Of a stretch of DNA of 64,000 nucleotides, positions 1 through 64,000 are shown in pieces. Both the position numbers and the translations under genes were made by a program. The DNA is from Chrysoperla carnea (lineage: Eukaryota > Arthropoda > Insecta > Neuroptera > Chrysopidae). The notes below the pieces were generated by a model. That model ran no database searches. It was not told the DNA's origin and saw only the letters and a list, made by a program, of their open reading frames with translations. Each line of letters begins with the position of its first letter. Position 1 is the stretch's first letter. Where the stretch lies: NCBI RefSeq assembly GCF_905475395.1, contig NC_058340.1, positions 67,372,181-67,436,180 on the forward strand, in the 5' to 3' direction.

Positions 1-2
1 GA

Positions 3-949
3 GTATGCGGTTTAAATCAAACTCGAGCTACAAATATTATAGAGCATCGTCAAAAAATTAGTTATTTTAAAAATCGTCAGCAATTGAAAGATGTGAAAGG
101 AATTGGGGATAAAGTGTTTGAACAGTGTGCTGGATTTTTGAGAGTTGCACCAATTAGTGCGGAACAGGAAAGTAGTTTTTATAAAATGAAAGAAGTGAAT
201 CGGTTGGATCGTACTTGGATACATCCTGAATCCTATCATATCGCTGAAAAGTAAGTAAATAGTCATATTTCCTCACAGTAATTCGAAGTTCAAAGAGTAG
301 GAATGTAGATTGGACCTAGTTCTCTGGATTGCTTTCATATTCGTTTCAGATTTAATTGTTTTGAAAATTTTTAGGCTTTTAAAGAAATGTCGATTAAATA
401 ATGAAGACATTTTTACCGAAAAATGTATCGAAAAACTTACAGAGATTTTACCGCAAAAAGAAAATTTTGTTAAAGAATTTAACACTACGGATAATGTACT
501 ACAATTAATCTTTGATGCTTTAACTAAATCGATAGATCACGATTTACGATTAGATATTGATCAAAAACCATTATTTAAAAATGAATGTATAAAAATAACC
601 GATTTAAAAAAGGGCGATTGTGTTACAGGTAATAATATTTGGATTAAGTGGTTTATAGATGTTCCATATTTTTAATACAAAAATATGTAACGTCTAAGGG
701 CCGCTTAATATCAAGTAATAACTTGATGTAAATGAAATTTTGTTTACAGGTCGAGTTGAAAATGTTACCGATTTTGGTAGTTTTGTGGATATAGGTGTAG
801 GAAGAAATGGTTTGATCCATAATTCAAAATATATGGGAATTTCATTGAATTTAGGTGATCACGTTGAAGTTGAAATTCTGGATGTGGATATTGGGCGGGG
901 AAGAATTGGTTTAGCATTAAAATGCGTATTAAATGGTGCCGTACGATAA
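3..949 (+). CDS. SRBD1: SRBD1 (S1 RNA-binding domain protein, Tex-like), 3' end only
   Basis: Three exons are read as 3-250, 375-628 and 750-949, with GT-AG introns and matching phases, giving 233 residues to a TAA stop. The gene enters from the left edge, so its start is missing. The first exon carries the helix-hairpin-helix-like segment of Tex proteins (CGLNQTRATNIIEHRQKI, then LKDVKGIGDKVFEQCAGFLR). The last exon is an S1 (OB-fold) domain with the typical GRVENVTDFGSFVDIGVG and DGLIH-like GLIHNS signatures. The family binds nucleic acid and is related to bacterial Tex and Spt6; the cellular role of animal SRBD1 is poorly defined. A first-exon read-through into the intron meets a stop soon, so the exon 2 acceptor at 373-374 was chosen because it restores phase. 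The next gene converges on it from the other strand. Confidence 0.88.
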
Positions 950-1418
950 CGGATTTAATTTTAAGGAGCGAATTTATTTTAATAATGAATGATTATATTT
1001 TTTAAATATAATGTTAATTAATTTTTTTTATTAAAAAAAAATCTTTTTTTAATTTGCTGACGTTTTTATTCAAACCATAACATTGGATTCACAGATTATA
1101 CTTTTTAATTTAAAACAGATCTGCCACTCCCTGTAAAATTTTTACTATTTGCGTTCTCTGAAGGTGCTTTTCTCCAGGTGGCTCTGCACGTTATATTCGT
1201 TTAGGGCCATCTATTAGTTTTGATAATAATTTATCCATTTCAATGGTTGTTGGGGAAACAATATTTTATCGTTTTCAGTTCTTTTGCCTCCAATGGTACG
1301 TCGCAAACATTCTTAAATATTAAAAAAAGTAATTTACTTAAAATATAATTTTTTATTTACAATTTTTATACAAATCCAAATATTAACAAAAGAATTATAA
1401 CATTTTAAATTTTAAACC
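950..1418. other. Convergent intergenic spacer between SRBD1 and GSTCD
   Basis: This spacer is AT-rich and probably holds both 3' UTRs. The part from about 1110 to 1310 is less AT-rich than its flanks and includes a GCCATCTATT-type motif that recalls short transposon fragments elsewhere in the window, but I cannot assign it. No open frame or RNA gene is recognised. Confidence 0.4.
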
Positions 1419-3059
1419 CTAACAATTTTGATCATCAGGCCATCCAACCACTAAATTATTTTTCGGTGTACACGTATTCGGTTCTAACTTACCTAAACAC
1501 ACGGCATATTTAAATTCTTTGGCTTGAAACATTCGATCTGTATCAATAATATTCATACAAAGATTACCCTGTTTACTTTTCACATGTTCATCGCCATGAG
1601 TTTGATCCGCTGAATGTCCTAATACTAGATAATCTTTCAGTGTTAAACCGGATTCTCGAAAAATACGACTTCGGGGATACGTTAAATGATGACAATCATG
1701 TACACCTCCATAACAGCAAGGACAACAAACAAACGCAGCATTTCTTCGTAAACAGTGCTGTATTACAAGATCCGTTGCAACACCACACGCATGTAACGAT
1801 ACGCCAATATTAAAATCACCGCTAAAGTAATCTAAGTTACATTGTAGAAATTTTACATTTTCTAATTGTAATTTTTCTACTCGATCTTTAGCTCTTGATA
1901 AAGATTCTTCTTTGTTTTCTAATAAAATAATTAGACAATTCGGTAATTTCACAGCAAGAAGAATTCCTAAATGTCCACTTCCACTGCAAAAATCCACAAT
2001 GGTATCCTGTGCTTTTGCAAGTTTTATAACTGATTTAGCTAAATTTTCTAATTGTTCGCATTTTCTATCAGCACGAGAAACCGGTAACGCACCACCATTA
2101 GGATTTGCTTCGATTGGAATTGTATTCCAATCGAATTCAATTTCATGTCCAAAAGGTTTCCCTGGTGATTCTATAGATAATTTCGTGGCAATATTTAAAG
2201 CTTTATCGATATCATTTTGTTTGGTATAAATACGATTTTGTGGTTTATATCGTTTTGGATCAGCTTTATACAGACTTTCAGATTTAACGAACGGTTTTTC
2301 GAAATGTTTCGTACAAATATTTTTGGTTACTTTAAAAATCGAGATCGCTTTTTGAATTTGAGTGTTTTCCGATAGATTTTCATACCATTTATACGTTAAT
2401 GGAATTTCGGTTGAGAAATTAAATTTATTAAAAATTAGATATAATTGAGGCCATAATATTAAATCGGCTATGGTCATGAATGGTCCTTCAACGAATTTAT
2501 GTGATATATTTAACTCATTTTTTGGAGTTTGAAAAGTAATAGTTTTATTTTCGTTTTGAGCAATTTTATACATATTATGAATACGAACCGGTTGGCACAT
2601 ATGATTTTCTAATCGAATAATATCTTCTGGAATAATATTATTCAAATTTTGGTCACAAATAAGATAATTTGTTGTGGAAATCATATCAATTTCACAAAAT
2701 TTCGTCCATATCGATGTTTCATTCGGTGCTTTTAAACATGCACTTTTAAAACCTAATAAATCGATTTCGGATTGTGAATTTTTGATAATTTCACGATTTA
2801 CAGCACATAAACCTGCGATTATCGTATTTTTTGTATAAATACACGGCATTTCACATAAAACTGATGTTTCCGAAAATTCATAATCATTTATTTCAACACA
2901 ATGTTTAAAAGTTCTCGAATTCGAATCTTTAATTAAAATTTTTTTAATTTTAACATCTGTTAAATATTTACAGATAAATAACGTTATTAAAGATTCGAGA
3001 GGTACTTCGAAAAGGTTATCTCGAAGATGATCGTAATATTTGATATATAGTTCACACAT
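1419..3059 (-). CDS. GSTCD: Glutathione S-transferase C-terminal domain-containing protein (GSTCD), single exon
   Basis: One uninterrupted exon encodes 546 residues. The N-terminal half matches the diverged GST-like region (LLGFKSACLKAPNETSIWT; a later TIADLILWPQLYLI helix). The C-terminal half is a Rossmann methyltransferase fold with the SAM-binding VDFCSGSGHLGILLA, the acidic strand LLENKEESLSRAKDR, GVSLHACGVATD and a cysteine-rich CPCCYG motif, ending in the family tail PKNNLVVGWPD. Length is somewhat below the human protein because internal linkers are shorter. The biochemical role of the family is not firmly established; a methyltransferase-like activity is an inference from the fold. 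The start codon at 3057-3059 lies only five bases after the stop codon of JTB on the same strand, which leaves almost no room for an independent 5' UTR outside JTB sequence. Confidence 0.93.
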   Translation of the reverse strand: MCELYIKYYDHLRDNLFEVPLESLITLFICKYLTDVKIKKILIKDSNSRTFKHCVEINDYEFSETSVLCEMPCIYTKNTIIAGLCAVNREIIKNSQSEIDLLGFKSACLKAPNETSIWTKFCEIDMISTTNYLICDQNLNNIIPEDIIRLENHMCQPVRIHNMYKIAQNENKTITFQTPKNELNISHKFVEGPFMTIADLILWPQLYLIFNKFNFSTEIPLTYKWYENLSENTQIQKAISIFKVTKNICTKHFEKPFVKSESLYKADPKRYKPQNRIYTKQNDIDKALNIATKLSIESPGKPFGHEIEFDWNTIPIEANPNGGALPVSRADRKCEQLENLAKSVIKLAKAQDTIVDFCSGSGHLGILLAVKLPNCLIILLENKEESLSRAKDRVEKLQLENVKFLQCNLDYFSGDFNIGVSLHACGVATDLVIQHCLRRNAAFVCCPCCYGGVHDCHHLTYPRSRIFRESGLTLKDYLVLGHSADQTHGDEHVKSKQGNLCMNIIDTDRMFQAKEFKYAVCLGKLEPNTCTPKNNLVVGWPDDQNC

Positions 3060-3064
3060 TTTTT

Positions 3065-3595
3065 TTAAACACTATTCGCCAATTGTCGTTGAACACGCTG
3101 TAAAGCACGACGATCTAATGTTTTTCGTCGAATACGAACAAATAAGGTTGAAATTACAGATGCAAAAAACATTAATGCTTCAAAAGTCCAAAAGTTACGT
3201 TCATCTAACCATGCTACACGATCACAACTGCGGGTTACTGTTTCACCATTTGCACATTTTAAAACTTCCTTGAAGTGAGTATGAATGCATACACCTATGC
3301 TACGGCTAGCAATTTCAAATTCTGTACATGGATGGCAGTCGTTAATTACTTCATATTTCTGTGTGAGCCAACATGTAGAATTATTTTCTACAGCTGGGAA
3401 ATTTTTATAATGTCTGGGTCCAGTATCTGTCCAATTTGATTCCACTACAAGTACAAGTATGGTTAACCTAAAAAAAAAAGGTAATTAAAAATAAATAAAT
3501 ACAAATTTCGTATAATAAAAATAAAAGAAATGTACTAACGCTCCTAGGAGTGTAATTCCAAGCAGCATACGACTTTTAGGACACGATTCAATCAT
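3065..3595 (-). CDS. JTB: Protein JTB homolog (jumping translocation breakpoint), two exons
   Basis: Exons at 3595-3540 and 3467-3065 join with matching phase to give 152 residues. The N-terminus is hydrophobic (MLLGITLLGALTILVLVV) and looks like a signal peptide or anchor. The ectodomain keeps the family's cysteine pattern (STCWLTQKYEVINDCHPC, then RSCDRVAWLDERNFWTFE). A transmembrane helix follows (ALMFFASVISTLFV), with a short basic tail ending in LDRRALQRVQRQL, very like human JTB. JTB is a small type I membrane protein linked to mitochondria and cytokinesis in vertebrates; its insect role is not known to me. The start was chosen at 3593-3595 because it gives the signal segment after splicing. 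GSTCD follows on the same strand after five adenines. Confidence 0.88.
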
Positions 3596-3769
3596 TATTA
3601 TTGTTTTTAAAAAAGTGGTTTGAAGTTTAACATACCTTGCGCCTGTAATTTTTCATATGACATCTGGATTTAAAATATTTAACTATTTTGTATGTGACTC
3701 ATTTTTGCCATCACAAATGTCAACACGTCATTACGCGCTATTTTCAATTTTTGGGAAAATACAAGTTCT
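3596..3769. other. Presumed upstream region of JTB
   Basis: A short AT-rich stretch lies between the JTB start and repeat A. It should hold the promoter and 5' UTR of the JTB(-GSTCD) transcript. I see no clear TATA box or initiator that I would defend. Confidence 0.3.
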
Positions 3770-4367
3770 AAATAGATTCATGAAATTTAAATTTTGTTCA
3801 AATATTTTTCTTCCTTAACGTCCTTAACTTTAATGACTGGACATTTCAACGTAACTATTATTTTAGTAATTAATATCTTTTTAATTACTTAAAATTAATA
3901 AAAGTACAAATTCAGTGAGGGCATTTAAAAATTTCTAAAACGGAAATTCAAATTTTTATACGGACGTGACATCATAGTACGGGCTTGTCAAATTTGTTGA
4001 CATATTGTATGATATTAATTACTTACATTTTATATGATATTTCATTAAATTATACTATTCTACGACTTTTTATTAGAAAACTTAATAATAACGAGTGTAA
4101 ATTCTGTGTTGTAAATTCTCTTTTTTAAATGTAAATTATACATTGAACTGTCACCAATTGACAGATCACGTATTTATACGTCATCCACAGGGAGCGCCAA
4201 AAAACTGCGTTTAAATATCTCAAAATTATAATGTATTTTAAATATTTTTTTTACACTTAAATACAGCATTTTTAAGCAGTATTTATATTTTTTACTTTGT
4301 TATATCGGTGTAAACAATGAATTAAAAATTTAAAAAAAATTCATGAATATTCCCTATTGAATGAGAA
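3770..4367. mobile_element. Repeat A, copy 1: about 600-bp MITE-like element
   Basis: The same sequence recurs, inverted, at 52300-53746 in an intron of TUBGCP4. Both copies end in near-inverted termini: the right end here reads TTCATGAATATTCCCTATT, and the left end carries TTCATGAAATTTAAATTT after a worn AATAG. There is no coding potential. Size, AT-richness and inverted ends fit a non-autonomous DNA transposon; the superfamily is not determinable because no clean target-site duplication is visible. Confidence 0.65.
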
Positions 4368-4396
4368 AATGGATTAACATTAATGAAAAGCTATTT

Positions 4397-4500
4397 TTAA
4401 ATGCATATCATTTTATTATTATAGGGTTTCATGCCACTCCAAGCTAGATAACTTTCAAACAATCTCTTTAGAATTACCCGGCCGATTCGCTGGGTAATTT
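4397..4500 (-). pseudogene. Possible decayed copy of the last exon of the neighbouring GNAT gene
   Basis: Read on the minus strand, this stretch encodes LFESYLAWSGMKPYNNKM before a stop. The true GNAT gene just upstream ends LFEGLGF, six residues, YLCWVGMKPSKNKL. The shared LFE, YL.W.GMKP and N-K spacing is better than chance for so short a stretch, but a gap of several residues is needed. The sequence further upstream (4500-4640) shows no clear match. It could be a relic of a tandem duplication or a terminal exon of a paralog. Evidence is limited to this short alignment. Confidence 0.35.
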
Positions 4501-4836
4501 CAACTTTAAAAACAAAGAATATTGCGTTATAGCAAATAATACAGATCAAAATAAATTACAGCTCATTAAATTTGCCTAAACCATCTGTATTTCGGTAATA
4601 AATTATTATCGGACGATGCGTGAACGAACTTTTTTGTTTATTTTTACCCATAGAATACGGACCTGAAATAGTGTCGTCCAAATTTTGAAACATTTGTATA
4701 TATTTCTATAACTTTCCTTATTATACAAATTTCATTTTACAGTTTTTTAATCGAGAAATTTTTTATTTTTATGAAAGGTCATTAATTTTAGGATCAAAAA
4801 TGATTAAAAACATTACAATTACAATTTTTTTTAAAA

Positions 4837-5897
4837 TTATAGTTTATTTTTACTAGGTTTCATTCCAACCCAACATAAATAATCAACAATTTTGAATCCT
4901 AAACCTTCAAACAATGTCTCCGAAGGCGTATTACCTAATGTAATAAAACTTAAACTATCCATATTGTTTTCAGCAAACTTTTTACATAAAGCTTTTGTAA
5001 CTATCTTTGCGTAGCCTCTACGCTTATAATTTTCATCAGTTTGAAGTATTGCAAGTGATCCATAATCGTTTAGTAAAATCCATGCCATTAATGTCTTATC
5101 ATTTTGATCAAATATTCCAACTCCATTATTATATTTTATCATATTTTCAATATATTCGATTGGGCGATGGGCTTTAAAAGGCCATACACCGTGAATTTTT
5201 TTCGCATGTTCTACTGATAATGGACTGATAAATGTATTATCTGGGATTCTTAAAAAAAAAAGATATTTGAAAATTAGAATCAAAATTAAGTCTTTTTTAG
5301 CTCAATTACTCTAAGCAAATTTTTATGACTATAGTATTCGTGTTTTTAGAAATATACTTACTTAATTTCAAACTCTAAAGCTTTTTCTTTAGGAAGCCAC
5401 CAAAGTGCTGTCGTATCTAAATAATGAAAATGTAGTTTAAGTTCTTTTGCGAGATCAAATGCCACCGACAATTGATGTCTGTAATGTTTAAGTGTACAAA
5501 TTTCTTCATTCCAATTAATACGTTTTGTTTTACTTAATCCTTTGTAGAGACGTGCGTTTGTTTCGTCTAAAGTGTAGTAGTACACTATAGTTGCATTCCA
5601 GCCCTGTAATTTATACGAAAATCGATAAAAAATTTTATATGATTTGCAGTTAATATGTAGGTACAAATAAATTACCGGCTCTCTTGTAATAAAAATCAGA
5701 GTTGCATCGTCAAAATTTCCTTCCACACTATAAAATTTGGTATTTGCATTGTACTTTGTCATCCAAGTATGAGCCATCTCAATGTGGTAATAAGCCGAAC
5801 AATATTTAGGCCAATCTATTAGATATAAATCTCTCAATTCCAAGACTTTATCATTTTCTATTGGTCGTAAAATATCGTCCTTAAATTGATCTTCCAT
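4837..5897 (-). CDS. GNAT-family N-acyltransferase (insect glycine N-acyltransferase-like), three exons
   Basis: Exons 5897-5676, 5603-5362 and 5248-4837 give 291 residues. The architecture follows insect GLYAT-like proteins: an N-terminal half with the LRDLYLIDWPKYCSAYYHI start, and a C-terminal FR47-like GNAT domain. The latter includes a substrate-side segment SVEHAKKIHGVWPF, the beta strand LAILQTDENYKRRGYAKIV with the acyl-CoA-binding R-R-G-Y-A motif, and the end segment LFEGLGFKIVDYLCWVGMKP. It would transfer an acyl group from acyl-CoA to an amine; the substrate is unknown. The first intron (5604-5675) is 72 bases, free of stops and a multiple of three, so retention would add 24 residues. 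I treat it as an intron because it has good GTAATT and TTACAG ends and because the spliced product aligns without an insert. Confidence 0.85.
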
Positions 5898-6087
5898 TAT
5901 GAGTATGTTTTTTATTTTCGATTTTTAAAATTCTAAAAATTAATATCAAACGATCAAATTATTTTTTGGAAAAGGTAAGTACTTATATGTACAGTGTATC
6001 GCATTTAAAATGAAGACACCCTCATATTTTCATTATTTATAGGGATATCGATTTGAAAATTTGCCACATTTATGACATTATTCAAAA

Positions 6088-6520
6088 ATATCTGGATGAC
6101 CGAGCTTTGCTCGGTGTTTTTTTACTTAAAAAGACAAATTTCATAAGAACCGTTTAAAACTCCACATAACTACCAATTTGAATCCCTTGGTACACCAATA
6201 GATGTCAGCAACAGTCCTATTTTACATTGTATGTAAGAACCGTTTAAAACTCCACATAACTACCAATTTGAATCCCTTGCTACACCAATAGATGTCAGCA
6301 ACAGTCCTATTTTACATTGTATGTTTCTATTTTTCATGAAAAGACGGATAAAACGAAATTTCTGATAAATGAAACCTTGTTAGATCGACTTATCGCCCCA
6401 AAAAACCCCTACATACTCATTTTCATGAAAATCGTTGGAGCCATTTCCAAGATCGTTGATATATATATATATATATATATATACAAGAATTGCTCGTTTA
6501 AATATATAAGATATAAGATA
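6088..6520. mobile_element. Repeat B, copy 1: short element with terminal hairpin and TA-rich tail
   Basis: The element begins ATATCTGGATGACC followed by a perfect hairpin (CCGAGC, AAA/TTT loop, GCTCGG), contains a 90-bp tandem duplication, and ends in a TA microsatellite followed by GCTCGTTTAAATATATAAG and short TAAGA-type repeats. A second copy, about twice as long, sits inverted at 52763-53624. No coding capacity is visible. A microsatellite-like tail suggests retroposition (SINE or LINE-derived), whereas a terminal hairpin recalls Helentron-derived elements; I cannot decide. Confidence 0.6.
6144..6323. repeat. 90-bp tandem duplication inside repeat B
   Basis: Two nearly identical 90-base units begin at 6144 and 6234. 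They differ at one visible base (CCTTGG versus CCTTGC). Each contains ACACCAATAGATGTC, a motif that is also inside a different tandem duplication in the other copy of the element. Confidence 0.9.
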
Positions 6521-7424
6521 TTAAGAACCGGCCCTACTTGTCAATTTGTAGTAGGCTGAGTTTAAAGTTCTAATTTCGGTTAAGTATAAATAACGAAAAT
6601 ATAGGAATGTCTTTATCTTAAATGCGACACACTGTGTAACAGATTTTTGTAATACAATTTAAATTAGTATCCTTTTTTGATTTTATAAGCAATTTAGAAT
6701 AAAAAAACCCTAATCATGTGCTTAGTCTGAACAAAGCAATTGAGTTGAATAGGCTTGATAGATATAGTCTATTTTTATTAAGTCTATGATTTCTCAATGC
6801 ATGGCAAATAAGGCCTGTGCCTGTTTGAGGCGCATACTTTGTTAACAAGCAATGCTCTTATGGTTTTTCGAACATTGATTTTCTTAGCAGGTTTATAAAA
6901 GATCTTATTAATTAATCATCGCTAACAATCTACATTTATTTTAGACATCTGTGAAATGGGTATACACAGACAAAATAAATTTCTCAATTAAAAGTTTTTA
7001 TAAACAATTAAAATGTTAAAAATCGTCCACATGATTTATGATTTTGGGTTAAAAAATTAATTATTAAATGGCAAACTTACAAAAAAAATTATATTTATTT
7101 ACAAATATAATAGCTACCAAGCCAATAAATTTATATTTATTAATTTGTGAATAGAAAGCCTTATTAAAACTTGAAATTACTTCCTAATTGCTTCACTATT
7201 AATTGTGCACTGTATATAATTATTCAGTTTCACCGATTGTCAACTCGGGCAAATTCGTTTTAATGAAATCTTTATTGATATTACTCCCATTAATTAATGA
7301 TTCATATTAAATCATAGACTAAGCAATATAAAACTAGATATTCTATCTAGGTATTATTGGTATTGTTCAAAATAACAATTAAATTCGCGTCGTGCGGGAT
7401 AATATATATATATATCAGATTCCA

Positions 7425-7975
7425 AAAAATTTAATTTCGCTCTATCACATCCAAATTTTATCCAATTTTGATGAACCAAGTATGTAATCCTACTAAATTT
7501 GGATCATACTTTTTAAACTTGCGATTAAAATCAACCTAGCTCTGATATATTTCAAGAATGTGGAGTCCAAACCCCGAAATTAAGCACATAAGTGATAGCT
7601 AGCGAAAAATTGGCATCACAGCTGAAAAGAATCACCCAAAGTTAGTGAGTTTCAAAAAAAATTCCAATAACATCGGATCAAATTTTCCTGTGTTATCAAA
7701 AAATCGAATTTTTTTAACTTTATGTCATAAGGATAAAAAAAAATATTTTGCTCTATCACATCCAAATTTTATCCAATTTTGAAAACCAAGTATGTAATCT
7801 TACTAAATTTGAGTGATACTTTTCAAACTTGTGATCAAAACTAACCTAGCTCTATTAGGTTTCAAGAATGAAGAGTTCTGATATCGGAGATTAGCACGTA
7901 AATAATAGCTAGCGAATGGGCCAAAATTAGTGGGTTTCAAAAAAAATTTCAGTAAGTCGGATCAAATCAAATGTG
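7425..7975. repeat. Satellite-like repeat D, block 1 (about two units)
   Basis: Two diverged units of about 311 bases are recognised by repeated landmarks such as CTCTATCACATCC at 7440 and 7751, AACCAAGTATGTAATC, and AACCTAGCTCTA. They are the same unit as block 2. Confidence 0.8.
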
Positions 7976-8804
7976 TTTATTTATTCTTAATGTATAAAAA
8001 AATTGTGGGTTTGTTGTTTTTATCGAATTTTTCAACAGGTGTTCTTTTCGTAGCCTAATAAATTATGCACTTAAGATAAAATTTGTTGAGTGCTACTAAT
8101 CTTTTTATAAATTTTACATACGTATGATGATGCTTCAAAATTCTTTATCAAACTCAATAAGGAAGTTTTATTTATTTGTTCAAAGTTTATTGTTATAGCT
8201 ATAACAAAGAAAATATTTGGTAAATATCTTTAAAAAAAATTAGAAATATAAAGCACTAAAACTTAGAATTCTATAAATATCTCATTATGCCATCAAAATG
8301 TAAATAAATCAAGGAAATCGCGGCCATTAGGGGAGTGGAAAAAATAATGTAGGTATAGATTTTTATTGGATTGGGCGTATCAAACCTTGCACCTAGGTGA
8401 GAGAAAAAACAAGAATTTATGGCTTTGAGGGAGGGGTATCAAATCAGAAATTTTTGGATCAGAAATTTCGTAAATTCAACAGTGTTTTGGAATAAATATA
8501 TACTTTGCTACCCTGATTTTACCCACAACAATCTAAAGAATTGAAATTCGAGTACGTAGAAGTTGAGGGCGTTAGCTACTAAGAAATAAAATCTTAACGA
8601 AATTTAAATATCATTACTGCAATTTTAGGAAGAAAATAATAAAAAAAATGTTATTTTATTGTTGACATTATATGATAAATTTTGTTAATAATTGGTTATA
8701 AAATAATTAACGTGACGCAACAATAATTATTTTAATACTTTATTATAACTAAATATTTTTAATTGACATTTATATTATGAAAGGCAATTAATAATTTTGT
8801 CATT

Positions 8805-8824
8805 CTAACTAGTTAACTAGTTAG
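8805..8824. repeat. 20-bp perfect palindrome
   Basis: CTAACTAGTTAACTAGTTAG is its own reverse complement. It lies in featureless AT-rich DNA and no function is evident. Confidence 0.7.
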
Positions 8825-9044
8825 TATTCTTAATTTGACGTAAAAATCAAAATTACCCTTAAAGTGATTAAATTAAAGTTTTTTAGAAAACTTATTTACA
8901 AGTTAAGCCCAAAATAGCCTTATTGCTAAAGGTATGTATACTTATCATATAAGCCAATCACCTGGTCGATATCGAGCTCGTTTCGAAAAAAATTGCGAAT
9001 GGCTAAAAATACTTTTCTAAGGGGTAATTTTGTACGTTATCAGA

Positions 9045-9745
9045 AAAATCGAATTTTTTAACTTTATGACGTCATCAGAATCATAAATATTTAATTTTGT
9101 TCTATCACATTCAAATTTTATCCAATTTTGATAAACCAAGTATGTAATCCTACTAAATTTGGGTCATACTTTTCAAATTTGAGATCAAAATTAACCTAGC
9201 TCTAATAGGTTTCAAGAATTTGGAGTCCTCATCCCGGAATTAGGAACATAAATGATAGCTAGCGAAAAACTGACATGGTAGCTGAAAAGGACGACCCAAA
9301 ATTAGTGAGTTTCAAAAAAAATTCCAATATAATAGGATAAAATTTGCCTTGGTTATCAAAAAAATCGAATTTTTTAACTTTATGACGTCATCAGAATCCA
9401 AAAAAATTAATTTTGCTCTATCTCATCCAAAATTTATCTAATTTTGATAAACCAAGTATGTAATCCTACTAAATTTAGGTCACACTTTTCAAATTTGAGA
9501 TCAAAATTAACCTAGCTCTAATAGGTTTCAAGAATTTCAGAGGCCTGATCCCAGAATTAAGCACATAGTTGATAGCTAACGAAAAATTGACATCGCAGCT
9601 GAAAAGAATGACCCAAAATTAGATGAGTTTCAATATACACTCCAATAAGATCGGATCAAATTTGCCTGTGTTATCAAAAAAATTGAATTTTTTAACTTTA
9701 TGACGTATTCAGAATTCAAAAAATTTAATTTTGTTCTATCACCAA
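9045..9745. repeat. Satellite-like repeat D, block 2 (a little over two units)
   Basis: Units begin near 9045, 9361 and 9680, with the landmark AACTTTATGACGT spaced 316 and 318 bases. Each full unit carries a TGACGTCA-like core and the same internal landmarks as block 1. The units are clearly diverged from one another, so the array is old. There is no coding potential. Confidence 0.85.
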
Positions 9746-12610
9746 ATTATGATATTTATAATATTGTAAATTTATGAGCGCCTTTTACATGATTCTTTAC
9801 AACTTTTTGTTTTACGTATAAAACATTTACTATTTATTTTGCGCCTCTATTTCTGGTGCGCCGGTGGCTGGTGCCTCCTTTGCCACGTCCTAGTTACGGA
9901 CTTGGTTTTTAAAGTGAAACTACTACTCTGTATTTAATTTTTTTTACAATTCAGATCCGACAAATGGTGTACCATTCATTATTAGATTTGTACGCCAACA
10001 TGTTCGACAACATGCCTTTAATTAAAGAATATATCCAAAAATCTTTAATGAATCTATAAATTGTTCATCTAAATTCACGGTACCGCAATAAAATATTATC
10101 TTTTTTTTAAAATAAATATTTATTACATCATATAATTAAATCACACCAAAAAAAATTCTTATAAAATTATTATTTACTTTTCTCACGTATTATGATATTT
10201 TTTCGTGTTAAATAAATAATTAATTATTATAAACAAGAAAAATATATATTATTATATTTAAAATAATCAATTTATAAACAAAACAAAAAAAAATATATAT
10301 TTATGTCGTCTTGTGGTTTATTCAATATTTTTTTGGGCGGATTAACTTACAAAAGTAGATTTCATCACAAAATAAAATTTTAAATCGCATGACTAAAATC
10401 AATTATTTAAAAATTATTAAATCAAATTGTACCTAATTGTAAAAGAATTAAATAGTTTTAAAAAATATTATGTATTATTTAATTTTTATTTGGTATTTGA
10501 CCTTTAATAAATAAAAGGTCAAGTACTTCTTGTTTTTGATACTTTTCCGTTGCAAATAAAATGCCATAATAAGGAAAGATTATAAATAACTTATACCTAA
10601 TCACTGTTAAGAAAATTTATGTGGAGATTGGCACTTCACTTGTCCTCGAGTATATCGGTCAGAGTTGAATGAGATTGTATTCATTAAAATATATGAGAGG
10701 CTTCATAATTAATGCTTTTGGAATTAACAGATGAAAATTAATATAAGAGTTAAGCAACTCCTTAATCACTATACTCATGCCGTGTTTACCCGAAATTTAT
10801 TTTCACTCTCTTTAAGGAAGTTCCTCGGGAAGGACAAAAAATCTTGTTTTCTTAGGAAAGTCTTTAAATCGTGTATATGCATTCGCATTAATGCTCTTTA
10901 TAAGCAGGTAAATTTTTTAATACCTTTACTGTGTTAAATTTATAAATTTGGGCTGTTAAATTTAATTCAAGTGTACGGTCAAACTACAGACGTTTTTAGC
11001 CGACCCAGAGAAATATCTTGTAAGGCTAAGTAGGATACAAAAAAAGTTTCAAACAAAAGTTATTTGATTCAAAGGAACGCATCATCTTGAATTTGACTCT
11101 GTACCTCAGAGTCATTTAAGAGACAATTCGGATCCGTATAGCTGGTAAGAGGTAGAAGACCACTTTAAATTAGAAAGTTGTTCGTTATAAGAAAGCTTTA
11201 TATTATTCATGGGCACATCAAATTAAATTAGAAAAGCCATAATTCATAGGCTTTTTGCCGATATTTTTATAATAATGTAAGTACCAATTAAAAGTGTCGA
11301 ATTGGGATCAATATGATTTTGAATAACGGAATCCTAAAATTACAACAAATTAATAATAATTATCACTTATTTTGTATTAAAATTTCTAATTTATTAAATG
11401 TCATAAAATTGGTATGTACCTGACTTAAAATACTTAGTCCGGAGGTTATGAGATTTCCTTTTACAAAACATGATTAAGTATGTATCCTGAGGTAACTTTT
11501 GACAAATGATTGAACAATTAAATTTTCTTTTACAGTTTTCTTTTTGTGATTTACGTTGCCCGAAGTTGGTTTTCCAGATCTTTACATTTAAAACAAAAAA
11601 GGTATCGGGTTTAAAATTCTTTATAGACCACTAATTTTTGAAAGAATATTGCCAATATAAACGGTGTTTGAGGAAATAATAAGCATAAGACAAATTTGTA
11701 TCGGTATTGGTCATTTATGGTTCAAAAATTAAATGCAAGTCGGTTTAGACAAAAATTGTTGCATTAAATCTCCTATTAATATGAGAACCAAAATTTTTAC
11801 CAAGTAAAGTTGTTCCGCTATCAGTGACGGATTAAGCATTAAACGGAAGAGGCAACTGCCTAGGGTCCCAGGGAAAACGAAAAGTCAAAAGAGAAAAGGA
11901 GAAATTTGCAGAAGGACGCCAAGTTGATTTACGAATTTGTATGAGAAGGGTTGCACACAGAGCTAAGTTGATTTATGAAGACTAAAAAGAAAAACAGATT
12001 TGTACAGAAAGGCGCCAAGGTGATTTAAGAATACTAAAAAAATGGTGAATGGTTAATTCAGCCTTTTCCGCTAGAACTCTTGTAGCAGAGGCGAAAGGGA
12101 CTTTCTGTATTTTCTACAAATTTTAAAAGTTCTCACCTTTCTTAATTTTCGTTAAAATGGATATTTACTGCATTTTTTGCTTATTTTGCGGCTACATAAT
12201 CCATCATATTCGAATATTGATTTTGAGTTCTACTCTCTAATAATCATACACTAAGTGGCATTGTTTACAATAATTTGTAATTTAAGAGCCTATAACCTCC
12301 AGACTGCATCTTTAAAAAAAACTCTGATATGATTAAGAAAATGAAGATCTGCAATAAGATGTGTATAGTTTGCGGTTTAAAAGAAGATATATTATCAAAA
12401 GAAGAGGGGTGTAAATATTAAATTATAAAATAACTATATAACGACATTATTATGTTCATACCAGTTTTGATATACCAAAAAATTTGTTTTTCATCAGAAA
12501 TCAAAGATCTTTTATGTGATTTATTATACCAAACATGTGTTCTGATTAATTATTGAGGATTTACATATTGGTTTATTGTCTTCACTTCTGGATAGTGTTA
12601 GAAGATAACA

Positions 12611-15600
12611 ATGAGGATTATTTCTACGCTTCTATTTTGTGGTGAGTTATGCGAAATTCAAACAGTATCTATATCACTAGAATAAAAACAGTTAAAATCA
12701 CGTGTATCAACAGGGTCTATAAAAACCCTAAGAATTCCATAGAATATCTTAAAAGTTCTGGTAATCTCTAGTAGTTATTTACAATACTAGTGGGATAACA
12801 GTTTTATTAACGTAAGCCTGAGAAATTTGCACAACGAGTGCCTAGCACGAGTTGGATAGTCGTACAATTGCGTTAATAATGCGTTATCATACGTATATCG
12901 TACAAAACTTTATCTGGGAATCTAAAATGTGAAAATAAACGATAGTTATTATTTAAAAGTTGTCATGACTTCTTTGGAAAATAGAAAATTTAAAAAGTTT
13001 AACTAACAACAATTTTTAATAGTAACTTGTTGTTAGTTTACATTTTGACAGTAATTTGGAATATGGTAATGATCGTACTAGAGCGGGCGGTAATGAAATA
13101 TTTTCCCCACGCGTACTGAGTGAGAAAAGTACTTCTTATCTCTCGGGCGTAGATAAAATTTTTTTACGTTTAAATTTTGTTCTACCTATAAAGGTTTACA
13201 AGACCCAATTGACATATCTCGCTCATTTATGAACTCAAACTTACTTTTTACGTCCTTTTAAAAAGACGTAACGTTTTAAAGAGAACGTTTTAAAAATTTC
13301 AGCTTGATATCTCTTTTCGTTTTTCAGCTATCGTGTTGACGGAAAAACGAAAATGAACTAATTACCTAGATGATTTTATGAACACCTATACCAAAATTTT
13401 GTTAATAGCCTTAATATTTCTAAGCGTTACAAACTTGGAACTAAAATTAGTATACCTTGATATATATTTTATATAAAAAGAAATCATTTTTAATATAAAA
13501 AATATAAATTATAACTTTGACCTTTAAAAACTTTAAGTTAAATTACCTATCTAGTTATTTTTATTACAGCGTTATAAAGTAATTAATTTATTTGATTGCC
13601 GTTATATTAATTTCATAATGTTAAATATTATAATAAAACTTTCAATTTCTTTTGGGGAAGTAATTTAACACTAAGAATGTGGTATTTATCTTAAATGATA
13701 TTTCCACATTTTACTGCAATTAGATATAAAAGATAAGACAAGAGTTAGGTATACATTTAAATTGAAATAAAAACAAAACCCAAGTTTGTAATGCTTAGAA
13801 TCACTTGATTAGTGGCATAAAATCACTTGATCCATTCTCGTAATTCAGTCTGCTCGCCCGTCTTTGTGCACGATAACTACAACACGAAAATGGTTATCGA
13901 GCTAAAATTTTTTTAGCATGTTCAAGACATAAAAAGTGACTTTGAGTTTCTAAACGACCAATATAGATCAATTAGGCTCTTCAAAAAATCTTCCTTATGT
14001 AAAAATAACTTTTGTTTTAAACATTTTTTTTTTATTACATCAATTTTGTTTCAGTTGGATTTTGTTCTCAACGTTTATTTGTTGATTGCCAAGAAAGTCA
14101 AGGATACGCACAAAATATACCAGGAAATCAACTTGTATACTCGCCAGGGGGTGGGGGTAGTCAGTCAAGTGAAGTATATAACAGACCACAAATCACTTTC
14201 TCAGTTCAACCTACCGTTAATACACAGCAAGAACAAGTCCAGGTAGAGCACAGTCATGATCATAGCCATGGCGATGCTTATGATAATCCAAAAGCTTGGG
14301 ATATAAGAGATTCTGTGCCTGGTGAGCCAGGACAAGATTATCCAACACATTCTTTTGTACCACCAACTGAATTTAGTTGCGAAAATCGACCAAACGGTAA
14401 AAAAATAAATCAGTTTTTCTATGAAAAATAATTAAATCTTTGAATTTATTTTAGGATATTATGCTGATATCGAAACAGGCTGTCAAGCATTTCGAATATG
14501 TACAGGAACACCACAACCATTTTCATCGGTACTTTGTCCAAATGGATCATTATTTAATCAAGCAGTGTCGGCTTGTGATTGGTGGAATAATGTGAATTGT
14601 AAAGCATCGGAACGATATTATCCATCGAACGCTGTGATTGCACCGACATTATCTGTTTCAGTTATGTTAGAGAATGTACATAATATGATAATGGCACCCG
14701 TGTATGGTATTCCACAATACTATGATCATAATCAGAACTCAATCGAACCCCAGTATCCAGATGCTCAAGTTGCAGAAACTGCACAAGCCAATGAGTATTT
14801 ACCACCCAACCCAACTACACCATTACCGAGTGGATCACCACAGCCTCAAGCTCAACCAAGTATTACACCTCCTCCAGGACAATTTCTTCCACCTAGTGCA
14901 TCTCCAGCACCCGGTTATTTACCACCAGCGTCTGGATCACCAGCACCTAGTATACCAGCTCCTAGTATACCAGCACCTAGTGCACCAGCCCCTACTCAAT
15001 TTCTTCAACCAAGTTCATCTCCAGCATCCGAATATTTACCACCAGCGTCTGGATCACCAGCACCTAGTATACCAGCACCTAGTGCGCAAGCACCTGGTCC
15101 GACGCCTGGTTCCGTTACTGTATTGGGTTCTTCTTCTACCGCAGGATCACAAGCTTCTTCTACATCAGTAGGGGGTTCGTCTTCATCAAGTTCGTCCTCA
15201 TCAGGCTCATCATCTTCGGGGACAACAAGCGTAGACGTACAAGAAGCTGAAGAAATTGAATTTCAACCAGTCGATCCAGATGATTCTGCATTAGGAATTG
15301 GAGTAGGCGGAGGCGGGGGCGCAGGCTTCGGTGGTGGGTTTGGTTTTCAACCTAATATACAAATCAGTTTCCAAGGAGGAGGGGGCGGAGGAGGAGGCTA
15401 TAACTATCGTCGACCTTCATCGTCTCGGCCTAGTTCACGTCCTAGTAATTCAGGTTCACGTCCAAATGGTAGTTTTAAAACACCAAGACCTGTATCGCAA
15501 ATGTCATGGCCACCACGCCCAAGACCACAATCACAGGGACCATCTAGAGGTTATAACTACCCTTCTCCTTCGCAGCCACGGCCTCGACCACCGTCTCCTC

Positions 15601-17642
15601 CACAAAATAGACCTTCTCAGCAATCACAATCCTCTGGATATAATTATCCACAGCCTACACTGCAAAGACCGCAACCTACCCAACCAAGGCCACAGCCAAC
15701 ACAACCAAGACCACAGCCAACACAACCAAGACCACAGCCAACAGTACAGCAGCCACAACCAAGCCCTAGTGTACAGCCACAACAACCTTCATCAACGTCA
15801 GGCTATAATTACCAGCAACCTACACAAACCGGACCAGCTCCACAATCTAGCCCACAACCAACAATCCAACAACCTTCCCCTAGTCCCAGTGTACAACCAA
15901 CAATTCAACAGCCCTCTCCTAGTCCAAGCGTTCAACCACAACAACCTGCGACATCCACAGGGTATAATTACCAACAACCACAACCCACACAAGCACGCCC
16001 ACAACCTACACCTCAACAACCAAGTGTCCAGCCAACATTTCAACAACCCTCTCCTAGTCCAAGTGTTCAACCGCAACAACCTTCCTCCACAGGGTATAAT
16101 TACCAACAACCCCAACCTACACAAGCTCGTCCACAGCCAACACCTCAGCAACCAAGTGTCCAGCCAACGTTTCAACAACCCTCTCCTAGTCCAAGTGTTC
16201 AACCACAACAACCTTCTTCCACAGGGTATAATTACCAACAACCCCAACCTACACAAGCTCGTCCACAGCCTACACCTCAGCAACCAAGTGTCCAGCCAAC
16301 GTTTCAACAACCCTCTCCTAGTCCAAGTGTTCAACCGCAACAACCTTCCTCGACAGGATATAATTATCAACAACCCCAACCTACACAAGCTCGGCCACAG
16401 CCTACACCTCAGCAGCCAAGTGTCCAGCCAACGTTTCAACAACCCTCTCCTAGTCCAAGTGTTCAACCACAACAACCTTCCTCCACAGGGTATAATTACC
16501 AACAACCCCAACCTACACAAGCTCGTCCACAACCCACACCTCAGCAACCAAGTGTCCAGCCAACGTTTCAACAACCCTCTCCTAGTCCAAGTATTCAACC
16601 TCAACAACCTTCCTCCACAGGGTATAATTACCAACAACCCCAACCTACACAAGCTCGTCCACAACCCACACCACAGCAACCAAGTGTCCAGCCAACGTTT
16701 CAACAACCCTCTCCTAGTCCAAGTATTCAACCTCAACAACCTTCCTCCACATCCGGTTACAATTACCAACAGCCCTCAGCTCCATCATCACCACAACCTC
16801 AAGCACCTCAACCATCTACACCTAGGCCTAGTAGTACTTTCGCACCCAGTAGTACATCAGGACCCAGTAGTACTTCCGGACCCAGTAGTACTTCTGGACC
16901 TAGTAGTACTTCTGGACCAGCTGGCTACAATTATCCTAATCCTTCTACATCTTCTACCTCCGTTACTTCCATATATAGTTTTGGTTCCCCAGAACCATTT
17001 AAGGTCTCACTAAATACAGGCACCTCCCAATCACCAAATGTGCAAGTTTCGAATGCCGGATACCCATCATCGGGACCACCTGCATCAGGTTCATCTACAT
17101 TCGCACCTCCACTCTCCTCTGGTCCAACTCGGTTTGATGATTCTGGAAATAATGACATCAGCGGTGGTAGTTTTTCATCGAGTTCATCTGGCTCATCTTC
17201 ATCATCTTCTGGTTCATCTTCATCTTCGTCCTCGTCTTCATCCTCATCTAGTGGAGCTGTTTCTATAGATATTGTACCATCGTTATCTTTTGACTTTGAC
17301 TCAGATCAAGGAAAGCAGGAGTATGTAAATGCCGTTGTCGGTGGATTATTTAACGATCAATCATCGACAGATGGCGGTGCAGGAGACAAAGGAGATTATG
17401 ATCAAGAATTTTTAGACGCCAAATTTGATATTGGTGATATAAATGCTCTGGGAGCGTTAGGATCAGCTGGCTCTCCTACATCAACATTCGAAGGACCATC
17501 TTCGTATTTAGCACCACAAGGCTCAATTGAAGGTGATTTTGGTGGTGGAAACAGTTTTCAAGGATATTCACGACGTCGTTCATCGTCACGTTCAAAAGGT
17601 GGATCTCGATCTCGATCGTACAGTTATCAATCGTTTTGGTGA
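12611..17642 (+). CDS. Secreted single-ChtBD2 cuticular/peritrophin-type protein with Pro/Gln repeat domain
   Basis: Exons 12611-12641, 14055-14396 and 14455-17642 join in phase to 1,186 residues. Exon 1 plus the start of exon 2 encode a signal peptide (MRIISTLLFCVGFC). One chitin-binding type-2 domain (CBM14) follows at about residues 119-173, with six cysteines near 119, 134, 140, 152, 165 and 173 and the motif GYYADIETGCQAF, ending CDWWNNVNC. This is the CPAP1 layout (one ChtBD2). The long remainder is low complexity: Pro/Ser/Ala, serine runs, a glycine-rich block, repeated GYNY motifs, six 44-residue Pro/Gln units, then an acidic segment and an Arg/Ser-rich tail. It probably binds chitin in cuticle or an epithelial matrix. 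The short exon 1 is inferred from its signal peptide and phase, so an alternative first exon is possible. Confidence 0.87.
13001..13038. repeat. 12-bp perfect inverted repeat
   Basis: AACTAACAACAA at 13001-13012 pairs with TTGTTGTTAGTT at 13027-13038 across a 14-base loop, inside intron 1 of the chitin-binding gene. It is possibly a transposon end or chance. Confidence 0.5.
13155..13480 (+). mobile_element. Repeat C, worn partial copy
   Basis: This stretch matches parts of the better copies at 47419-47953 and 55977-56584, sharing GATATCTCTTTTCG, ACACCTATACCAAAATT and the GCGTTACAAACTT...ACTAAA tail. It lacks the first part of the element and is more diverged. It lies in intron 1 of the chitin-binding gene. 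Confidence 0.7.
15960..16751 (+). repeat. 132-bp coding minisatellite, six units
   Basis: Units start at 15960, 16092, 16224, 16356, 16488 and 16620, each exactly 132 bases and encoding a 44-residue unit that opens GYNYQQPQPTQARPQPTPQQ. Differences are mostly synonymous third positions, with an occasional V/I change. The exact spacing and low divergence point to recent unequal exchange or replication slippage with selection for frame. Confidence 0.95.
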
Positions 17643-19067
17643 ACATAGACTATACCTATAGCTTATTTATTTTGTTAATTATGTTTTTATAAAAGGTCAT
17701 GTTTAGTTACACGCTATCGTTATAAAATAATTATGAAAAAATGATTATTCTATAAACCCTACTAAATGTTAGTCTTTCGCGTTAGATTAAGAAGATATTT
17801 TATGACGGTCTGTGACTAAACATGGCTTTTTAAAAAATGTTATTATATTGTGTATATTTGTCTTTTTGTATTGTAAATTTTTAGGATTAAAGAAACAAAT
17901 TAAAACGATTTTTTACTCATTGTTTTTTTCTTAACCTTAAGACCTTGAATTCAACTTTGACTTCAGAGCCATCTTTAATCATTTTACGCAGACATTAAAT
18001 TTGACCTAGGTTTTCAAGCTCAATGGAAAAGTCTACTCCATAACTGGTAATCAATAAATGAACACTAAATAAAAAAGTTTTATTGATTAAAAAAGTAACA
18101 TTTTTTGTTCGAAACATTTTTTTCGCAATCCATACAGTTTAGGCAAAAACGGACTGAAAAGTTTTACCCAAAATTGTATTTTCGTATCAAAATTGTAATT
18201 TCGTATAATTGTTTCTGCGAAATTTAGACAATCTTCGAAAAAAATTTTGGCTCGTTTTTAAGATCATTTTTGTTCAAATTGATTGAACAAACGAACAAAA
18301 AGCTAGATTTTTGCTATCAATTACTGTCTAAACTATTCGATTTACAACAAAATGTTTGCGTATTTATAAAGAACAACTTTCTAGCGTTCAATTAATGTTT
18401 ATCAGTTATGAATCAGAGTGAGGTTTTAATTGAACCTGAAAATTTAGATCGAATTCGATACCGGTGTAAGATGTGTGCCTATGAAACAAACATTTTTCTT
18501 GTACCAAATGTCTTGAAGATTTTTCCAAAATAATTCTCGCAAACGAACTGTTTTAGATTTTTTCGAATTCAATCAGAGAAATGAATTTTAAAAGTTTATA
18601 AAACAAATCCAATGTAAAAGTAGCCAAGCACACGTACAGTAATAATTTATTGGCCCTTTGTTACAATTTACATCTTGTTCCGGTGAGCCAGGGTTCGTAG
18701 CAAGCACTACGTAAGCACCTAAAAAGTTCAATATCGTTTTTTAATGATAAAATATCACGAAAATGTGTAAAACGTAATGAAAATATCAACACCTGGAGAA
18801 AACAAACTCATTGTTGACATATCCTAGGTAACTCCTTGTTTACAAAAACAAATCAATATGTAAATATTAACACGTTTATTAAAAAAGCATCTCAAAAATA
18901 TTTAGTTACAATAAATAAACAATTTTTTTTTAAATGTGTTACATCTCATTTGTATGTGTCAACTAATTAGCTAATTTTAAAAAAATAAAGACATTTTCTT
19001 TAATTAAGTGTAATCATCATTTTGTTTCTAGGCTTTTTTCATTTAAATATCACGCATAATACGAAAA
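17643..19067. other. Intergenic region between the chitin-binding gene and DNAH10
   Basis: The first few hundred bases are presumably the 3' UTR of the upstream gene; an ATTAAA hexamer occurs near 17885. No open frame or repeat that I recognise lies between there and the DNAH10 start. The DNAH10 promoter should be in the last part, but no core element is convincing. Confidence 0.4.
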
Positions 19068-22023
19068 ATGGATCCACGCCGTAAATGGATTCGAGATCGT
19101 ATTATGGCATATACAAATGTCACCAATGAAGAGGCATTTGATAGAATGATGGCTGAAAATGATAATAAATTAGATAATTTACTATTAGACTTTTTTGATG
19201 GTCCTATACGTAATAGTAGCGATTTAGATCGACGTATTTTTATTGTTTATAAAACGTATTATGAGAAAATTGTTGATGTTGAGAAAACTATTCGACAGCT
19301 AAGTAAATAACTTCAGTTTCTTTTCTATTATTCTCACGCAAATTTTGTACTACGTTAAGTTATCAATTCCAAAAACGACAGAATGCTATTATCGCCAGTC
19401 GGCGCGGCGGGTTGCAATTCGCAATTATCAATCGCAAACTGTAGCATTTTAAACCCTTCTTCAGCAATTTTGCAATTGACCTCAGACCAAAAAGTAGTTT
19501 ATTTATAAAAATAACAGCAAAATTTTAGAAGTAGATTCCAAAAAAATTAAAGTGTCTGATCTAGTTTTTAATGTTAACAATGTTTTAATGACTACAAAAA
19601 ATTGAACTTACTTAAATCTTCTTAGAAGGATGTTTTGTGTCAAATTTACTATAGAACTCCATGTCACCAAAAAAAAATTTTGCAACCTTGAAAAAACACA
19701 AAAGAAAAATGTTAGGCACAATTCAAATTTTATTATTTTTTGGCTCACCTCAAAAAGAATCATGATTACAAATATTAAAAAAAGAAAAATAAATTTTAAA
19801 ACACACACAATCAATATGCTGTGTTTTCGATTTAAAACAACATAAAACTCATTTAATTTTTTTAAATAAAAAGACGAAATAAAAAAATTAAAACTATAGT
19901 AACGCGAAAATTCATTCAAAGCAGGCGTAGGGGTGACAATAAATAAAAGCGGGAGCGATGGGAATTATAAAAAATCTCCCATTTCTCTCTTTTTAATAAT
20001 TACTGAGAATTAAATACAACATTTCTCTATTTTATTCTCTTTCTTGACTTCCTTTGGAAATTTCACGTATAAGGAACAATATTTTAGAAAAGACACTTAA
20101 CGGATTAATTGTTATTCCGTTTAGAAACTTATTTGAATTTGATTCATATTCAGAAAGATGAAATTCATAGCGCTGCCAGCTACTCAACAGATTTATTTAA
20201 ATTTTCTCATATCAGGAGTGTGAAAAAGAACTTTTTCCACATTTCTTAATACTGATTGACTTCAAATTCTAAGCAAAAGAAATAATTAACTTTGTTAAAC
20301 AGTCCAAATGAATATTTACAGCTTTTGTGAACAAAATGTTTCGTAAAGATGAAATCAGTTTCTGCAATAATATAATATGAGAAGCCTTATTAAACCGTAG
20401 AGTTAGACCTTTTCATTACTTCAGGGAACTTTCTATATATATATTTCTCAACATTTCTTAAGAAATTAACTAATAGAATCCTTATAAATTCATTATCAAT
20501 ACATAAAACATTTACAAATTATAAATAAGGTCTTATTTTCGTTTTCTAAAACTAATTTCTTTTTCTTTTAGTTCGACGACATTTTCCTCCTGGCACCGTA
20601 TTTGAAAAGCCTAAGAAAGGAGGTGGAAAAAGTAAGTATAATAACAAATTTTTAAACTTTTTCAAAATACATAATCCATTTCTTTAATTTAACAGAAAAG
20701 AAAAAAGGTAAATCAATTTTTGAAATATTTAACAAATGATATTTATGGTATGATAATTTATTGACAATTTTTGCTTTTGCTTAGTTTTAATTCAAAGAGA
20801 TCCAGAAAAAATTTTAGCTTACTTTTTAGATTAGGACAGTTGGCGGATAATTGAATGCAGAAATATTTTCCAGAATACAGAAAACAATTTAAAAAAATTC
20901 TAAAGTGACGTATTAGCTGAAAATGAACAAAGCTTTTTCTTCACCCTTACACCAAGGAGAATAACAAGATGTGGTTGAAATAAATTCTACTTTCCCAGCA
21001 ACTTTTTTCGCTTAAGTGCCCTTGCTTTATATGCTTTTAGTTCTAATTAATCATACATTCGGCAGGCTTGCTTGGGCAAAAAATAGAAAGTTTTTTTATT
21101 GTAACTTTGACAATATTTTTACAGAGGTTCCCTTACCGCCTCATACAATCGAAGTAATGGAAGAGTACACTCTAGAAGACGGCGAAGAAGCAATACCAAT
21201 GGGTAAGAATTGGGATCAAATAGAACTTCCAATATGAATAATTATTACATCAATTTGTTTTATAGAATGGCATCCTCCTGTTGAAAAGAAATCTGGTCAA
21301 GATATAATGACCATGTTAGAAGAAGAAGAGGAAGAAGGAGAACTTGAAACTGAAATGGAAGAGGAAGAAATTGAGGAAGAAGAAATTATAGAAGAAAAAC
21401 CTCGTAAAAAAGGCGGTAGGTTTATAGACTCGAATAAACGATAAAAGCAGTTATTTCCCGTGCGTTGCGTGAGTAATTAATTTCAAAATTCTTAGAAATT
21501 GTAAGATAGCTTGGAGGGATGAAAACTTCCAATCTCGAAACAAAGCGGTGAAGAGTGACAAAATAAAATTAATCTTCGTATTTAAAAGGTTTTTTTTTTC
21601 TGAAAAGCGTATACTTAGTAAGACTTTATTTCGGAATGACCAGAAAAATAAACGTGTTTATCATTTGCAACCTTCCTGGATCCAAATATCCTGGAAAATA
21701 TATATATATATTTTTTATACATATTTTAGTGAATTCATCAAATTCACTTTTGTATAGGTAAGAAACAGAAAGCTCCCAAAGCCCAAAAAAACAAATCACC
21801 AAGAGTCGAAATAGGTGAGGTTTTTTTTCTTAATAAATGTTCACACATTTCATCGAAAGTCATCTGCATAAAAAAGATTTTATCATTCATTTCATTACAG
21901 AGAAAATTCACCTCATATCTAATCATCATCAGCCGTAAAAAGTTTTCCTAATCGTAAATTTTAATTTTATTCTGTTTAGCTGTGGATGGAAAGATTTTTC
22001 CACCAGAATATATTTACGTTAAG
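19068..22023 (+). other. DNAH10: DNAH10 N-terminal extension, exons 1-7
   Basis: Exons are 19068-19302, 20572-20631, 20696-20707, 21125-21202, 21266-21415, 21758-21814 and 21980-22023. Exon 1 encodes the conserved start. Exons 2, 3 and 6 are lysine-rich and exon 5 is an acidic run (mostly Glu) comparable to the Glu-rich start of human DNAH10. Exon 3 is a 12-base microexon made almost wholly of adenines, encoding lysines; its placement rests on splice phase only and is the least certain exon. Intron 1 (about 1.27 kb) shows nothing I can identify. Confidence 0.75.
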
Positions 22024-25000
22024 GTAAGAACATATATTAAGTGTTGCTAAGTATGAAATTTTTCACATTTGAGCGGATCATCCAATAAGTAAAGAGTGAC
22101 ATAGAAAACAGATTTTCAATTCATAAAACCTCTTGTTATTTTCAATTGAGCGATACTTTCAAGGTATCTCCATCTTATTCTGTTCGTACACCAAATCTGA
22201 TCTTCAACAATTGAACATTGCAGCAAAAATATTCGAACAGTTCCCGGGTGATTTTGTTTGCAACTCGATCCAAATATATTTGCAAATATTTTTGCTTTAA
22301 CCATCTTAAAATAATTCGTTGTGGACGAAACATTCTATGGAAAGTATAGATTTATAAATTAGCACATTTACGGAATCTTAGAATATAAAATTTCTGATCT
22401 GTATTGTCCATGTTAAATACTTTTTTTCTAGAGAATGGTACCAGTTGTTAAACAAATTGAAATGTTTGTTGGTCAATTTGGACCAATCAAAGCAGATACA
22501 ACTAGCAAAGTAAAACGTTACGTATACGTATTACGTAAAACTACTGAACCGATACCAGTAATGGACACGGATTTTGAGAGTGCAGAAGAAATGAACGATT
22601 ATTGTATAGCTGGGACTTGCTCAAAACGTGTACTGAACTCAATGTTACAAACAGTTGATAAAGCCATGATTCCAATGGTTGAAAATCAATTTCGTGAACC
22701 TGTAATGATACAAGCAGCAGAAATTGATCTGGACGCAATCTTTGATTTTAATAAATCGTCAGTTAGCTTAGCAACAAGTCAATTAGCATTTTCTCGACCT
22801 TCAGATTTTCGACGCTTATCATTGATCATCCAAAAGGAAGAATTACAACAAGATCAAGGAAAAGTTGGTATACTGAAAAAGAAAATGTCTGAAGAAATTG
22901 ATAAAAAATCTAAATTAGTTGTCAGTATTGAAAGTATAGTAGGATCGACGCCTCTAGCACCCGAAACAATAAAGAATCTTCCAACTAAGAATAATTTAAT
23001 AAAAGATGTTAATAATTTACAAACATCAGTTCAATGGTAAGGACGATTAGAAGTAGGTTAAACCACAAGTTTCTCAAAAATTGATCATAAAGACTTTGTA
23101 AAATTTTTAGGACGTTAGAACATATTGAAGGTGATATAAAATTACCACTCCCTTCAAATATTGAAACATTATTAGACGATTCCAAATCTAATCAAGAATA
23201 TGCACAAATTCCAAAATTAATAACAATATTGGAAGGTGTAGTTACGTCATGGGAACAGCATATGGAAAAAGTTATAATTTCTTACAGCGAAAAGGTAAAA
23301 TTGATCTAAAAAACTTTGTTTCTTAATTAGAACCAATATTAATTTTATAGGAACCAGAACGTAACGGACCAATAGCAGAATTCGATTTATGGCATGAAAA
23401 AGAGGCAACATTCAGTATTATCATCGAACAAATTAAATCACATTTAATTGTTCAAATTTTAGATATTTTAACGATAGCAAACTCACCAAAAATTCAAAGT
23501 TTTGAAATTGCTAATAAAGAGTTTTATACGTATTATGAAGATGCACGTGATAATTTCAAAATTCTTATGTCTTTATTGCGCCATTTTAAGGTATGTTTTA
23601 CCATTAAAAAACCTGCCATTTTTTAGTCTAAAAAAAGGAGGGCTAATAAGTTTGAAAAAATTGGCCGATATGATAATAACGTTCCATTCCATTTTTCACC
23701 ATCTTTTTATATACTTTTTTATTTTCATTTAGACAGTTGAAAGAAGTAAGGATTTCAAAAAATTAAATGGAGTCATACCAAATATAATGTATGGTTTGGA
23801 AATGATTTGGATTCTATCCAATTATTACTCCACCGATGAACATATGCTGCCACTAATGGAACGAATTTGTTGGTGTTTAAAAAATACAACGAAACAGAAT
23901 ATTGAAATGTCCACGTTATTTAAGTAAGGATATATTTTTCCCAAATTTCCGAAAATGTCCTAAACTAGACCCAAGATTTGCCCACTTCAGATATCCTCTG
24001 CTTCTGTAATATTCAGTCTGCCTGGCCAAAAAGTCAATCCAGGGCAACGATTTAATTACTGCTAGAGAAAGACATGTTGTTTTGTTTGAAAGACATCCCT
24101 GTTGCATCCCTCTCAGTCTTCAGAAGATCTAGAATGCTTGTAGCTGGGTAAAGTCTTGGCTAGACTCATTTTACGATGTCTAAGCTAAAAGGATAAAATT
24201 AGAAGTATCAAAATCTTAATAAGGAAATATCAACAATTTTATCAAATACTTCTACTTATTTTCAGTCTAACATTAGATGAAATATGCGAACAAACTAAAA
24301 ATGCTATGGAAATGTTTCAAACATGGAAATCCTCGTATTTCGAAGTACGTGAAAAAATAGAAAATACAAAAGGTCAACGTTGGGAATTTGATAGACGACG
24401 ATTATTTGGTGAATCTGATTACTTTGCAAGAGTCTTAGGTGATCTAAATTATGCAGCAAAGGTAAATTAAAATACATAGAAAAAATTTCCTATAATTTTT
24501 AATAAAATAACTATTTTTTGTTTCAAGTCTTTAAGTGATTTCGAAGTAATATTCGGACCAGAATTAAAATCAATTGTAATTGATCCAAATCAAATTGATA
24601 ACGTGCTGTTACGCGTAAAAGGATTAATGTTACCAATAAAAACGGTAGATTTTGATGTATATAATCCAAAATTTTCCGAAAATTGGCAAGCGGTTATGGA
24701 TTGGTTTAATAAAGAATTAGTAATATTAGAAGCTGAAGCGAAATACTTCATTGATGAAAGCTTTAAAACATTACGATCATCTGAAGAAGCTTTAACAATA
24801 TTATTGAAATTTAAAAATATTAAAACACGCGACTCAATTAAATCACAATTATTGTCAAAATTTGATTTTATTCTACAACAATTTTTAAAAGAAATTTATA
24901 AAGTGCAAGATATTTATCAAGTAAATTTTTTTATTTAATATTTCTAAACACGGATGTAAGAAGACATCGATTTCCGGCAGTGTAATGAATTTTAACAAAG

Positions 25001-28000
25001 TGTATGAAAAGTTGAAAGTCTACCGAAAAAGGCAAGAAGTGTATTTGTTCTATCTAGATTTGGGTCAACCTAAAAACTTAATGCAAATACCTACATTTAT
25101 CCAAACATTGAATATTCCCGCTATGACAAGGACATGAGAAATATCCGCAACTGAGTCGTCTTAAAATAAACTCTCACTCCGTAAACGTTGCCAGCTTCCG
25201 TCACTTCTGCCTCGATCGATACCTTCTTGCATGCCTTTCTTAAATAATCTAAGGATTCACTATATCTTTAAATACAGAAATTTCACCGATTTATTACTTG
25301 CAGAGATATCGCCGAAATCCACCATTATTACGTTATCACCCACCATATGCGGGAGCTATATATTGGGCACGATCCCTTTTAAATATTATCAAACGACCAA
25401 TGGTACTATTCAAACGAGTGAATGAATTGAAAGGTAGTGTAAAGGATGTTGTTTCACAATACACGGACATGGCAAAAATATTACAAGAATTTGAATTGCA
25501 AAATTATAATGCTTGGATTCAAAAGGCCAAACCAATTGTTTTACAATCGTTTCAACAGCATTGCCTTAAAGTTGAATATGATCCAGAAGCTAAAAGTTAG
25601 TCAATTTTTTAGTATTTTTCTTACTTCAGCAAAAATTTCTTAATATCTCTTTTTTCAATTATGAACAAGCTTTTGCGCATGATAAGAGAATTAAGGTTTC
25701 CGATAGTTGCTTTTAATACTTCATAATGTAGTTTTTTTTCTCAGTCAGGGATCTCGAATATCTTAATGAATAATTTTGGTCACCCGGTTCATACAAAAAT
25801 TGTATAACCGTAAAAATTAGAAATGATTGTAGTCTTAGCAATGAGATATTTTAAATTTTGATTAAAATATTTAAAAGTAGCAGTAGTTTTCAAATCGATA
25901 CAACCTGACACCCAAAATTTAATCATTTCAGTACAACCAAAAAAGAAATCAGATGAAGCAACAAAGATTAATGCAGAATCCGTCTCGTTTCTTAAACCGC
26001 CGCAAAGGACATCAATTCAAAAGTCATCCTTACAATCTACCACATCATCCATCGGAGGTAAATATGATTGGAAGAATATACTTGGCGCAATTAAAATACA
26101 AATGTTTAAGTTTCTTTTTAGTTTAAATTTCTCTTTCCAACATTTCAAAAAGTATTATCTCTAAAATAATTTATTTTTATTCAGTTACACTGAAAAAACA
26201 AAGATCTAAATTAACTCAGTCAACTACGAAGTCACTGATACAAATGAAAAGTGATGAGAAGCAAACGGATCGCAGGCTATCAAAATTAAAAATAGCAGGT
26301 CCAGTAGCGACACCATTAACTTGGCGAGAAATGATGGGTGGACAAATCTGTTCTGAACGTGCTTTAAAATTTACATTGAATTTTAATCATGAAATATTTT
26401 ATGTAATTGCTGAAGCAAAATTAATGGAGGAGTTAGGCTATGAAATACCACAAGAAATTCGTGATGCATCTGAAAGAAATTATAAATTGCATCAGGATCT
26501 GTACGCCGTCGAACAAATGCTTGATGGTTATACATCGATTATTCAACAATTATCAGTTCCTGAGGTTAGTAAAATTTTTCGATTCAGTGAAATTCTAGTA
26601 GATAGCCAAGTATTTTTTTAATTAGGAAGGTAGCAAATATTTGCTAACCGCGAGTTACAACCCAAAATCATTGTTTTTTTTTCAGATTCTTTTAATGAAA
26701 GGTCATTTATTAGAAGCAGAAAAATACATCCAACCAGGTATTAGTCGTATCACATGGAATAATCTATCAATAAATGATTACACTTCCAATGCTAATATGA
26801 TATTAAAAAATATCCATTCAATAATTCATCAAAATTTCCATGTCAGTTGTGATATATGGAAAAGAATTATTAAAATTGTTGAGACTGACATGTTTCGTGT
26901 AATGATACCATATGATTCGGATGAACGGCATCCTTGCAAGGTAAGAATTATTAGAGATTGGTGTTTTGCACGACATATTCTGCACCCTGGTCATCAAAAA
27001 GATAACACTTTTTGTGGCTTTAGTTGAAATTTTGGCATAATAACGTAATTCTATAGAAATAGGTAGTATCTTAAAATGTTCTCGATTTTATCCATCCCTT
27101 TTACCCATACCCATCGCAAACAACAGAAAAATGTATGAAATAACACCCATAACGCATTAACGAATGGTTAAACAGGATAAAACCGCCTGCCAATAAATTT
27201 TTAGTGTATTGAACAGTCTTGCCTTTTATTCAAATAAATGGCAGGCTGTAAAAAGTTGTTCGATTTTTTTTACAAACAAATGCTAACCATCTGACAGTCT
27301 GTTAGAAATGATTGTCATTTCGAAGCTTCGTAACAATGAATTTAATGGATATAAATAATTCTTTAATCAGACAAGAGGTTTTAATGAGTTAGAAAGCCGA
27401 AATTTGATGTCTAAGAACTTTTCAGAGTTGAAAGTTTAACTTTAATGTCTTCCATAAAAAATTTATCTTAATTCTTCTTAATATTAACAATTGTGATGGC
27501 TCAAGAAAGCTCTGGGAACTCGTTTTTCCTTCGTAAATAAAGTTGCTTTACTTATGTGCTCTTGTTTCTGGTTCTTAATAAAAACTTTTTCAGAAAGTCT
27601 TTAAAATGTAATTTGTTTAACTTTCTTATATTTCATATCCCGATCCAAAATGTTTCTAATCCTAGTGATGCAGAGATTTTCTTAATGGTTGGAATACTTA
27701 TAACAACAATATGATGAAAACTTATTGAATTTTCCTGTAGGAATATTTCTTTTTACAAGAAATGGATCGTACGGAGAAAATGTGTACAGTTTTAAAATTA
27801 TACGCTGATGTAACGCCATTATTAAAGAAAATGGAAAATGTTGTATTAGGTACAAGTTGTGGAAGATCACCAAAAATGGAACATTACTATGAATATTGGG
27901 AAACACAAATCTATTATGGATTAATTTTAATGACAAGAAATAATTTAAGAAAATTTATCAAAGATTTAAATTCAAAAACACCAATATTTCAAGTGGATGC

Positions 28001-31000
28001 AGTGTTATCAATACCAGAGATTGCTTTAAGGCCATCACCTACAGAAATTTTAACTGTTACGTTACGTAATGTTAAAAATTTTACAAATAGGTAATGATAA
28101 AACGAACTTGTCAAAATTGTAAGTACGGTTATGAGGCTAGTTAATCGAGAAAAAAAATAATGAGGCTAAATTGGGAAGAGCCTCCAGCTACTGAAGATCG
28201 ACTCTTAAGGAAATTCGACGTCCATTAAAGTAATCTCAATCTAACTGTCATCTCAATTCACCTAGGGATGAAAGTTGTGATCACCATGAAGAATTCTTAG
28301 ATTGCGGTCAAAACTGCTTAAGGCAGCTTTATGTTTACGAGTCGAGAGCTGAGGACACTGAAAACTGCCAATCGATCGTTCCAATACAATCGGCAATCAA
28401 TATTACTCCTTGGGCGTCGTGAAATCACATTTCCAAATACAAATCAGCAAGTTTTCGTGCCCTACCTTATACGAGTTTAATTCTAATTTAATAAGAAATA
28501 TTTAACTTTTTAGATTAAAACAAATACCGCGTTGGGTAGACAAAAGTTGTCTTCAGTGTCCGCCCCAAGAAATACAAGATACACATGATTATTTCTTATA
28601 TTCATTTTACGAAGATATCATGCAGATAAACGAGTTTAATGAACTTATTAACAAGATACAAGATGTATCGCACAGAATTATATTGAATACGCATCAGTAT
28701 CTGCAATGGTGAGTATTTAGATCAAGCAATAGAGAGTATCTAGAAATTGAAGACAGACTTCCATGCAACTTGGTGGCAAGATTATTCATTTGAATAGTAG
28801 AGGGTCCGTGATTCGATTCCCGACAGGATATGTAGTTAACTCAAAATTACACTCTTTTTTTTAGTTGGAGAAGATACAAAACATTATGGGTATATGATAA
28901 GAGCATTGTTTGCGAAAAATTTATAGCAAAACATAAGGCACTCTTTCAATTTGATGAAAAATTTATATTTTACGCAAATATTATTGAAGAGTTAGAACAG
29001 CATCCTAAATATGAAGATATCGGTGCAATACGTTTGAATTTAGAACCTTTATTAGAAGGAATTAGTGACGAGGCGATGGAATGGAAACGAATCCTAGGTG
29101 AAAAATTGGCAGCCAAAACAAAAGCCAGAATGGATGACTTTGAAAATAAAATTCGTGTAAGTTTTTCTTCTATACAAAATGGTGGACCATTTTAATATAT
29201 TATGACTGGCATGATGCCCCCCTCCATCAAACTATATAACTTTCAATATGGAGCTATTAATCGTAATAGATTAAAATGGTTCACCCTGTGTATTCAAGGT
29301 ACATACAAAAAATTATTAGAAAATTCATTTTAGGAATATCATTTAGAATTGAATCAGAAAATCAATGGTCTAGTAGTATTCAAAAGTGTGATGCAATGTA
29401 TTTCAAATATTAGTAAGGATGTTGTCAGTTCTGAGGTTGCTTACAAGGATTTCCAAGAAACTTATCAATTATTAAAGTGTCACAACGTTCCGGTAATTTT
29501 AAAAATTCAATTTTTAGTTCGTCTGAATCAGTGGCGTGAAATTGACGTACTTACCTCACTTCTGTGTCAATTTTCTGATAAGTTTTATCGCTAACAAGCA
29601 TGGTGCTGTAGGTCCAAAAACGCCTATGAAAATTTGCCCTCGTTATTATCAGGAAATGACACAAAAGTGAGGTGACTACATGATTCTCACTTTGAAAAGA
29701 AGAAAGATCGTGAAAATTTATTTCCCATTTTATTTATTCATAGTACGACCTCGAAGATGAAAAAAAATCACACGAATTGGAAGAAAAATGGAACGATTTA
29801 TATTTATCATCAAAAATGCGAACAAGAACTTTAGAAGCGACAAAAGATCTGTTTTCTTCAATGACTGTGGTTGAAATCAAAGAATTCTTGAAGTTAATTG
29901 ATACATTTGTCAAGGAATTCACCGAAACAGGTCCACCATCAGTCGGAGACGATTTAGATGCTGGCTTGAAAATGATGGATGTACGTACACCCAAACAAAT
30001 TGAACAAATTTTATCGAATTTTTGTTAATAAAAATCTTAATTTCCAAAGGATTACTCAAGAAAGTTCGCTGAATTTGAGGATAAACGACAGGATTTAATA
30101 AATGCAGAATTACTTTTTGATTTACCAATGGCAGATTACTCCAATTTTAACAAAGTTTACAAGGATTTCCAAGCATTAGAATCGTTATATAAGATATATC
30201 GTAGTGTAAAAATATCGATTGATTCGTGGGGTAAAACATTATGGGTGAACTTAAATCCACAAACTTTGGTGGATGGTATGGAGAATTTTATGAAAGAATA
30301 TCGTAAATTACCAAAGGCTGTACGAACAATACCAACTGGAGTGAATTTGGATATTTATATGAAACAATTCAAAAATATAGTACCGTTAATGGTGTCATTA
30401 CGTCACGAAGCAATGCGTGAACGGCATTGGAATGAGCTTATGGCTAAAACAGGTAATTTTTTATTTTAGAAAATAATCGATAAATGCAGGTAAGTGGCCT
30501 GGTAGTCTAAATTCTTCCTTTTTTCATCTTTGATATCAGAATTTTGAAGCTTATTTAGCGAAAATTATAATTTTTAATGATGTTAAACTTCAGCGAGCAG
30601 GACCGTGCGCACGGGGGAGGGAGTATTTTGAGGGTTAACCCAATAAAGAAATTCATTGCCGGACAGGACGTCAAAAATTCACTCTAAACACTCAATATTT
30701 GAGATGTGTTTCCAAATTTCTATCAAATGCTTCGAGTTCTGGCAGTTTTACCCTCCTTTTCAACATTGCGTCGCCTCAAAACATACCATGGAACGATTAG
30801 CTAAACGGTTCAGCCTCGCTCATTATACATCGCTGTGTAGAGGTCGATGCGAGGTCAGGTTTTGGAAAGGTTTTTTTATAGTGCCTCGAAAAATTAACTT
30901 ATTGGAAAATAGTGACTGAATATCACATTTTGACATCTAATACAATATTTTCTTACTCGAAGAGTTTTTTTAGTGAGATTTAAAACTGTTTGAAATTTTT

Positions 31001-34000
31001 TATCTTGTGGCCATAGCCTACTTAACAAATTGAGCAAAAAATTACTGATCTTTAAAAACTAAAATTTTGAAAAAAATTCTAGGTCAAGTATTTGATATGC
31101 ACCCAGATCGATTTACATTGTCAGATATGTTTGCTATGGAATTGCACAAATCTCAAGAAATTGCTGAAACAATCGTGAACAATGCAATTAAAGAATTGCA
31201 AATTGAAAAAGGTGTAAAGGACATAAAAGAAACTTGGGCAAATGTATTTTTTACGGTTTCAAAACATTACAAAGGTAACGAAGATCGTGGATATATTTTA
31301 TTACCTGTTGATGAAATTTTAACACAACTTGACAATGATTCAATGAGCCTTCAAAGTATGGCAGGCTCACCGTAAGTATGCCAGAAATGTGTTAAAAATT
31401 CCCAAAATCTTAAAATCTTTCTTTTACAAGGTTTATTGGGCCATTTTTGGGAACTGTTCAAAAATGGGATAAAAATTTACAATTAATAGGTGATGTCATT
31501 GAACAATGGTTCATATTACAAAGAAAATGGATTTACTTGGAGGGTATTTTTGTTGGTGGTGATATACGAACACAATTACCAAAAGAAGCGAAAAAATTTG
31601 ATGATATTGATTTTAGTTTTCGAAGGGTAAGTTGAAAAACTCATATTTTCGTACCCAAACAACCTTTTTTCTTTTTTAATAGATAATGGTCGATACGGCA
31701 AAACGCTTGAATGTATTGGATTGTTGTTTAGTAGAAGGTCGTTTGGATGAATTAATCGGATTGTCATATGGCTTAGAAAAGTGTCAGAAATCGTTGAATG
31801 AATATTTAGATTCGAAACGGGAAATATTTCCACGTTTTTATTTCATTTCAACTGATGAATTACTGTCGATTTTAGGTAGTACAGGACCGGGATGTGTACA
31901 AGATAACATGATAAAAGTAAGTTTCTCCAGTCCGTCACAAAACGGGCAACAAAAACTATTACCCAAAACTTTGTAAATGTTAATATTTAATTTTCACTTT
32001 TCTTCTTAGATGTTTGATAATATTAAATCGCTACGATTAACCAAAGACAATTTAGAACATTTAATAGCAACCGCAATGATATCCGGAGAGGGAGAAGTAA
32101 TGGAATTTCGAAATCCCGTAATAACTGAAGGTATAATCTACAATTAATATTCTAAAATACAAGTTCCTAAAACCAATTATTTACAGGACGTGTTGAAAAT
32201 TGGATGAATTGCGTATTACAAGAAATGCGTCGTTCAAATCGTTTCATAACGAAAAAAGGAATCCATAATTTTGGTAGTGTACGTCGTCCACGAACAGATT
32301 GGATATTTGATTTTCAAGGAATGATATGTTTGGCATCGAATGCTGTTTGGTGGACAGCTGAAGTTGAAAATGTATTTGAAAAAATTAAAGCGGGCAATAA
32401 ACGTGCAATGAAAGAATATTTGCAGCAATTAAATAATCAATTAGATGAGCTTGTGATCAAAGTACGTGCTGAATTATCGCCGAATGATCGTTTAAAATTC
32501 CGTACAATTGTTACAATTGATGTACATGCTCGGGATATTATTGAAGACTTTGTGCGTGATTCGGTAATGGATGCCACTGAATTTGGATGGGAAAGTCAAT
32601 TACGATTTTATTGGGTACATGATTTAGATAATTTACGTGTCGTTCAATGTACAGGTAAGTGCATTATATTTCTAAATTCTTCCAAGAACTATTCTAAAAA
32701 AGTTAAAAAATTTAAATCTGGGAAAAAAACTCTGGGTATTTCTCGGTAATTTTTCAAATTAATACTTAATTTTTCTAGGAAATTTCGAATATGGATATGA
32801 GTACATGGGTTTAAATGGACGTCTAGTGGTAACAGGATTAACAGATCGAATTTACTTAACAATCACACAAGCATTAACAATGCAACTGGGTGGAGCTCCA
32901 GCTGGACCCGCAGGTACTGGCAAAACGGAAACGACCAAAGATTTAGCAAAAGCAATGGGTTTATTATGTATAGTTACAAACTGTGGTGAAGGTATGGATT
33001 TCACGGCCATTGGACAGAATTTGTCTGGTTTATGTCAATGTGGAGCTTGGGGCTGTTATGATGAGTTTAATCGTATCGAAATTTCGGTGCTATCTGTTAT
33101 TTCAACGCAGTTGCAAACTATACGAACAGCTTTAATAAATAAGGCAACTCGATTCAATGTATGTGTCAACCAGGATCTCAAACTCTGAGAATTTTATTAA
33201 TTTTAATCTTGATTTCAGTTTGAGGGTAAAGAAATTGCTTTGGATACAAAAGTTGGAATATTTATAACAATGAATCCTGGCTACGCTGGTCGTACCGAAC
33301 TTCCCGAATCAGTGAAAGCATTATTTCGGCCGGTCGTGTGTATTGTACCAGATTTGAACATGATTTGTTTAATTTCATTATTTTCTGATGGATTCTTGGA
33401 AGCAAAAGTAAGAAATATTTGACCAAATTCAGATTTTGGTCAAATCCCCCCCAGATATCATTTTTTGTTGTTGCGGTTTTAAGTTTAGATTTTTTTCATT
33501 ATTTTGTAGGTTTTGGCGAAAAAAATGACAGTCTTGTATAAAGTAGCGAAAGAACAATTATCAAAACAATTCCATTACGATTGGGGTTTAAGAGCGCTAA
33601 CGTCCGTATTACGTATGGCGGGCAAAATGAAACGTGAATCACCGGAATTGTCCGAAATGGTTGTATTAATGAGAGCTTTAAGAGATATGAACTATCCAAA
33701 ATTTGTATACGATGACGTACCATTATTTTTGGGTTTAATTAAAGATTTATTTCCTGGTATTGACTGTCCAAGACAAATCTATCCAGATTTTAATAAAGCT
33801 GTTGAAAATGATTTAAAGAAAAATGGATACATTTTATTACCGCAACAGGTAATACAATTTATCAGCCTTAAATGAAAGATATTAATTTTGAACACAACAT
33901 GATCCCATCTTTCCTGAAATATTATCCAGATTTATAAAATTTTTCCTATATTTAAATCAATCGTCAATTATTTTCCAATTTAGGTTGACAAAGTTGTACA

Positions 34001-37000
34001 ATTATACGAAACCATGATGACACGTCATTGTACAATGATTGTCGGACCAACCGGGGGTGGAAAAACAGTTGTAATCCAAACACTTTGTAATGCCCAAACT
34101 GCGTTAAATTTGCCAACAACATTAAGAATATTAAATCCAAAAGTAAGTTACCAAATTTCCAGTCAGAAATATATTTAACACGATTATTGGGTTTATCTTT
34201 CAGGCTTGTTCTGTAATAGAACTATATGGAGTTTTAGATCCAAAAACTCGAGATTGGACAGATGGTCTTCTATCAAATATATTTCGAGATGTTAACAAGC
34301 CTAATGAGAATGAGGAACGTATATATATTTTATTCGATGGTGATGTTGATGCGTTATGGATTGAGAATATGAATTCAGTTATGGATGATAATAAACTATT
34401 AACTTTGGCCAATGGAGAACGGGTTCGATTACAGCCATGGTCTGCTTTATTATTCGAAGTATGATTTTTTTTTTCGAAGTTTGATTCGAAGTATGGTTTT
34501 ATAAATTTTTTGATGCAGGTTGGTGATTTAAGTTATGCATCTCCCGCAACAGTATCCCGTGCCGGTATGGTGTATGTTGATCCAAAAAATTTAAATTATC
34601 GACCATATTGGCAACGTTGGCTAAACACACGTCCATATAAGCCAGAAAGAAAATTTTTTGATGGATTATATGAAAAATATGTTCCAATATCGTTAGATTA
34701 TATCACTTTAGGTATATTAGGTGTTCAAATGGTAGCACCATTAAAAACAATTATTCCACAAACCGGTTTAAATATGGTAATTCAACTTTGCAACATGATA
34801 AATGGCACTTTTCCACCGAAGGATACTTATCCAGAAAAAGAGGATGAATCGTTGGTAGACAAAGAGGCATGCGAAGCAGTATTTTTACAAGCAGTAATTT
34901 GTTCGCTAGGTGCTTCAATTTTGGAAGAATCAAAAGTTACATTTGATGCGTTTGCAAAAAAACAAAGTGGAATGATGGTTGCGCCGCAAGATACACCCGA
35001 TTCAAAAGCACCAATGAGTAAGTTTCTTGAAAAAACACAGAGTAAAATATGCGCTAATTTCGCTATATATTATTATTTTAGAAAATATTCCAGAAGGTTT
35101 TCCAACAATGTATGACTACTATTTAGATCTAGAACAAAGAGTATGGGTTGCATGGGAATGGCTTGTGCCAGAATATATTCATGATAAAACAGTAAATTTT
35201 GCCAATGTTCTTGTACCAACTGTAGATACATGTCGAACCACATGGCTCTTAAATTTAATGAATAGTATTCATCGACCCGTTGTGTTAGTGGGAGAAACTG
35301 GCACTTCAAAATCGGCGACAATCGATAGTTTTATCAAAAATTTGTTACAAGAAGGAAAAACGGTAAGTTAAAAACATTATCATTTTAAATATTCAAGAAC
35401 GATTATCCTTTCAACCAAATTTTGCACTCGATTTGAATCATATCTTGTATAAATCACTTAATCCGGATTAACAATTATAACAAGAGTATACAAAGGAGCA
35501 AAAACTTTGGTTGTCACTAATTTATTTCTCATCTTAATACTTAATTATTTCAGTTGGTTTTGAATATTAACATGTCATCAAGAACTTCATCATTGGACGT
35601 ACAAAGAAGTATTGAAGCGAGTGTTGAAAAACGTACAAAAGATGTTTATGGCCCACCAGTTGGAAAAACATTATTAGTATTTATAGACGATATGAACATG
35701 CCTCAAGTTGATGAATATGGTACCCAACAGCCAATTGCCTTATTAAAATTATTATTTGAACGTGGAGGTTTATATAATCGAGGCGGTGAATTGAATTGGA
35801 AAACGTTAAAAGATATAAGTAATGCACTTTTTTCTGTATTAAATAATATATCCGAACTCCCTTACTTGGACCTTAGGGGCAATTATGATACCTAAAGAAG
35901 TGATCGCCCCCACGAAAAGTCTGTAGTCTTCTATGTCGAATGACACACTCGATATTATTTAGCAAAATACCATTATCTTGTTTACAGACATCAGATAATT
36001 AATTCCATTCAATTTTATTTCAGGCTATTTTGCAGCTATGGGAAAAGCTGGAGGTGGTCGAAATGAAGTTGATCCTCGATTTATGTCAATGTTTTCGGTG
36101 TTCAACATAGTATTCCCTGCAGATGTAACAGTAAAACGGATTTACCTATCACTGTTAAGAGGGCATACAGATAATTTTAGTGATGATGTTAAAGCAACGC
36201 TGGATTCGCTTATGCTAATAACTTTGAATTTATATAAAGTACGTGATTTTTCGATTTTTCCAACTAGACTCTTTCTGCATTCATTCCTTTTAATTTTGTT
36301 CTTAAATATTTTAGATAATTATTGTCGAATTGCCACCAACTCCAAGCAAATTTCATTACATATTCAACCTCCGTGATTTATCAAGAATCGTGGGTGGAAT
36401 ATGTTTATCAACTCCGCCATATTTCCAATCAAGTAAACAGTTTATTCGATTATGGAGAAATGAGTTTACTCGAGTTATTTCTGATCGATTAATTAACAAA
36501 CATGTAGGTGTATTTTTTTGACAATATGCTCTTCCCCTACTCTTAATTTTTTTGGTTTGCTTTAGGATCAAGATTTAGTAAATAAACATGTACTCGAACA
36601 ATTAAAAAAAAATTTTGAAGCAGATGTCGCATATGTGATGCGAGATCCGTTATTATTTGGCGATTATCGAAATGCAACATCAGATGATCCACGATTTTAT
36701 GAAGACTTACTTGATTATGATGCAATCTTGTTTTTATTCAAAGAAATTCTGGATGAATATAACGATAGACGTACACGGATGGATTTAGTACTGTTCGAAG
36801 ATGCCTTAGAACATTTGACGCGGATTCATCGAGTACTTCGACAATATAAAGGGCATATGTTGATTGTTGGCGTTGGGGGAAGTGGAAAACAATCCTTAAC
36901 TCGTTTAGCATCATATCCTGCAGGTATAAACAAAATTAGAAATATTTTTAATGTATTAATTCGACATCAAAAAGGTTTCCTTTTACAGAATGTGAAATGT

Positions 37001-40000
37001 TCGAAATAATGTTAAGTCGTGGATATAATGAACTAGCATTTCGAGAAGACTTAAAAAGTTTGTTCAATCAGTTGGGTGTCGATGATAAAAAATTAGTTTT
37101 CATGTTTACAGCATCACAAGTAGCCGAAGAAGGGTTTTTGGAAATCATTAATAATATACTAACCGTTGGACAAGTACCAGCTTTATTCAGTGATGATGAT
37201 AAAGATACTATTGTTAATTCGTGTAGAAATGCGTCGAAAGATGCTGGATTTGGAATTACAAAGTAGGAAATAATCTTGTTTTCATAGGCGCTAATGTTAC
37301 AATTTATAAGATTTAAACGCAAAACATGGTGTTACAGATTTCATTTTTTGAAAAATATTTGTACGGATAAAAATCAAATGCAAAATTGTTTTTTTTGATC
37401 TTCGACGATGAGGTTTCTTTCCCCTTTCTTAGTCTGGTGAAACTCCTCTTCGAAAATTTATATACTTAACACCACGATTTTTGTACGTCAAATTCCAAGA
37501 TAACAGATAATTTCATCCAAAAACTTTTCAATCATACTTCGATTCCGACGTTGACGTTTTTGTTCTTAAGTCAAAACTACTAAAAAAGAATGACGTCTCG
37601 TCGACTGTCTTAATCAGTTACAAAATTATCATGTTTAAAATTTATTTTTAATTTTCAGAGAAGCTGTGTGGAAATATTTTATAGCCCGATGTGCAGAGAA
37701 TTTACATGTTGTGTTATGCATGTCTCCACAAGGAGATATTTTACGAATACGATGTAGAAATTTCCCAGGATTAGTAAATAATACATGTATCGATTGGCAA
37801 TTTCCATGGCCTCAGCAAGCCCTAAGAGCTGTGGCCAATGTATATCTTTCAGATGTAATAATTTATTAAATATAAATGACACAAAAATTATTTTCATGAT
37901 GAAAAAACGGCAATAGATTAACACGAATTGGATTTTTCATCAACTTACGTTCTAAAAAAAAAAGCTCACGTGATAGCACGACCTAATAATTGTTAACTCA
38001 AAGTCCTTTTTTTATCCTGAAAATAAACTGACTTTCTGAATAATTTTGATTTAAATTTTAAACTGTTGAATAACTTTTCAGAATCCAAAAATTGCTGAAA
38101 AATTTCAACAACCTGTGGTAGAACATGTTGTACATGTCCATGAGAGTGTTTCAGAATTTACAGCTGAATTTTTAACAAAATTACGACGTCGAAATTATGT
38201 AACACCAAAACTTTATTTGGATTTCATTTTCACATACTTGAGATTATTGGTTGAGAAAAATGAATTCATTGCAGCTCAGGTAAATATGAATTTAATATAT
38301 TTCGATTGCAGAAATTACTCGGAAAAATTGTGTTATGACATAATTTTTTACCCTAAAATATATATTTTTATCATACAGTGTGCGCGTTTGGAGAGAGGCT
38401 TGACAAAAATTGCAGAAGCAAGTATTGAATTAGAAGAGTTAAATGGAAAACTAGCAGAACAAAAGGTTATAGTAGCCGAGCAAACTGCTGCTGTTGAAAG
38501 TTTATTAGAAGAAATACGCACTGGTTAGTAAAAATTTAAAAAACGCTAAGCTATATGTCCAGAGTTAAAATAGTAATTCTTTTCAAATCTATTAATTAAA
38601 TTTTTAGGCACAATGCATGCCGAGAAAAAGAAAGCCTTTGCCTCTGAAAGAAGCGCAGAAATATCTGAAAAAAGTAAAGTAATCAAAAAGGAAGCAGATG
38701 AAGCAAATGCAGTTTTAGCAGAAGCTATGCCAGAATTATTAAAGGCACAAGAGGCAGTATCTGCAATAAAAAAAGATGAAATAACACAAATTAGGTACAA
38801 ATTTCATCGAATTTCTATGGTTACTTTGGTTAACTAAGATTAATTTTGCTTACAGGTCTTATGCAACTCCTCCAGAAGCAGTACAAATAGTTTGTGAATG
38901 CATAGTTATTATAAGAGGTCTACCAGATGTTTCCTGGAAATCTGCTAAAGGAATGATGACTGATCCAATGTTTATCAAAACTTTAAAGGAAGGAATTGTT
39001 TTTGAGGATATTACAGTAAAACAACAGCAAATGGTGAAGGCACATCTAAAGGTATGCTGCATTTATGGAACAGCGCCTCTGGGTGCATTATTATAACAGC
39101 GCCATTTCAAAAAAAATGTATATTATTTAAATTTTGAACATGTGATTTCATTTTTAAGCGCCAAAATTAATAGGGCGAATGCACTCAAATAGCCACTGCA
39201 ACCCTAATATTCGTGCTATAATCTAATCCTTTCAAAAATCCGAAAAGGTTGAGTTACCTCCACCAAACACGGGGCTCTAGTGCCTAAATATTTTAAATAC
39301 ATACCAGCGTTGTGGAAGAGTATAGAATGCAGAATAATAATTAATAAATCTAAATCCATTCCTTTTTCATTCCTCAGAAATCAAAAAAATTGGATCAAAT
39401 GGAAAATGTCAGTTCGGCTGGTGTTAAGTTACTGCAGTACGTCAAAGCAGTATTAAATTACTGTGAGGTATATAAAGAAGTAAAACCAAAAAAGGAAAAG
39501 GTTGAAGAATTAGAAAAAGAGTTTGACGAAGCTAAAAAAAATTTGGATAAACTAGAGAGAGAAATTGATAAAATTGAAAATCAATTAGATAATTTAAATA
39601 AGCGTTATGAAGTGGCAATGGCTAAAATGAAAGAATTACAAGAAGAAACTGAAATTATGATGCGTAGATTAGCTGCAGCTGATAAATTAATAACAGGTTA
39701 GTGTCTTAAAAATATCATTCAGGAAACATTTTGAATTCAGAATGCGAATGCGACCAATGTAGTAATTTTACGATTTTGCCATTTGTTAAGGTAGTATGGC
39801 AGTCCAAAAACTTAAAAGCAGTCTTCAAACTGCTTAATGAGTTTTACATAGATCTTTTCAAAGTGTTTCAGAATTTTTTAGAATTACTCATTCTTCTAGA
39901 ATTATATTTCAGAACGCTGCAAGACTAAATTATTGACAGAAAGTATTACCACCATGGCACCCAGGATTCTTTTTAAATTTACCCGAACTTTTATTTAAAA

Positions 40001-43000
40001 AATTAATTCTTATAAACCGTTGACATATTATTTCATTTTTAAAGGTCTTGGCTCGGAGAGAATTCGTTGGACAGAAGATTTAGAAAAATTGCATGATGAA
40101 CGTAGCCGATTAGTTGGCGATTGTTTATTAGCCAGCTCATTTTTAGCATATACTGGACCTTTTAGTTACGAGTTTCGTAAAACAATGGTCTATGAAGATT
40201 GGTATACTGATATTCGAAACCGTGAAATATCACTTACAGAAAATTTTCGTTTAGAAAAAATGTTAACAACTGATGTTGAAATCAGTCAATGGAATTCAGA
40301 ACGTTTACCACCGGATGAATTATCCGTACAAAATGGTATATTAACTACACGTGCATCACGATTTCCACTTTGCATAGATCCACAACAGCAAGCATTAAAT
40401 TGGATTAAAAAACGGGAGGATACAACTTTAAAAATATTATCATTTAACGATGCTGATTATTTAAAATTATTAGATATGGCTATTCGATATGGACATCCTG
40501 TTTTATTTCAAGATGTCGATTATATTGATCCTGTTGTTGAGCCCGTTTTGGAGAAAAATATCAAAAGTAAATTGAACGATTTAATAGATTTAAGGCCAGT
40601 CAAAGTATTTAACAGTCATTTCTGAAGAAAATTTGAAGGGCTGTTGTTCCGCGCAAGCTTAAAATTGATGAATATTCATTGAGGAAATAATTTTCACCTC
40701 ATCACAGCAGCCTCTCAAATTTCTATCCGAAAACTGTCAAATACAACGCCTGGATCTAAATATGTGTAAGGAAATTAATATTCATTAATTTTAATCAAAA
40801 AATGTTTAGCTGTTGCAGGTCGATCATTTGTGATGCTTGGTGATCAAGAAGTTGACATTGATCCACATTTTCGTATGTACTTAACAACAAAGTTAGCGAA
40901 TCCACAATTCAATACAGCAATATATGCTAAAGCAACTGTTATCAATTATACTGTAACATTATCGGTACGTATTTTCCGAACCTCGTTTATTAGGCAACAA
41001 TTACGTCACCTGAAGAACTGATTAATGTAAAAATAAAATTGTTACAGGGCTTAGAAGATCAATTGTTGAGTGTGGTAGTAAGAAATGAAAGATCCGATTT
41101 AGAAGAACAACGCGAAACATTAATCAAAGAGACGAGTGAAAATAAAAAGTTATTGCAAATATTAGAAGATTCACTTTTGAGAGAGCTTTCGACATCCACG
41201 GGAAATATGTTGGACAACATTGAGCTAATTAATACATTAGACAATACAAAAACAAAAGCAGCTGAGGTAATATGATTTTCTTAAAATTAAACTAAAAACC
41301 TGATGAAAATATTCGTGGCCTTAACAGATTTATAGATTTAGACAAATTTTTCTTGAACGAAAATTTCATAGCCAGAGATACCTTGTTCATTCCAGGAAAA
41401 TTTGTAACGGGGTATTTTACTCCATATAAGAAAACTTAGACAAAAAGTAGTCGGTAAATAAGTATCAGTTTTTTATCTGTTTTTTAAAATGGATTTTCAT
41501 TGTAGGTATTTGCAAAAATTGAATTAGCATCAGTAACATCAGCCGATATAGATAAACTTCGTGACGGTTACAGACCAGCAGCGAAACGTGGAGCAATATT
41601 ATTTTTCGTATTATCCGATATGTCCATTGTGAATCCAATGTACGAATATTCATTGGAAGCATATTTACAAGTATTTATATTCTCGTTGCAACGATCTTTA
41701 CCAAATATAATGCTCCATAAACGTTTAGCTAATATTATCGCAACTCTAACGGAAAATGTGTATGTTTACGGTTGTACAGGTAAAAGAAGTAATATTATCC
41801 GAAAAAGTCATTTGGTTGTTTAGGGAGACAGTTTCCTAATAGCTTTTCACTAGACTCCTTCGGATACGAATTTTTTGATTTTATTTTAAGGAACAACTTT
41901 TGTTTTAGGTATTTTTGAGCGTTACAAATTATTGTTCTCATTTCAAATAACCATGAAATTGGATTTGACGGAAGGTGTTGTTCAACAAACGCAATTAGAT
42001 TTCTTTATAAAAGGCAGTGTTACATTAGAAAAGTCAAGAGAAGAAAGTCCAGCTCCGTGGATATCTGTAAGATATATTTGACAATATTGTTTATTTTTAA
42101 AACTAGCTATTATCCTCCCGTTTCGCTGGACAGTTCTAGGTCTATTGTTCCTTTTTCTTTCTTCCCAATGTTCAGTAGAATGGCTTGACCTCACTGTGTT
42201 ACAGCTCCTGCAACAATCGTGTTGCAATGTTAACTTTTCTAAATCTTATGATTTAACAATTTATTAAATTTAGGGTTGGGAGGATGTTATAAAATTACGA
42301 ACAGATTTTGAACCATTCAAAACAATTGTTGACGATTTACGAAGAGATATTAACGACTGGTCACGATGGTATGATTTAGATGTGCCAGAAGAAGTTGAAT
42401 GGCCATCAGGATATAGTCGAAAATTAAATTCATTTGAAGGTTTAATGTTGTTACGATGTTTTCGTGTTGATCGAATTTATCGTGGCATTACAAATTATAT
42501 TATTGAACGGATGGGTGAAACATATGTAACACCACCAGCAATCAGGTAAAATTCATTCCTATATATTTGAGAAATTCGATTTGACGTTTATTTTCATTTT
42601 CACTCCGGATGTTCGATATTAAAAGGGACGTTCCGCTGTGGCTCTAGAATGGAAGTACAATACAACCCTCCCAGTTTGACACAACTCCACCCTAATTGAC
42701 TCCACCCATATTCATAACACAAAATTTGTATTTTAGTTTGGAAAATATTTTTGAACAAAGCACGCCTTTTATGCCAGTTATATTTGTATTAAGTCCTGGA
42801 TCAGATCCAACAAGTGAACTGATGAAATTGGCAGACCGTCTTGGTACTGGCGGTGCGAGATTTAAATGTTTATCTCTTGGACAAGGGCAGGAACCTGTAA
42901 GTATAAGAACTTCTGAGAATCTCAAAAAATAACTTGAATTCATAATGAGTTTGGCTTTTGTAGATTGCTTTAAATTTGCTGGACTCGTCCATCAATCGAG

Positions 43001-46000
43001 GACAATGGTTAATGTTACAAAATTGCCATTTACTATTAAAATTCATTAAGGTACTAGAGAAACAATTAGAAAAAATTTCTAAGCCCCATCCGGAATTTCG
43101 ACTGTGGTTAACAACTGATCCGGTTGATAATTTTCCAATTGGTGTTTTACAAAAATCACTCAAAGGTAACAAATTATCAAAAACAAAGCATAACTTGAAA
43201 TAATTCCACAAAATTTAATTCTCACAGTGGTTACGGAGCCCCCAAATGGATTGAAACTAAATATTAAAAACACATACTTTAAAATGCGACACACTGTTTT
43301 GGAAAATTCGCCACATCCAGTGTACAAAAAACTAATATATGTTTTAGCCTTTTTCCATGGCGTAGTTCAGGTTTGTTGCATTTTCAATCTATTACCTTCT
43401 AGGAACAGCTGAATAACCTTAAGAATTTTAGGAGCGTCGAAAATACGACAAACTTGGATGGAACATATGCTACGATTTTAACGAATCTGATTTTAATGTA
43501 TGTGTAATGATATTAGAAACGTATTTAAATAAAGCATATGCAGCTAAAGAAACTCGAGTTCCATGGAATAATTTAAAATACTTAATTGGAGAGGTAAAAA
43601 TCACCAACTCAAAGGAAATGCCACAAAAAACTCAAAATATAAAAATTGTTCGCATTTTTAAGGTTATGTACGGTGGTCGGGTAATTGATGATTTTGATCG
43701 GAGAATTGTTGCATGTTATATGGATGAGTATATGGGCGATTTTCTTTTCGACACATTTCAGCCATTTCATTTTTATAAAGATGCGAATTTTGACTATGTA
43801 ATCCCAAAAGACGGCGAAAAAGACGATTACATGGGTAAAATAACATTTAATAAAGCACTAAGTTAATTATTTAGACACCCTATATCTACTAAACTATATT
43901 TTAAATAAAAATTGTTTAACTAATTGAGACCCTTTTCAAAAGCGGGTCTAATACCCGAATAACTATTTATAATTTGATGGCAATTGAGTATTTTAGTTTA
44001 GCGAAATATCATTTAAAAATTAAAATACTTATTTTAGCGGCTATAGAAGAATTACCATTAGTGAATAGTCCCGAAGTATTTGGATTACATGCGAATGCCG
44101 AAATCGGTTACTATACACAATCAGCAAAAGAAATGTGGGCAAATTTAGTTGAACTCCAACCACAAACAGGTAAGCGATTAATTTAACTAATCATAATTTC
44201 AATAAGCAGAATATAAACTTAATATTTATCAGGACGGTTACCAGTGAAAAAACGTATGTATGGTTTTATTTAAATTGCTCGTAAAGGTAATTTATATGCT
44301 GCTCTACGAGGCCTAGTAAATTTGGTTAATTCCTATAAATTGAAACTTTCGCTTTATCGGTTTTAATAGCTTTTGTGTATTTTTTATAGCAGCTTAAATT
44401 TATTATTGCCTTTCTGGACTAATTTGGACTAATTTTTAAATTTTTTTAATGCAATTTTGTTTTCTTCCTTACTCAAAGATGCTAAAAGAGAAGTGATATT
44501 CATCTTGTATTTAGAAAATGAATTTCGGAGTAAAGAAAAAACCTAATTCGATTCCTAAATCCAACCTTTTCACTTTCAGTATATCTGAGAAGTGACTTAA
44601 TTGTAATAACAAAATTTTTACTCCCTCCCATTAATATGAGAACAAAAAAATTGCATGTTACAGCTATAGTGCTCTTTTTTATTCAAACTATTACGACGCA
44701 GTATTTCTTTTCCTTAGACAAACTTTTTCTTGAATCCTTGCAGGCTTTTCATTAAATATATTAAAGTACAGTTTAATAGAATGATATCCGAATTCTACAT
44801 CAGGCTGTTTTACGCTTTTATATTTAAATCCAAAAATTTCTTAAACAGCTTATTTGAAGTAATTTAAGACATAGAATCTTCGTACAAGCAAAATAAAATA
44901 ACTCTAATATTGCGAAAATTATTTCTTTTAGATTTTAGGCGCCTATTAATAATGGCTTTATAGTATAATTTTTTAATGAATTGGGGTCCTGTCCACGATT
45001 TTTTTCAATGCAACAAAAAATGAATACAAAATTTTTTAAAGGTTGCGAAATTGTTTATTTTCGTGGACAGATTCCATTCAATTTAAATAAAGCAAAATAA
45101 TCGTAAAAACAAATTTAAGGTGAGGTTGGTGGTGGTATAACTCGTGACGAATTTATTGATAATGTTGCTGTGGGAATATTAGAAAGAATGCCACCATTGT
45201 ATGAAATTTGGCGTGTAAAAAAAGCAAATGAGACAAGTATTACACCAACATTTATTGTACTTTGTCAAGAGCTAGAACGATTTAATAATCTTATTGATAA
45301 AATGAGAACAACTTTAACTTTATTACGGAAAGCGTTAGCTGGCGAGATTGGTATGGACGCTGTATTAGATAATGTTGCATATTCGTTATTTAATGGACAA
45401 TTACCAGCATCATGGCGCAAATTATGTCCGGCAACATGTAAAAATTTGGGCGGATGGATTGCGCATTTTCATCGACGTAAAAGTCAATACAATGATTGGG
45501 TAATGTTTTTTATTTGGCTGAGATCTTATCAATATATTACCGCCAAGGTTGTTCCCGAATAAAATTTTTCATTATTACACGATTTCTCCCTTTTTTTTTA
45601 CAGATTTTACAATCAGAGCCAGTGGTAATATGGGTATCTGGATTACATATACCCGAATCATACCTAACTGCGTTAATTCAAATGGCATGCCGGAAAAACT
45701 TTTGGCCGTTGGATAAATCCACATTATACTCATATGTAACTGAGTATGTAGATCCAGATGACGTGGATGATCGCCCTCCTGTGGTATGTATATCATTTTA
45801 AGCCTTATTCCCACAGCACATACCTCAGGAAATTTAATTTGACGTTTGAAAGTAATGACTCGGATGCTCAACTCTAGGCTTGTACAATTTAAAAACACTG
45901 TCCACCCATAATTTTTTTTTATTTTTAGGGATGTTACATGACTGGATTGTACATAGAAGGTGCTCGTTGGGATGTAGAAGCTAAATGTCTAAAAAAATCT

Positions 46001-46222
46001 CGACCAAAAGTTTTAATCGAAGAAATTCCTGTACTAGCTGTTTTACCAATTGAAACGTATCGTTTAAAATTACAAAATACATTCCGCGCACCAGTGTATA
46101 CAACATCCTTACGACGGAATGCAATGGGTGTTGGTCTTGTATTCGAAGCTGATTTAGGTACAACGGAAGATATTAGCCATTGGATATTACAAGGTGTATG
46201 TCTTGTCATGAACCAAGATTAA
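19068..46222 (+). CDS. DNAH10: Dynein axonemal heavy chain 10 (inner-arm dynein), complete, 61 exons
   Basis: I resolve 61 GT-AG exons, with lengths summing to about 14.5 kb, an exact multiple of three, so roughly 4,836 residues. The order is N-terminal extension, tail, linker, AAA1-AAA4, coiled-coil stalk with microtubule-binding domain, AAA5, AAA6 and C-terminal domain. The protein is collinear with human DNAH10 throughout; diagnostic stretches include DTYGPP-like [39 protein letters not shown] and the C-terminus GVCLVMNQD. It is a minus-end microtubule motor of the axoneme, which in insects would act in sperm flagella and chordotonal cilia. All four AAA1-4 P-loops are present and no frame break is seen, so the gene looks functional. 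The start [13 protein letters not shown] is the family's WI.. opening. The domain entries below give the exons. Confidence 0.95.
28770..28831 (+). repeat. tRNA-like (SINE-head) fragment in DNAH10 intron 19
   Basis: A box-B-like GATTCGATTCCC follows an A-box-like TTGGTGGCAAGA at roughly tRNA spacing. The T-stem does not pair properly, so it is not a working tRNA; a worn tRNA-derived SINE head is the likeliest reading. Confidence 0.3.
29179..29291. mobile_element. Small MITE-like element in DNAH10 intron 20
   Basis: About 110 bases are bounded by near-inverted ends: GGTGGACCATTTTAAT on the left, and on the right ATTAAAATGGTTCACCC, whose complement is GGGTGAACCATTTTAAT. A lone right-hand end of the same kind (ATTAAAATGGTCCACCCTGT) lies near 49938-49958. 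Confidence 0.55.
30050..32654 (+). other. DNAH10: DNAH10 linker (DHC_N2), exons 23-28
   Basis: Exons are 30050-30452, 31083-31371, 31431-31626, 31683-31916, 32010-32130 and 32187-32654. This region is the mechanical linker that swings across the AAA ring. Family signatures are [73 protein letters not shown] and [20 protein letters not shown]. Two acceptors here are AAG rather than CAG/TAG. Intron 23 (630 bases) is less AT-rich near 30600-30860 and includes a GTGCGCACGGGG motif that partly recurs near 61500. Confidence 0.9.
32779..33848 (+). other. DNAH10: DNAH10 AAA1, main ATPase site, exons 29-31
   Basis: Exons are 32779-33158, 33219-33407 and 33510-33848. The P-loop [17 protein letters not shown] lies near 32904-32950, Walker B as [11 protein letters not shown], and sensor I region as [19 protein letters not shown]. 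This is the site whose hydrolysis drives the power stroke. All catalytic motifs look intact. Confidence 0.95.
33984..35017 (+). other. DNAH10: DNAH10 AAA2, exons 32-34
   Basis: Exons are 33984-34142, 34204-34458 and 34519-35017. The P-loop is [10 protein letters not shown] (near 34044); human DNAH10 has an Arg at the fourth position instead of Gly. The Walker B-side segment reads [20 protein letters not shown], followed by [11 protein letters not shown] and [18 protein letters not shown]2 normally binds ATP without hydrolysis. Confidence 0.92.
35082..36503 (+). other. DNAH10: DNAH10 AAA3, exons 35-38
   Basis: Exons are 35082-35362, 35554-35818, 36024-36238 and 36315-36503. The P-loop [10 protein letters not shown] lies near 35290, Walker B as [20 protein letters not shown], and [15 protein letters not shown] is split from it by an intron. 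In this family AAA3 regulates the AAA1 cycle. Confidence 0.92.
36566..38279 (+). other. DNAH10: DNAH10 AAA4, exons 39-42
   Basis: Exons are 36566-36923, 36989-37262, 37659-37854 and 38082-38279. The P-loop [14 protein letters not shown] lies near 36869, with ILSRGY-type [18 protein letters not shown] and [19 protein letters not shown]. Exon 42 runs into the first stalk helix ([19 protein letters not shown]). Confidence 0.92.
38379..39696 (+). other. DNAH10: DNAH10 stalk and microtubule-binding domain, exons 43-46
   Basis: Exons are 38379-38523, 38608-38794, 38856-39051 and 39378-39696. The rising coiled coil ([20 protein letters not shown]) and returning coil ([20 protein letters not shown]) flank the small microtubule-binding domain ([34 protein letters not shown]). 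Heptad-like Lys/Glu patterns are clear on both helices. Confidence 0.92.
40045..42066 (+). other. DNAH10: DNAH10 AAA5, exons 47-51
   Basis: Exons are 40045-40566, 40810-40964, 41048-41266, 41506-41779 and 41909-42066. Signatures are [55 protein letters not shown] and [20 protein letters not shown]5 lacks a functional P-loop in this family. Confidence 0.92.
42274..46222 (+). other. DNAH10: DNAH10 AAA6 and C-terminal domain, exons 52-61
   Basis: Exons are 42274-42545, 42737-42896, 42964-43165, 43228-43370, 43432-43593, 43663-43834, 44038-44169, 45120-45499, 45604-45783 and 45929-46222. Matches are [84 protein letters not shown] and [19 protein letters not shown]. Intron 56 (43594-43662) is 69 bases, stop-free and a multiple of three. 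Intron 58 (950 bases) shows nothing recognisable. Confidence 0.93.
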
Positions 46223-46280
46223 TCGAATTAATTTTTTTGTTTTGTTTTCTAGTTATAACTTTTGTAATAATTTTTTTAAT

Positions 46281-46292
46281 AATAAATTTATT
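46281..46292. promoter_or_regulatory. Palindromic bidirectional poly(A) signal
   Basis: AATAAATTTATT is a perfect palindrome and therefore supplies AATAAA on both strands. It lies 58 bases past the DNAH10 stop and 16 bases past the UFSP1 stop in the 86-base gap between the two convergent genes. It can serve both messages. Confidence 0.7.
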
Positions 46293-46308
46293 AATTTTTA
46301 ATTACCTG

Positions 46309-48151
46309 TCATTGATTTGAACATAACTGCGGTAAACATAAATTATAAAACGAACTATCCAAAAAATCATTTACAGCAACCCATTTTATCCACCCTCGAC
46401 TTTGTAAAGTCTTTGAATTCACAGTACCTCCATAATAATGAGGATCCTGTAGATACAAACATTTTGTCAATTAAATATTTTACTGATTTTAATTTTAAAA
46501 AGATATAAAGTTACCACAACTAGGAGATAATTTGTAGAATCGCATGAATGAGTTCCCATAATTCCTTTGGATGAACAATCTGTATCACCACCCATCATTA
46601 GAGGACTTCCTTTACTTATAAAATGTTCTACCAAACTTGGCACAATAGAATTCAATTCTGAGCCCGAGTTCACATGAATTATTTTACAAGGGACATCGTA
46701 TAAAGTATCGATAACCATTGAGGCCTATGAAATAAAAATGCTTTATAAATATGAATATTTTCATAGAAGAAATATATGTTAGGCAAACGGTTTCGAAATG
46801 ACTGTTAAATACTATGTTTGACTATGGATTTTGATTTAGGCAAATAAAAACCGGCCCCTTAATTTTAGCAAGAATTCTCGAGCTGTGCTGTGAATATAAG
46901 GTGCCATATATCACAGTGCTGGGTCGGGAGAAAATGAAATAACCACCAGTTTTTCAATTCTTCATTTATTGAATTCTGGGGAATCTTCATTTATTGAATT
47001 CTGGGGAACTTATCTTGAGATCAGTAATCGGGAGAAACTACATGATTTCTGAAGTCTACCGATCAAATTTGAACAAGTAGCTTTAAGTATATGTAAATAT
47101 TTTTGTTACTCTGTAAATATTTTATACTCACTTCAACTGTACCGATCCAATTTCTCGATCCTAAGAACGCATTTGGTTTATCTTCAATTTTAACAAGAGT
47201 TTGTTGAATGGCTGGAATATCTGGAACACTTACGTTCTTATTAATTTTGTTAATCCATGAACATAAGGTTTGCAAAGTTCGATATCCACAGCCCCATCCC
47301 TAAAAACATTGTTTAATTTATTACAATTGTCTCTCAGAGTTTCAAAACAAATAAACCTGGTCTGATCTCAAGTGATTGATCTCAAGGAAAAAGATTTTAA
47401 TTAATAATCCAATTAATAACAAACAATTGACTGAGTTAATTGTTGAAATCGTTTGATTTTTGACGTCACGTAAATAAAGAAAGATATCCACTCTTAAATA
47501 GCCACACACACATAACTGATATTCCCATATTAATACATACTATAAAATTTGCACCTAATTAGCGCCCTCGTGGGTAAACAGTGATGTTTACAAAAAAATG
47601 TTTCAAACAAAAGTTGTTTATTTTTTTATAAGGAACATTTTTTACATTTAAACTTTTGTTCTATCTCTAACAGTTTACAAGATGGGTCCTACGGACCCAA
47701 GACCCAATTGGCCTATGTTGCTCATTTACGAACTCGACCTCACTTTTTTCGTCCTGAGTATGCTATAAAAATTTCATCTTGATATCTCTTTTCGTTTTTG
47801 AGTTATCGTGTTGACAGACAACCGGAAATGGACTAGTTAGGTGATTCTATGAATACCTATACCAAAATTTTTTTCATAGCACCAATTTTTTTAGGCGTTA
47901 CAAACTTAGGACTAAACTTAATATACTATGTATATTTCATATATACATAGTATAAAAACTAAAACTCTGAACTCTTGTAAAAAGTTACTTGAAACACCCA
48001 GTACATAAAATTTAGTTACCCTATCATCCAGACCGTCACATAAATAATGATAATATAAATAATCTCCTTTAACCAAATTAGTTAATCCATGATTTGAGGG
48101 TGCTTCTAGTCCTATATGAACATTTTCCAACAAATTTAAATTTTCTGGCAT
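46309..48151 (-). CDS. UFSP1: UFM1-specific protease 1 (peptidase C78), four exons
   Basis: Exons 48151-48020, 47299-47132, 46724-46515 and 46446-46309 join in phase 0 to 215 residues, the length of mouse UFSP1. The catalytic cysteine is in [15 protein letters not shown] at the start of exon 2, and the Asp and His in DPHYYGG at the start of the last exon; SRNWIG and [15 protein letters not shown] are also conserved. The preceding [14 protein letters not shown] and the absence of a long N-terminal domain separate it from UFSP2. It matures the UFM1 precursor and removes UFM1 from substrates. The first in-frame ATG was used; the frame is open for 25 more codons upstream without an ATG. Intron 1 contains repeat C. 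The gene faces DNAH10 at its 3' end and TUBGCP4 at its 5' end. Confidence 0.93.
47419..47953 (+). mobile_element. Repeat C, copy in UFSP1 intron 1
   Basis: About 535 bases begin AACAATTGACTGAGTTAATT and end in a long imperfect palindrome (ATACTATGTATATTTCAT and its complement). It closely matches 55977-56584. It is non-coding, opposite in sense to UFSP1 as written, and of unassigned class. Confidence 0.75.
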
Positions 48152-48491
48152 AGTTATTAGTTTCAGTATGTCAAAAAAACCCTTGCTTGCGTAAACATGC
48201 AAAACACGTGAGAAAAGTGAATACAAATAAATGTTTTAAGAACACTGGTACATAGCTTGTCAAATTTGTAATTTCTGCGATTTAAAATAAGATTTTCCGA
48301 AATTTTTGCGATTTATTAAATTAAAAATTTACAAAATAACTGACTACGTAAATTAATTTCTTATTCAATCAGAAATTTAATTTACGATTTTTTAAAATCT
48401 ACACTTTAGGAACAATGATTGAAGGCCACTGGTATATAATTTGTCAGATTTAAATAATATATTTACTGAAACATGGATTGAAATTTCAAAA
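48152..48491. promoter_or_regulatory. Shared divergent promoter interval, UFSP1/TUBGCP4
   Basis: Only 340 bases separate the two start codons, so both 5' UTRs and promoters must fit here or overlap. The interval is AT-rich. No TATA box or initiator stands out. Confidence 0.5.
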
Positions 48492-51400
48492 ATGTTACTT
48501 GAACTAATTACTTGTTTAAATGGTTGTTCAAGTAATTTATTAAATTCAGAAAATGTAATTTACAAGAATTCTTCTTAAAACATAATTCAAAATTTCGTTA
48601 ATTGTATCAATATATTATTTTTTTAGGCTTGGAAAACTTTAAATAAATATTGTCATCCCGGTGAAAAAGAAACAGTTAATCGTATATTAACTGTAGCGAA
48701 AAAATATTATAAAATTCAAAAATTTATTCAAAAATACAAACGAATAACGATTTCAAATAAACCCATAACAGTTTATTATTTGAATAAATCCAAAAATGGT
48801 ACAGAAACCAAAACAATTGTACCGGGTATTTATTTGCAATCGTTATGTTTCGGTTTGGAAGATGGTTGTGAGGAATATTTAACGACAATCTGTGATTTAG
48901 AACAAAAAATTACGAATAATAAAACATCATTGCTTAGTTATGTACTGAGTCAGGTTGAAAGTCATACAGAACAATTAAATGTTTTATTAAATATTATCGA
49001 TACAATTGAAAGTCAAGAGTTACATGGATGCCAAATTTTAGGATTATTACATGAATATCTTCAATTAATTGTATATGGTCATCGTAATTTTCTTATAAAG
49101 TAAGAGTATATATATTCATCCCGTAAAAAAACCATGGAATTTAGAAAAAATCGCGTTAATTTTAAGATTGGATAAATAGTTTTTGAGATATCGCCTTAAA
49201 TCGTATACAAAACATAACAGGGGTACACCATAAATAGGTCCCTAGCACCTAGACCAAGAGGTTCTCTGTGCTCTTCTTGAGAACAACCTGTCACCCAAAG
49301 GTGAGACGCATCCGAGCTTCATTCTCTTTAACGTCAGAGTGTTCGGTACCCAGATCAGTGTGACTGTGTTATTGAGTGCCAGGAGATTCGGTACCTCGAT
49401 GCATTTATAGACTATCCTCGGCGTGTGAAGGATCCGTAGAGTGATTAACCTTTCGTGTTACAGATCTGATTAAAAAACCGCCGCATTATGAGAGTGATAC
49501 TTTGGAGCGATTTCAGACGATGAGTTACCTTCATAAGCATTTATTAACCTAGTCATTAAATGAACCAAATTGTTGTATTAAAAAAAAAAACAAAAAAACA
49601 AAACAAAACAAAAATCAGAGACAAATTCTTTTTACGGTAAAATAACCCTTGGCGAGTCTTAATATATTGTTTTTATAGCGAATAGAGAATATAGAACTTT
49701 CTAAATTAATATTGATAGTTTATGTTCCATTTTCAGGGTTATTCGAGTTGTAAATAGTCCATTTTACAATCATTTGATTCGGTGGATTTTATTTGGCGAA
49801 TTAAATGACAAGTATCATGAATTTTTTATTGAAGAACAAAATGATTCCGTAAGTGTGAATTTTTTAATAAAGTCAGATTTTGTCATAAAAATTTATAAAG
49901 TCTGTCTTTTAACCATTGAGATTTTTCTCACTATCCATTAAAATGGTCCACCCTGTATACGGTTTCGGTTTTGATTATGGATTGTAGAGGTAAGGATCAC
50001 AATCTCATATGGCTCTTTATGACTCAAAAGCTATCCACAAAATAGCATTAAATGAAGGGTTTAGAATATGTATGTAATTGTATGTATTGTCCCCTGGATA
50101 CAGCAAAGCAACATCATCTTAATTTAAAGGTATTTGGGGATCACTGAGTGTACTCCTTACCTCTACCCTCTTTGTTTTAATAAACTCGCCTGTATAACCA
50201 GTGTTGAGTATATTAGCGATCAGATGTACTATGCTTAGAATAGAAAAATAACGTGTTCGAATTCCAACAGCGCTAGTTCTATTTGATATTTTTTTAAATA
50301 TTATAAATTTCATTGATCTTTTAGACAAAAGAAGATAAAATGAAAGATTATAAAATTAATAAGAAATTACTTCCAACATTTATTTCACAAAAAATTGCTA
50401 TAGAAATATGCCAAATTGGACAAACAGTACATATGATATTAAATGATCCACGAAAATCATTATACGAAAATAAAAATGATCAATATTTTAATTGGAAAAG
50501 TAACGTGGAAAAATATTATAAAAAATTGTACGAACTTGAAGGAATTCCCTTTGATGTAAAACAATTTCAGGAGATTGTCGATCCACATTATAAATATGTG
50601 ACTGAGGTAAGCATCTCTAAAAATTCATTAAAGGAATTCGCACGGAATGATATTTGAAATTTTAAATATTATAGCTTTTGACCTTTTGGTCAGTTTTATA
50701 ACTAAGTTTTTTCTTACAGCAATTATCGAATTTATTACTTGAAGAAGGAAAACTTTTATTACATTTACAAATAATTCGAGAATATTTACTAATGAGCCGT
50801 GGTGATTTTTTCCATGAATTTATACAGTTATCAAAATTGTTGTTAAGAAGAAACAATACAGAAGTTTCTGAACGAGGTAAATTAATTCTTAGAAATGCTG
50901 ACAATTTTTAAGACTCTTGTCAAGGTCATACCTAAACATTTTTTCGGGAGTCGGAGACATCTCTTTCAGAAGGCATAGAAAATTTTTGTCTTTTGTGACA
51001 ATAGCCTTTCTGAAATACGGCGCCTATTGAGCTATTATTTTTACAAACATTTTATTTTTCTTGTAGCTTTAAATAAATTATATGAACAAGCATGGTACAG
51101 TTCAAATTTATCATCTGAATCTCCACCAGAAGGCATTACTTTATTTTATCAAGCTAAAAATGAAGATGGTAAGTACATATGGTAATAATTTAAAAAGTCC
51201 CAATTTGGGACTTTATAAATTAAAACCAACTTATATATGTTGCAGATAAAGTAAAGAATGCGATTCGAATAAAATATTTAGTGTCATGGCCGTTACAAGT
51301 ATTGTATTATGGTGATATTATTAGCGCTTATGGATATATTTTTAATTTTTTATTACGCATTAAGAATGTTCAAATTAATATTAATCAACTTTGGTTGTAC

Positions 51401-54209
51401 CATGTCAAAAATTTTAAAAATAGTTCGTTGTAAGTAAAGTTTTTAATTTAAATTTACTTTTTATTCGTAGTTTCTCTCGCAGGTAGATATTTAGCTCCGT
51501 TAAACAAATATTTAATGGTGGAAATAAAGAAAAATTTAATCAATTGAAAACGTTACATAATCCTTTTTCACTTGATTTTTAGTGTTCCGCCATTAAAGAT
51601 GAACTATTATAATAGTCTTTGCCATTTGTTTTTCAATGTTAATAAATAGCATATTGCTCTTTTAAAGAAAATAAAAAGTTTCAAATAACTTTTCTTCTCA
51701 AATGAATATAGCGCCAGATTCGAAACTCCAAAAGAGGCAAAAATTTTACTCCCTCTAGTCTTCCTCCCTCTGGTCTTTCGTACCACAATCATTACTCTTG
51801 TAAATGTGATGGGCACAGTCATATACAAGTCTGTTAACTCTATATAAAATGCATTAGGAACATATGTTCCCGTATTGATGTACGAATTAGTTCCCAAAAC
51901 TGCTACATAGCAACGCTATCCGTTTTATGACGGAACCCTTTTATCTATGTACCACACGCACTTGGTCCATTTTTCTCCATTTATTTTGAAATTTTGTAAA
52001 ATGTTTTTATAAAATGTTTTTATAAAAAAAATTATAATATTTATTTTAGGGAGAAAAATTTGTATAAATTACGATATAAATGTGCATATTTACTGGATAA
52101 TTTACAGTATTATTTACAAGTGGATGTTATTGAAACAAATTATTCCAGTATGATTCAAACAATTAAAAATACCAAAGATTTTCGTACAGTTGTTAAGGCA
52201 CATGAAGATTTTATAACGGCTGTTTGTAGGGAAGCATTTATTTTTGATCCGGTAAGTTATTTCTTATTGTATAAAATTTTGGTAATTTGAACCTTCCACA
52301 ATAGGGAATATTCATGTATTTTTTTATATTTTTAATTCATTGTTTACAACGTTATAACAAAGTAAAAAATATAAATACTGCTTAAAAATGCTGTATTTAA
52401 GTGTACAAAAATATTTAAAATACATTATAATTTTGAGATATTTAAACGCAGTTTTTTGGCGCTCTCTGTTGATGACGTATAAGTACGTGATCTGTCAATT
52501 GGTGACAGTTCAATGTATAATTTACACTTTAAAAAAATGAATTTACAACACAGAATTTACACTCGTTATTATTAAGTTTTCTAATAAAAAGCCGTAGAAT
52601 GATATAACTCAATGTGATACCATACAAAATGTAAGTAATTAATATCATACAGTACGTCAACAAATTTGAAAAGCCCGTACTATGATGTCACGGCAGTATA
52701 AAAATTTGAATTTCCGTTTTAGAAATTTTTAAATGCCCTCACTGAATTTGTACTTTTATTAATCTTATCTTATCTTATATATTTAAACGAGCAATTCTTG
52801 TATATATATATATATACTAGCGGCCCCGACGGACGTTGTCCCGTAAAAACGTAACTCCAATTCATGAATACCTATACTACGTTTAGCCTGTCCGCTAAAC
52901 CCCAATTTAACTCCTATTTATTGGAGTGGCCTGACCTTCGACCTTTGGCCTGACCTTTGATAGTAGAGCTCGCTGCGCTCGCATATGGCTCTAATAAATG
53001 CCTATTGACAATACCTGAATACTATTAAAAATACATAGTACACATAGTATACATAATGTGATATGATTTATATGCGCTCCCAAAAAACAGTTGTACTGGA
53101 CCAAATTGTAAATCTAAACCATTCTCGAATCTCCACGAACACACACAAAAAATTTCATCAAAATCGGTCCAGCCGTCTAGGAGGAGTTCAATTACATACA
53201 CACACACACAAGAAATATATATATTAAGATATATATATCAACGATCTTGGAAATGGCTCCAACGATTTTCATGAAAATGAGTATGTAGGGGTTTTTTGGG
53301 GCGATAAGTCGATCTAGCTAGGTTTCATTTATCAGAAATGTCCTTTTATCCGTCTTTTTATGAAAAATTCATCAGACATCTATTGGTGTATAACGTAGTT
53401 AATGAAATACAATGCAAATTATAACATAACAAAAAGGAGGCGTTTGAGTAGTCTAAAGTGAAAAAAATTCATCAGACATCTATTGGTGTATAACGTAGTT
53501 AATGAAATACAATGCAAATTATAACATAACAAAAAGGAGGCGTTTGAGTAGTCTAAAGTGAAAAATATGACTCTTGCTGACATCTATTGGCGAATAACCG
53601 AGCAAAGCTCGGTCATCCAGATATTTAATTTTAAGTAATTAAAAATTAAAATTACTAAAATAATGGTTTAGTTGAAATTTCCAGTCATTAAAGTTACGGA
53701 AGAAAAATATTTGAACCAAATTTAAATTTCATGAATATTTCCTATTAGAGCTTGATTATTAAAATTTATTATAATTTTTTCATTTTTTTTAGACTCAAGA
53801 AAAATGCATTGAAACGTGGAAAAATACCGTAAGTAGTATTTAGCTGTCTCATTTTCGTATATTTATACGCCTTTTCTTTTTTAAACATTTTGCTTCTTTG
53901 TTTTCGGTACAGATTTTTTTCACATTAAACGTTTTAATCGATACAATCGATCAATTCTGTACGAACGCAAGTATATGGACAAATCCGTTAAATTTATGTC
54001 AAAATCAAGAAGTTGATACGTACAATAATAAAATCAATGATTTATTAATATGCTTGTATCGATCATCAGAAGAATTACATTTACAAGGATCGGATAAACA
54101 AATCACACGATTGATATCACGAATGGATTTAAAAACATGGTTACACTCTACAACGAATATTTTAAATAATTTATCGTCTAGTTCTAATGATAGTATTATT
54201 TCAAATTAG
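48492..54209 (+). CDS. TUBGCP4: Gamma-tubulin complex component 4, ten exons
   Basis: Exons 48492-48554, 48627-49099, 49737-49848, 50325-50606, 50720-50876, 51067-51168, 51246-51429, 52050-52251, 53793-53828 and 53913-54209 give 635 residues (human 667). The short first exon encodes MLLELITCLNGC, matching the MIHELLLALSGY start of human GCP4. Other matches are GIYLQSLCFGLEDG, HGCQILGLLHEY, WILFGELNDKYHEFFIEEQN, YLLMSRGDFFHEFI and the GRIP2 segment LLDNLQYYLQVDV. GCP4 is a grip-domain subunit of the gamma-tubulin ring complex that nucleates microtubules. Intron 2 carries a retroposed fragment and intron 8 a nested transposon; neither interrupts coding sequence. AATAAA at 54558-54563 is the likely poly(A) signal. 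Confidence 0.93.
49196..49611 (+). mobile_element. Retroposed fragment with A-rich tail in TUBGCP4 intron 2
   Basis: A roughly 400-base stretch is markedly less AT-rich than its surroundings and ends in a long A-rich run (A10-CAAAAAAAC type, 49579-49611). That is the look of a 5'-truncated LINE 3' end, a SINE or a processed transcript. No coding match is recognised and target-site duplications are not clear. Confidence 0.45.
52763..53624. mobile_element. Repeat B, copy 2, inserted in repeat A with TTAA on both sides
   Basis: Relative to the uninterrupted copy of A, the 862-base insert is flanked by TTAA at 52759-52762 and 53625-53628, as expected for a 4-base target duplication. It carries the CCGAGC/GCTCGG hairpin near its right end, a TA microsatellite and a TATCT-type repeat at its left end, a CA microsatellite, and an internal block reading CTAGACGGCTGGACCGATTT (complement) known to me as a recurrent insect transposon motif. 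It is longer than copy 1 by that middle block. Confidence 0.75.
53362..53569. repeat. 104-bp tandem duplication inside repeat B copy 2
   Basis: Two near-identical units, each opening AAAAATTCATCAGACATCTA and closing in AGTCTAAAGTGAAAAA, run head to tail. The GACATCTATTGG motif recurs a third time near 53579 beside the terminal hairpin. Confidence 0.9.
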
Positions 54210-55523
54210 AAAAATTAAGTGAAATGATTAGGCCACCTTTCCAGATTTGATCAAGAGACTTCTGAAATCGTGCAGCTTCTTCCGACTTCAACCACGATAT
54301 AAAGAAAATTTCTCTGTTGTAAATCAAAGTTAATTAATTTCTCTGTAATTGGTGAAAATAGTTATCAATTCTATGTAGCAACGCGTTCATGGAAAGAATA
54401 ATTTGTGGACCCAAGAAAGACTATAATATGAATTGCTTAGATTTTTTAGACTTTCTATAAGGCTTGAACAAAAAAAATTTTGCTTGATTGTTGTAAAAGC
54501 AATTCAAAATACGATTTGAAATCTAAAAAAATGATAATATTGTATTAAATTTTTATAAATAAAATACGAATAAATTCTTATAAATACGTTTTTATTTTAA
54601 AAAGAAAGCAGTTCGTTTTTTTACTTTCATGAACAATACCATATCTGATTATATCCCTAAGGGAAACTAGCCATGTGCCTAAGGGCGTGAGGTTACAAAT
54701 GGGCGCGCGCGTGAAAGTTTTTAAAAACAGAAACAAATAATTAACTTAAAAGTAATTGTGTAAATAAGTAAGCACTTACTTATGCAATATAATGCCAAGA
54801 TTCTTGAATTCTAAAGAGATTTAGAGCTTCCGAAGCGCGCTCAGCTTTCTTCATTATTCCTATATCGTCTGATGTAAATTGGGTAGATAGCTGGAGATCT
54901 AGCTTTATGATGAGACATTTCTTACGCGGGTGAAAGTGCGGGGCGCAGCTAGTCCTAGTTTGCTTAGGGCACTCTTGATATGTAATCCGCCTCTGGGTAA
55001 TAATTTGGCTCTACTGACTATAAACATGGTGCAGTTCCACTAAGCAGTCTCAACAATAAATCTCACGACCATTATTTTTCCCGTTCCGCTTGCTTGCGAG
55101 CTTTGCAAGTTACAATCATAATCTCAAGTGGAATGAATGATGAAATGCTTTAAGCGTTCACGTACTTACAAATGGCGAGTTTGAAAAAATAAAGCAAAAA
55201 GGTTACAATTTGTAAGCCTTTTTTTTAGTGAAACATTTAAATAATTTACGTTTAAATATAATCAAAATGTTTGCTGGAGAAACATAAGTTTCCACTATAA
55301 TTTCTTTTTGATATGGCGTGAGCAAAAATAAAGAAATCATTAGGGACGTTTTCGAAGCGACCAAACGGCCGTGCTTGTCTTGTGGAACGGCTGATGAAAT
55401 ATTTCGAGCGTTGTGAACTCTTCCGCAGACTTGGTTTATGATTTGAGGTTATGTTTTATATATCTGTCATTTATTATGAACTAGTATTTTCAAAACAACG
55501 TGCTTTTTAAAAATCACTTGAAA
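54210..55523. other. Intergenic region between TUBGCP4 and the UPF0390 gene
   Basis: It begins with the TUBGCP4 3' UTR (AATAAA at 54558). A less AT-rich piece at about 54640-54995 ends in CCGCCTCTG next to a block resembling GGCGGATTA-type ends of hAT-like transposons, comparable to the piece near 11825. The last few hundred bases should hold the promoter of the next gene. No exon is recognised. Confidence 0.4.
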
Positions 55524-55878
55524 ATGGCTCAAGGAAAGTTGAAAGTTAAAACAAAAGTACCCATGAAAGCAAAAAATAAACAAAAGAATACATCAATTAA
55601 ACCACGAAACAGTAAGTGGGTTTTTTTTTCTAAACATTCGATATTTAATGTCTGTTTGTCAATGATCAAATTGTTTAACAAGTTGATTCTAATTTTTAGA
55701 TCGTCCAGTAGCACCCAAAAAACAAAAGCTTCAAGAAGCTCATAAATTAAAAAAGATTGTAACTAAAACAGTTAATAAAGCTGTTGAACAAGAAATTCGT
55801 GCTTTAGCTAGTTCTGAAGGAAAACAAAAATTATCAAAGGTTCAAGCTAAAGTCGCAGAATTAAATAAAAAAGCTTAA
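55524..55878 (+). CDS. C19orf53: UPF0390 / Leydig cell tumour 10 kDa protein (C19orf53) homolog, two exons
   Basis: Exons 55524-55611 and 55700-55878 join in phase to 88 residues. The protein opens MAQGKLKVKTK and continues Lys-rich, with the family core RPVAPKKQKLQEAHKLKK and a helical tail. This is the UPF0390 pattern (MAQGQ.K start, I/VAPKK core). The family is small, basic and of undefined function. The stop codon overlaps an AATAAA (55877-55882), too close to be the working signal; further AATAAA copies follow within 100 bases. Confidence 0.88.
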
Positions 55879-55976
55879 TAAACGAAAAATGTGTGTTGTG
55901 TTTATAAAATATTTATTATAAAATTATTATTCCAATTTGTATATAAATAAAACTAACAATAAATGTAACAAGTGAA

Positions 55977-56584
55977 AACAAACAATTGACTGAGTTAATT
56001 GTTGAAATACCATGTATAGTCAGTGTTGATTTCTTTATCACATTACATATACCAACATGTGACACATACATAGCTGATAATCAAGTATAGTACATATTAT
56101 AAAATTTCCGCCCTAATTGTCGCCCTCACGGGTAAACAGTGATGTTTACGAAAAAATGTTTCAAATTAAAGTTGTTTAATTTTTGATAAGAAACATTTTT
56201 CACATTTAAACTTTTATTCTATCTCTAACGGTTTACAAGATGGGTACTACGGACCCATGACCCAATTGACCCATGTTGCTCATTTACGAACTTGACCTCA
56301 CTTTTTACGTCCTAAGCACGCTGTAAAAATTTCAGCTTGATATCTCTTTTCGTTTTTGAGTAATCGTGACCACAGACGGACGGACGGACGGACAACCGGA
56401 AATGGATTAATTAGGTGATTTTATGAACACCTATACCAATTTTTTTTTGTAGCATCAATATTTTTAGGCGTTACAAACTTGGGACTAAACTTATAATACT
56501 ATGTATATTTCATATATACATGGTATAATACAAACTTGGGACTAAACTTATAATACTATGTATATTTCATATGTACATGGTATA
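55977..56584 (+). mobile_element. Repeat C, fullest copy, with duplicated 3' end
   Basis: The copy matches 47419-47953 over its length and has an extra ACGG microsatellite (CAGACGGACGGACGGACGG near 56383). The last roughly 60 bases, including the palindromic end, are present twice in tandem (about 56470-56525 and 56530-56584). Confidence 0.8.
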
Positions 56585-56714
56585 AAAACACAAGTTTTAA
56601 AACACTAACGAGTTATTATTTCTAAATTTAAATAAATTAATAAACTCTAAATATTAAGATTCAAAACTCTAGTTATTACTGTTTTTTTTTTGGAAACATA
56701 TATAAGGGAGGAAG

Positions 56715-57390
56715 GTGGTGTCAACTTCTTAGCTCCCTACTCGGTTTATAAACCGAAATATCACTTTTTCTCGCGGTTATTAAGGCTATGCGCACCTTTA
56801 TATATATATTTATGTATATGATCCCGAGGGGGACAACAAATGCTCGCCAACGAACTCGATTCTGTGCCATGGACTTGACTTCTCCCCAGAATTTGCCTTC
56901 TTCAGTAATTTCTTGCTCCAGGGTTCTTCGCCAGGCATGACGAGGTCGGCCCACCCTTCTTTTTCCTTGGGGATTCCACTCAAGTGCTTCTTTGGCAATG
57001 CTGTTGTTTCGCCTGAGTGTGTGACCAATCCAACCATATTTGCGTTGCTTGATGGTGTGTCCTATTGGAGTTTGGTGACAGGTGTCCAGCAGGTTTTCAT
57101 TGGAAATCGTGTTGGGCCAATAAATGTTGAGGATGTGTCTGAGACAACTGTTGATAAAGAGTTGCAGTTGTCTGGTGATGCTTTGAGAGACTTTCCAGGT
57201 TTGACATCCATACAAAAGAACACTTTTAACATTAGTCTCGAATATTTTCAATTTAGTGTGTCTTCTGAGTTGGTGTGATCTCCAGATGGGTCGAAGTTGC
57301 GCAAACGCTGCCTTGGCTTTTCTGATTCTTTGTTCTACATCTTCATCAGTGCCGCCGTTTTCAGAAACAATACTTCCGAGGTGCGTTGTT
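56715..57390 (-). mobile_element. 5'-truncated non-LTR retrotransposon (RTE-like), reverse transcriptase C-terminus
   Basis: The minus strand encodes TTHLGSIVSENGGTDEDVEQ, RIRKAKAAFAQLRPIWRSH, FETNVKSVLLYGCQTWK, HILNIYWPNTISNENLL and GWIGHTLRRNN, ending EWNPQGKRRVGRPRHAWRRT. This is the conserved end of the reverse transcriptase ORF in RTE-like LINEs. In-frame homology stops at about 57390, where stop codons appear, so only the last 200 or so residues remain. The frame is otherwise open, suggesting a fairly young insertion. Clade assignment is from memory of the motif. Confidence 0.85.
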
Positions 57391-57882
57391 TATTTTCAAC
57401 TCTTTGGACGCACCTTTACACTCTCTTTAAATTTAGGTAAGAGGTTCAGAAATTTTTATATGAATTGATTATATGTTAATAAAATGTCTTTTGGTTGCAT
57501 GGTTCTCCAGCTCTCTTGCCACCCTTTTTTTCTATCCATATTTTCGTGTTTTTAAATACGAACATACAAAAATTTCAATTCAATAAAAAATGCAGGAGCT
57601 CTCTGCAGCTCACAAGGTTTTTTTGTGATGGAAAAGGGTAAAATAAATTGATGCAATTCAATAATTAAAAATCAATTTATTTTAAAATTACAATATAATT
57701 TTATATACTCTCTTTTTATATATTCATAAAATCAAAAATGTACAATAAGTTTCTAAGTTTTTACAATTATAAATAAATATGGCCAATATGAACGGAATAT
57801 ACGCCTAAATACGGTATTTTATGTAGGAACGTATACCTTTCTTGTTTAAATTGTACTTTATATTTTGTATACATTATTATTT

Positions 57883-60800
57883 TTACGGTTTTGATACCTA
57901 GAAATAAAGAACTCGTTAGTTTTGTGAAAAATTATTGGATACAAATCGATGGAAATTCATATTTAATTGAGTATATACTTACAATAAGTAGGTGCCCATC
58001 TTTGTTTTTAAAAACATCAGGATTATTGCCAACTGTAATATCGATAAATCCTTCTTTTCCATTCATTAATTTATGTGTGATTCTAAAAAATAATAAAAGT
58101 TTGATTCAATTAGTATCAAAGATGTGCCTTTTAAGGAATATCAATATCCCATCTGCCCCCTCCTTCGTTTCTTAAAACACGCTTTTTCGCGATTTTCAAT
58201 ACCTCCACAGCCTCTTCAAACTGAGTTGTAAACTCATATGTGAGTTGAGTGAACTAGTGTTAAGGATTTGCCTTTTAGGGTATCATCTTCTCATCTCCCT
58301 CTCCCCTTTATTTTAACACAAAATCATGTTTTATGCGGTTTTAAGGCTTTGCACAACTACAGAGCTCCTCCGAACTAAGCTAGATTGGAAATTGATATAT
58401 ATAAACTTAAGTTAGTGCAATGAATGTGCTTTTTGAAGTGGCAATTTCCCAACTCCTCTTCGCCCCTTTTATATTCTCGAACCAAAAAGAGGGGTGTTAT
58501 AAGTTTGGTCGCTGTGTGTCTACCTGTCTGTGGCATTGTAGCTCCTAAACGGATGAACAGATTTTGATTTTTTTTTCGTCTGAAAGGTAATTTAATGGAT
58601 AGTGTTCTTATCTATGTTTCAAGTACGAGTTTAAGATTCCGTACCTGAAACAACTAAAAAAGAGCCAATAATCTTCAAAATCGGTTCAGTTTGGATAAAA
58701 CTAGAAGAAAAAAGGTAATTTAATGGCGAGTTTTCTTAACCATGTTTCAAGTGGTAGTTTAGGATTCCGTACCCGAAATATTTATCGAGGGGTTTTTAAA
58801 ATTTTGTAAATTGCACTTGTATACAACAAAATTATGTTAAGTAGTTTGAAGGCATTTCATGTTTTTGATAACAGAGAAAAATCTCATTTCAATAAAAAGC
58901 AGTAATAAACATTAAATGGGGGGGAAGGATGAGTTTAGTGATGGAGCTCTGCTGCTCAGGAGTTTTTTTTCTTTGAAATACTTACGATTTTGTGTTGACA
59001 ATATTTACAATCATTTTATTCTTCATAGTATTTACAACCATTGTAAGTGTTTCAATTAAACGAGGTATTTCTAATATTAAATCACCCTGTAAATGAAAAG
59101 AAAATCATTTAAATTTGTCAAAGTTTTTGAATAATCAAATCCTTACCTTATCATTTTTAAGTTCTTGAGGTATACGTACTAAACAAATATCATCTGATTC
59201 ATTTGTAACAACAAACTCCAAATAATTTAATGGTAATCGATGTTTTGTTTTAAAGGTTTTTGGATCTAATATATACAAATTCTTTTGGGTTAAAACAAAT
59301 ACACGATCCCTGGATTTATAACCATGTCGATCATATTTTACAACCATAGTTGAATACTCAATTTTTTCTTGAGTTGATAATAATGTTGTTGACATAAACA
59401 ATGTCCTTTGTGGTCCCATTTCGGGTGATAAACGATTATCTTTAAACCATTCGGGGATACTTTCTGTGTAACTTTTCTTTTTACCTGAAATGAAATAATA
59501 TTCTATGAACTCTAAGGCAAGATGAGCAGAATGCTATGGAGGTCAATTGTTGAGGAGGCCAAGGTCCATACGGGGTTGTAGTCCCGTTTGGTCAGGTCAT
59601 TATGTTATACTTGATGAAATTTAAAGGATCTAATTAAGGAATTCATTGCTCAAACCTTTAAATGTTTGCTCAGCAAGCACTTTTAACTCGAATCGATGTT
59701 TTTTCTCTGCTGTCAATGCTAAACGATATTTTCTTGCTAAATGATTACGATGATATCGATGAAGATGTTTGGATGCTTCGCGGCACGAGTAAGGACATGG
59801 TGGCCAACTTGTATTTAAAACATTTTGTGGTAATGATTTTGCTAATTTCTTCAACCATTGAACTTTCGCTAATTCAACAAATGCCTTGTTATCCTCGTTC
59901 GGTTCCCCATTTCGTGTGATAAAACCTTTTATGAATCTGAAATCAAACAGTTTTGTTAGACATTTGATAGAAAAATACAAATTTTCGAATTTTGGATACG
60001 TACTTTCGAATAACGAGTACTGCATGTTTCCTTTGTTCGGCCTCCTTTTGGGCTAAAAATCGTCGTATCCATTTTTGCATGATAATCGCGGATGCCTTTT
60101 GTTTTAAGTACAATCGCCGTTGGACATATCCTTTCCATACAGATTGAATAATAGATGCAATAACATGTTTCTTCTCTTGGAATGCATCTTCCGTGTCGAA
60201 TAAAGTTTTTGGGAAACGAATGAATAGTTTAGTTCTGAAAAGATAAAATTAGATTAGAAATGTATTAAATAAAAATCGGATCTGGAGTTTTATTTTTTGT
60301 GCTTTTAATAGCACAGTTAATAAGCCGGGATGCATTAGAAACATTTAGGCAACTTAATCTAGTCATAGAGAGGAATAGGACCCCAGCAGTGGGAATATAT
60401 TTTTGGTCGCTGAATACGAATCCGATGTCAGATTACACGGATCTAAAAAAACTTTTATTATTAATTTCCTAAGTGGCCTACTTACTTTCCCATTCGATAT
60501 TCATCCTTATTATAACCCAACGAACAAACAATGTGTTGTACACCTTCTTTTGCAGGTCCACGGAAGTTTGGCCATGTCATTGGCGATAAACATTTGTATC
60601 GTTGTAAAAATGCTTCATATTTACGTCGATAGGCGAAACCAGCACGACGAACTCGTAAATTTTCCATTAATCCCAAATACTTAACTTGATGGGTTACAAT
60701 TTTATTATTGAATTGACCTGGATAAAAAAAAATGGACTGTCATAATTTCAGCTTTTAAAATAAACATTAAAGTAAAATTTACTAAAATAAGATGAATGAA

Positions 60801-63800
60801 TCAAATTATAAGTAAGAGTTCCTCTTTCGTCTCGCTGTATCGCATTTTCGGCAAGCCTCTAAGAAATATGACGTCACAATCGCTTCATTTTCTCGAAATT
60901 TCAAAGTGGTATATCTCGGCGAAAAATAATTGGATCTGAATGAAATATATATGATCCGATAGCTAGATCTTTATACGAGCTTCTAAGAGCGAGTTATTCG
61001 TCGACAAAGCGAAATAGACACTTTTGACTTTAAACTGTCGTATCTCCTCAAATAATGCGACCCTATTTTATACTAACCTGAGCTTTTAAAATCATTTGGT
61101 TTAATACAACGTATGTACGAAGGTTCTTTTCCAAGCAATATATCCATTAATTTATTTAAAGAATTTTTAAATTGTGTTATGGCAGTTTCTGGTCGTTTCT
61201 TACTGTTTAAATCATCAACCAAAAATACGGCTTTTGTAATGCTGTTCGAGGTTGTGGACATAACTTCACGTAAATCACGGAATAATAAATCATTATTCTT
61301 TTCAATGAAACCATGCACTTTATAGGTGACTTCACCTGCATAATGAACAAGTCGAAATTCCTAAAAAACAATTTACTTATTAAAATTTTGTAAAAAAATT
61401 GATATTTCCTGAAGACTTGAATTACTGAACTGTGTACATGGAATAAAAATATGCCTACCCCACAGAAATGATAAGTAGTATCTCACTATCAGTCCCGTAC
61501 GCACGGGGTAGGTTGAGGGCCAAATTTAACCTCTCCCCTCCACGGGCCTGCACTCAATTCATCAAAAGAAAAACATTGATTTGAAATCTTGGCACAGGTC
61601 AGTAATTAAAGCTCTTGTATTTTCTAAGTATGTAAAATATTTATACTAACATCACGGCCCATTATTTTTTGGGTTTGGATATCAGATTTTTCATGGCTAA
61701 TAAAATGGTTATGGTATGTTAAATTTTTTTTCAACTTTTCTAAGAAAGTTCTATCATTTGCATCTCCTGGCCGTAAACATTCTTCATTCAATAAGGATAT
61801 TATTCCTAGAAAAAATTGACAGAAATTTGTTAGGGTATTTTCATTTCGAAAATCGAGGTGCTTCTCTTCAATTTCCAACCAAAAATAAAAGTTGGTCTTT
61901 TTGGGATTTAAATCATACCTTTATGTTTTTCTTCAATTAAATCACAAATGACTTTATTATTAAAATACTCAATAGTTTCCCATTCAATACCTTCCCGGAA
62001 ATATTCTTCTTGCTCGGATTTCAATGTTAACTCAATAAACAATTGTTGTAACTTTTCATTACAGAAATTTATACAAAATTGTTCAAAACTATTCTTTTGG
62101 AAGATTTCAAAACCATATATATCCAAAATTCCCATTACAGTAGTTTTACGTTCGTATTGTGGTTGCAATGAATTATTGATACGATTTACAAGCCATGTGA
62201 ATAGGCGATCATATACAGCCTTCGCTAAGGCATCACGAGCGAATATTGCCATTTCACGATTTAATGGAGATACAACTGTTTGGCCTTGTGCAATTATTGT
62301 ACGATGTGTTAGCGCTTGTGCTAAAACTTGTGCATCACATCCCAACAACTGTAACAATAACATTGATCAATTAGTCGATAGTTTCAGGATTCTATAAAAA
62401 ATATCGAAACAGGATTGAAACGAATTTAACAAATTACCCGGGTGAATTTTTGTAATTGACTTTAAATTAACTTCCCCATACTTGAAATTTGGACCATAGC
62501 TCAGAAATGGATAACTATCAAAAGTTGCCAAGTATGAATTTTCAGAAAAATTTCAAAAAAGTTATAAATCTGTATGTGGTTTTATCCTTCATATTAGAGA
62601 AATTATTTTATACTTTTTAGTCCCTTATAAAAACATGGCACAATGGCAAATCATCCAAATTTGCACACAATGTGCACACTATTACAGAAATAATGCTTTC
62701 TCACTAAATTGTGAAACTCCTGTATATGAAATTAATCCGTGAATCCCTCGGGCACAGTATAAACTAGTTTCTAAGTGTAGCCAGGCGCAGACGGAGACAA
62801 GAGACCGATAACATTAACAAGTTTATTATATAATTAAATAAAACATAATCCGTGTATTTACCTTTGCAATGATATCAACTGGTTCTTGTTTTATTATTTG
62901 AGCACAACCTTCATGCTCAGTGAATCCAATATTACCCATGTGAAGAATACTTGCAACAATACTAAAAATTTGTTTTTGCTCTTGTTCATTTATTTCAATT
63001 GTCGACATAGCTCGTTTTATTTCATTAAAATGTTGTAAATCAGTTGTACGCCCATTGTCCTTTTCCTAAAAAAGAAAAACAAACGTAAAATAAAAGTCGA
63101 AAAAGAGAAAGCTCTGGATAACTAATACAGTTAGTAAACTCCTCTGAATCTCAAGATATAACGCTTAAAGGGGAATAAAAGTAGACATCTTAGATATATA
63201 GATTTAAATCTCATAGGATCCAATAATAAAGGATCAAGAATTGGGAACGGTAATTGAGTAAGTTCTCTGTCTTTGGAGATTCACAATGACCAATATATTG
63301 CCAAACTCTGCTAACAGACAATTTAGCTTGGTAAGAGGTTTCGATTTCTCAGAACATGGTTAGAAAATTGACATATACTTGAAAACAGTTAAGGGGAGCT
63401 TATTGGTGATGGGGATTGTGAATTTAAAAAAAAATTAAACTTCTTTAATTAAGAATCGAGATAAAAATTTTTATGGGATTTTTCGAACGAGAATATGCGT
63501 AGTTATTTGTTTGTTTTATTCAATTCAGATCGAAGGTATTTAAAGAAGGATCAGGTAAAGAGGGCTTGAGGAGTGGTCAGGTCAAAAAGATTTCAGTGGA
63601 AGAAGTTTCAAAGAACAAAGAGGAATATCGGCTGATATTGATATTGTATTGTTGTTTATAAAGTTGGAATAGTTCAGTAAAGAGTACGGGTAATGGCTAG
63701 TTTTGAATATAAGTGGAAAAACAAATAGAATACTAACACCATTACTAAGATAAACATATGAACTATAATCACGTTTCAAATGATATTCATTTAGTTCATC

Positions 63801-64000
63801 TTGAGTTGCACCACTTAATAGCTGATAAAATATATGAAAATTACGTTCGCCAGTCGATTGATGTATAACACGTGACTTTTCCAATAGATAATTTAATATG
63901 TTACCGCCAACCGGATCACCAATATAATTAAATTGTATATCCATGTATTTACCAAAACGACTTGAATTATCATTACGTATTGTTTTTGCATTACCAAATA
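57883..64000 (-). CDS. Myo61F: Unconventional class I myosin (MYO1C/Myo61F type), 5' end beyond window
   Basis: Twelve exons are visible: 64000-63738, 63065-62862, 62348-61919, 61805-61651, 61360-61078, 60717-60486, 60234-60004, 59936-59656, 59484-59147, 59086-58986, 58082-57983 and 57897-57883, giving 876 residues. The motor begins at switch I (NDNSSRFGK) and shows switch II/relay [20 protein letters not shown], the actin-binding segment RCIKPNDF and the converter [22 protein letters not shown] motifs follow ([20 protein letters not shown] and the next), then a TH1 tail with [15 protein letters not shown] and [13 protein letters not shown]. The tail ends GHLLIVSKP. Class I myosins link actin to membranes; the closest match I recall is MYO1C. 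The last exon is only 15 bases. The P-loop exon is outside the window. Confidence 0.93.
58083..58985. repeat. Degenerate tandem repeats in the penultimate long intron of the myosin gene
   Basis: Three diverged units with the landmark T(G/T)CCTTTTA...CCCATCTCC-type appear near 58118, 58260 and 58420. A second pair, AAGGTAATTTAATGG...GATTCCGTACC, lies near 58585 and 58712. Between them is the phrase TAGCTCCTAAACGGATGAAC, which I know as a recurrent fragment in arthropod repeats. There is no coding potential. Confidence 0.5.

What the first reader, a model, noticed from the sequence alone, without database searches (positions are those of the whole stretch)
3040..3470. JTB stop and GSTCD start separated by five adenines: likely dicistronic message
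On the minus strand the JTB TAA (3067-3065) is followed by five A and then the GSTCD ATG (3059-3057), so the junction reads TAAAAAAAATG. Both proteins are full-length, clearly recognisable and unrelated. There is no space for a poly(A) signal or promoter outside coding sequence. GSTCD is in the -1 frame relative to JTB across an eight-A run, so reinitiation after termination, a -1 shift on the A run, or an internal promoter inside the JTB exon are all open. A pair of independent genes this close on one strand is uncommon in insects.
Basis: partly seen in the sequence, partly recalled or inferred. Interest (0 to 1): 0.72.

Follow-up and report, generated by a model that had tools for sequence, protein, structure and literature searches.

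The report
JTB and GSTCD genes end-to-end
In what appears to be a green lacewing genome, two unrelated genes lie end to end on one strand with only five bases between the stop of the first and the start of the second, so they probably share one messenger RNA, an arrangement that is uncommon but well known in insects.

Summary
In detail: on the minus strand the JTB stop (3067-3065), five A and the GSTCD ATG (3059-3057) are as described. Both proteins are real and each search of the genome found one locus. The assembly matches Chrysoperla carnea inChrCarn1.1, chromosome 4.

A dicistronic message is the best reading. It rests on geometry, on a control in the same genome (MOCS2A-MOCS2B, bicistronic in Drosophila and human, 4-nt gap here) and on the FlyBase range for exclusively polycistronic loci, -34 to 319 nt. 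No transcript data could be reached, so it stays a prediction.

Reinitiation is most likely, though no viral-type 18S tether was found. A private GSTCD mRNA is not excluded: AATAAA at 2892 and a TATA-like site at 3409 lie inside coding sequence. Leaky scanning is unlikely.

A new pair of a known kind; moderate-low interest.

The parts
3540..3595 (-). JTB coding exon 1 (predicted start codon 3595-3593, start of the signal peptide)
   Evidence: donor GC|GTTAGT is weak, chosen for frame and hydrophobic continuity
3468..3539 (-). predicted JTB intron, 72 nt, ends in TTTTTTTTTTAG
3065..3467 (-). JTB coding exon 2 with stop TAA 3067-3065; JTB domain
   Evidence: PF05439; PDB 2kjx match E=9.3e-4
3060..3064 (-). 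intercistronic spacer AAAAA (inside an eight-A run 3066-3059)
1419..3059 (-). GSTCD CDS, 546 aa, no intron; methyltransferase domain at residues 332-453
3072..3074 (-). TAG closing the GSTCD frame, four codons upstream of its ATG
1352..1357 (-). AATAAA 3' of the GSTCD stop: likely poly(A) signal of the shared or GSTCD transcript (inferred)
2887..2892 (-). AATAAA inside the GSTCD CDS, a possible JTB-only poly(A) signal; hexamer count at chance level
3403..3409 (-). TATA-like site inside JTB exon 2 (one of five TATAWAW in 4836-3060; no chance control made)
3630..3638 (-). donor-like AAG|GTATGT upstream of the JTB ATG; if used it would splice out the JTB start
   Evidence: 3 in the window against 0.91 expected; 5 of 100 shuffles reach 3

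Best explanation
JTB and GSTCD are one transcription unit. A promoter upstream of 3595 makes a capped mRNA that carries JTB and then GSTCD and is polyadenylated after the AATAAA at 1357 (inferred). JTB is translated first. Some ribosomes that terminate at the UAA at 3067 are not recycled; they move about 8 nt over the A run and reinitiate at the GSTCD AUG, which has A at -3 (inferred). GSTCD would then be made at a small fraction of the JTB level. Shown: positions, frames, protein families, one locus found for each, closure of the GSTCD frame upstream. Inferred: the shared mRNA (about 0.75) and coupled reinitiation as the main route to GSTCD (about 0.55 if the shared mRNA exists).
For: Gap of 5 nt with no room for a 3' or 5' UTR outside coding sequence. 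FlyBase: loci with only polycistronic transcripts have stop-to-start distances from -34 to 319 nt (PMC4528330, section 6 read). In the same genome MOCS2A and MOCS2B, bicistronic in Drosophila (PMC2276209; PMC5817353; passages) and human (title in a reference list seen), lie 4 nt apart (TAA AATA ATG). Leaky scanning is disfavoured: 11 ATGs in the JTB CDS counting its own start, 8 of them out of frame, against 9.68 expected from synonymous shuffles, so no depletion. The spacer is short for scanning reinitiation, which needs distance to regain initiator tRNA, and fits stop-restart or 80S movement by a few nt (PMC5972666, passages). The GSTCD AUG has -3A, the best base in four in vitro systems including Drosophila (PMC10853783, abstract passage).
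Against: No transcript, TSS or ribosome data were available. The same review calls reinitiation after long ORFs 'presumably a very rare event'. No TGGGA in JTB exon 2. 18S pairing of the last 121 nt of JTB: longest Watson-Crick run 8 nt, reached by 93 of 100 shuffles; longest run with G-U 17 nt, reached by 3 of 100, but duplex energy is unremarkable (32 of 150 synonymous and 12 of 150 mononucleotide shuffles at least as good) and the 18S site is followed by its own complement. The MOCS2A tail shows no unusual pairing either (63 and 33 of 100). RNA fold z +0.53, 141 of 200 shuffles fold at least as well. Rfam over 1000-4800: 0 matches at E<=1. AATAAA at 2892 would permit a JTB-only mRNA and a TATA-like site lies at 3409.
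Confidence: 0.45

Rival explanations
1. Separate mRNAs: GSTCD has its own promoter, or a splice form that removes the JTB start, so its ATG is read normally; JTB mRNAs end at a poly(A) signal inside the GSTCD CDS. The genes overlap as transcripts without a functional dicistron.
For: AATAAA at 2892, about 173 nt after the JTB stop, and ATTAAA at 2948 and 2933. A TATA-like site at 3409 inside JTB exon 2. Donor-like AAG|GTATGT ending its exon at 3636; joined to the weak acceptor AG at 3098 it would make the GSTCD ATG the first ATG after the junction. FlyBase: of 159 dicistronic loci 45 have monocistronic forms of both genes and 69 of one.
Against: Poly(A) hexamers in the CDS are not in excess (AATAAA 3 against 3.23, ATTAAA 2 against 4.21); the donor motif is near chance; acceptors inside JTB exon 2 have weak pyrimidine tracts (best 0.71, the 3098 one 0.59); no TCAKT initiator on this strand from 3835 to 3060. 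The TATA-like count (5 in 4836-3060) had no chance control.
Confidence: 0.3
2. Dicistronic mRNA with GSTCD translated by internal ribosome entry.
For: [quoted passage not shown]
Against: The junction folds no better than shuffles (z +0.53) and has no Rfam match; a 5-nt gap is not needed for an IRES.
Confidence: 0.12
3. Leaky scanning past JTB to GSTCD.
For: GSTCD ATG has -3A; all 8 out-of-frame ATG ORFs inside the JTB CDS close before the junction.
Against: Ten ATGs to bypass after the JTB start, which itself has -3A; no ATG depletion (11 against 9.68).
Confidence: 0.05
4. Frameshift or polymerase slippage on the A run makes a JTB-GSTCD fusion.
For: Eight-A run and -1 relation.
Against: UAA is decoded before the run; slippage on A cannot remove the stop as long as two A remain; the GSTCD frame is open for only four codons upstream, closed by TAG 3074-3072; the JTB codons before the stop, AGT GTT, do not form a -1 slippery heptamer (from the sequence and general knowledge).
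Confidence: 0.02
5. Assembly artefact.
For: Homopolymer at the junction.
Against: Any A-run length of three or more keeps stop and start; both domains lie in intact frames on one contig; the matching published assembly used 40-fold PacBio.
Confidence: 0.01

Closest known systems
Drosophila dicistronic gene pairs (FlyBase, PMC4528330)
   Same: Two full-length ORFs on one strand, unrelated proteins, a gap inside the published -34 to 319 nt range for exclusively polycistronic loci.
   Different: Here no transcript evidence. JTB and the recalled fly gene numbers have 0 occurrences in that paper's main text; its full list (File S1) could not be opened.
MOCS2A-MOCS2B (in this genome at C2:45,599,387 onward)
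   Same: Stop and start separated by 4 nt against 5 nt, both TAA, then an A-rich spacer, then ATG.
   Different: Shift +1 instead of -1; the two products are subunits of one enzyme, JTB and GSTCD are not known to me to work together; MOCS2B appears to have an intron here (two MoaE pieces 3 kb apart).
Calicivirus and influenza B stop-restart (TURBS; PMC5972666 passages)
   Same: Stop and restart within a few nt after a long ORF.
   Different: No UGGGA motif and no convincing 18S tether found here; cellular gene.
Human CASQ2-type coupled reinitiation (Gould et al. 2014, as told in PMC5972666)
   Same: Cellular coupling without TURBS.
   Different: There the ORFs overlap and an Asp-rich C-terminus is needed; the JTB C-terminus here is Arg/Lys-rich.

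Membership tests
gene with dicistronic mRNA (SO:0000722) | two distinct full-length ORFs in order on one strand | tested here: met
   (JTB exon 1 is a prediction)
gene with dicistronic mRNA (SO:0000722) | stop-to-start distance in the published range (-34 to 319 nt) | tested here: met
   5 nt
gene with dicistronic mRNA (SO:0000722) | one processed mRNA spans both ORFs | not testable with these tools
   no RNA data
gene with dicistronic mRNA (SO:0000722) | both ORFs are translated from it | not testable with these tools
   no ribosome or protein data
TURBS-type termination-reinitiation | UGGGA motif 1 upstream of the stop-restart site | tested here: not met
   no TGGGA in 3467-3065
TURBS-type termination-reinitiation | pairing to the 18S rRNA (helix 26 loop) | tested here: inconclusive
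   no unusual Watson-Crick run; one G-U-containing 17-nt run (3 of 100) not borne out by energy; helix 26 itself was not located
JTB family | PF05439 domain over its cut-off | tested here: met
   147.7 bits, cut-off 22.1
GSTCD | C-terminal methyltransferase domain | tested here: met
   PF13679 57.5 bits, cut-off 27; NCBIfam methyltransferase hits all below their cut-offs
GSTCD | N-terminal degenerate GST-like fold | tested here: inconclusive
   no Pfam GST hit in residues 1-297, only a THAP hit below its cut-off; structure prediction unavailable

The most novel reading that the evidence does not exclude
GSTCD is made only by stop-restart reinitiation after the full 152-codon JTB ORF, across 5 nt and without a viral-type 18S tether: a natural animal example of reinitiation after a long ORF. 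An evolutionary add-on that the evidence also leaves open is that the intronless GSTCD is an old retrocopy that landed directly behind JTB and took over its promoter (no direct repeat of 14 nt or more flanks it; shorter target-site repeats were not looked for).
Probability: 0.22. Interest if true: 0.55.

Novelty: new member of a known kind. Interest (0 to 1): 0.3.

Why it matters
If real, it adds a pair outside flies to the insect dicistrons. It also gives a compact natural substrate (a 5-nt spacer that keeps both stop and start at any A-run length of three or more) for asking how animal ribosomes reach a second long ORF. The MOCS2 pair, 4 nt apart in the same genome, is a ready comparison. 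For annotators it warns that JTB and GSTCD may be merged or cut wrongly.

Tried and rejected
-1 frameshift or slippage fusion: rejected from sequence. Leaky scanning: unlikely. Viral-type tether: no TGGGA. The 18S comparison was invalid (the motif was not found because the locus was in the other orientation); only its TGGGA count stands. One search used L008, a chromosome-3 copy with 500 N and 460 of 1650 same-offset identity to an array copy; its result (8 nt, 90 of 100; 12 nt with G-U, 78 of 100) was superseded, which used L010. L010 and L011 agree at 1650 of 1650 positions. Structured RNA: none seen. Retrocopy marks: no direct repeat of 14 nt or more with one copy at each end of GSTCD among the 7 families listed. 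Paralogues: none at E<=0.001. Solved structures: GSTCD matches only hemK methyltransferases weakly (8e-4). Literature, listings only: searches listed no paper on a JTB-GSTCD pair or on lacewing dicistrons (20, 20, 20, 10 and 15 rows shown of 251, 3,520, 16,492, 35 and 1,532 papers). Search 11 by a recalled fly gene number listed 7 of 7 papers, by title on human methylation or cancer, presumably probe names. Searches gave background (20 of 138, 6 of 6, 5 of 5 rows). Gene order in related insects could not be compared: the tool states that this genome has no relatives in the collection.

Full report
Where it is. The window is G000:C4:67372181-67436180 in a 559-Mb assembly of 337 contigs. The identification is by numbers, not by a name in the data; the total printed there is 560,248,701 against 559,487,470 here.

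What is in the sequence. JTB has two predicted coding exons (3595-3540, 3467-3065; 72-nt intron) giving 152 aa with a hydrophobic N-terminus and PF05439 at 1.6e-43; its weak donor makes exon 1 the least certain part. Exon 2 alone matches the solved JTB structure 2kjx at 9.3e-4. GSTCD is one 546-aa ORF with Methyltransf_32 at 2e-15 and TRM13 at 2.2e-8. Its N-terminal 297 residues match no GST family, as may be expected from the degenerate GST part described for human GSTCD (PMC10452860, passages read). The name GSTCD thus rests on the methyltransferase domain and on recall. Each gene gave one locus in the own-genome search at E<=0.001.

How much is chance. With 12,985 protein-coding genes and an average gene length of 18,136 bp in 560 Mb the mean gap is of the order of 25 kb, so about one pair with a gap of 5 nt or less could arise by random placement alone (my arithmetic). 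But random placement leaves no room for UTRs, so the geometry still calls for a shared or overlapping transcript (inference). A direct control in the same genome is MOCS2: the ThiS-domain ORF (MOCS2A) and the MoaE-domain ORF (MOCS2B) lie on C2 with TAA AATA ATG, a 4-nt gap. That locus is described as bicistronic in Drosophila (PMC2276209; PMC5817353; passages read). So the geometry is that of a known class.

What the frames allow. The UAA is read before the A run, so neither a ribosomal -1 shift on the run nor transcript slippage can skip it. The GSTCD frame is open only four codons upstream, up to TAG 3074-3072. A fusion protein is therefore very unlikely. The same logic answers the worry about an assembly error in the run: three or more A leave both codons intact.

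How GSTCD could be translated. Eleven ATGs occur in the JTB CDS (its own start, two more in frame, eight out of frame), against 9.68 expected from 1000 synonymous shuffles, 281 of which reach 11: no sign of selection for leaky scanning. MOCS2A is no different (5 against 5.00). A search for a viral-type tether gave no TGGGA in JTB exon 2. The last 121 nt of JTB against an array-type 18S gave a longest Watson-Crick run of 8 (93 of 100 shuffles reach it) and a longest run with G-U of 17 (3 of 100); the MOCS2A tail gave 9 (63 of 100) and 14 (33 of 100). Duplex energy for the JTB tail did not stand out (32 of 150 synonymous, 12 of 150 mononucleotide shuffles). The 17-nt run pairs with an 18S stretch that is followed by its own complement (sequence printed), so it is probably inaccessible (inference); the 3-of-100 result is one of several tests. 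The junction region folds no better than shuffles (z +0.53, 141 of 200). A review of reinitiation, of which I read passages (PMC5972666), calls reinitiation after long ORFs presumably very rare, reports five human transcripts that couple without TURBS, one with the downstream product about 82-fold lower, and describes 80S ribosomes moving a few nt on calicivirus mRNAs in vitro. A 5-nt gap fits that better than scanning reinitiation, which needs distance.

The rival that remains. AATAAA at 2892 or ATTAAA at 2948 and 2933, all inside GSTCD, could end JTB mRNAs; but the hexamers in the GSTCD CDS are not in excess (AATAAA 3 against 3.23; ATTAAA 2 against 4.21). A TATA-like site at 3409 lies inside JTB exon 2, one of five in 4836-3060, for which I made no chance control; no TCAKT initiator lies on this strand from 3835 to 3060. 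A donor-like AAG|GTATGT at 3636 would remove the JTB start if used; such sites are only mildly over-represented in the window (3 against 0.91; 5 of 100 shuffles reach 3). FlyBase reports that 45 of 159 dicistronic loci are exclusively dicistronic, 45 have monocistronic forms of both genes and 69 of one (section 6 of PMC4528330 read). A mixed picture is thus quite possible here.

Verdict. Observation right; interpretation plausible and the best available. It is a new pair of a known kind, not a new kind. Whether this pair is in print I could not tell beyond the searches named under Tried and rejected; the FlyBase list (File S1) was not readable here.

Noticed in passing
C2:45599387-45599879 of the same genome (L004): MOCS2A and MOCS2B are separated by 4 nt (TAA AATA ATG): a second very tight pair, in a locus described as bicistronic in flies and humans.
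   Followed up: yes
many small contigs, e.g. C96, C115: A 23-base 18S pattern occurs 165 times (63 forward, 102 reverse; only the first places are listed), on several small contigs about 13.76 kb apart. The rDNA array may be the very large X-associated repeat that the genome paper links to its many unlocalised scaffolds.
   Followed up: partly
C3:14419902/14423649, 79959020/79962771, 79976776/79980527: 18S pattern copies on chromosome 3 come in pairs about 3.75 kb apart; one of them (L008) has 460 of 1650 same-offset identity to an array copy and 500 N in the locus.
   Followed up: no
4837-5897, minus strand: Two ORFs (DUF5645 and FR47-type acetyltransferase) that look like exons of one glycine N-acyltransferase-like gene (label recalled), the nearest recognised gene upstream of JTB on the same strand.
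   Followed up: no
14664-17642, plus strand: 992-aa single-exon ORF rich in P, Q and S with repeated GYNYQQPQPTQARPQPTPQQP units, no Pfam match at 0.001; a 515-aa ORF overlaps it in another frame.
   Followed up: no
34513-35115, plus strand: Dynein heavy chain exon (Dynein_AAA_lid, 3.4e-12).
   Followed up: no
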